From a virus: DNA of 32,460 nt. Each line of letters starts with the position of its first letter. Positions within the stretch are counted from its first letter, which is position 1. The stretch lies in the IMG/VR virus record IMGVR_UViG_3300046167_000584, positions 1 through 32,460 of that record; one strand, written 5' to 3'. A model generated the notes under the pieces. It worked only from the letters and a program-made list of their open reading frames with translations. It had not been told where the DNA came from and ran no database searches. Of this stretch, positions 1-32,460 are shown piece after piece. A program made the translations under genes and the position numbers.

Positions 1-176
1 GCGTTAAAGCGACACTAGCCGCCCACCAAGTAGCCCGTCTCGCCATCAACGCCAAGTCTGAGTATGTCCAGCTGGAAGCAAGCCGAGATATACTGGACAG
101 GGCGGGTCTCAAAGCCCCTGAGAAGCATATGCACTTGCATGCAGGAGACATCAAGGTCGAGATTGACTTAGGCTAG
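1..176 (+). CDS. Terminase small subunit, C-terminal part (repeat copy)
   Basis: The reading frame begins at base 3 and is identical to the end of the complete gene at 31997-32383, stopping with TAG at 174-176. It is the C-terminal half of the DNA-recognition subunit of the packaging motor. It is open at the window edge only because of the terminal repeat, so it is not a second gene. See the entry at 31997 for the family call. Confidence 0.85.
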   Translation, partial: VKATLAAHQVARLAINAKSEYVQLEASRDILDRAGLKAPEKHMHLHAGDIKVEIDLG

Positions 177-253
177 AGACAGAATGTTTCTGTATATCAA
201 TCGCACTGGTAGTGGGGTGGGGGGCAAAAATCCTTACGGGTATCTTGCAATGT
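1..253. repeat. Left copy of 253-bp terminal direct repeat
   Basis: Bases 1-253 match 32208-32460 with one difference (C at 198, G at 32405). The copy holds the last 58 codons of the small terminase gene and a G-rich stretch at 214-224. It is either assembly overlap of a circular or permuted genome, or the physical terminal repeat of a linear T7-like genome. The mismatch argues against a pure k-mer overlap. Confidence 0.95.
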
Positions 254-310
254 GGTCTCATACAAACATTTTTCCTTCTCAAGGCTCGTTAAAAAAGGTA
301 ACATCTCCCA

Positions 311-811
311 ATGAGTGAACTTATGCAAAAAGGGTTTAACACCCTAGACCGGACATTCCTTGAGACTGGAAAGCTTAAGACTGACGATGTTCCGCCAGAG
401 GTTCTGTATTATTTTTCGGAAGCGTGTAGGCTCGCACCTCATGCAGAGCGTCTTGGTGACTGTTTCTTCCCCTTCCCCCTTCCAGAATTTTTAGACCCCG
501 TAGAAGTGCGTGGTAAAAACCTGCGCTTTGAAGACTCTGTTAATATCCGCATACCTGACGAGTTTGTTGATGTGGGTGATATTCCAGAGATAGAGTATTC
601 TGATGATCCCTTCTTGCAGACTGGTCCGCTATCTACGCGCAGACACACCCGCATGAAGGAGGAGGTAGAAAAAATTTATAAGGACTTTGGGGCTGAGGAC
701 AGGACTACTGGCATAACACCTCCCTTGCAAGAGATGAACATCCCTGAACAGGTCAAGCAAGACCCACTTGGCGCGGATTTTACTGGACAGATGAGGCCAG
801 TAGATGAGTAA
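311..811 (+). CDS. Conserved-position hypothetical protein after small terminase
   Basis: This encodes 166 residues that I do not recognise. The protein is acidic to neutral, with many prolines and aromatic residues in the first half, an acidic stretch near residues 80-100 and a Pro-rich tail. No membrane segment, signal peptide or catalytic motif is visible. The ATG at 311 has only a weak upstream AAGG; ATG at 323 is an alternative start. It is the first complete late gene after the small terminase, and its stop overlaps the next gene by 8 bases. Its position between the terminase subunits suggests a packaging or head role, which is inference. Confidence 0.8.
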   Translation: MSELMQKGFNTLDRTFLETGKLKTDDVPPEVLYYFSEACRLAPHAERLGDCFFPFPLPEFLDPVEVRGKNLRFEDSVNIRIPDEFVDVGDIPEIEYSDDPFLQTGPLSTRRHTRMKEEVEKIYKDFGAEDRTTGITPPLQEMNIPEQVKQDPLGADFTGQMRPVDE

Positions 812-1085
812 GAAGACACGCGCTGGTATTAAGAACCTCAAGTGCAACAAACCGAAACGAACTCCTAGCCACCCAAAGAAATCGCACGTTGTGAAGGCTT
901 GCGAGGGAGGGAAGGAAAAGATTATTCGTTTTGGTGAGCAGGGTGCTTCTACTGCTGGCAAGCCGAAGGCTGGTGAGTCAGAACGTATGAAAAAGAAACG
1001 CGCAAGCTTTAAGGCGCGTCATAGAAAAAACATTGCCAAAGGCAAGATGTCTGCGGCATACTGGGCTAATAAGGTTAAATGGTGA
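804..1085 (+). CDS. Small highly basic protein with ARHRKN...YWANKVKW tail
   Basis: This 93-residue protein is very rich in Lys and Arg from end to end. The C-terminal third contains ASFKARHRKNIAKG followed by AAYWANKVKW, a motif type (KARH...YW...W) that I recall from small proteins of marine phages and some large algal viruses. It overlaps the previous gene by 8 bases and is followed by only 5 bases before the next start. The two internal cysteines (C14, C33) are not spaced as a zinc finger. Nucleic-acid binding is plausible from charge alone; function is unknown. Confidence 0.8.
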   Translation: MSKKTRAGIKNLKCNKPKRTPSHPKKSHVVKACEGGKEKIIRFGEQGASTAGKPKAGESERMKKKRASFKARHRKNIAKGKMSAAYWANKVKW

Positions 1086-1090
1086 TTTAG

Positions 1091-1504
1091 ATGACTTTGA
1101 AAAACAAACCAAGAGGAACGGTTGCTGGTAAGAAAGACCCTGTTGTTAAGGGCAAGGCAAAGCCAACTGTTCGGGGAAAAGCAAACCCGATTGTTCGTGG
1201 TAAGGCAAAACCCGTAATTGCGAAAGATGCGAAGGCTAATCCTCGCGGTGCTTCTGCTGGTCAGGTAAAAGGTGCAAAAGCTTTTTCTTCTGGTCGCAGC
1301 CTTTTAAAAACACTGTTTTCTCGTTTAAGTGTTCCCGCTGCTATTGCTGGTCTTGGCTATCAAGCTTACAGCGCAAAGAAAGACGTAGACGCAAGCGTTG
1401 CGCAGTATGAGAAACAAGCCCGTAAAATTGCCAAAGAGTCTGCTGCATTGAAAGCACCGCCCAAGCGCGGTAACAATCTCTTCCTTGCTGGAGAGAAAGG
1501 TTAA
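1091..1504 (+). CDS. Basic protein with GKA(K/N)P repeats and hydrophobic segment
   Basis: This encodes 137 residues. The N-terminal 50 residues carry three tandem copies of a short unit, (V/R)(K/R)GKA(K/N)P, giving a flexible Lys/Pro/Ala tail like that of H1-type histones. A hydrophobic stretch follows at about residues 78-93 (LSVPAAIAGLGYQAYS), then a charged, probably helical tail. Known proteins with Lys-Ala-Pro tails bind DNA without sequence preference; whether this one does is inference. A membrane-inserting role for the hydrophobic stretch cannot be excluded. It overlaps the next reading frame by 20 bases. Confidence 0.75.
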   Translation: MTLKNKPRGTVAGKKDPVVKGKAKPTVRGKANPIVRGKAKPVIAKDAKANPRGASAGQVKGAKAFSSGRSLLKTLFSRLSVPAAIAGLGYQAYSAKKDVDASVAQYEKQARKIAKESAALKAPPKRGNNLFLAGEKG

Positions 1505-1802
1505 TGTAAATAAGTCAGCCTTGAAGGCTTTGGAAACGCGAGAAGTTAAACCCCGCGCTATGGACAACCCAGCCAAAGCAAAAGAGCCAGAAGGTGGTCG
1601 TAAAACTGTAAAAGAACTTTCGTTTGGCAAGGCTTTTGCTGCTGCTCGTAAGGCTGGCAAAAAAGAGTTTACTTGGAAAGGTAAGCGTTATCATACACGC
1701 ACCAAAGAAGAAGAGGCAAAGCGCGAAAAGGCTGCTGTTCGCACAAAACGCCGGAAGATGAAGGTAGGCAAGCCCGGATATAACCGAAGAACGGTTAGAT
1801 AA
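1485..1802 (+). CDS. Small basic protein with FGKAFAAARKAGKK...F.W.GK.Y motif
   Basis: The open frame gives 105 residues from a TTG at 1485; the only in-frame ATG is at 1560, giving 80 residues. The recognisable part is FGKAFAAARKAGKK followed by EFTWKGKRYHTRTKEE, a short motif that recurs in small proteins of many marine phages (from memory, no assigned function). A Lys/Arg-rich tail follows. The true start is uncertain: the region after the preceding stop has an SD-like GAGAGAAAGG but no in-frame ATG. The stop overlaps the next gene as TAATG. Confidence 0.75.
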   Translation: MLERKVNVNKSALKALETREVKPRAMDNPAKAKEPEGGRKTVKELSFGKAFAAARKAGKKEFTWKGKRYHTRTKEEEAKREKAAVRTKRRKMKVGKPGYNRRTVR

Positions 1803-1921
1803 TGCCTAACGTAGCCGGAAAGAAATACCCATACACCCCTGCTGGCATTAAGGCGGCCAAGAAAGCTGCCGCCAAGAAGGGGGGGAAAAAGAAATCAATG
1901 TTGAAAGGATATGGTAAATGA
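1802..1921 (+). CDS. 39-residue Lys-rich peptide (KKYPYTPAGIKAAKK type)
   Basis: This is a 39-residue frame starting at ATG 1802 inside the TAATG junction with the previous gene and ending in TGA at 1919-1921, overlapping the next start (ATGA). It begins MPNVAGKKYPYTPAG and continues as an Ala/Lys helix with a KKGGKKK run. Small proteins with a KxYPYTxxG start followed by an Ala/Lys-rich stretch are familiar to me from marine phage genomes. Function is unknown. The tight overlap on both sides supports genuine, coupled translation. Confidence 0.75.
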   Translation: MPNVAGKKYPYTPAGIKAAKKAAAKKGGKKKSMLKGYGK

Positions 1922-2166
1922 GCAAGCTTTATAAGATTGATGGTTCGGAATACATCAGCAAAGATTATTTCGTTCTTCCTGATGGTCGCCCTCACTCAGG
2001 CAAGTCGTTCACCACTGATAGTGTTCGTCTCTTCACGGAAGAGGAACTTACTGATCGCGGCGTGAAGGCAGTAGCCCATGTGCCGGAGAAGCGCGTTCAA
2101 AAAGTAAAAACAAAAAACACCCCGACCTCCTTGCGTAAGTTGAAGGAAGAAGAGAATGGCGGTTAA
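1918..2166 (+). CDS. Hypothetical 82-residue protein
   Basis: The ATG at 1918 overlaps the upstream stop (ATGA). The first 55 residues are mixed and probably folded, with an alternating aromatic and charged pattern (KLYKIDGSEYISKDYFVLPDG); the C-terminal 25 residues are a Lys-rich tail. It is less basic than its neighbours. I do not recognise it. It ends 11 bases inside the next gene, in the same overlapping string between the terminase subunits. Confidence 0.75.
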   Translation: MSKLYKIDGSEYISKDYFVLPDGRPHSGKSFTTDSVRLFTEEELTDRGVKAVAHVPEKRVQKVKTKNTPTSLRKLKEEENGG

Positions 2167-2323
2167 TGAAGCCGGAAACTACACCAAGCCGGGGATGCGT
2201 AAGAATCTTTTCGAGAAGATTAAACGCAGTGGCAAGGGTGGCTCACCGGGGCAATGGTCTGCACGCAAGGCTCAGATGCTCGCGCGTCAATACAAGGCTC
2301 GCGGTGGAAGCTATACTAGCTAA
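2156..2323 (+). CDS. 55-residue basic protein with PGQWSARKAQ...YKARGG motif
   Basis: The ATG at 2156 opens a 55-residue protein ending at 2321-2323. Residues 30-52 carry GGSPGQWSARKAQ followed by MLARQYKARGG, a motif I know from small proteins or domains of many marine phages and large viruses (possibly the family named DUF5872; the name is from memory). No function is established as far as I know. The gene overlaps the previous one by 11 bases and the next by one base (TAATG). A longer frame in another phase over the same DNA looks like a shadow. Confidence 0.8.
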   Translation: MAVNEAGNYTKPGMRKNLFEKIKRSGKGGSPGQWSARKAQMLARQYKARGGSYTS

Positions 2324-2574
2324 TGAAAGCCCCGCAAAAATCTCTTCGCGCTTGGACAAAACAGAAGTGGCGGACTAAATCAGGCAAGCCTAGCACCCAA
2401 GGGCCGAAGGCTACTGGTGAACGCTACCTGCCAGAGAAGGCAATCAAAAGCTTGAGCGATGAAGAGTATGCTCGCACCACCGCAAAGAAACGTGCGGCTC
2501 GTCGTGCTGGCAAGCAGTTCTCAAAACAACCGAAAGGTATTGCTGAAAAGACGCGGAAACATCGTCGTGTCTAA
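2323..2574 (+). CDS. Basic protein with KSLRAWTKQKWRTKSGK motif
   Basis: This encodes 83 residues, strongly basic. It starts MKAPQKSLRAWTKQKW, followed by GERYLPEKAIKSLSDEEYA and a Lys/Arg-rich helical tail. This arrangement (KSLR.WT.Q.WRTKSGK, then GERYLP..AI.SL...EYA) is a frequently seen marine phage protein, found alone or as a segment of larger proteins, with no assigned function known to me. The start is set by the TAATG overlap. It ends 8 bases inside the next gene. Confidence 0.82.
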   Translation: MKAPQKSLRAWTKQKWRTKSGKPSTQGPKATGERYLPEKAIKSLSDEEYARTTAKKRAARRAGKQFSKQPKGIAEKTRKHRRV

Positions 2575-2701
2575 GCAAGAAACTCGCAAGCTTCGGAGAA
2601 AAGCAATCAAGATGCAGAACAATAGTTCGCGCAAGATGCACTTTTCAGAAGCTATGCAGGAGGTAAGGAAGGTAACAAATGAGTTTTCTACACGCAATTA
2701 G
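2567..2701 (+). CDS. 44-residue basic peptide, GTG start
   Basis: I place the start at GTG 2567, which overlaps the upstream stop (GTGTCTAA) in the same style as other junctions here and gives 44 residues ending with TAG at 2699-2701. The longer frame from 2459 would overlap the preceding well-supported gene by more than 100 bases. The peptide is Lys/Arg-rich in its first half with a helical second half. It lacks recognisable motifs. Support rests on the gene string and on the downstream gene lying 23 bases inside it. Confidence 0.55.
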   Translation: MSKQETRKLRRKAIKMQNNSSRKMHFSEAMQEVRKVTNEFSTRN

Positions 2702-2873
2702 TGAGCAAGAGCGTCGAGTCTTACGCAACATAGTTAAGAAGGTTCACCTCAAGCATCACCCCCAAGAGTTCTGCACTGACTATGAAGCTGACAAGCTTAT
2801 CTCGATTATCGCTCCTGATGTGGTTGAGCGTCTAATCAAAGTCGGCGTGGATCATAAAATTGACGAACTTTAA
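2679..2873 (+). CDS. Hypothetical 64-residue protein before large terminase
   Basis: The ATG at 2679 is preceded by AGGAGGTAAGGAAGG, the strongest ribosome site in this gene string. The 64-residue product looks like a compact helical protein (three or four predicted helices) with His and Cys scattered but no clear metal site. It overlaps the start of the large terminase by 14 bases, so its translation probably feeds that of the terminase. Function is unknown. Confidence 0.75.
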   Translation: MSFLHAISEQERRVLRNIVKKVHLKHHPQEFCTDYEADKLISIIAPDVVERLIKVGVDHKIDEL

Positions 2874-4380
2874 GTATAAGCCGGATGGCGATGTCCTGAA
2901 GGAGTTTATGAAAGATGATACTTTCTTTCGTGGTATTCGCGGCCCTGTTGGTTCTGGTAAGTCTGTGGGCTGCTGCGTTGAAGTATTTCGCAGGGCATTA
3001 GCACAGCAAAAGAATGATGATGGCATACGCCGTTCTCGCTGGGCTATCATTCGTAACACCAACCCACAGCTAAGAACTACAACTATTAAGACTTGGCTTG
3101 ACTGGTTTCCCGAAGATCAGTGGGGAAGGTTTCAATGGTCAGTCCCCTATACGCATCACATCAAGCAAGGCGACCTAGACCTTGAGGTTATCTTTCTTGC
3201 TCTCGATAGACCAGAGGATGTAAAGAAACTTCTGTCATTGGAGTTGACTGGCATTTGGATTAACGAGGCGAGGGAATTGCCTAAGTCAATCATTGACGCT
3301 TGCACCATGCGTGTTGGTCGTTTCCCCTCTATGCGAGAGGGAGGCCCCACATGGACTGGCGTGATTGCTGATACCAACGCCCCAGAAGAAGACCATTGGT
3401 GGCCTATTATGTCTGGCGAAGTTCCTGTCCCTGACCATATTTCTGCTGATGAAGCGCGTATGATGGTGAAGCCGGACAACTGGAGTTTCTACACACAGCC
3501 TGCGGGAATGGTAGAAGAAAAAGATAAAGAAGGCTCTATCCAAGATTATATGCCAAACAAACAGGCAGAAAATCAAAAGAACATGATGAAGAGCTACTAC
3601 CCCAACCTTATCAGGGGTAAGACTAAAAGCTGGATTGATGTCTATGTTATGAATAAGCTAGGACAGATAAATGATGGGAAGCCAGTATATCAAATGTTTG
3701 CACCAGACTTACACATCGCTAAAGAAGAAATACCTGTCGCTGCTGGAGTTCCGGTCTTTATTGGTCTTGACTTTGGGCTTACTCCTGCTGCTGTGTTTGG
3801 TCAGCGTGTTCGTGGTCGTTGGTTGATACTTCAAGAGATTGTTGCTTTTGACATGGGCATCGTGCGGTTTGCAGAGTTACTTAGGCAGGAGATTGCCACA
3901 CGCTATAGTGGGTGTGAGGTAAATATTATTGGTGACCCTGCTGGTGACTTCCGCGCGCAAACGGATGAAAGCACTCCGTTCCAAGTGCTTCGGGGTGCTG
4001 GTCTTACTGCGCGTCCCGCACAATCCAACGATGTTTCCTTGCGTATTGAGGCTGTGGCTGGCACACTTAATCGTTTGGTTGAGGGCAAGTCGGGTATCTT
4101 AATAGACCCGCGATGCAAGGAGTTGATCAAAGGTTTTGATGGTGGCTATGGGTATCGGCGTATGCAGGTGTCCGGCGAGCGTTACGATGACAAGCCCGAT
4201 AAGAATAGGTTCTCTCATATACATGATGCTTTACAATACTTAATGCTTGGTGGTGGTGAAGGCCGTGAAGTCCTCGGAAATAACAAGACCGCTAAACCGT
4301 TTACTATGAAGCGGGACTTTGATATATTTACACGGAAACCCAAGCAAGGGAAACAAGGTTTTTGGAATAGGATGAAGTAA
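2860..4380 (+). CDS. terL: Terminase large subunit (packaging ATPase/nuclease)
   Basis: This 506-residue protein is the motor that drives DNA into the prohead and cuts the concatemer. The ATPase half shows Walker A GPVGSGKS at residues 28-35 and a Walker B region GIWINEARE at 131-139. The RNase H-like nuclease half shows IGLDFG (D304), IIGDPAG (D359) and HIHDALQY (D456). The start is TTG at 2860: the only upstream in-frame codons before a stop (2833-2835) are not starts, and it overlaps the previous gene by 14 bases, so initiation is probably coupled. The stop overlaps the next gene as TAATG. Length is typical for the family. Confidence 0.95.
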   Translation: MTNFKYKPDGDVLKEFMKDDTFFRGIRGPVGSGKSVGCCVEVFRRALAQQKNDDGIRRSRWAIIRNTNPQLRTTTIKTWLDWFPEDQWGRFQWSVPYTHHIKQGDLDLEVIFLALDRPEDVKKLLSLELTGIWINEARELPKSIIDACTMRVGRFPSMREGGPTWTGVIADTNAPEEDHWWPIMSGEVPVPDHISADEARMMVKPDNWSFYTQPAGMVEEKDKEGSIQDYMPNKQAENQKNMMKSYYPNLIRGKTKSWIDVYVMNKLGQINDGKPVYQMFAPDLHIAKEEIPVAAGVPVFIGLDFGLTPAAVFGQRVRGRWLILQEIVAFDMGIVRFAELLRQEIATRYSGCEVNIIGDPAGDFRAQTDESTPFQVLRGAGLTARPAQSNDVSLRIEAVAGTLNRLVEGKSGILIDPRCKELIKGFDGGYGYRRMQVSGERYDDKPDKNRFSHIHDALQYLMLGGGEGREVLGNNKTAKPFTMKRDFDIFTRKPKQGKQGFWNRMK

Positions 4381-4988
4381 TGGGACTGCCTAGTGGAGTT
4401 ATCCAACGTAATAGAGAGGCTCGTGAAAAACGTCGACACGAAGCTAAACGAAACCTTATTTCTGAATTGGGTTTGGCAAAAGACGTTGATCCCGATATTG
4501 CTTCTGCAATCTTTAGTCGTGTTCCCGATCCTGTTTACTCTGTTCGGCGTGGCAAAGCTTCTTATCGACAATATACAAAGCAACAAACAGCAGATCTTTT
4601 TACAAAAAATTATCAAGCAGAACTGGCAAAAATTGGACAGCCAGAACTAGCGGAAGCTGCTGCTGCTGGCTCTGACCCTCGAACAGTTGAAGCATTAAAA
4701 AGAAGTTTGATTTCGACTTACACCACGCCCGAACTTAAAGGCAGAGGGCCACGCAGTTCTGCATCTCAAAGGATTAGGCGGGAAAAGGCTATTGCAGAGC
4801 AGACTCAAAGCTCGAAGGCCAGCTTAACCTCTGATGCTGCACGGCAAGCAGACTTGGTGAGCATTCGTCGCGGTAGAGAAAAGGCTGTAAAACAAGCTGC
4901 TATTGGCATGACACGCAAACGTGGCAAAGCGTCACTTCTTTCAAGTCAAACTGGCGGTGCTGGCTTCTTTCAAAGGTATTTTAAATAA
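4380..4988 (+). CDS. Head-region protein A, paralogue of next gene
   Basis: This 202-residue basic protein lies between large terminase and portal. Its C-terminal 41 residues (162-202) are nearly identical to those of the next gene: 34 of 41 positions match by eye, including RKRGKASLLS and GGAGFFQRYFK. Both also begin MGL and share a DPRT segment mid-protein. Proteins with a related tail (GRAS(L/T)L...G) beside phage portals are familiar to me and are presumed virion or adaptor proteins. The extra middle section (about residues 60-160) is absent from the paralogue. A structural role is inference. Confidence 0.8.
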   Translation: MGLPSGVIQRNREAREKRRHEAKRNLISELGLAKDVDPDIASAIFSRVPDPVYSVRRGKASYRQYTKQQTADLFTKNYQAELAKIGQPELAEAAAAGSDPRTVEALKRSLISTYTTPELKGRGPRSSASQRIRREKAIAEQTQSSKASLTSDAARQADLVSIRRGREKAVKQAAIGMTRKRGKASLLSSQTGGAGFFQRYFK

Positions 4989-5458
4989 TGGGATTATCTC
5001 AGTCAGCACAAAAACGACAGAGAAAGCGTCAAGCTTTAGCAGCTAAACAAAGGCAAGCTGCTTTTGTTGCATCTTACTCTGTTCCTGAATCTTTATTTAA
5101 GGAAGCCGCTTCGGCTGGCGTTGACCCTCGAACTATTTCTCACTTTAGGAAAGAGTCTGAGAAAGCATATTCCGAAGCAAAAGAAATACAAAAAAAATCG
5201 CGCAGTCCCGGCGCGGTTGGCTCTTATTATTCTTCAAAACTGAAAGGGCTTGGCGAGACTGTTGGTTCTCTTGCATCTGATTTGCGCGGACAACTTAAGT
5301 CTGATGTCCAAAAGCAACCTGAGTTTCAAGAAATTCGTCGCCGCAGAGAGAAGGCGGTAGAGCAAGCTACTATTGGTATGCAGCGTAAACGAGGCAAGGC
5401 ATCCTTATTGTCCGGCGAAGCTGGTGGTGCTGGTTTCTTTCAGAGGTATTTTAAATAA
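4988..5458 (+). CDS. Head-region protein B, paralogue of previous gene
   Basis: This 156-residue basic protein begins MGLSQSAQKRQRKRQ and is probably largely helical. Its last 41 residues (116-156) match the tail of the preceding gene product. Similarity is visible at DNA level too, including the junctions: both genes end TTTCAAAGG or TTTCAGAGG, then TATTTTAAATAATGG, the stop overlapping the next ATG. This indicates a tandem duplication followed by divergence of the N-terminal parts. It directly precedes the portal gene. A head or head-tail connector role is inferred from position. Confidence 0.8.
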   Translation: MGLSQSAQKRQRKRQALAAKQRQAAFVASYSVPESLFKEAASAGVDPRTISHFRKESEKAYSEAKEIQKKSRSPGAVGSYYSSKLKGLGETVGSLASDLRGQLKSDVQKQPEFQEIRRRREKAVEQATIGMQRKRGKASLLSGEAGGAGFFQRYFK

Positions 5459-6990
5459 TGGACAAAATAGCTAAAAATTACATCAAGAAGTATGAGACTG
5501 CCCGAACTCAACGCACTCCCTTTGAAGATCTCTTCCAAGAGTGTTACGACTATGCTCTCCCCCAGCGTGAAGGCTTTTACTTTAATGCGCCGGGTCAACG
5601 CCGTGATGACCGAATCTTTGACGAGACTGCGGTAGTTGGCGTTCAAGAGTTTGCCTCTCGTTTGCAGTCTGGGCTTGTTCCTAACTTCGCTCGTTGGTCT
5701 GACTTGGTTGCTGGCTCGGAAGTGCCGCCCGAAGAAGCAGATGAAATTAACAACAGCCTTGATGAGGTCACAGAATATATCTTTGAGATTCTTGCAAACA
5801 GTAACTTTGCCCAAGAGGTGCATGAGTCATTCATGGACTTGGCTGTCGGAACTGGTTGCTTGCTGGTTGAAGAGGGAGATGCAGTAAACCCAATCCGTTT
5901 CAGTGCTATCCCCCTTCCAAAGGTCGTTCTTGAGAATGGCCCCGATGACCGCATTGACCATGTATATCGTGAGCGTGAGATTCGCCATAACGACATAAAG
6001 ATTGTTTATCCCAAAGCGAAACTCTCCCCCAAAATGCAGGATATGATTAACCGCAAGGGTGAGGAGAAGTGCAAGGTTCTTGAGGTTGTATGTCGCCTGT
6101 ATGACAAGCCCAACCAAGAGCGTTACGGCTACTACGCCATTGATAAAACTCATGGCGAGTTAATCTTTGAAGACACCTTTGAAGGCGTGGGCAGCAATCC
6201 GTTTGTTTGCTTCCGCTGGTCTAAAGCTGCTGGCGAAGTATATGGTCGCGGCCCATTGGTAAACGCTCTGTCTGCAATTAAGACAACCAACCTTACAATC
6301 CAGCTTGTATTGGAAAATGCACAGATGGCTATCTCTGGTATTTACCAGATGGATGATGATGGGATTATCAATGTCGATACGATCAATCTTGTTCCGGGGA
6401 CTGTCATTCCTAAAGCACCCGGCTCAAATGGGTTACAGCCTGTTGCGGCAGCCGGAAGCTTTGATGTTGCCAATCTTGTTCTTAACGACATGCGGATGAA
6501 CATTAAGCGCGCATTGTATAATGATATGCTCGGTGATCCGAACCGGACACCCGCCACGGCTACCGAAATTGCAGAACGCATGGCTGACTTGAGCCGCCGT
6601 ATTGGTTCTGCCTTTGGTCGCTTGCAAGCAGAGATGGTTCAGCCCATTCTGCAACGTGTAGTTTACATTCTGCGTAAGCAGGGTCGCATTGATCTCCCAA
6701 CAGTTAATGGTCGTGAAGTAAAAATTCGGAGTGTATCTCCCTTGGCGCAAGCCCAGTCTAATCAGGACATCACAACTGTTGCGAGATTCCTTGAGGTAGT
6801 TGGTGCAAACTTCGGGCCGGAGATGGTCAACTTGCTTATCGACTCAGAAGAGACAGCGGTTTACTTGGCTAAGAAGTTTGGCGTTCCTGATAACCTAATC
6901 AGAGACGAAGCCGAGCGTGAACAGATTCAACAGATGCAACAAATGATAGCGCAGATGCAAGCGCAGCAACAAGGCGGTGGTGTGGTATAG
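5458..6990 (+). CDS. Portal protein (T7 gp8-like head-to-tail connector)
   Basis: This 510-residue protein has the length and sequence character of T7-type portals. The N-terminus IAKNYIKKYETARTQRTPFE resembles the start of the family, followed by a DDRIFDETAV...FASRLQSGL...P region characteristic of head-to-tail connectors, and the C-terminus ends in a Gln/Met-rich tail (about 485-507). Twelve copies of such proteins form the DNA channel and the docking site for terminase and tail. It starts at ATG 5458 inside a TAATG junction, and the next gene starts directly after its stop. Confidence 0.93.
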   Translation: MDKIAKNYIKKYETARTQRTPFEDLFQECYDYALPQREGFYFNAPGQRRDDRIFDETAVVGVQEFASRLQSGLVPNFARWSDLVAGSEVPPEEADEINNSLDEVTEYIFEILANSNFAQEVHESFMDLAVGTGCLLVEEGDAVNPIRFSAIPLPKVVLENGPDDRIDHVYREREIRHNDIKIVYPKAKLSPKMQDMINRKGEEKCKVLEVVCRLYDKPNQERYGYYAIDKTHGELIFEDTFEGVGSNPFVCFRWSKAAGEVYGRGPLVNALSAIKTTNLTIQLVLENAQMAISGIYQMDDDGIINVDTINLVPGTVIPKAPGSNGLQPVAAAGSFDVANLVLNDMRMNIKRALYNDMLGDPNRTPATATEIAERMADLSRRIGSAFGRLQAEMVQPILQRVVYILRKQGRIDLPTVNGREVKIRSVSPLAQAQSNQDITTVARFLEVVGANFGPEMVNLLIDSEETAVYLAKKFGVPDNLIRDEAEREQIQQMQQMIAQMQAQQQGGGVV

Positions 6991-7242
6991 ATGTCACATA
7001 TTGGAGTAGATGGTTTTCCTCGACCACAAAAAGAGGACGAAAAGATTTCTATGGATATTAAAGCCTTGCTGGGAACTCCGGCGGGCAAAGAGGTTCTTCG
7101 TTATCTCCGCTCTATTACATTGGATGCGGTAGCTGGCGGAGGCATTAGCGATGGCGAACTCCGTCACTTGGAGGGTCAACGCTTTATAGTCGCGCTAATT
7201 GAACGGCGCATTAACCATGCAGAAAAGGTAGAAAGCAAATGA
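6991..7242 (+). CDS. Small protein between portal and scaffold (Bbp19-like)
   Basis: This encodes 83 residues, beginning one base after the portal stop and overlapping the scaffold gene by 4 bases (ATGA). It has GTPAGKEVLRYLRS in the middle and LEGQRFIVALIERRI near the end. This pattern, with an EGxR motif and a hydrophobic helix, resembles the Bbp19-like small phage protein family often placed beside portals. Function in that family is not known to me. No membrane segment is visible. Confidence 0.75.
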   Translation: MSHIGVDGFPRPQKEDEKISMDIKALLGTPAGKEVLRYLRSITLDAVAGGGISDGELRHLEGQRFIVALIERRINHAEKVESK

Positions 7243-7940
7243 GTGAAGCAACAGATAATGTGGAAGCGCAAGCCGAAGCACCTGAAGCCGTAACAACTGA
7301 GGTAGCAGACAGCCGCCCTGAGTGGCTTCCTGAAAAATTTAAGTCGCCAGAAGATTTGGTAACTTCTTATTCCTCCCTAGAAAGCAAGCTAGGTAAGGGG
7401 CAAGATGAGTTGCGCGAGTCTATTATGGGTGAGATTGAGCAAGAGGCTTTTGCTAATCGCCCTGATTCATCTGGTGACTACACCCTTCCAGAGGGGGCTG
7501 ATGAACTAGCGGATGATCCTGACGTAGATTGGTGGGCAAACTTTGCTTGGGAGAACGGCTTCTCTCAGGATGAGTTTGAGGAGGGTCTGGCTCGTATGAT
7601 GCCCGACCAGCCCGACCTTGACGCTGAGTCAGCCAAGCTGGGTGACAACGCCGAGGCTCGTATTGAGGCTGTCGCACTGTGGTCGCAAAAGAATGTCCCC
7701 GCTGAATTGAACGATGAGATTATGCGTCTTGGTGAAACTGCTGAGGGTATTGAACTCCTTGAGCATTTCATGGGTGCAATGTCTGACACTTCTGTTAGTG
7801 GCGATATTACTGCTCCGACAGTTCTCGACAAGGCTGAGTTGGAGTCTATGATGAAAGACCCGCGCTACTGGGATAACACTCGGCGCGATGCAGCTTTTGT
7901 CAAGCAGGTTGACGAAGGCTTTTCTAAACTCTATAAATAA
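7239..7940 (+). CDS. Capsid assembly scaffold protein
   Basis: This 233-residue, strongly acidic protein sits directly before the capsid gene, where T7-like phages encode their scaffold. It begins with a disordered acidic stretch rich in Glu, Ala and Thr, followed by PEWLPEKFKSPEDLVTSY, a motif common in phage scaffold proteins, and ends with a basic helical segment (DEGFSKLYK) of the type that binds capsid protein. It is followed by a clear terminator. Confidence 0.9.
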   Translation: MSEATDNVEAQAEAPEAVTTEVADSRPEWLPEKFKSPEDLVTSYSSLESKLGKGQDELRESIMGEIEQEAFANRPDSSGDYTLPEGADELADDPDVDWWANFAWENGFSQDEFEEGLARMMPDQPDLDAESAKLGDNAEARIEAVALWSQKNVPAELNDEIMRLGETAEGIELLEHFMGAMSDTSVSGDITAPTVLDKAELESMMKDPRYWDNTRRDAAFVKQVDEGFSKLYK

Positions 7941-7962
7941 GTAATACACGAGACCCCTCCTA

Positions 7963-7998
7963 AACACCGTCCCTCTTTCGATTGGGGCGGTGTTTTTT
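7963..7998 (+). terminator. Rho-independent terminator after scaffold gene
   Basis: An 11-bp stem (AACACCGTCCC at 7963-7973 paired with GGGGCGGTGTT at 7984-7994, one G:U pair) is followed by a run of T to 7998. It lies 22 bases after the scaffold stop and separates the packaging/portal genes from the capsid gene. Partial read-through or the promoter just downstream would set capsid level. Confidence 0.85.
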
Positions 7999-8001
7999 AT
8001 A

Positions 8002-8030
8002 TTGCTAAAATACATTGTTTCGGGCATTAT
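8002..8030 (+). promoter_or_regulatory. Candidate sigma70-like promoter for capsid gene
   Basis: TTGCTA (8002-8007) and CATTAT (8025-8030) are separated by 17 bases, each matching the -35 and -10 consensus at four of six positions. It starts right after the terminator and 118 bases before the capsid start. The box match is modest; the location is the main support. Without a phage RNA polymerase gene, host-type promoters are expected. Confidence 0.4.
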
Positions 8031-8147
8031 TCTTTTGTTAGAGGCCCGATGATACGCGGATAGCCCGGAAACGGATAACTAGATGACGCAACGCACGGAC
8101 AACCATTCCTGACATTGTAACTGAAACTTCTAAACTGGAGAATGAAA

Positions 8148-8960
8148 ATGGCTAATACTATTGATCAAGCCTTCATCACGCAGTTTGAATCTGATGTTCA
8201 TTTGGCGTATCAGCGTATGGGGTCTAAACTCCGTAACACTGTCCGTCAGGTTAATGGCGTAACGGGTTCTACTGTTAAATTTCAAAAAATTGGTAAAGGT
8301 GCTGCTAACACCAAGTCTCGTAACGGCGATGTTACTGGCATGGAAGTCGCACACACCAACGTATCAGCAACGCTGACCGATCACTACGCACCTGAGTATA
8401 TCGACAAGCTGGACGAACTGAAAACCAACATTGACGAGCGTCAAGCTGTTGCTCAGTCGGCTGCTTATGCTCTGGGTCGTAAGACTGACGAGTTGATTGT
8501 TGCTGCTCTCGACGCTGGCGCAAACAGCACTCAGATTGCTGACACTTCTGGCGCGCTGGTTAAAGGCGACTTGCTGACCCTGTTTGAAACAATGGGTTCT
8601 GCTGACATTCCGGAAGATGGCAACCGCTATCTTGCAATGTCTCCTGCTGGTTACGCTGACCTGTTCAGCATCAACGAGTTCGCATCTAGCGATTTTGTTG
8701 GCGACCAAAACCTCCCGTTTGCTGGCGGCATGACAATGAAAGAGTTCTTGGGCTTCAAGATCTTCTCAACGTCTGCTGTTGCTGGCGGTAAGAACTTTGC
8801 CTATCATAGCTCTGCTATTGGTTTGGGTGTTGGTTCTGATGTTCAAACCGAAGTGAACTATGTGCCGCAGAAAGTGGCTCACTTGGTCACTGCTCACATG
8901 AGCATGGGTGCTATCGGTATCGACGATAACGGCATCTACGAGGTTCTGGACAACAACTAA
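8148..8960 (+). CDS. Major capsid protein
   Basis: This encodes 270 residues. I choose ATG 8148 over 8142 because the ribosome site CTGGAG has proper spacing only to the second ATG. It resembles capsid proteins of small marine podoviruses in size and style, with DHYAPEYIDKLDELKTNID, ERQAVAQSAAYALGRK and a final hydrophobic strand region. The fold is presumably HK97-like, the only fold known for tailed-phage capsids. It sits between scaffold and tail tubular protein A, the usual T7-like place. Terminator and promoter upstream plus a weak terminator downstream suggest a separately controlled, abundant message. Confidence 0.93.
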   Translation: MANTIDQAFITQFESDVHLAYQRMGSKLRNTVRQVNGVTGSTVKFQKIGKGAANTKSRNGDVTGMEVAHTNVSATLTDHYAPEYIDKLDELKTNIDERQAVAQSAAYALGRKTDELIVAALDAGANSTQIADTSGALVKGDLLTLFETMGSADIPEDGNRYLAMSPAGYADLFSINEFASSDFVGDQNLPFAGGMTMKEFLGFKIFSTSAVAGGKNFAYHSSAIGLGVGSDVQTEVNYVPQKVAHLVTAHMSMGAIGIDDNGIYEVLDNN

Positions 8961-8968
8961 GTCTGGTA

Positions 8969-9001
8969 GGGGAGCGGTGGGAAACTGCTGCTCCCCCCTT
9001 T
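8969..9001 (+). terminator. Weak terminator or attenuator after capsid gene
   Basis: GGGGAGC (8969-8975) pairs with GCTCCCC (8990-8996), with a few further possible pairs in the loop, followed by CCTTTCTT. The T run is short, so partial termination is more likely than a full stop. It would lower tail gene expression relative to capsid. Confidence 0.6.
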
Positions 9002-9016
9002 CTTGACGAGGTAAGT

Positions 9017-9604
9017 ATGACATCCACAGTAGCTAACAGTGCTATCGACATTTGTTCACGGGCTTTGATCCTTATTGGGGCAGAGCCTATTACTTCGTTT
9101 GAAGACAATACAACAGAGGCACTGGTCGCTGTTAATATGTATGAAGACGTAGCGCAAGCCAGTCTCTGCAACACACGCTGGCGTTTTGCTACTGAGCAAG
9201 CGCAGCTTAGTCGTTTATCAGATGAGCCGACTGGACGCTTTGATGCGGCCTATCAGCTTCCATCTAACCTTTTGATGCTTAATGCCGTTACTGTAAATGA
9301 TAACAATACGAACCATACAATCTACGGCGACAAGGTATTTACCAACACCTCAGACCAAGATCAGGTTATTGCTGATTACATCTATCGTGCAGATGAGTCT
9401 GATTGGCCTTCCTACTTTACACTTGCTGTCGAGTATTCCCTTGCTGCCATCTTTGCAAGTTCTATTGCTCGGAACGAGGGTCTGACACAGATTATGGAAA
9501 TCAAGGCAAACAACCTTATGGCAAAAGCCCGTAACCTTGACAGCCAGCAGAACACGACACGCAAACTTACGACTTCGAGGTTTATCACTGAAAGGCTGTC
9601 ATAA
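9017..9604 (+). CDS. Tail tubular protein A (T7 gp11-like adaptor)
   Basis: This 195-residue protein matches the size and style of T7 gp11, which forms the ring between portal and tail nozzle. Visible family features are an N-terminal SAIDICSRALILIGAEPI helix, a central RWRFATEQAQL segment, a FDAAYQLPSNLLML segment, and a C-terminal helical region with repeated Ala. The start ATG 9017 follows GAGGTAAGT. It overlaps the next gene as TAATG and precedes tail tubular protein B, as in T7. Confidence 0.92.
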   Translation: MTSTVANSAIDICSRALILIGAEPITSFEDNTTEALVAVNMYEDVAQASLCNTRWRFATEQAQLSRLSDEPTGRFDAAYQLPSNLLMLNAVTVNDNNTNHTIYGDKVFTNTSDQDQVIADYIYRADESDWPSYFTLAVEYSLAAIFASSIARNEGLTQIMEIKANNLMAKARNLDSQQNTTRKLTTSRFITERLS

Positions 9605-11112
9605 TGGCGAAGATTAAGATTCCGCTTCACAGCTTTCAGTTTGGCGAACTTAGCCCATCCTTTACATCTCGTGTGGATGCTGCTGTGTATCAGGCTGGCG
9701 CGCAGAAGGTGCGTAACTTTATTATCATCAATGAGGGTGGTGTAAAGAAACGCGCTGGTGGTGAGTTCATCTATCAGTTTAGCGATACTGTAACTCCTGC
9801 AAACGAGTTAGAGATTCGCATTGAGCCGTTTATCTTTTCGGATGACGAGCAGTATATCTTTTGTTTTAAGAACAACGCCCTCGATATTTTCTTTATTAAC
9901 CCGACTACTGGTGAGGTTGATACCACGCCCGTTAGCTTGTCTGGCTCTAGCAGTTGCCCGTGGACAACGGCAAAGCTAAAAGAAATTACAATGGCCTCCT
10001 CTGGCGATGTAACAATTATCTGCCATGAAACATTCCCCCCTCGCCTTATTCGCCGGACTGGGTTGAAGACCTTTGTCTCTGAGGTATTTGAGTTTGAGGA
10101 CAATGGTAATGATGATTCTCCAACACACCCCTACTACAAATTTCAAAAAGGTGGTGTTACACTAGACCCTCAAGCTACGTCCGGCACGAATGTTCTTGTA
10201 ACTGCAAGCAGTAATTACTTTGTATCTGGTCATGTTGGTTCGTATCTGCTGATTGGTAACACGCCTTGTGAGATAAAAACATATGTTAGCGCAACTCAAG
10301 TTAGGGTGGACATTACTGGCACGATACTTCGTCGCCTTGCGCCAGATTCTATTGAGGTGTTTGCTGGCACTAGTGCTGTTCAAGTTACTATGCCTCTTCA
10401 CGGCATGGCTCCTAATAACGTTTTTTCTATTGATCGCGTGGGGTCTTTGGGAGGTCTTAACGCCTCTCACTTGGAGGGAACAAACAAACAGGTAAGCAAG
10501 GTTATTGACCTTAATACCTTTGAATATATTGCTGGGTCTAATGCCTCCTCTTCTGCTATTGGTGGCGGCTCTGTTGAAATCTCAAGTGCCGCTGCTACCC
10601 CAGAGTGGTATGAGCAGTCTTACTCTGCTGTTCGCGGCTACCCTGCTGCCGTAACATTCCACGAAGGTCGCCTGTGGTTTGCTGGCACAACAGCACAGCC
10701 CGGTCATGTCTGGGCTTCCAAGTCTGCCAACTTCTTTAACTTCGACATAGGCACGGGGGCGGACAGTGATGCCATTGATCTTAACTCTAACTTTGGTGAG
10801 TTCTCTCATATCCGTCATCTTGTGGTTAATCGTGACCTACAGATATTCTCTGCTTCTTCTGAGTCATTCATTCCTGCTTTCACTGATAGGCCTGTTACCC
10901 CTGCAAACGCCATAATCAAGCGTCAAACACCCTATGGTTCATCCTATATGCGACCACAGCCCTTTGATGGTGCAACCCTCTATACGCAAGCCTCTGGCAA
11001 GATGCTGGGGTCTTATGTGTATAGTGAAGGTAGAGCAAGCCTACAACACAGAGAATGTGTCTGTGACTGCTACCCATCTGATGCGTTCTCCCATCCAGTC
11101 TGCAAGTATTAA
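9604..11112 (+). CDS. Tail tubular protein B, N-terminal part (frame broken)
   Basis: This is the N-terminal two thirds of a T7 gp12-like nozzle protein, starting KIKIPLHSFQFGELSPSFTS, with the typical GAQKVRNFIIINEGGVKKRAG and AVTFHEGRLWFAG segments. The frame is genuine to about base 11028 (GSYVYSE); the last 28 codons to 11112 are out of phase. Dropping one G at 11029 joins it to GTA GAG CAA in the next frame, giving YVYSE-VEQAYNTENV, which restores the family sequence. Most likely a sequence error rather than a real break. Confidence 0.9.
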   Translation: MAKIKIPLHSFQFGELSPSFTSRVDAAVYQAGAQKVRNFIIINEGGVKKRAGGEFIYQFSDTVTPANELEIRIEPFIFSDDEQYIFCFKNNALDIFFINPTTGEVDTTPVSLSGSSSCPWTTAKLKEITMASSGDVTIICHETFPPRLIRRTGLKTFVSEVFEFEDNGNDDSPTHPYYKFQKGGVTLDPQATSGTNVLVTASSNYFVSGHVGSYLLIGNTPCEIKTYVSATQVRVDITGTILRRLAPDSIEVFAGTSAVQVTMPLHGMAPNNVFSIDRVGSLGGLNASHLEGTNKQVSKVIDLNTFEYIAGSNASSSAIGGGSVEISSAAATPEWYEQSYSAVRGYPAAVTFHEGRLWFAGTTAQPGHVWASKSANFFNFDIGTGADSDAIDLNSNFGEFSHIRHLVVNRDLQIFSASSESFIPAFTDRPVTPANAIIKRQTPYGSSYMRPQPFDGATLYTQASGKMLGSYVYSEGRASLQHRECVCDCYPSDAFSHPVCKY

Positions 11113-11308
11113 GGGTGGCTTTGACCGGGCTGAGTCATACTGCTTCCTGATTAACAATGATGGCACTATGTCTGTCTTCTACTCCTCTCGCGGCGATCAA
11201 CGCGCTGGGTGGATGCTGTGGGATACATCGGGCAAGTTCCACAGTGTTTGCGCGGTTGACCGCAATGTCTATTGCCATTGCTGTTCGGGATCAAGGCGAT
11301 GGCACTAA
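11030..11308 (+). CDS. Tail tubular protein B, middle part (frame broken)
   Basis: The frame continues the nozzle protein from 11030 as VEQAYNTENVSVTATHLM, through GTMSVFYSSRGDQRAGWMLW, up to about base 11269 (DRNV). The remaining codons to the stop at 11308 are out of phase. The second break at 11270-11271 is repaired either by removing one T (DRNV-IAIAVRDQ) or by adding two bases (DRNVY-IAIAV, closer to the usual VY). It has no start codon of its own where homology begins. Confidence 0.75.
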   Translation, partial: VEQAYNTENVSVTATHLMRSPIQSASIKGGFDRAESYCFLINNDGTMSVFYSSRGDQRAGWMLWDTSGKFHSVCAVDRNVYCHCCSGSRRWH

Positions 11309-11831
11309 TCGTTACTACCTTGAAAAGTTTAACGAAGAGATGCCGATGGATTACTGCGATGAGTTCACTGGCACCGCTGGTGTGTTTGACGTTAGCAGCC
11401 AGTTCTCTGATGGTGCTGTGGTTCGCGTGGTTAGCGGCACAGATTACATTGGCGAGTTTACTGTGGCCTCTGGGGAGGTTGATGTATCTAGCGTTAAAGA
11501 AATTACAACAGCTTACATTGGCTATCAATTTACCCCCATCCTACAGACAATGCCTATTGATGCGTTGATGGGTGGTGGCCCGATGACTGCTGCGCCGCGC
11601 AAGATTGATATGGTTACTCTTGATTTGCAGGATACCTTGTCTGCATCGGTCAATAGTAAGGATATGATTATCAGGAATGTAAACGATGATTTCTCTTTGG
11701 ATAGGTCTAAGTTTACTGGTAGAAAAGAGTTTAGGTTAATTGGTATTTCAAAAGACCCGTCTGTTACAGTTAGTCAGTCTGTTCCTTTTGATTTACAACT
11801 AAATGGTATGGTTATTGAGGTGACGTTCTAA
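11271..11831 (+). CDS. Tail tubular protein B, C-terminal part (frame broken)
   Basis: From 11271 the frame reads IAIAVRDQGDGTNRYYLEKF and runs to TAA at 11829-11831, overlapping the next gene as TAATG. The sequence contains the C-terminal nozzle features, including YIGYQFTPILQTMPID and a beta-rich end. The longer open frame from 11157 begins with out-of-phase residues. Together the three parts make a protein of about 740 residues, close to the usual size for gp12-like proteins. Confidence 0.85.
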   Translation: MAIAVRDQGDGTNRYYLEKFNEEMPMDYCDEFTGTAGVFDVSSQFSDGAVVRVVSGTDYIGEFTVASGEVDVSSVKEITTAYIGYQFTPILQTMPIDALMGGGPMTAAPRKIDMVTLDLQDTLSASVNSKDMIIRNVNDDFSLDRSKFTGRKEFRLIGISKDPSVTVSQSVPFDLQLNGMVIEVTF

Positions 11832-12292
11832 TGGCTTACGTGCAAGCAATTTCAGCAGGGCTTTCTATAGCTAGTGGGATTATGGGAAGCCGTAGCAAGC
11901 GCAAGGCCGCAAGGCGCGCAAGGCAGGAAGCTGCGCGTCAAGCTAATGAAATACTTTTGCAAATAGGCATGATGGAAGAGCGTGCTGGACAAGAGCATCT
12001 TGATATGCAGGAACAGTTGCAGGAGATGGAAAGTTACAATGTTGCGGCAGCTGCATATGCAGGACGAACAGACAGAAGCTTAGAGGCAATCAGAAAAGCC
12101 GGGCGTGAAAAATACGGCAGAAATATTGACCGTCTTCGCGCTGGCGTTGATCGTGAGCGTGAGTCCATAAAAAGAGAGGCTGAGGCTGTTAGGCGATCAG
12201 GCGCGTCTGCGGCGGCGGCGTATAAATCTGAAGCGCGAGCAAGTTTGCTTGATACTGCTTTACGAGCAGCTGACTACTATAGAAAGACGTAA
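11831..12292 (+). CDS. Internal virion protein (T7 gp14-like)
   Basis: This 153-residue protein has an N-terminal hydrophobic segment (AISAGLSIASGIMGS) followed by a long Arg/Ala/Glu-rich helix, the design of gp14-type internal core proteins that are ejected first and insert in the outer membrane. The order (nozzle, then this, then two much larger proteins) matches T7 gp12-gp14-gp15-gp16. The call rests on size, composition and order rather than on a strict motif. Confidence 0.8.
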   Translation: MAYVQAISAGLSIASGIMGSRSKRKAARRARQEAARQANEILLQIGMMEERAGQEHLDMQEQLQEMESYNVAAAAYAGRTDRSLEAIRKAGREKYGRNIDRLRAGVDRERESIKREAEAVRRSGASAAAAYKSEARASLLDTALRAADYYRKT

Positions 12293-12295
12293 GTT

Positions 12296-14359
12296 ATGGC
12301 TGAGTTAAAAAGACCTGTTGCAGGACAATCTTACAAAACACCTAGAATTGGTGTTGTAAATGTTAGAACTGGTTCTGACAGAGCAGCAGCAGCAAAAGGC
12401 GATTTTTATAAAACAGTTTCAGATGCAGGCTTTCGTGTTGCAGCCGCTCTTTCTCAGTCTGCTGGGGAAGAGTATGGAAAAGAAGCTGTAACGCGCGACT
12501 CTGAAACTGGAGAAATTACTGTTAAAGAACTTCCCAATCAACTCTTAATGGGTGGAGCAGGGACAAGTGCCGCTTTAAAACAAATGGCAGCGCAGTATGA
12601 AATAAAAGAAACAATTAACTTAAAGAACGCTGCTGTTGACTTAAGCCTTGAATCAAAGGGCGACCCAGAGATTTTCAAAGAACTTTGGAGCAGTTATAGT
12701 TCTGAAAAAGAAGCACTTATTGCAGGCTCAAATGCCTCGTTGTTTTTAGAGGATTACAAAAACCTTTCAGCCCAATATGGCAGTGACACATACAACAACT
12801 TACGACTAAAAAAAGTTCAAGCTGCTAATGACTTGGCGGAATCTAATGCAAGGACTTTTATACAAGATGCTGCTAGGGGGGTTAATACCCTTATTTCTAA
12901 TGGGGGCATTTCCGAAGGGCGTGAGTTGGGCTTGCATGCGCTTGAGAGATTTAAATCCTCTGGCGTATCCCCAGATACTTACGCATCTGTTGACCGCGAG
13001 TTTATTCAAAACGAATCCGCTGCGATTATAAATTATGCTGTAAAAGCTAATGCAGCAAACAGTAGAGATTTAAAAAAGTTATCTTCTGAAGCAAGACTTC
13101 TTGGCTGGAGTGAGGAAAGTTTAAAAAAATTCCCACAGTTAAAAGAAATGCAAGCTGCTGATACGGAAACTTGGAATAAAATTTCAAGTAATTTGTCTGA
13201 GCTTTCTGGAAAAATTGCTTCGGAAGAAACTAAAATAAGAGAAGACCAAAATGCTGCAATGCGTTTTCAACTTGGTGTCTCAACGCCAGAAGATAGTGAT
13301 AAGATATTTAGGGAAGCACAACTTACTGGCCTTGAGTTTTTAGGAGACCCCGATTCTATAGAGTCTCGTGAGTTGATTGGACATGCAAATGAACAAGGTC
13401 AATATTCTACAAATCAAGTAAATTTATTTGAGGCTGTCGTTTCTGGGAAATCTGGTGCTGACTCCGTAGCTGTGCAAAATGCTATTACGTTTTTTGATAG
13501 AACAAAAGAACGAAGCACAACACGGGGCGTTGTAAAAACCAACAATGGCTTAGACCCTGTTACATACTCTCGAATGAGGTTTCTTTCTAACTGGCGCGCG
13601 TCTTATGGTAATGCCAGACTTCAAGAGGGCATTGATGTTATTAACGCCTCCATTTCAAATCCAGACCTTTTAGACAAGGTGAAAACAATAGGCGGAAGTG
13701 AAGTAGAGTTTCAAGATTCTGATAACTTTATGCAGTCAATTAAAAAACTGTCTGATAATATTCTTGATGACTATCCCCCCACTGTCCGCGAAAGACTTTA
13801 TCCAGTTGTTGCAGAACAGGTAAGGTTAAGCGATAGTTTGTCTGATGTTAAAAGTTCAACAAAAGAATATTTTGAAACAATATCAAGACCCTCTCAGTAT
13901 CTTTCAGAAGAAGAGGCTTCTATATATGCACCGGAATTGTTTTTTGAGAGAAGCAATCAATCAGCTTTGATTGAGGAGTCTCCAGAAGAGTTTGGTGATA
14001 CTTATATTGATTACTTTATCAATAAAGAGTTAATAGATCGAAACGGTTTATGGAAAGAAAACTTAGACATTAGACCTGACGAGGGAAATGTAAGGCTTGT
14101 TCCTATTGAAACAAAATCAGACCACAAACGAGCAATGTATTTTTTAGAAAATACTGAAACTGGTGAGTTCTTAACTCGATCAGATGGTAAGTATTTAGTG
14201 TTTGATACTGATATGGTTAAGCACAAGGCAACACAACTTCGTATGAAGCAAGTTAGAAAAATATCTAAGGCTCAAAAAGAGGCGGAAGCTGCCCAAGCTA
14301 GAGATGAGTTAGACTTTGAGCAGACTATTATTGGTAGGCAAATTGCACAGGGAATGTAA
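12296..14359 (+). CDS. Internal virion protein (T7 gp15-like)
   Basis: This encodes 687 residues, mostly predicted helix with high Lys, Glu, Ser and Asn and no membrane segment. The size and place between the gp14-like and the very large gp16-like proteins fit the gp15 core protein, which forms part of the ejection tube across the periplasm. The start ATG 12296 follows the previous stop by 3 bases; the stop overlaps the next gene as TAATG. Base composition from here to about 18050 appears more AT-rich than in the capsid and early genes. Confidence 0.82.
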   Translation: MAELKRPVAGQSYKTPRIGVVNVRTGSDRAAAAKGDFYKTVSDAGFRVAAALSQSAGEEYGKEAVTRDSETGEITVKELPNQLLMGGAGTSAALKQMAAQYEIKETINLKNAAVDLSLESKGDPEIFKELWSSYSSEKEALIAGSNASLFLEDYKNLSAQYGSDTYNNLRLKKVQAANDLAESNARTFIQDAARGVNTLISNGGISEGRELGLHALERFKSSGVSPDTYASVDREFIQNESAAIINYAVKANAANSRDLKKLSSEARLLGWSEESLKKFPQLKEMQAADTETWNKISSNLSELSGKIASEETKIREDQNAAMRFQLGVSTPEDSDKIFREAQLTGLEFLGDPDSIESRELIGHANEQGQYSTNQVNLFEAVVSGKSGADSVAVQNAITFFDRTKERSTTRGVVKTNNGLDPVTYSRMRFLSNWRASYGNARLQEGIDVINASISNPDLLDKVKTIGGSEVEFQDSDNFMQSIKKLSDNILDDYPPTVRERLYPVVAEQVRLSDSLSDVKSSTKEYFETISRPSQYLSEEEASIYAPELFFERSNQSALIEESPEEFGDTYIDYFINKELIDRNGLWKENLDIRPDEGNVRLVPIETKSDHKRAMYFLENTETGEFLTRSDGKYLVFDTDMVKHKATQLRMKQVRKISKAQKEAEAAQARDELDFEQTIIGRQIAQGM

Positions 14360-17300
14360 TGTCGGAATATTACGCAAGTCTTAATCCAAATAATTTTTAT
14401 AGGCATGAAAAAGAACCATCCTTTGACGAAAGTTTTAAGGCTGCATTTGGTTATTCTTATTCTCCTATCATTGCTAGGACGCAAGAAGAAATATTTTTTG
14501 GAGCAATGGATCGTGACCCAGACTTTAATCCATTTGAGGATGCCGATGGTTATGAGGGATTTGAGTCTGACTTTGCGCGAGCAAAAAACTTAGACCACCT
14601 TAAGTTTATTAAAAACTCTATTGATGAAAACAGGTCTCGTAGAAATGTGCTTGCTGAGTCTGATTTCTTTTCTGGTGCATTGGTCGCCGGGCTTGCAGAT
14701 CCATTAGCTTTAGGTTTTGCAATTCCTATTGTGGGTCAACTTGGTTTGCTTGCAAAGGGGGGCATGACTGTTAGGCAAGCTGCTCTTGCCTCCGCAAAGG
14801 GTGGCCTTGCTTTTGGCGCAGCGGCAGAAACTATTCGCGCGCCATTTGACCCTGTCAATACAACAGGAGAAACTGGTCTTAATCTTTTGACTGCCACCGC
14901 TTTCTCAACGGTTCTTGGTGCTGCTGGTAGTGCTGTGTTTAATACACAAGGGTCATTTCATAGATCTGCTGGAAAGTTGAGAGACCTTGCTCGTGGCGAG
15001 ATGGCAGATGAAATAGATGGAACTAAAATTGTTGTATCTGAAAAGATGGATGAATCTGTAGTTTCGGATGGCAAGTCTATTAGAGTTAATCCCAAAAAGA
15101 TTGAGCAAACGTTTGACGAAAAGCCGTGGATGGCTGATCAAGCTGATTTGCCAGAGGGCGTTGACTTAATTCCAGAAAACGCTTTTAACACCCCTACAGA
15201 ATACAAACACTTTTTAATCAATAGGGAAAGCCTAAGAAAGTCAGACCCGCGCCAAGCTGCTGAGTCATCAGCAGACTTTCAAAACCGTATCAATAGAGAA
15301 GCATTGAGCCGGACATACGAAGGCTACAATATAAAGAAAACTATGTTTACGGATAGCATTTGGTTCAAGCTTATCCCTACCCCAGCCAAAACAATCTTGC
15401 TAGATAAGGACGTTCCCAACTGGTTAAAGCGTGACTATCAGTTAATGGAAGGCAATGGTGCTATGGCTATGGAGCAAAACATTGCTGGTCGTGGCACACA
15501 GTCAATCAGACAGCGCATACCTGTATACACAGTTCGCGCAAACAATGAGTTGTTGCGTATTCGCCGTGAATACAACAAAGAGGTTATGGGCAAGGAAGCT
15601 ACAACACAGCTTAGTGGTGTGGACTTATCTTCTGGGCAAAAGCGAAAGATGATTGGTAGGCAAACCGAATTTGATAAGTGGTTTGAAGATACTGCTGATA
15701 TGTATGTTCGCGCAAGCAATCCTGCTAAGCGAGCTAAAATTATGCAAGATGCAAGCCCAGCCCAGAAAAAAACCTTTGAGTTTTTGCGGCAACATTACGA
15801 CAGCTTTCTTCAGAGCAGTCAGGATGTAGGTTTGTTGCGGAATGTTAAGAATGTAAATGCACATCTTACAAAGATACGCGCTGAGTTAGAAGAATTAAAC
15901 ATGCGTGAGCAAGAACTTGACCTTGCTCCAGCAAGAGAAAAAACTGCGGATGATATATTCTTAGAGCAAAACGCAGAAAAATATAAGGAAGCCTTAAAAA
16001 AACAAATGGCCTCACTTATGAAAGATGAAGATGCTAATGCGTTTGTTAGAAAATATAATGTTGTCCATGATCGTGTTGAAGCAAAATCATTAGGCGAATT
16101 AGACTTAAGAGAGTCACAAACTGCTGACTTGCGCGCAAAAGCGCAAGACTTGGAAGAGCAGATTGCATATTACGAGGGCTATCAAAACTATGCTGGTTCT
16201 CGCAATGATTACATTTTTCCAATCTACTATGATAAGAAACTTTTAACATCTAGCGAGGATGCGCGCGAAGGCTTGACTGCTGCTTTTGAGCGGTATCTTA
16301 CAAAAGAAACTCACTTCTGGAGAGAAGGAAAAAATGATGCTCCGGGCGAGTGGATAAGAAAGCCTACCGATTACAGCCCGCGAGAAACAGCCGAACAAAT
16401 TGTTCGCAACATCTTGGAAGAAAACCCAGATGACATTCTGGACTCTGCTGTTTCTCCTGCTGGCGGCAAACACTTACGTCATCGTGCTATTGACATTCCT
16501 ATTGATGAGGTTGCCCCTTTTATTATTAAAAACGAATCTGTTCTTTATACTTATGCTGAACGTATGGGGCGTAAGATTGAATGGACTCGCAACTTTGGCG
16601 ACAAAACAATCAATGACATAATGTTGCAGATTGAGTCTGACATGAAGGCAAAGGGCATAAAAGAAACAAAGATTGCCAAGGTAAAGGCTGCGTTTATGGG
16701 TGACTATCAGCGCGTTATGGGGCGTTTGATAGAAAACCCCGACAGTCTTACAAACCAAGCTGCTCGTGCAATCAAGGAAACTGCTGGTATTACTTATCTT
16801 CATAGTGCTGGTTTATCTGCTGTTGTTGATACAGCTATGCTTGTTTTTGAAAGAGGCTTGGGCAAAACTATTGCGCCTTTGATTGATAAAGATTTTCGAC
16901 CACTGTTTGTAAAAGCCGCCGGAGACATTGATACTGTTGTCGATCAAACTGGCCTTGCTCGTGGCATGGTGCAAGATCGTTATATTGGTGACTCTATCCG
17001 TGGAATCCAACCTAATGCTGTTGAAAGGGTGTTTAACCCAATCACAAATGCTTTTTACAACATCCCCCTTCTTGGCAATAACTTAGGCATGGTCACACGA
17101 TACTCAAAGATTGTGGATGGCGTATTTAGACAATCTGAACTTATTCGCATGTCTATTGACGTTTCCAAAAATAAAGCAAAAGCCTCTGACATAGAATATC
17201 TTGCAAGATATGGTATCAATGAGGACGATGCGCGCGCCATTGCAAGTATGGGAGATGTTTGGGAAGCTGATCCAAGCGGAAAGTTTTATTATGCAAATCG

Positions 17301-18057
17301 TTCCAAATGGCTGACAGATACTGAGGCGCAAAGAAATCTTGCGTTGCGATGGGACACGGCTATGAATAGCGGTGTTGCAAATACAATTATGCACGCTACA
17401 TCCTTTGATAAACCGCTTATAGTTGATGGGGCTACCTATGTTAGGTGGTATCCGTGGATGAAGTCTTTGACGATGGGCAAGCTAGACTTTGACCCTCGTG
17501 TATCTACGCAAAATGTAAAGATGGCAAAGATTGAAACTGGTGTGTTGGGTATGCCGTTTCAATTTATGAACTTTACTTTGGCTGCTACCAACAGGATTAC
17601 AGGGCAAATGTTTGATCCCGCAAGGCAGCACAGATTGCAGGGTGCAGTAGCACTGCTTGGTTTATCTTATATTTCTTTGAGTTTGAAGAAGCCAGATTGG
17701 TGGTTTGAAAGCAAAACTGCTGGTGAACTCGCGGCTAGGATTGCAGACCACTCAGGTTTGTTTGGTGCTTACGGTGATTTATTTTACCTTGCTAATCATG
17801 CAGCTATTGAGCATGGCTTAAATGATGAAAGCTATGACTTTTTAAAGGGTCGCTATCGCGTAAAGGAAGGCGATTCTTTGTGGGACGCGGCGGGTGCTGG
17901 GCCGGGGATGGTGAGAGAGTGGTATATGGCAACCAATGATATGCTAGATGGCTACACAAAAGATGGTAGATCTAAATTTTACTACAACACCCCTTCTTTG
18001 CCTTTGTTAAAGCTTGTTGGCCTCAATGAGGATATGAGAGATTTTTGGACTAAATAA
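14359..18057 (+). CDS. Large internal virion protein (T7 gp16-like)
   Basis: At 1232 residues this is the longest gene and the expected size for the gp16-like core protein ejected into the host envelope. Hydrophobic, Gly/Ala-rich stretches near residues 105-165 could insert into the membrane. A long coiled-coil-like part follows at about 500-620. I see no lytic transglycosylase motif at the N-terminus, unlike T7 gp16, so peptidoglycan cutting may be absent or supplied elsewhere. The C-terminus has several aromatic, possibly membrane-active helices. Confidence 0.85.
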   Translation: MSEYYASLNPNNFYRHEKEPSFDESFKAAFGYSYSPIIARTQEEIFFGAMDRDPDFNPFEDADGYEGFESDFARAKNLDHLKFIKNSIDENRSRRNVLAESDFFSGALVAGLADPLALGFAIPIVGQLGLLAKGGMTVRQAALASAKGGLAFGAAAETIRAPFDPVNTTGETGLNLLTATAFSTVLGAAGSAVFNTQGSFHRSAGKLRDLARGEMADEIDGTKIVVSEKMDESVVSDGKSIRVNPKKIEQTFDEKPWMADQADLPEGVDLIPENAFNTPTEYKHFLINRESLRKSDPRQAAESSADFQNRINREALSRTYEGYNIKKTMFTDSIWFKLIPTPAKTILLDKDVPNWLKRDYQLMEGNGAMAMEQNIAGRGTQSIRQRIPVYTVRANNELLRIRREYNKEVMGKEATTQLSGVDLSSGQKRKMIGRQTEFDKWFEDTADMYVRASNPAKRAKIMQDASPAQKKTFEFLRQHYDSFLQSSQDVGLLRNVKNVNAHLTKIRAELEELNMREQELDLAPAREKTADDIFLEQNAEKYKEALKKQMASLMKDEDANAFVRKYNVVHDRVEAKSLGELDLRESQTADLRAKAQDLEEQIAYYEGYQNYAGSRNDYIFPIYYDKKLLTSSEDAREGLTAAFERYLTKETHFWREGKNDAPGEWIRKPTDYSPRETAEQIVRNILEENPDDILDSAVSPAGGKHLRHRAIDIPIDEVAPFIIKNESVLYTYAERMGRKIEWTRNFGDKTINDIMLQIESDMKAKGIKETKIAKVKAAFMGDYQRVMGRLIENPDSLTNQAARAIKETAGITYLHSAGLSAVVDTAMLVFERGLGKTIAPLIDKDFRPLFVKAAGDIDTVVDQTGLARGMVQDRYIGDSIRGIQPNAVERVFNPITNAFYNIPLLGNNLGMVTRYSKIVDGVFRQSELIRMSIDVSKNKAKASDIEYLARYGINEDDARAIASMGDVWEADPSGKFYYANRSKWLTDTEAQRNLALRWDTAMNSGVANTIMHATSFDKPLIVDGATYVRWYPWMKSLTMGKLDFDPRVSTQNVKMAKIETGVLGMPFQFMNFTLAATNRITGQMFDPARQHRLQGAVALLGLSYISLSLKKPDWWFESKTAGELAARIADHSGLFGAYGDLFYLANHAAIEHGLNDESYDFLKGRYRVKEGDSLWDAAGAGPGMVREWYMATNDMLDGYTKDGRSKFYYNTPSLPLLKLVGLNEDMRDFWTK

Positions 18058-18080
18058 ATTCTTTATGATAGGATTCCCCC

Positions 18081-19775
18081 ATGACAATTTTAATTAGCGA
18101 TAACAGCCCTCGTATCTCCTATACTGCTACGGCAGGGCAGACTGCATTTACAGTCCCATTCGAGTTTTTTGATGCCTCAGACTTGAATGTGTATATCAAT
18201 GATACCCCTCAAACGTTGACAACGCATTACAGTGTAACTGGTGGTAGCGGCTCGACTGGCAGCATTACACTGGTAACTGGTGCTACTCTCAATGATGTTG
18301 TCGTTATTACTCGTGACGTTACCCTTGAACGTGTAACTGACTTCCCCACCTCCGGCCCATTCCAAGTCGCGTCACTGAACACCGAACTGGATAAAGTCGT
18401 TGCTATGATTGCAGACATGAAAGACTTGGCTGATCGTGGCCTTCGTCTTTCTGACTCTGATACATCCGCTACTCTCGTCCTTGCCAATAAGGACGCTAGG
18501 AAGGGGACGGTTCTTGCGTTTAATGCAATCACTGGTGCTGTTGAGGTCGGCCCGACCATTGCCGACACAAACACTGTGGCTCAGATTAAGGCTGATATTT
18601 CTACTGTTGCTGGCATCTCCGCCAATGTAACCACTGTTGCTGGCATTTCTAGCGATGTAACAACTGTGGCAACCAACGATGCAAATGTAACGACTGTTGC
18701 TGGTCAAACGACCAACATGCAAAACGTTACAGACAACCTGACTGCTATTCAAAACGCAGCCACCAACGCCACGACTGCCACAACTAAGGCTGGTGAAGCT
18801 GCTGCATCTGCCACTGCTGCGGCTACCTCAGAAACCAATGCGGCTACCTCTGAGACTAACGCTGCAACCTCGGCTACCAATGCCTCAAACTCAGCCAGCG
18901 CGGCCTCCACGAGTGCCTCTGCGTCTGCTACGAGTGCTACTGCATCGGCTAATAGTGCTACTGCTGCTGCAACCAGCGAGACCAATGCAGCTTCCAGCGC
19001 ATCGTCTGCAAGCACACTGGCTAACAACGCTGCTACCAGTGCAAGCAACGCATCTAACAGCGTAACTGCGGCGGCTGCGTCTGAAAGTAATGCTTCCTCA
19101 TCTGCAACTGCGGCAGCTACCAGTGCAACAAACGCTGCTACTTCGGCTACTGCTGCCTCTGGCTCTGCTACGGCGGCTGCTAATAGTGCTGCCGCTGCGG
19201 CTGCTGCCTTCGATAATTTCGATGATACTTATTTAGGAAGTTTTACAGCCGACCCGACAGTCGATAATGACGGTGACGCTTTGGTGGAAGGCGCATTATA
19301 CTTCAATACTTCTGCAAATGAGATGCGCGTATATGATGGTGCTAACTGGATTGCTGCCTCATCTGCTGGCACAGCATCTATCTTGGAATACAACTATACG
19401 GCAACAGCCGGGCAGACTACTTTCTCTGGCACAGACGATAACTCAGCCACACTGTCTTACACGGCGGCTAACCTGATTGTTACCTTGAATGGTATCGTGC
19501 TGGAGAACGGCACTGACTATACGGCTACCTCCGGCACTAGCATTGTGTTGACTGTAGGTGCTGCTGCGGGTGACGAGTTGAATGTCATTGCGTTCAAATC
19601 CTTTACTGTGTCTGACACGGTTGCTGCCAGCACGGGCGGCACGTTTAGTGGTAATGTCGCAGTCAACGGCACACTAGATGTAAACGGCAACGAGTTAATC
19701 CTAGACGCTGATGGCGATACCAGCATCACTGCCGATACCGATGACCAGATTGATTTTAAGACTGGTGGCAGGTGA
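18081..19775 (+). CDS. Tail fibre protein, N-terminal part (frame broken)
   Basis: The first 150 residues (ISYTATAGQTAFTVPFEFF, VVVITRDVTLERVTDFP, ELDKVVAMIADMKDL) match the T7 tail-fibre N-terminal domain that anchors the fibre to the tail. An Ala/Ser/Thr/Asn-rich stretch of about 140 residues follows, likely a trimeric coiled coil, then beta-rich modules ending DFKTGG. At 19770-19772 the frame breaks: removing one G from AGGT gives GGSDRMTIDSSGN, the usual continuation. The N-terminal frame stops at 19775 by shift. Confidence 0.92.
   Translation: MTILISDNSPRISYTATAGQTAFTVPFEFFDASDLNVYINDTPQTLTTHYSVTGGSGSTGSITLVTGATLNDVVVITRDVTLERVTDFPTSGPFQVASLNTELDKVVAMIADMKDLADRGLRLSDSDTSATLVLANKDARKGTVLAFNAITGAVEVGPTIADTNTVAQIKADISTVAGISANVTTVAGISSDVTTVATNDANVTTVAGQTTNMQNVTDNLTAIQNAATNATTATTKAGEAAASATAAATSETNAATSETNAATSATNASNSASAASTSASASATSATASANSATAAATSETNAASSASSASTLANNAATSASNASNSVTAAAASESNASSSATAAATSATNAATSATAASGSATAAANSAAAAAAAFDNFDDTYLGSFTADPTVDNDGDALVEGALYFNTSANEMRVYDGANWIAASSAGTASILEYNYTATAGQTTFSGTDDNSATLSYTAANLIVTLNGIVLENGTDYTATSGTSIVLTVGAAAGDELNVIAFKSFTVSDTVAASTGGTFSGNVAVNGTLDVNGNELILDADGDTSITADTDDQIDFKTGGR
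18780..19212 (+). repeat. Repetitive Ala/Ser/Thr/Asn coding region of tail fibre
   Basis: The DNA repeats GCTACCTC, GAGACCAATGC and AGTGCTAC-like units coding for AATSETNAATSETNAA-type sequence. Such low-complexity heptad-like tracts form long triple coiled coils in phage fibres. Length is likely to vary between relatives by recombination, and the antisense strand carries a long spurious open frame. Confidence 0.75.
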
Positions 19776-20199
19776 CCGCATGACCATTGACAGTTCTGGC
19801 AATACTGGTCTCGGCGTTGTTCCACCCTCTACATATTGGGGGGTGGGCAATAATGTTGGGCTTTTTACGGGTCTAGGGTTTTTAGGGTCAAACGGTAATT
19901 ATGCTGTTTCGCTTTATTCAAACGGTTACAGAAACAGTTCTAGTGGATTTACTTATTTAGACATTAACGGAAACACCTCCACGGCCTCTGGCATAGACCT
20001 AGAACCGGATGGTCTAATTAAATTCAGAAACGGCACTGCTAGTGGCACGTCGCTGCCAGAAAAAATGCGTCTTGAAACAGATGGCGACCTGCATGTCGAT
20101 GGCAACGTAGGTCGCATACTCAACCACCATCTCAGACATTCGCCTCAAGAAAGACATTGCACCTATCGAGAATGCAGTGACCAAAGTGCAGCAGCTTAA
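19771..20199 (+). CDS. Tail fibre protein, middle part (frame broken)
   Basis: The frame continues the fibre from 19771 with DRMTIDSSGNTGLGVVPP, a beta-rich Gly/Asn/Ser part, and LPEKMRLETDGDLHVDGNV, a segment that usually leads into a C-terminal chaperone domain. It goes out of phase after base 20109: dropping one G at 20110 turns GTA GGT CGC into GTA GTC GCA, and the expected AYSTTISDIRLK follows. The last 30 codons to 20199 are out of phase. It has no independent start. Confidence 0.75.
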   Translation, partial: GDRMTIDSSGNTGLGVVPPSTYWGVGNNVGLFTGLGFLGSNGNYAVSLYSNGYRNSSSGFTYLDINGNTSTASGIDLEPDGLIKFRNGTASGTSLPEKMRLETDGDLHVDGNVGRILNHHLRHSPQERHCTYRECSDQSAAA

Positions 20200-20431
20200 T
20201 GGTTGCACCTTTACTTACCTCAAGGATGGCCGCCAGTCGGCCGGATTGCTGGCTCAAGATTTAGAGAAGGTTCTCCCCTCTTGTGTCATTGAGAATGAGG
20301 CTGTATTCCACGGCGAAGAAGGCGAGACATATAAGACTGTGCAGTATGACCAAGTTATTGGTTTGCTTGTCGAGGCTGTTAAGGAATTAAAGGCTGAGAT
20401 TGAGGAGTTGAAGAATGGCACTGCAAAGTAG
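20111..20431 (+). CDS. Tail fibre C-terminal chaperone domain (peptidase S74 type)
   Basis: In frame from 20111 the sequence reads VAYSTTISDIRLKKDIAP, then GRQSAGLLAQDLEKVLP and YDQVIGLLVEAVKELKAEIE. This is the intramolecular chaperone (S74) domain that helps fibres trimerise and then cuts itself off just before the Ser of SDxRLK, using a Ser-Lys pair. The C-terminal helix is the usual coiled coil. It is the end of the fibre begun at 18081. The stop lies 17 bases inside the next gene. Confidence 0.88.
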   Translation, partial: VAYSTTISDIRLKKDIAPIENAVTKVQQLNGCTFTYLKDGRQSAGLLAQDLEKVLPSCVIENEAVFHGEEGETYKTVQYDQVIGLLVEAVKELKAEIEELKNGTAK

Positions 20432-21038
20432 CGGACAGATTAGCCTGAACGATTTGCATGTTGAAGCTGGTGGCACAACAGGCACTGAAGCCAGCATGAA
20501 CGACAGCGACATCCGTGGTCTGCTCAATGCGTCTGCAAATAGTCAGATGAAGTTCAATAGTTTTTATGGCGCGAGTGCTGGCATCGGTCAGATTGCTGCG
20601 GGTAATTCAAGCTATACTCCCGGCTCGCAGTATCTTTCTGCTTATCATGGGTTATATTCCACAGACATAGGTGGCATTACTAATATCGTAACTCCATATA
20701 TAACGAATCATCCGAATTTTAGTCTCTCTAGTCGCAGCACTCGTTTTATTCAAACGTCTTATGGATCTGGAATTCTAAATCTTGTCTTAATCGACAAAGG
20801 GCAAGTGCCAGTTTCGGCTGGTTACAATGGTCATCCCGCAAACGGAGGTTGGACAAGCGTGACACTTAGCGGAAACAGCCAAACACGCACCCTAAACCGC
20901 ACTGCTGGAAATTTTGTTACTGGAGTGCGCAATATAAACGGCGTCGTTCATTCACAAGCCGTTTGGTCTTGGTCAAGCCAAACAAACCCGTTTCCAAGCT
21001 CAGACAACACAGCAAGCTTTACTGTGTCATTAGCGTAG
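20415..21038 (+). CDS. Tail-associated protein, marine phage fibre-like N-terminus
   Basis: This encodes 207 residues, rich in Ser, Gly, Asn and Thr and probably all beta. The start MALQSSGQISLNDLHVEAGG, followed by NDSDIRGLLNAS and FNSFYGAS, is an opening I recall from tail or adhesin proteins of many marine phages. The rest has no recognised motif. The ribosome site GAGGAGTTGAAGA precedes ATG 20415. The place just after the fibre suggests an accessory tail or receptor-binding protein. Confidence 0.75.
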   Translation: MALQSSGQISLNDLHVEAGGTTGTEASMNDSDIRGLLNASANSQMKFNSFYGASAGIGQIAAGNSSYTPGSQYLSAYHGLYSTDIGGITNIVTPYITNHPNFSLSSRSTRFIQTSYGSGILNLVLIDKGQVPVSAGYNGHPANGGWTSVTLSGNSQTRTLNRTAGNFVTGVRNINGVVHSQAVWSWSSQTNPFPSSDNTASFTVSLA

Positions 21039-21045
21039 GTATGAA

Positions 21046-21873
21046 ATGTTTAAATACACACTAATCACTGAAGACGGCCTAACGCGCATCTGCGCGACAG
21101 ACTCAGATGTAGGATATTGCGAAGTGCAAGCGGGTGATGCTGAAACGGATGCACAATATCAACAGGTTCTATGCGAGTATTTCGAAGATAAAAAAGCAGA
21201 GGCAATCTATGAACAAAACATTCGGCCTGATTTTACGCGAAACTTTTGTGATAAAGTCTACATGAATGGCGCAGTCAAACGCACCGACTACTCATGCGAC
21301 CGACCAGAGGCACTGACGGAAATCAATCGTCTGGTTGAGGCGTTCCCCGAATACACCGTTGAGCAATTAACGGCAGAGGCACAAAACGTCATTGGTCAAT
21401 ATGGTGCTTACAGGCCGCCATACAACGACAACAGCATCAGCTTCTATGACTTTACGACACCATCATCAGAGACACTCGCCGCCTATGACTGCGATGCAGA
21501 AACTTATGGCGATGACCTGTTAAACTGGCACGGCATCAAGCACGACCTGACGAACCTGACCAAGACAGCCAAGTTTGTGTTTACTCAAGACCACGGCACT
21601 TACTTGGCTAATGCGCCATCTTCACTGCCGCCAAATCGTTCCATCTTCTTTGCGCGTATTCACAACGCTGACGGAACTGTTGAGCCGTGGGTCGATGTTT
21701 ATATAATCTCTACCATCAACTATATGCGCGAATGGTGTGAGGAACACAGCCTGACATTTCCACTCCCTGACGATGTTACCGACCAGCCGTGGTGCTTTTC
21801 TGTTGTGTATAATGACACAACTGGCGACACGGCAAACGTCAAGGCGTATATCAGACACAGGTATGACGACTGA
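21046..21873 (+). CDS. Hypothetical protein in tail fibre region
   Basis: This encodes 275 residues, acidic, with many Tyr, Asp and Cys and no transmembrane segment. I do not recognise it. The N-terminal half is mixed and the C-terminal half beta-rich with aromatic residues, as in virion surface proteins. It sits between two tail proteins and overlaps the next small gene as TGATG, so it is likely part of the adsorption apparatus or its assembly; that is inference from position. Confidence 0.7.
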   Translation: MFKYTLITEDGLTRICATDSDVGYCEVQAGDAETDAQYQQVLCEYFEDKKAEAIYEQNIRPDFTRNFCDKVYMNGAVKRTDYSCDRPEALTEINRLVEAFPEYTVEQLTAEAQNVIGQYGAYRPPYNDNSISFYDFTTPSSETLAAYDCDAETYGDDLLNWHGIKHDLTNLTKTAKFVFTQDHGTYLANAPSSLPPNRSIFFARIHNADGTVEPWVDVYIISTINYMREWCEEHSLTFPLPDDVTDQPWCFSVVYNDTTGDTANVKAYIRHRYDD

Positions 21874-22019
21874 TGCCCGAAATAAAATTAGACACATCTG
21901 ACATCGACGGGCGTTTTTGGTCAGCAATAGAGCGAGAACGTGTTACATTTGAAAACAGCCAAAACAAGGGCAGTACGTTATTGCCATTAGAGTACAACTC
22001 GGAGACCAACAATGAGTAA
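21873..22019 (+). CDS. 48-residue hypothetical protein
   Basis: The ATG at 21873 overlaps the upstream stop (TGATG) and the TAA at 22017-22019 lies 8 bases inside the next gene. The 48-residue product is acidic and soluble (MPEIKLDTSDIDGRFW start). It is supported by the coupled overlaps on both sides and by filling an otherwise unexplained 138-base gap. Function is unknown. Confidence 0.6.
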   Translation: MPEIKLDTSDIDGRFWSAIERERVTFENSQNKGSTLLPLEYNSETNNE

Positions 22020-23091
22020 CGCAAGAGAACTAGCGCAAATCCCCAGCACCCCCTCTGGGCGGCGCAACCTGATTATCAATGGTGCTATGACTGTGGCGCA
22101 GCGTGGAGCTTCAATATCTATCACAAACACAACAGGCTACACATTAGACCGATTTAAGATTGCTAGCGGGTCTAGTTATAACTTTGATATTGATGTAACC
22201 CAGAGCAGCCTTGCACCTACTGGCTTTGCAAACTCCCTTAAAATAGATGTGCAGGCAACAGCAACGCCATCCGCAGGTCAGAATGCTGTCCTCGAACAAA
22301 AGATTGAAAGTCAAAATACTACACATTTAAATTATGGTTCTTCTTCTGGTAAATATATAGTTGCATCTTTTTGGGTAAAGTCTAATAAAACAGGAACATA
22401 CGGTTTTACACTATTGCATAGTTCTAAAGCTAGAAATTTTATTAACTCATATACAATTAACTCTGCCGACACTTGGGAAAAGAAAACAATCATAATAAAC
22501 CCTGACACAGCAACAGGGGCAGGGTTTGACGATGACAACCTTTCTGGCCTTAGAGTGCAGTGGCATCTTTCGACTGGCCCAGATGACCAGCTTGGTCCGC
22601 GTGACTGGGCAGACGATAGCGCATTTAGGTCTATAACTGGTCAGGTTAATCTTTTTGATAGCACCAGCAACGAGTTCTACCTCACAGGCGTTCAACTCGA
22701 AGTAGGCACAGTAGCCACCGAGTTTGAGCATCGCAGTTATGGTGAAGAGTTGGCTTTGTGTCAGAGGTATTTCCAGTATTACGAAAACCCGCCCTTTCGA
22801 GGTGTTGTTAACAGTTCAACTAGGGCTAACAGGTGTGCTGTAATACTGCCTGTTACGATGAGAGCAAATCCTTCTTTAACACTTCAACAAACAGGTTCTG
22901 TATCCCATTTTAGGGTATATGACGGAAGTGCTACAGCTACATATTCTTCGTTTGAAAATTCATATTTAAGCACAGTTAAAATTGAATTTGATACTAATGT
23001 AACTGGCAGCAGCTTAACAATCGGTAGAGCAGCTTGTGTTTATGATAATAGCACTTATAGAAGTGCTTTTCTTATTGATGCGGAGTTATAA
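22012..23091 (+). CDS. Tail/receptor-binding-like beta-rich protein
   Basis: This encodes 359 residues. Near the N-terminus RRNLIINGAMTVAQRG and, after a beta-rich region, FYLTGVQLEVGTVATEFEHR then YGEELALCQRYFQ are typical of proteins or fibre tails in many phages that carry a carbohydrate-binding-like jelly-roll. In other phages this segment is often the C-terminal part of a long fibre; here it is a separate gene. A role in host recognition is likely by family. The last 110 residues are probably the variable tip. ATG 22012 follows GGAGACCAACA. Confidence 0.8.
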   Translation: MSNARELAQIPSTPSGRRNLIINGAMTVAQRGASISITNTTGYTLDRFKIASGSSYNFDIDVTQSSLAPTGFANSLKIDVQATATPSAGQNAVLEQKIESQNTTHLNYGSSSGKYIVASFWVKSNKTGTYGFTLLHSSKARNFINSYTINSADTWEKKTIIINPDTATGAGFDDDNLSGLRVQWHLSTGPDDQLGPRDWADDSAFRSITGQVNLFDSTSNEFYLTGVQLEVGTVATEFEHRSYGEELALCQRYFQYYENPPFRGVVNSSTRANRCAVILPVTMRANPSLTLQQTGSVSHFRVYDGSATATYSSFENSYLSTVKIEFDTNVTGSSLTIGRAACVYDNSTYRSAFLIDAEL

Positions 23092-23094
23092 GTT

Positions 23095-23280
23095 ATGAAC
23101 GAAATAAATATTACTGAAGCACAATATCAAGTTGATAGTGTTTCTAATGAAGCCACTAACATCAAAGCCACCATTGATGGTATCGAAATGTCAGTTCCCC
23201 TTACTGCTGGCAACCGCCACTATGACGAAATCATGCGTCAAGTAGAAGCTGGAACTCTAACAATACAGGAAGCAGAATAA
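23095..23280 (+). CDS. 61-residue hypothetical protein
   Basis: This is a small acidic protein with INITEAQYQVDSVSNEA at the start and DEIMRQVEAGTLTIQEAE at the end, suggesting a compact mixed fold. It begins 3 bases after the preceding tail gene and ends in TAATG with the next. Very similar small proteins occur beside tail fibre genes in marine phages as far as I recall, with no known role. It may assist folding or attachment of the tail tip, which is speculative. Confidence 0.65.
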   Translation: MNEINITEAQYQVDSVSNEATNIKATIDGIEMSVPLTAGNRHYDEIMRQVEAGTLTIQEAE

Positions 23281-23429
23281 TGGAAACTATAATTACATAT
23301 ATCACTGCCATCGTAGCAGCCGCTTCAGTGATTGCTAACGTAACCCCCTCTATGCGAGACAATGAGATCCTCGCTAAGATTGATGACTTCATTCAGAAGT
23401 TAGCCCTTAACTTGCGTAAAGAGAAATGA
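23280..23429 (+). CDS. 49-residue membrane protein of lysis region
   Basis: The ATG at 23280 (TAATG overlap) opens a 49-residue frame ending at TGA 23427-23429. Residues 4-22 (IITYITAIVAAASVIANV) are a likely membrane helix, followed by a charged amphipathic stretch (DNEILAKIDDFIQKLALNL). It has the one-helix form of small lysis accessory proteins. It starts a run of membrane proteins leading to holin and endolysin. The exact role (holin partner, spanin-like) cannot be set from sequence. Confidence 0.65.
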   Translation: METIITYITAIVAAASVIANVTPSMRDNEILAKIDDFIQKLALNLRKEK

Positions 23430-23590
23430 CAGACGAAATGAAATCCACTGTTGACCTTGCAAGCGGCGGCGTAACGCTCGGCGCGTTCTTTGATGCACTG
23501 CCCGAAGTCGCCGCCCTGTTTGCACTGGTCTGGTGGATCATTCGTATTTGGGAAACTGACACGGTTCAAAAGTTTTTCAAAGGTGACTAG
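23426..23590 (+). CDS. 54-residue single-helix membrane protein, holin-like
   Basis: This overlaps the previous gene as ATGA. It encodes 54 residues with one hydrophobic segment (about 17-41, containing PEVAALFALVWWIIRIW) and a basic C-terminal tail. Size and topology resemble the small class II or III holins of T7-like phages. With a clear GTA-type holin a few genes further, this could be a second holin or an antiholin. No motif settles the point. Confidence 0.65.
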   Translation: MTDEMKSTVDLASGGVTLGAFFDALPEVAALFALVWWIIRIWETDTVQKFFKGD

Positions 23591-23592
23591 CC

Positions 23593-23820
23593 GTGAACTT
23601 TGGCGAGACACTTCTTGCTTACTGGCCTATCCTCACCGCAGCGATGGCTATGCTCTGGTGGTTTAGCCGGGCTATATCTTCTCTCGAAAACAAAACAGAT
23701 AGAATGGATGAACGCTTGAAAGATAGCGAATCCAAGATCACTCAACTTTTTACTTTCTTTAACCAGTCAACGCAGCGTAGGCTTGATAAGCTAGACAGGC
23801 TAGAAGAAAAGGACAAGTAA
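23593..23820 (+). CDS. 75-residue membrane-anchored coiled-coil protein (spanin-like?)
   Basis: The start is GTG 23593 with AAAGGTG upstream. Residues 4-30 form a membrane helix (LLAYWPILTAAMAMLWWF) and residues 30-75 a charged coiled coil (ENKTDRMDERLKDSESK). This N-terminal anchor plus coiled coil design is that of inner-membrane spanins, but no outer-membrane lipoprotein partner is seen nearby, so the call is tentative. The next gene begins directly after its stop. Confidence 0.6.
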   Translation: MNFGETLLAYWPILTAAMAMLWWFSRAISSLENKTDRMDERLKDSESKITQLFTFFNQSTQRRLDKLDRLEEKDK

Positions 23821-24240
23821 GTGGGCTATCAGACTGTGCGTAATGCACATCAACTGGGTCGCGTGGGGGAGTTAATAGCCGAAGCTGTCTTTGAAGAGAC
23901 TGGTTTGAAATGCTGTCGAGTAAATCACGAGGGTTTTGATTTAATAATCTTTGATGATAATAATGAAAGTTATCGGGTCGAAGTAAAGGCCGCCAGCGTT
24001 AGCCAGTCTGGTGGATTGCGCTATAAATTTATGACCAGCAAGGGAAGTAAATCAAAGCGCGTTATCAATAGTGAAGACGCAGACTTGGTTTGTTTCGTGG
24101 CCTTGCCACTAAGAAGGTGCGTGATAAAGTGTATTACATCTGTGGAGAAAAAGCGGACAACAGTCCGTGCTACAGAGTTTGACGAACCCGAAGCTACGCA
24201 GATACGCAAAGCATTGGATAAAGTAAGGAAGAGGAAATGA
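23821..24240 (+). CDS. PD-(D/E)XK nuclease family protein
   Basis: This encodes 139 residues from GTG 23821. It shows the nuclease core in order: GRVGEL with E17, HEGFDLIIF with D40, and YRVEVKAAS with E54 and K56 (the ExK pair). This pattern is common to Holliday-junction resolvases, restriction enzymes and repair nucleases, so the substrate is not set. It stands out by lying among membrane and lysis genes on the late strand rather than with the early recombination genes. A role in host DNA breakdown, superinfection control or concatemer resolution is possible; all are inference. Confidence 0.75.
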   Translation: MGYQTVRNAHQLGRVGELIAEAVFEETGLKCCRVNHEGFDLIIFDDNNESYRVEVKAASVSQSGGLRYKFMTSKGSKSKRVINSEDADLVCFVALPLRRCVIKCITSVEKKRTTVRATEFDEPEATQIRKALDKVRKRK

Positions 24241-24626
24241 TGAATATCTTTAGTGCGGTTGCTGGCATCGCCGGAAACTGGGTAGATGGCAAGGTTCAAG
24301 AAACCAAAGCCAAAGCAGAGGTCAAGGTCGAGAAGGCAAAGGCTGACGCTGCCGTTCAAAAGAAGATTGCAACAGGCAAGATTGATTGGGAAGCCAACAT
24401 GGCTGACGCAACCAAAGGCTCGTGGAAGGATGAGTTTGCTCTTGTTGTTTTGATGCTTCCTGCAATTCTAGTTTTTATTCCATCGCTTACCCAGCAAGTG
24501 CGGGAGGGGTTCGCGGTGTTGGATACGCTCCCGCAGTGGTATCAGTATCTCTTGTTTATCGCCGTGACAAGTTCGTTTGGGGTGAAGGGTGCAGACAAGC
24601 TGATGAGTATGCGCGGAAAAAAGTAG
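24237..24626 (+). CDS. Holin, GTA 3TM-like
   Basis: This encodes 129 residues with an N-terminal amphipathic helix (NIFSAVAGIAGNWVDG), a Lys/Ala/Glu-rich helical part, and two clear membrane helices (about 69-86 ALVVLMLPAILVFIPSL and 102-122 YQYLLFIAVTSSFG). SWKDEF before the first helix and FGVKGADKLM after the second fit the three-helix holin family of gene transfer agents. The start (ATG 24237 or 24240) follows GGAAGAGGAA. It precedes the peptidase gene, a standard lysis pair. Confidence 0.8.
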   Translation: MMNIFSAVAGIAGNWVDGKVQETKAKAEVKVEKAKADAAVQKKIATGKIDWEANMADATKGSWKDEFALVVLMLPAILVFIPSLTQQVREGFAVLDTLPQWYQYLLFIAVTSSFGVKGADKLMSMRGKK

Positions 24627-25114
24627 TAACTCCTGCGGGTAAACCCGCCCCCACCAAAGGGCGGATCACACCTAACTTTACTTTGCAGGAGATGACCAAG
24701 AGCCAGACCGCGACCCGGCTAGGCCTCGACAACACCCCAACAGAGGAACACATCTCCTCCCTTCGGGCGTTGTGTGAAGCAGTCCTTGAGCCTACGCGCA
24801 GCCAGTTCAATGCCCCTGTGATTGTATCAAGCGGCTACCGCAGTGAGTTTCTGTGCGAAGAGATTGGCAGCAAGCCCACCAGTCAGCACTGTAAGGGGGA
24901 GGCTGTTGACTTTGAAATCATTGGGGTCGATAACCACAAGGTCGCTTCTTGGATTCAAGCCAACCTAGAGTATGACCAGTTGATACTGGAACACTATGAG
25001 TCCGGCAAACCCAACAGCGGCTGGGTGCATGTGTCCTACAAGAAGGATGGACAGAACCGCAAACAAGCCCTAACTTTCAATGGTCGCAGTTACCAGCAAG
25101 GTCTAGTTAAATGA
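24536..25114 (+). CDS. Endolysin, M15-type D,D-carboxypeptidase
   Basis: The domain begins at ITPNFTLQEMTKS and contains SSGYRS, TSQHCKGEAVDF (H118, D125) and GWVHVSY (H165), the zinc-binding residues of M15 peptidoglycan peptidases. It would cut peptide links in the cell wall at lysis. The start is unsure: the only canonical start upstream of the whole domain is GTG 24536, overlapping the holin gene by 91 bases; ATG 24692 would cut into the domain. An inverted repeat GCGGG-TAAA-CCCGC just after the holin stop may affect translation. Residue numbers count from 24536. Confidence 0.85.
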   Translation: MVSVSLVYRRDKFVWGEGCRQADEYARKKVVTPAGKPAPTKGRITPNFTLQEMTKSQTATRLGLDNTPTEEHISSLRALCEAVLEPTRSQFNAPVIVSSGYRSEFLCEEIGSKPTSQHCKGEAVDFEIIGVDNHKVASWIQANLEYDQLILEHYESGKPNSGWVHVSYKKDGQNRKQALTFNGRSYQQGLVK

Positions 25115-25275
25115 GCCAATATGATTTCAAGATGACTATCGTGGAAGGGGATGATGGTTTCCCCGTGTTAGTGCTGGAGTTTTCTGGGCTTGCTGATATG
25201 GAAGAAGCGGAAGAACTATCAGAAGAGTTGTTCGCTATTATGTCCGGCGAAGAGCCGCAATCATACCTACACTAG
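25111..25275 (+). CDS. 54-residue acidic protein, last late gene
   Basis: The ATG at 25111 overlaps the endolysin stop by 4 bases and the frame ends in TAG at 25273-25275. The product is acidic and helical in its second half (ADMEEAEELSEEL). I do not recognise it. Its stop shares CTAG with the stop of the opposing early gene, so the two blocks meet with no spacer. Confidence 0.65.
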   Translation: MSQYDFKMTIVEGDDGFPVLVLEFSGLADMEEAEELSEELFAIMSGEEPQSYLH

Positions 25276-25784
25276 AAGGTGATTGATTCCATTACTTGTT
25301 TGGGGTCTAGCAACTCATCTTGCGTTGCGCTGTAGCACTCTTTTCTAAAGTTTGGTGGCATACCATAGCGCGAGGGGAGGTAGAGTTCTGCCGACCACAT
25401 ACCACCAGCAAGGTCATACTCCCCATCTTGTCCAGTCATCAACACAAACATATTGATAGCAGGATTTTTTCTCATTGAAACTAATCTGCCGTTTTTGTGA
25501 ACGGTTGTTTTTACATCGATGACTAAGTTATTAAATGTGAGGTCGCCCGGATCTTCACCATTGAGGGAGGAGCGGTGATAGATCTCGAAGATTTCTGTTG
25601 GGTAAACGCCTAGCATTTTGGAGAAAGCCAGTTCACCCATCGCACCTTCGTAATCAACGAAGATAGGGTCTTTGGGAGATACCCTTAGTGCATCTTCTGG
25701 AGCGACCTCACGAGCAGCAGCGTTACGGGAACGCGCTACAAAGAGGCAGAGTCTTTTCTCTGCTTCATTCAGAGTGGTGTGCAT
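25272..25784 (-). CDS. PD-(D/E)XK nuclease-like protein, end of early block
   Basis: This encodes 170 residues. The core is GAMGELAF (E51), GEDPGDLTF (D81) and LVIDVKTT (D90, K92), in the order and spacing of PD-(D/E)XK nucleases. The N-terminal 45 residues are helical and the C-terminal part has several aromatic residues (MWSAELYLPSRYG) seen in restriction-like nucleases. It is the last gene of the leftward block and overlaps the preceding gene by 20 bases. Substrate is unknown; host DNA attack or trimming of replication products are both plausible. Confidence 0.72.
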   Translation of the reverse strand: MHTTLNEAEKRLCLFVARSRNAAAREVAPEDALRVSPKDPIFVDYEGAMGELAFSKMLGVYPTEIFEIYHRSSLNGEDPGDLTFNNLVIDVKTTVHKNGRLVSMRKNPAINMFVLMTGQDGEYDLAGGMWSAELYLPSRYGMPPNFRKECYSATQDELLDPKQVMESITF

Positions 25785-26106
25785 TATTGAAAAACTTTTC
25801 TTGTGACATCAGCCCCACCCCAATACGCACCATGTTATACAAGGCGCGAGGGGTCATGCCCCATACATTGTAGGAGGGGTCAACTGTATCATCTCGGACA
25901 CATAGCTGCGCCGGATACTGCGGGTCGTTTGATTGTCGGATATAGACAAGAATGTTTTCTGGCACATCCATTTCTTCAAGGGCTTTCATTGCTGTCGCTG
26001 CCCTCATTTCTTTCCAACCAACTGAATCGTTTGGCATAGATGCAATCTCGCGCAGCTTGCCCTCTGCTTGGATTGCTCTTTGCTGCCATGCTGTTAGTTC
26101 ATCCAT
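25765..26106 (-). CDS. Hypothetical 113-residue early protein
   Basis: This begins MDELTAWQQRAIQAEGKLREI, a helical start as in many small phage proteins, and continues as a mixed soluble protein. I see no motif. It overlaps its upstream neighbour by 8 bases and its downstream neighbour by 20, so it belongs to the leftward operon. Function is unknown. Confidence 0.7.
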   Translation of the reverse strand: MDELTAWQQRAIQAEGKLREIASMPNDSVGWKEMRAATAMKALEEMDVPENILVYIRQSNDPQYPAQLCVRDDTVDPSYNVWGMTPRALYNMVRIGVGLMSQEKFFNNAHHSE

Positions 26107-26314
26107 AATATGTTGTCATCTTCCCGACTAATTCTTCGTAGTCCTTGAGGGTCATTCTAATCTTGTGGCCTATCTTGACCACTGCCACACTGTGCTTGCG
26201 GCATAACTTCTTCACATCTTGAGGGGGGACGGACAGTGCCGCCCCCACCTCTTCGATGGTCAGTAGCTTAGAAGGGGATGCTGTCGTCCACTGGCTTGCT
26301 ACGTGCTTCTGCAT
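26099..26314 (-). CDS. Helix-turn-helix DNA-binding protein (excisionase/MerR-like)
   Basis: The start is taken as ATG 26314 because AAGGTGG lies at good distance before it (71 residues). The core LLTIEEVGAALSVPPQDVKK, followed by VVKIGHKIRMTLKDYEEL, has the form of the small winged HTH (excisionase, MerR-like) fold: first helix pair, then a beta wing and a final helix. Such proteins bind DNA as regulators or recombination factors. No integrase is present, so a transcription regulator is more likely; the 20-bp spaced repeats near 31903-31934 are a candidate target. Confidence 0.7.
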   Translation of the reverse strand: MQKHVASQWTTASPSKLLTIEEVGAALSVPPQDVKKLCRKHSVAVVKIGHKIRMTLKDYEELVGKMTTYYG

Positions 26315-26639
26315 TGTTACCACCTTGTTGTTTGTCGCTGAGTGAGAGGGACATGAAACTCATGTCATCCTTCTGCTTGCGCCAAGCGGCAACTCGTCTG
26401 CTACCAATCGGCCCCGTATAGTCTGGTGAGTTTGCATTCTCACCTTTGTCATTCGGGAACAAAGTTCCAACCTTCTCATAGATGTCCATAATCTTCTTGC
26501 CATCTGGCAGTGTAGACATGGTGACAACCATATGGCTGTCTTTGCCATCGTTGTTTACACGCCCTGTAAGGATCATCTTGTGGTTATCACGAGGGGGGAA
26601 TACCGCCCCGCTATCTGTGTTGTCGTAAGTCTGGCTCAT
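26268..26639 (-). CDS. Single-stranded DNA-binding-like protein with DDSIPF tail
   Basis: The ATG at 26639 sits in a TAATG overlap with the annealing protein gene, after AAAGGAGA. The 123-residue product has a beta-rich body (KMILTGRVNNDG, DIYEKVGTLF, RRVAAWRKQKD, FMSLSLSD), a Gln/Asn/Gly linker, and ends in DDSIPF. This acidic-then-IPF tail is the well-known partner-binding tip of bacterial SSB proteins. I infer an SSB-like role with recruitment of host replication or repair enzymes. The body is not a standard SSB OB-fold by eye, so the fold is uncertain. Confidence 0.65.
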   Translation of the reverse strand: MSQTYDNTDSGAVFPPRDNHKMILTGRVNNDGKDSHMVVTMSTLPDGKKIMDIYEKVGTLFPNDKGENANSPDYTGPIGSRRVAAWRKQKDDMSFMSLSLSDKQQGGNNAEARSKPVDDSIPF

Positions 26640-26944
26640 TACCAATCTCCTTTTACGCCTTTACTATCTGCCGCATACTTGTTGTCGTGTTCACCGAGGA
26701 ACACATCGGCGTTGAATCCAAGGTGCGACAATGCCTTGGTCAGCCCATCTGTGACAGCCATCTTGGGTGCGTCTTCTGCAATGCGGTCTTTCTTATAGAA
26801 AGTCCTGCAACCAGTGAACGGCCCGAAGCTGTTGTGTGCGTTGCCATGCCAAACTGTAATGTGTGCAAGAAACGCCACATCACCATTCGCCATAGTGATT
26901 GTCTCTGTTTGGGAATGCCACCCCCAACCTTGACCCACCGGCCC
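26639..26944 (-). CDS. Rad52-like annealing protein, C-terminal part (frame broken)
   Basis: From the break at 26945 the frame reads GPVGQGWGWHSQTETITM, then DAPKMAVTDGLTKALSHLGF and ADVFLGEHDNKY, ending at TAA 26639-26641. These segments are hallmarks of phage single-strand annealing proteins of the Rad52/ERF type: the K-A-x-T-D-x-x-x-x-A-L pattern and the ADVF.G..DNKY end. A longer open frame begins at 27010, but its first residues are out of phase. Overlaps the SSB-like gene start by one base, fitting a joint role at single-stranded DNA. Confidence 0.8.
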   Translation of the reverse strand, partial: GPVGQGWGWHSQTETITMANGDVAFLAHITVWHGNAHNSFGPFTGCRTFYKKDRIAEDAPKMAVTDGLTKALSHLGFNADVFLGEHDNKYAADSKGVKGDW

Positions 26945-27128
26945 GAAAGGCGCGTGTGGCCTCTCGAACCTGATACATTGGGTCAATGCTGGTAAAGGAA
27001 CGTGACCCAAAGCTAACCGGCTTCAGGTAAGCTGAGTCCGATGGGGACACCTTCTCCCATAGTTCCATATTGTTCGTCGATTTGTTTGCTGCCCTCGCTG
27101 CGTTGGGGGCTAGGTTGTTCACTGTCAT
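26880..27128 (-). CDS. Rad52-like annealing protein, N-terminal part (frame broken)
   Basis: The start ATG 27128 is preceded by GAAAGGAGAAACAGC. The N-terminus MELWEKVSPSDSAYLKPV, then SRSFTSIDPMYQVREATRAF, matches the opening of phage Rad52-like proteins (MxLWxxV ... IxPxYxxxxATxAFGPxGxGWGW). After ATRAF (base 26946) the frame is lost: ignoring the base at 26945 leads straight into GPVGQGWGW of the next frame. The joined protein would be about 163 residues. Sequence error is the simplest reading; a +1 slip on TTT-C is a less likely option. Confidence 0.75.
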   Translation of the reverse strand: MTVNNLAPNAARAANKSTNNMELWEKVSPSDSAYLKPVSFGSRSFTSIDPMYQVREATRAFRAGGSRLGVAFPNRDNHYGEW

Positions 27129-27309
27129 GCTGTTTCTCCTTTCGCACTACTGTTAGAACAAGTCTGCTGTTGCGGTATTCAATCCGCACTGCTTCATCTG
27201 GAGTGTGAAGCCACACTGAACGCCAGCCAAGCTGGTATTCATTTCCTATTAGGTGGATAAGAGGTTCTGCCTCTTCACTTATCAATGGTGATGCTGTATA
27301 ATCGGTCAT
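27013..27309 (-). CDS. Hypothetical early protein overlapping annealing gene
   Basis: The ATG 27309 follows CGAAAGGAGGTAACAGC, a strong ribosome site. The open frame gives 98 residues; the first 60 look like a folded domain (LIHLIGNEYQLGWRSVWLH, then VRIEYRNSRLVLTVVRK), and the last 38 overlap the annealing protein gene by 116 bases and are low-complexity. The long overlap is unusual here and may signal another small frame error. I do not recognise the fold. Confidence 0.6.
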   Translation of the reverse strand: MTDYTASPLISEEAEPLIHLIGNEYQLGWRSVWLHTPDEAVRIEYRNSRLVLTVVRKEKQHDSEQPSPQRSEGSKQIDEQYGTMGEGVPIGLSLPEAG

Positions 27310-27331
27310 GCTGTTACCTCCTTTCGACAGC

Positions 27332-27360
27332 GGGGGCAGGGTTTCTACTCCCCTGTCCCC
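27332..27360 (-). other. Intercistronic stem-loop before a strong ribosome site
   Basis: On the minus strand, GGGGACAGGGG and CCCTGCCCCC can form a stem of about nine pairs around an 8-10 base loop, starting at the stop of the exonuclease gene. It is followed by TCGAAAGGAGG and the next start rather than by T residues, so it looks like a message-processing or stability element and not a terminator. Confidence 0.5.
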
Positions 27361-28175
27361 TACTTCTTTATGTTAATGCGTAGCGAACCACGCTTGTCTC
27401 GTTTGATACTAAGTTCATCGGTATAGACCTCGCGTTCATCTAGCCCGACCATTGCTTTCAAGTCCTTGCCAGCAGCAGCATGTTCCTTTGCTGCTTCTTT
27501 AGTGCTGATGTATTCAGCCGCTCTCACTCTGAAATAGTTGTCGCTGCTTGCGTCACGCGCCACCATATCGTCAATGGGTATTTGGTCTATGCCTATAGGG
27601 AAGTGCGGCATTGCTTGAGGGGGTTCTTCCTCACGAACAACGTGACCCCAAAACTCTTTTAGATGAACAAACATTTGCTCTAAGAACTGCTGGTCTTTTG
27701 CAACCTTCACATATTCATAGCGACCATTGCCAAAGATGTTTGCAAAATACATTGCTTTCACCCCAGAGATTTCTAGGTAAAGCTGTAGCTGTGGCATGTA
27801 TCTTTCAAGCTGGCTTCGCATTGTTGAGCGGTCATTTGTGTGCTTGCACTCCAAACCATACCTCTCACCGCGCATCATAAACTCAGCGTCAAGCGTTGCC
27901 CGACACGGCACACCATTCCATTTGTAATGGTATCTCTGTTCATGCGTGGCTGCGTTAGGGTCTTTGAAGCACTCGACTTGCATGTGCTTTGAGAACCACT
28001 TGATGTTAAATTCCTCAGTCCAAACGCCAAGCTGGACAGGCAAGACATCGGACAGGTCAACACCATTCTTCAAGCCCATCTTCTCTAACCAAAGGTCGTG
28101 CCAATCACCGTCCATGATTCGCAAGGCACAACTGCCGCCGATAGATGCTTTTCTGATTTCGTTATCTCTACTCAT
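27360..28175 (-). CDS. YqaJ-type viral recombinase exonuclease
   Basis: The ATG 28175 follows AAAGGAAGGCAA (271 residues). Family motifs appear in order: IGGSCA (12-17), QLGVWTEEF (48-56), ATLDAEF with D96, GLECKH with E109 and K111 (the D-ExK metal site), and YMPQLQLYL (126-134). Such 5'-3' exonucleases pair with a single-strand annealing protein, here encoded two genes on, to recombine or repair phage DNA and help build concatemers. The C-terminal 80 residues are helical and charged. Confidence 0.88.
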   Translation of the reverse strand: MSRDNEIRKASIGGSCALRIMDGDWHDLWLEKMGLKNGVDLSDVLPVQLGVWTEEFNIKWFSKHMQVECFKDPNAATHEQRYHYKWNGVPCRATLDAEFMMRGERYGLECKHTNDRSTMRSQLERYMPQLQLYLEISGVKAMYFANIFGNGRYEYVKVAKDQQFLEQMFVHLKEFWGHVVREEEPPQAMPHFPIGIDQIPIDDMVARDASSDNYFRVRAAEYISTKEAAKEHAAAGKDLKAMVGLDEREVYTDELSIKRDKRGSLRINIKK

Positions 28176-28201
28176 TTGCCTTCCTTTCAATACAAATTAG
28201 G

Positions 28202-28738
28202 TCAGTTCGTATCAGTTTGTCCAGCATTTAATAGCCGTTCTTTTGCTTTTTCTGGTATGCGGCACAGCACCTTTGCCATGTGGCTGTTGCCCAGTTCTTT
28301 CTTGGTGCGTTCAATAGCTGCGTCACACTTCTCGATTGTCCAGCCTTGACTAGCCGGGTCGGCCTTTGATGTAGAGGGACGGTCGCCTTCTTTTACAGGT
28401 TTGGACAGCCTGTCCCACGTTGCGTTAGTCTTGTTTTGCATTGCAACGTAATCGCCATTCACCTTCCCTGCCTGCTTGGCAACAAGGGAGGGGGTGAACC
28501 AGATGCGGAAGTCATGTGCTGCAACACACCTGTCCCACACCTTTGCAAGCAAGTCGTTGAACACATCTACATTAGGTATGTCGCTGCTCAACCGAGTGTT
28601 GATTGCTCGGCGTATCTCTTCGCCATACATCTTCTTTGCGGCATCGCTTTGCTTTGCATTGTTTGGCGGCAAATACATAACCGCCATCTTCTTTACAAAG
28701 TGTTCGTGTATTAGTGCTTCACGCTGTGCGAAGTCCAT
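28202..28738 (-). CDS. Hypothetical replication-region protein
   Basis: This 178-residue protein starts at ATG 28738 after AGGAGGTAAAC. It is largely helical, with a central VFNDLLAKVWDRCVAAHDFR, an IWFTPSLVAKQAG segment, a Lys/Ser/Thr linker at about 112-130 and a C-terminal helix. The domain-linker-domain form, and its place between the DnaA-like and exonuclease genes, would suit a replication adaptor, but no motif supports a specific function. It overlaps the DnaA-like gene by 20 bases. Confidence 0.7.
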   Translation of the reverse strand: MDFAQREALIHEHFVKKMAVMYLPPNNAKQSDAAKKMYGEEIRRAINTRLSSDIPNVDVFNDLLAKVWDRCVAAHDFRIWFTPSLVAKQAGKVNGDYVAMQNKTNATWDRLSKPVKEGDRPSTSKADPASQGWTIEKCDAAIERTKKELGNSHMAKVLCRIPEKAKERLLNAGQTDTN

Positions 28739-29126
28739 GTTTACCTCCTATTGAGTCTATCATTTTTTGAACCTCTATTTTTTGTTGCTTAACGCCTTCG
28801 ATTCGTTTCTTTTCTTCAACCACAGCAATCAAATGTATCTGTGATATTGCAAGACTTACATCTTCCTTTATCATTCTTTCTGCTGCAATTTTTTTGTAAG
28901 CATATAGAACTGTTGTGTGGTCTCGATCACACTTTCTTGCAATCTGAGGAAGGCTATATCCAGTGTAAATATAGCCCATGTAAAACAGAATATGTCTTGG
29001 TTTGACAAATTCATTTATTCGAGATTTGCCAAGTAATTGTTCTGGTTGAATCTTAAAATACTCGCACACTGCTTTTACTAAACACTTAAAAGCAAAGCGA
29101 TCAAGATTGATTTCGTCATCAAACAT
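28719..29126 (-). CDS. Stand-alone DnaA domain IV (replication initiator DNA-binding) protein
   Basis: This 135-residue protein matches the C-terminal DNA-binding domain of bacterial DnaA: FKIQPEQLLGKSR (25-36), VKPRHILFYMGY (41-52), YSLPQIARKCDRDHTTVLYA (57-76). RDHTTV with the following helix is the DnaA signature that reads the DnaA box. The ATPase and oligomerisation domains are absent; instead a charged helical tail of about 50 residues follows. It likely binds DnaA-box-like sites to recruit or mimic host DnaA at a phage origin, or to regulate promoters. ATG 29126 follows GGAGAAAGAAA. Confidence 0.88.
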   Translation of the reverse strand: MFDDEINLDRFAFKCLVKAVCEYFKIQPEQLLGKSRINEFVKPRHILFYMGYIYTGYSLPQIARKCDRDHTTVLYAYKKIAAERMIKEDVSLAISQIHLIAVVEEKKRIEGVKQQKIEVQKMIDSIGGKHGLRTA

Positions 29127-29451
29127 TTTCTTTCTCCATTAGTTCTTCTACAATTCTGTCAGGCACAATCAGCACCCATTTTGGTGAGCCTTCTTCCCCC
29201 TTGCCCAGCTTGAACAGGGCAACATCTCGGTTCTTTAATACCGAGAATGGAGAGGGGAAGCCTTTCTCTTTGCGATACTTAACCTCGGCAATATATTCTC
29301 GACCATTCAATGTAATCACTAGGTCGCCGGAATACTCTCCACCAAGCGCGCCGGATAGGGGCTGGCGTTTGACCGCCAAGCCCCACCCCTTGAACAGTTT
29401 CACGAACCAGTTTTCGTGGTATGTTCCCTTTGCTTTACTTTTGCTGGTCAT
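29119..29451 (-). CDS. Hjc-like Holliday junction resolvase (PD-(D/E)XK)
   Basis: This encodes 110 residues from ATG 29451 (ribosome site GGAG). Motifs: E13 in TYHENWF, GGEYSGDLVI with D43, YIAEVKYRK with E56 and K58, and an FPSPFSVL segment after the site, as in archaeal-type Hjc and phage relatives. It probably cuts four-way junctions made by recombination so that genomes can be packaged. It lies directly before the DnaA-like gene with an 8-base overlap. A general endonuclease is the alternative. Confidence 0.8.
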   Translation of the reverse strand: MTSKSKAKGTYHENWFVKLFKGWGLAVKRQPLSGALGGEYSGDLVITLNGREYIAEVKYRKEKGFPSPFSVLKNRDVALFKLGKGEEGSPKWVLIVPDRIVEELMEKENV

Positions 29452-29611
29452 CTGCACAACTCCAATCTACGTCATCAAATTGACGCTCGATTGTAACTGG
29501 GACAATGACTGTCACATCGCATTTATTACAAGCCCAAGCCTCTGCTTCTCCGAAGCTATAATCAAAGCAATACTCTAACTCGCCTTCATTGCATTTCTTA
29601 CACTTGCTCAT
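29435..29611 (-). CDS. Small zinc-ribbon protein (58 residues)
   Basis: The ATG 29611 follows ACGGAGAAACAAA. The product holds C4-x2-C7 (CKKC) and C28-x2-C31 (CNKC), a four-cysteine zinc ribbon, with an acidic end. The fold matches many small phage zinc ribbons that bind nucleic acid or proteins. It overlaps the resolvase gene by 17 bases and the upstream Cys4 protein by 14. Confidence 0.75.
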   Translation of the reverse strand: MSKCKKCNEGELEYCFDYSFGEAEAWACNKCDVTVIVPVTIERQFDDVDWSCADDQQK

Positions 29612-29771
29612 TTTGTTTCTCCGTTTGTGCTTTGGTGTAACAGGGGTCGCACCATGTCTCATGCCCTACAGGGTCGGGACTAACCAGCAAGCAAACAAAT
29701 TGGTGAGTTACCTCTCCACAGATGTCGCACTTTGCTGGCTGTCCTTGCTTGTCTATCTTTCTCTTAGGCAT
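29598..29771 (-). CDS. Small Cys4 zinc-binding protein (57 residues)
   Basis: This frame from ATG 29771 to TAA 29598-29600 encodes 57 residues starting MPKRKIDKQGQPAKCDICGE. Paired cysteines C15/C18 (CDIC) and C41/C44 (CDPC) imply a zinc site; H23 and C27 lie between. It starts one base after the previous stop and overlaps the following zinc-ribbon gene. Two Cys4 proteins in a row suggest related or paralogous roles, but their sequences differ. Function is unknown. Confidence 0.7.
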   Translation of the reverse strand: MPKRKIDKQGQPAKCDICGEVTHQFVCLLVSPDPVGHETWCDPCYTKAQTEKQNEQV

Positions 29772-29772
29772 G

Positions 29773-29973
29773 TTAAGACAACTGGGTTACGTTATATTTA
29801 TCATCTTCAATGTGAGTGGCCTTCACGCTTCCTATCATTTCATTATTGACATGAAACTCATGGTTGCCAGACCTCCACATTTTCAATGCTTCCTCTTGAC
29901 TGTTGGCATAGATTTCATACTCCCATGCACACTCGACATCAGCCAATACTAAAAATCTCCTTGGCTCTGACAT
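29773..29973 (-). CDS. Hypothetical 66-residue early protein
   Basis: I choose ATG 29973, which has GAGGAGGAAATGGA before it, over the longer frame. The product (MSEPRRFLVLADVECAWEYE start, then IYANSQEEALKMWRSG) has a beta-alpha-beta look. Phage proteins with a short strand, a YxANSxEEAxxxWxxG segment and a further strand are common, with no known role. It overlaps its upstream neighbour by 25 bases. Confidence 0.65.
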   Translation of the reverse strand: MSEPRRFLVLADVECAWEYEIYANSQEEALKMWRSGNHEFHVNNEMIGSVKATHIEDDKYNVTQLS

Positions 29974-30167
29974 TCCATTTCCTCCTCTGATAGATTTGTT
30001 TCTTCCCACTTGTCAATCATTCTGCTGACAAACACGCCCCGCTTGAAGGCGGGGTTGTCTTCCTCAAATAAATCGGCAAGGCGTTCAGCATCAGTCGGTG
30101 TGCTAAGTAGCGGCCCGACATTATCTACAAGCCACTCGTAATGGCGGCGATAAAATAGTGTGTTCAT
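29949..30167 (-). CDS. Hypothetical 72-residue early protein
   Basis: The ATG 30167 overlaps the upstream stop (TAATG); a TTG at 30179 would give four more residues. The sequence starts MNTLFYRRHYEWLVDNVGPL and contains AERLADLFEEDNPAFKRGVF. The pattern looks like a conserved helical phage protein, of a kind often seen in marine phages, without known function. The acidic C-terminus overlaps the next gene. Confidence 0.65.
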   Translation of the reverse strand: MNTLFYRRHYEWLVDNVGPLLSTPTDAERLADLFEEDNPAFKRGVFVSRMIDKWEETNLSEEEMECQSQGDF

Positions 30168-30355
30168 TAGTCTTTCCAATCGTTGAGATACACCACAGCT
30201 GCGGGTGTTTCTTTAATTTTGTCAGGGTATTTGAGGTTGATTTTATTTAGATAGGTTGCGAGGTGCATCAGCTCTATCGCTGCTGCGTCTGCTGCAATCC
30301 TGTCTCCTGATTCAAGTGCTTCAATGTAAGCACCAATAGTTCTGTTCCAGTTCAT
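30167..30355 (-). CDS. Hypothetical 62-residue early protein
   Basis: The start ATG 30355 is set by the ribosome site TCGAAAGGAGAATGAC. The product is a short helical protein (MNWNRTIGAYIEALESGDRI, then AADAAAIELMHLATYLNK). No motif is recognised. A strong stem-loop precedes its ribosome site at 30389-30428. Confidence 0.6.
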   Translation of the reverse strand: MNWNRTIGAYIEALESGDRIAADAAAIELMHLATYLNKINLKYPDKIKETPAAVVYLNDWKD

Positions 30356-30388
30356 GTCATTCTCCTTTCGACATTGACGGGCGATTGA

Positions 30389-30428
30389 CCACAGCACCCG
30401 CCCTCACTTGACGGGGGCGGGGCTGTGG
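30389..30428 (-). other. Strong intercistronic stem-loop in early block
   Basis: CCACAGC (30389-30395) pairs with GCTGTGG (30422-30428) and CCCGCCC (30397-30403) pairs with GGGCGGG (30415-30421), a 14-pair stem with one bulged base and an 11-base loop. On the transcribed minus strand it is followed by no T run but by TCGAAAGGAG and the next start. It is likely an mRNA-stability or processing element. One arm contains TTGTCCACA, one base from a DnaA box. Confidence 0.65.
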
Positions 30429-30439
30429 ACAACGCCCAG

Positions 30440-30679
30440 TTATTCAGCGGCCATTTGTTTGGCCTCATGTCTTTTTGTGATGACAGCTTTTGCATCACGC
30501 AATCTTTTGAATGGCTGGCTAAGTGTCATTGTTTCACCAGTTGCGTCTACCCATGACCCGTGTATTACGTGCCATTGTGACCTGCGCTTTTCAATTTGTG
30601 CTACTTGCTTGCCATCTGCGTATGCAAGATAGCCCCTTTCATCATTGAAAAAGCCAGTGTATTTCTCGAATGTAATCAT
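30440..30679 (-). CDS. Hypothetical 79-residue early protein
   Basis: The ATG 30679 has ATCGAAAGGAGTAGAAAG upstream. The sequence MITFEKYTGFFNDERGYLAY and the later KRRSQWHVIHGSWVDATGE suggest a small beta-sheet protein with a basic helical tail (RDAKAVITKRHEAKQ). Not recognised. The longer open frame upstream lacks a ribosome site and overlaps the previous gene. Confidence 0.65.
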   Translation of the reverse strand: MITFEKYTGFFNDERGYLAYADGKQVAQIEKRRSQWHVIHGSWVDATGETMTLSQPFKRLRDAKAVITKRHEAKQMAAE

Positions 30680-30710
30680 CTTTCTACTCCTTTCGATGAT
30701 TGGGGTTGCC

Positions 30711-30956
30711 TCAACAGCGACCCTCACCCCCGGCGGGGTCGATGTTGAGAGCAACCAATTCTCCTCTCAACATTGTTGCTTCATTCTCTAGTTCATCAAT
30801 CAAATCTTCTGTGTCATATCCATTGACACGAGTCTCACCGATTTCACTGTCATAATAGCTGCCAGCTTCTTCCAAGATAGATTCAATTCGTCCTTCGATT
30901 TCATCTAACTCGTCTTCAATCTGAGCCATGCGTTCATGCAATTCATCTTCATTCAT
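30711..30956 (-). CDS. Acidic coiled-coil early protein (81 residues)
   Basis: The ATG 30956 follows TTTTGGAGGAAATGAA. The product is very acidic, with two predicted coiled-coil helices (ELHERMAQIEDELDEIEGRI and TEDLIDELENEATMLRGEL) separated by a Tyr/Gly loop. Small acidic early phage proteins often act as DNA mimics or inhibitors of host factors; nothing here proves that. It follows the 39-residue frame by one base. Confidence 0.7.
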   Translation of the reverse strand: MNEDELHERMAQIEDELDEIEGRIESILEEAGSYYDSEIGETRVNGYDTEDLIDELENEATMLRGELVALNIDPAGGEGRC

Positions 30957-30957
30957 T

Positions 30958-31077
30958 TCATTTCCTCCAAAAGCAAACCAAGTTCATCACTCGTCGCAGC
31001 CTACGCTTACGCCATTGCCAGCGACTCAACGATTGCCGATGCAATTCATCTCGTATCAAATCTTTTCCAACAGTCAT
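30958..31077 (-). CDS. 39-residue Arg-rich peptide ORF
   Basis: The frame ATG 31077 to TGA 30958-30960 follows GGGGGTGATTGCT, which can pair with the 16S rRNA end. It encodes an Arg/Trp-rich peptide (SLSRWQWRKRRLRRVMNL) and its stop lies one base before the next start, as in coupled genes. The amphipathic, basic character could allow membrane or nucleic-acid binding. The shortness keeps confidence modest. Confidence 0.4.
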   Translation of the reverse strand: MTVGKDLIRDELHRQSLSRWQWRKRRLRRVMNLVCFWRK

Positions 31078-31090
31078 AGCAATCACCCCC

Positions 31091-31168
31091 CTAAATATGC
31101 GTGACATATATCGCCAACAGAGCAAGGGCGAACAGACAAAGTATTTGCGTTATGTATATGAATATCAT
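31091..31168 (-). CDS. 25-residue single-helix membrane peptide, first in early operon
   Basis: The ATG 31168 has the near-perfect ribosome site TAGGAGGTAGCA. The peptide MIFIYITQILCLFALALLAI, then YVTHI, is hydrophobic along its entire length and would span the membrane once. It is the first frame after the early promoter at 31192-31219. Strong ribosome site and first position support a real product; a host-membrane or superinfection role is only a guess. Confidence 0.5.
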   Translation of the reverse strand: MIFIYITQILCLFALALLAIYVTHI

Positions 31169-31191
31169 TGCTACCTCCTACAGTAGGTATA

Positions 31192-31219
31192 TTTATACAC
31201 GGGGTTATCCCCATGTCAA
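31192..31219 (-). promoter_or_regulatory. Strong sigma70-type early promoter
   Basis: On the minus strand, TTGACA (31219-31214, perfect -35) is followed by a 16-base spacer and TATAAA (31197-31192). The spacer has the near-palindrome GGGGATAACCCC. It reads into the leftward early block. Together with the lack of a phage RNA polymerase, it indicates use of the host enzyme with its housekeeping sigma factor. Confidence 0.8.
31193..31213 (+). promoter_or_regulatory. Two DnaA-box-like sequences overlapping the early promoter
   Basis: TTATACACG (31193-31201) and TTATCCCCA (31205-31213) each differ at one position from the DnaA box TTATNCACA. They point the same way, 12 bases apart, and cover the -10 box and spacer of the early promoter. 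Since the phage encodes a DnaA domain IV protein from this same operon, they may be an autoregulatory operator or part of an origin. One-mismatch matches are not rare in 32 kb; the placement is what matters. Confidence 0.45.
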
Positions 31220-31225
31220 GGCATG

Positions 31226-31256
31226 AAAAAGGGGCGACAGCGTGAGCCATCGCCCC
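31226..31256 (-). terminator. Rho-independent terminator, leftward
   Basis: On the minus strand, GGGGCGA (31256-31250) and TCGCCCC (31237-31231) form a 7-pair stem, extendable in the loop, followed by five T (31230-31226). It ends the short leftward unit made of the gene at 31266-31622 and insulates the early promoter just downstream. Confidence 0.85.
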
Positions 31257-31265
31257 AGAGGGTTA

Positions 31266-31622
31266 CTAAGCCAGTTTGTTCTTTGGCTTGTAGAGATAGT
31301 CTTTGTTGGTGCAGAACACCGAGTGTATCTCCATTGCTGCCTCAAGCTGTGCTGCCCAATCGGTAGCAGCTACGTGAAGTCGTTCAGACTGACGCTCGGC
31401 TCGCATCTTCTCGATGCTGGATGCGTTGTCATCTGACAGGACGGATACGCAATCTGCGATACCATTTAATGCTCGTCCTAATTCGTAATCAGCGAAGCTG
31501 CATTCGTTATAAGCTTTTCGTGATTTAGCATAATCATTAGATTGTGCATCAACGTTTGCAAGAATTACATCAGTCCAGTATGCGACTTGGGTTTGGGTTG
31601 CTTTAGCTTTTGTATTAGACAT
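31266..31622 (-). CDS. Hypothetical 118-residue protein, own leftward unit
   Basis: The ATG 31622 follows AAGGAGTAGATAG. The protein is helical, with NTKAKATQTQVAYWTDVI at the start, SFADYELGRALNGIADCV in the middle and a basic C-terminus. I do not recognise it. It is bounded by a terminator and preceded by the 130-nt inverted-repeat element in what would be its leader, so it seems to be a single-gene transcript apart from the main early operon, possibly the first gene expressed. Confidence 0.75.
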   Translation of the reverse strand: MSNTKAKATQTQVAYWTDVILANVDAQSNDYAKSRKAYNECSFADYELGRALNGIADCVSVLSDDNASSIEKMRAERQSERLHVAATDWAAQLEAAMEIHSVFCTNKDYLYKPKNKLA

Positions 31623-31678
31623 CTATCTACTCCTTATGTCTTGGTCAGGACTGTCCCGACCTTACAAAGACCACAAGA

Positions 31679-31808
31679 CAACATGGGGGAATGCCAGTCA
31701 AAGCAAGCGAAGCGCAGCCCAGACAACCTTTGTGTGAGGCCGTAGGCCGAGCCGACCGATAGGGAGGGGACAGAAAGTTGTCCCTTTGACTGGGAGGCGA
31801 CCATGTTG
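31679..31808. ncRNA. Candidate structured RNA or DNA element in divergent region
   Basis: CAACATGG (31679-31686) pairs with CCATGTTG (31801-31808) and CCAGTCAAAG (31694-31703) with CTTTGACTGG (31784-31793): 18 perfect pairs in two stems split by a 7 x 7 internal loop. Inside lie GGGACA-gaaagt-TGTCCC (31767-31784, sharing one base with the outer stem) and GGCC-GTA-GGCC (31738-31748). I do not recognise a known RNA family. It could be an RNA made from either strand, the leader of the 31266-31622 gene, or an origin or packaging structure. Confidence 0.55.
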
Positions 31809-31863
31809 CATTGTAGGGCTTTGTTGGTTGGGTCAGTCATGCAGCAAGACTTGGAGTAGGTAG

Positions 31864-31892
31864 ATAATGCAAAAGCGGCAACCCAGACGCAA
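31864..31892 (-). promoter_or_regulatory. Candidate leftward promoter upstream of structured element
   Basis: On the minus strand, TTGCGT (31892-31887) and CATTAT (31869-31864) stand 17 bases apart; the box design resembles that proposed before the capsid gene (TTGC.., CATTAT). Transcripts would run through the 130-nt element into the 31266-31622 gene. The -35 match is weak. Confidence 0.3.
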
Positions 31893-31902
31893 CGCATTGG
31901 AC

Positions 31903-31934
31903 TGCATTATTGCAAAGGGTGTTGCATAATTGCA
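31903..31934. repeat. Paired TGCA-(4 bp)-TGCA repeats, operator or iteron-like
   Basis: TGCATTATTGCA (31903-31914) and TGCATAATTGCA (31923-31934) start exactly 20 bases apart, two helical turns, on the same face of DNA. A related ATAATGCAAA lies at 31864-31873. They sit between the divergent transcription units, a typical place for a regulator that controls both directions or for origin repeats. The HTH protein at 26099-26314 is a possible binder. Confidence 0.5.
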
Positions 31935-31936
31935 GC

Positions 31937-31966
31937 TTGATTTTACTTGACGAACCCTCTTAAACT
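31937..31966 (+). promoter_or_regulatory. Weak candidate late promoter before small terminase
   Basis: TTGATT (31937-31942) and TAAACT (31961-31966) are 18 bases apart, each with four of six consensus bases. It is the best sigma70-like pair I see between the TGCA repeats and the terminase start at 31997. A late promoter must exist here or nearby; the precise site is uncertain. Confidence 0.25.
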
Positions 31967-31996
31967 CCGCTTAGCGGGTCAACGAATAGGTAAATT

Positions 31997-32383
31997 ATGG
32001 GTAACGCAGTTAAGAATCCTGAGACTGGTCTGACAGCCAAGCAAGAAGCGTTAGTTGAACACCTCGTAGCAAATGGCGGGACTGTGAAAGACGCCGCTCA
32101 TGTGGCTGGCTATGCTGATGGTGACTCGGGAAGGGTAAGTGCTTCCAAAGCTTTAGCCCTCCCCCATGTCCAGTCGTATATGATGGAACGCATGCGACAG
32201 GAGTTGGGCGTTAAAGCGACACTAGCCGCCCACCAAGTAGCCCGTCTCGCCATCAACGCCAAGTCTGAGTATGTCCAGCTGGAAGCAAGCCGAGATATAC
32301 TGGACAGGGCGGGTCTCAAAGCCCCTGAGAAGCATATGCACTTGCATGCAGGAGACATCAAGGTCGAGATTGACTTAGGCTAG
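31997..32383 (+). CDS. terS: Terminase small subunit (DNA-recognition)
   Basis: This complete copy has 128 residues. The N-terminal helix-turn-helix part reads GLTAKQEALVEHLVANGGT then KDAAHVAGYA, followed by SASKALALPHVQSYMMERM, typical of small terminases that bind the packaging site. The C-terminal part holds AAHQVARLAINAKSEYVQLE, then RDILDRAGLKAPEKH, and ends DIKVEIDLG. Across the terminal repeat it leads to the packaging and head genes, with large terminase about 2.7 kb on. ATG 31997 follows ATAGGTAAATT. Unusually, nine small genes and one unknown gene separate the two terminase subunits. Confidence 0.88.
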   Translation: MGNAVKNPETGLTAKQEALVEHLVANGGTVKDAAHVAGYADGDSGRVSASKALALPHVQSYMMERMRQELGVKATLAAHQVARLAINAKSEYVQLEASRDILDRAGLKAPEKHMHLHAGDIKVEIDLG

Positions 32384-32460
32384 AGACAGAATGTTTCTGT
32401 ATATGAATCGCACTGGTAGTGGGGTGGGGGGCAAAAATCCTTACGGGTATCTTGCAATGT
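32208..32460. repeat. Right copy of 253-bp terminal direct repeat
   Basis: This repeats bases 1-253 with G at 32405 in place of C at 198. It covers the second half of the small terminase gene and the following G-rich stretch. Removing one copy leaves a unit of 32,207 bases. Confidence 0.95.

Follow-up and report, generated by a model that had tools for sequence, protein, structure and literature searches.

A putative plus-strand RNA rod mirroring the start of a leftward gene beside terS in phages

Upstream of the gene for the terminase small subunit (terS), a group of phages carries a long imperfect hairpin, which we term the rod, with one arm overlapping the start of a leftward gene and the other arm forming a mirror of it. 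Comparison of related sequences demonstrates that the rod exists, that it is linked to the gene and that pairing on the + strand is selected for. We infer that the molecule is RNA, the simplest carrier of + strand pairing, and a + strand RNA rod is on these grounds the probable form of the element. The whole statement, in which such a rod additionally works as a self-shielded antisense regulator, is put forward tentatively, and its proposal that the mirror arm controls the access of the antisense half to the mRNA is suggested less strongly than the RNA nature of the molecule.

Results

A nested 130-nt element is the tip of a long hairpin

The DNA analyzed, hereafter the window, comprises 32,460 bases and is the virus record of a podovirus-like phage, with genes for the large terminase subunit (from 2860), the portal (5458), a nozzle-like protein (9604), an M15 peptidase (24536) and a RecE-like exonuclease (27360). 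At 28719-29126 on the − strand, it also harbors a stand-alone match to the DnaA DNA-binding domain (PF08299, E 8.7e-21) without the ATPase part. The features surrounding the hairpin are the following.

31226..31256, − strand: intrinsic terminator belonging to the 118-aa gene, GGGGCGATGGCTCACGCTGTCGCCCC with a T run after it on the − strand (sequence)
31266..31622, − strand: mirrored leftward gene, 118 aa, predicted three-helix bundle (structure prediction, family clustering)
31517..31703, + strand: 5' rod arm, lying antisense to the leftward gene's 5' leader, ribosome-binding site, start codon and first ~105 nt (hairpin search, RNA fold)
31679..31808, + strand: the rod's tip with the nested stems of 8 and 10 bp (search, fold, compensatory changes in L018)
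31704..31783, + strand: rod apex, containing small hairpins, GGCCGTAGGCC and GACAAC/GTTGTC (sequence, fold)
31784..31954, + strand: 3' arm of the rod, a non-coding mirror of the gene start that retains GGAG...ATG, GGAGTAGGTAGATAATG (hairpin search, relatives' alignment)
31947..31982, + strand: conserved, promoter-like TTGACG-AACCCTCTTAAACTCCGC block before terS, with a −10 box that is weak in the window (relatives' alignment)
31997..32383, + strand: terminase small subunit, TerS (PHROG phrog_51 and phrog_2538; Pfam Terminase_2)

The original prediction had singled out 130 nt between the divergent genes, held together by an 8-bp stem (CAACATGG at 31679-31686 with CCATGTTG at 31801-31808) and a 10-bp stem (CCAGTCAAAG at 31694-31703 with CTTTGACTGG at 31784-31793). 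Both stems are present in the sequence, and a third, GACAAC/GTTGTC, is nested inside them. That such pairing exceeds chance was confirmed by a hairpin search restricted to Watson-Crick pairs, in which the element scored 15 as compared to at most 12 in 1000 dinucleotide shuffles. Folded as RNA, it was better than every shuffle on either strand (z −4.2 on + and −4.8 on −). The claim of a structured RNA was supported with respect to the RNA but not with respect to its boundaries, as the 130 nt are the mere tip of a hairpin of at least 438 nt that overlaps the leftward gene.

Using the same Watson-Crick-only approach (match +1, mismatch −1, gap −2), the full hairpin of about 440 nt was delineated at 31517-31954. 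It comprises 134 Watson-Crick pairs and scores 56, compared to a maximum of 22 among 300 shuffled versions of the segment and 17 for the next-best hairpin elsewhere in the window. A gapped, weaker extension to 31413-32049 exists and was left unused. As + strand RNA, the 438-nt rod folds with −204 kcal/mol (z −11.6). Its 3' arm terminates in the conserved TTGACG block before terS. Within this mirror arm, the retained GGAG and ATG open a 20-codon frame at 31852-31931 on the + strand (MQKRQPRRNALDCIIAKGVA).

The mirrored 118-aa gene lies to the left of the element as a single-gene leftward unit, with its terminator and then the promoter of a long leftward operon downstream. That promoter (31192-31219, − strand, TTGACA-16-TATAAA) carries a perfect 12-bp palindrome, GGGGTTATCCCC (31201-31212), between its boxes; the palindrome is operator-like in look, and its core recurs near the rod of locus L033. 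For the 118-aa protein, a three-helix bundle was predicted with a mean pLDDT of 87. Pfam, PHROG, PADLOC and PDB contained no informative relative, and fold searches returned generic helical matches only.

The rod recurs upstream of terS and accompanies the leftward gene

Viral contigs were scanned four times with TerS proteins, which after dereplication yielded 152 distinct terS-upstream regions. A rod, defined by a hairpin score above 19 within 1300 nt, a cut-off that 120 shuffles never exceeded, was detected in 119 of them, whereas control segments contained a comparable hairpin only once among 128 downstream and once among 110 upstream; the loci are related to one another, and these counts are therefore not independent. 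Rod sequences differ almost entirely from branch to branch. When longer spans were allowed, 17 loci reached scores of at least 80. The rod of L029 (1091 nt) has 379 Watson-Crick and 48 G.U pairs among 468 columns, and that of L067 (1166 nt) has 389 Watson-Crick pairs, 59 G.U pairs and not a single A.C. In both, the mirror spans the whole leftward gene, and in L029 the terminator as well. An 808-nt rod is also present in the isolate phage Hodr (OQ414635; host Pelagibacter HTCC1062), where it is predicted at about 11889-12696 of OQ414635.1, and the arrangement is therefore not an artefact of metagenome assembly. One further contig with gene, rod and TerS, L392, is labelled as a Euryarchaeota MAG and is probably a binned phage contig.

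Rod and leftward gene are tightly associated. Among the 33 rod-less loci, 31 lack the gene (Fisher p 3.5e-19), and both exceptions have borderline rods. In a fresh test that used the protein profile alone, all 14 distinct new loci carried rods (score 20-166), with TerS adjacent wherever the flanking DNA was long enough. Single linkage joined the leftward proteins of 70 of the 105 rod loci into one main family. Close TerS relatives of the window (L007-L014 and L019-L027, mostly 77-91% identity) are without gene and rod and represent a natural empty site. Locus L005, with a TerS 99% identical to that of the window, has a different leftward gene and a different rod (−507 to −239 from terS), indicating that the cassette is swapped as a block. 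In L044, L046, L061, L072 and many other loci, a conserved G-tract pair (AAGGGGGGGAACACAAGGGGGGG) directly follows the terS promoter, just upstream of terS; it is absent in the window's own branch.

The position of the rod is set relative to the gene start, which we called by a simple ribosome-binding-site rule. In the main family, the start codon and the innermost pair of the 5' arm are separated by 61-98 nt, with a median of 72, and across 66 main-family loci pairing peaks at 0.82 over the ribosome-binding site and start and declines past ~60 coding nt. Complementarity to the translation start of the target, a hallmark of cis-antisense RNAs, was thus found in these 66 loci. In a mixed set of about 31 loci, mostly with unrelated neighbor genes, the rods miss the gene start as called; their isolated mismatches (see below) lean the same way as in the main family (21:5). 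Two further groups of leftward proteins occupy the same site, one in L005, L030, L031, L171, L175 and L176 and another, likewise unrelated, in L049, L050, L065, L093, L095, L108, L113 and L166. Both have shorter rods that miss the called gene start and show little strand asymmetry in raw counts.

The mirror arms are non-coding, with stops in every frame, and some remain similar to the leftward protein if read through the stops. A protein-coding reading of the element is unsupported given these stops and the frame-breaking gaps in the alignment of relatives. The same gaps affect the 87-codon frame at 31634-31897 on the − strand, which had been suspected from the start to be spurious.

Pairing is under selection on the + strand

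Since G.T and A.C are each one transition away from a Watson-Crick pair, they are expected equally in double-stranded DNA or under neutral decay. We counted isolated mismatches, flanked by three Watson-Crick pairs on each side, as read on the + strand. In the main family, G.U outnumbered A.C by 168 to 20, with 46 loci leaning toward G.U and 1 toward A.C. This held for the longest rods (109:15) and the remaining main-family rods (59:5), and the excess was alike at codon positions 1, 2 and 3. The 14 new loci gave 19 G.U against 3 A.C as isolated mismatches, and in all of them G.T outnumbered A.C on the predicted strand. The window alone, with few informative mismatches, has 4 isolated G.U and 0 A.C. 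As G.U lies far above A.C on the + strand, pairing of this strand is under selection. A general mutational strand bias is argued against by the lack of an A.G/T.C skew, with 66 A.G/G.A and 59 T.C/C.T among the main-family isolated mismatches. A raw excess of A.G over T.C stems from internal loops and vanishes among isolated mismatches; only G.U versus A.C was used. A strand comparison of fold energies was likewise dropped, as the lower energy of the + strand, seen in 98 of 104 rods, was also a feature of 83 of 94 control regions.

Covariation points in the same direction. In comparisons of 36 alignable locus pairs, pairing was kept in 155 double changes and lost in 46, as opposed to 9 and 22 when the partner was slid by 3; single changes showed no G.U enrichment over the slid control. 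Between the window and L018, seven double changes preserve pairing. Three of them fall into the two stems of the original prediction (31684-31803, T-A to C-G; 31686-31801, G-C to A-T; 31702-31785, A-T to G-C). No Rfam 15 family matched the window or 20 relatives above the gathering cut-off, and a permissive scan gave chance hits only. Covariation, G.U tolerance on one strand and the lack of an Rfam match together support the suggestion of a new structured RNA. The other function that had been proposed, a replication origin, is without support, because the pairing constraint is limited to one strand and a DnaA-box cluster is absent: the window contains 2 DnaA-box matches (3.9 expected), neither near the element.

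Regarding transcription signals, no sigma70-like promoter for the + RNA stood out at the rod base, where real and scrambled matrices performed equally, or to the left of the gene, and none for the leftward gene stood out in the apex. Sigma70 sites seemed at first to cluster at the rod base, but this signal disappeared when scrambled matrices served as the control.

Discussion

We propose a non-coding RNA that would start within or past the leftward gene and run rightward, on the + strand, in the direction of terS. The 5' half of this RNA would be antisense to the beginning of the gene, covering its ribosome-binding site, start codon and initial codons, and in some phages would extend across the entire gene and the terminator. 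The 3' half, a non-coding mirror copy, would fold back on the 5' half to give one long rod, and this mirror arm may set whether and when the antisense half pairs with the mRNA. The rod could thereby regulate translation of the three-helix protein as an antisense RNA that shields itself. Such control or shielding of the mRNA is consistent with a rod that tracks the gene start, is missing without the gene and can reach across the gene's full length.

Alternatively, the rod could be the functional RNA itself, acting as a dsRNA-like decoy, trigger, scaffold or partner of the three-helix protein, with the gene overlap being secondary. This is the main alternative, though in our estimate a rather unlikely one. 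The two parts, gene and rod, are coupled in a fixed cassette, as a protein-RNA pair would be, some rods exceed 1 kb and are nearly fully paired (L029), and a 400-nt structured RNA from the terS-terL region of staphylococcal phages triggers CBASS (PMC10686824). However, the geometry is tied to the gene start, no common loop motif is apparent by eye, and the protein model has no RNA-binding relative. The hairpin might also act as + single-stranded DNA, for instance in lagging-strand priming or as a packaging signal beside terS. DNA hairpins, too, tolerate G.T better than A.C, the element abuts terS and the constraint concerns one strand only; yet a tailed dsDNA phage rarely exposes its + strand, 11 TerS loci close to the window (L007-L027) are entirely rod-less, and a DnaA-box cluster is lacking, making this reading improbable.

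Were the hairpin devoid of single-strand function, with inverted duplications of the gene arising often and being kept alike by template switching (quasipalindrome correction), the pseudogene-like mirror arms, the double changes, which such correction likewise yields, and the fast cassette turnover (L005, with another rod at 99% TerS identity) would be accounted for. Correction and neutral decay are, however, blind to G.T versus A.C, whereas the observed ratio is about 8:1 without an A.G versus T.C skew, and we consider this origin decidedly improbable. The window sequence alone suggested a leader hairpin of the leftward gene's own mRNA, hiding the ribosome-binding site, because the base of its core stem pairs GGAGTAGATAG-ATG with CTACCTACTCC. 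On that − strand A.C would be the tolerated mismatch, yet it is the disfavoured one (20 versus 168), leaving this reading, already disfavoured, with a very small chance of being correct.

Returning to the + strand RNA rod, we see a slightly less than even chance that in a widespread group of marine phages a mirror arm dedicated to one gene makes the antisense transcript of that gene fold on itself from the outset, as a rod of 0.3 to 1.2 kb constituting a new gene-control or RNA-protein element. RNA pairing would then drive the co-evolution of its halves, one of which also encodes a protein on the opposite strand. If true, some common ocean phages would use either a novel RNA-protein pair or a novel means by which an antisense transcript is controlled or shielded. 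The comparison supplies strand, geometry and partner gene, so that a single phage, Hodr, cultured on Pelagibacter HTCC1062, is enough to put the idea to the test. No account was found in phage biology of natural, nearly perfect hairpins reaching about 1.1 kb, with one-strand selection and an antisense arm over a coding gene, and the literature on pelagiphages, hairpins and antisense, covering open-access papers other than preprints, yielded no description of the arrangement.

Several known systems share single aspects with the rod. CopA/CopT and the RNAs of type I toxin-antitoxin systems are cis-antisense over the translation start of a small gene, as proposed for the rod, but are short and have no mirror arm dedicated to the target. 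Insect hpRNAs and plant microRNA precursors from inverted duplications are long hairpins made of a coding gene and its inverted copy; they form separate loci, whereas the gene itself makes up one arm of the rod, which belongs to a phage lacking RNA interference. Another is the cabRNA of staphylococcal phages, a phage RNA of ~400 nt with dsRNA regions beside the terminase genes (PMC10686824). In contrast to the rod, it lies inside terS/terL in the same reading direction and is neither the mirror of a divergent gene nor a long rod. GOLLD and ROOL are large structured bacterial or phage RNAs of obscure role (PMC12286853), which are multibranched and have conserved motifs, whereas the rod is single and long, without conserved sequence or Rfam match. 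Obelisks and delta-like RNA replicons also feature a rod RNA that encloses a small protein gene (PMC13096302, PMC10942263). These are circular RNA replicons, whereas the rod described here, in which no circularity or ribozymes were seen, is a fixed locus of DNA phages.
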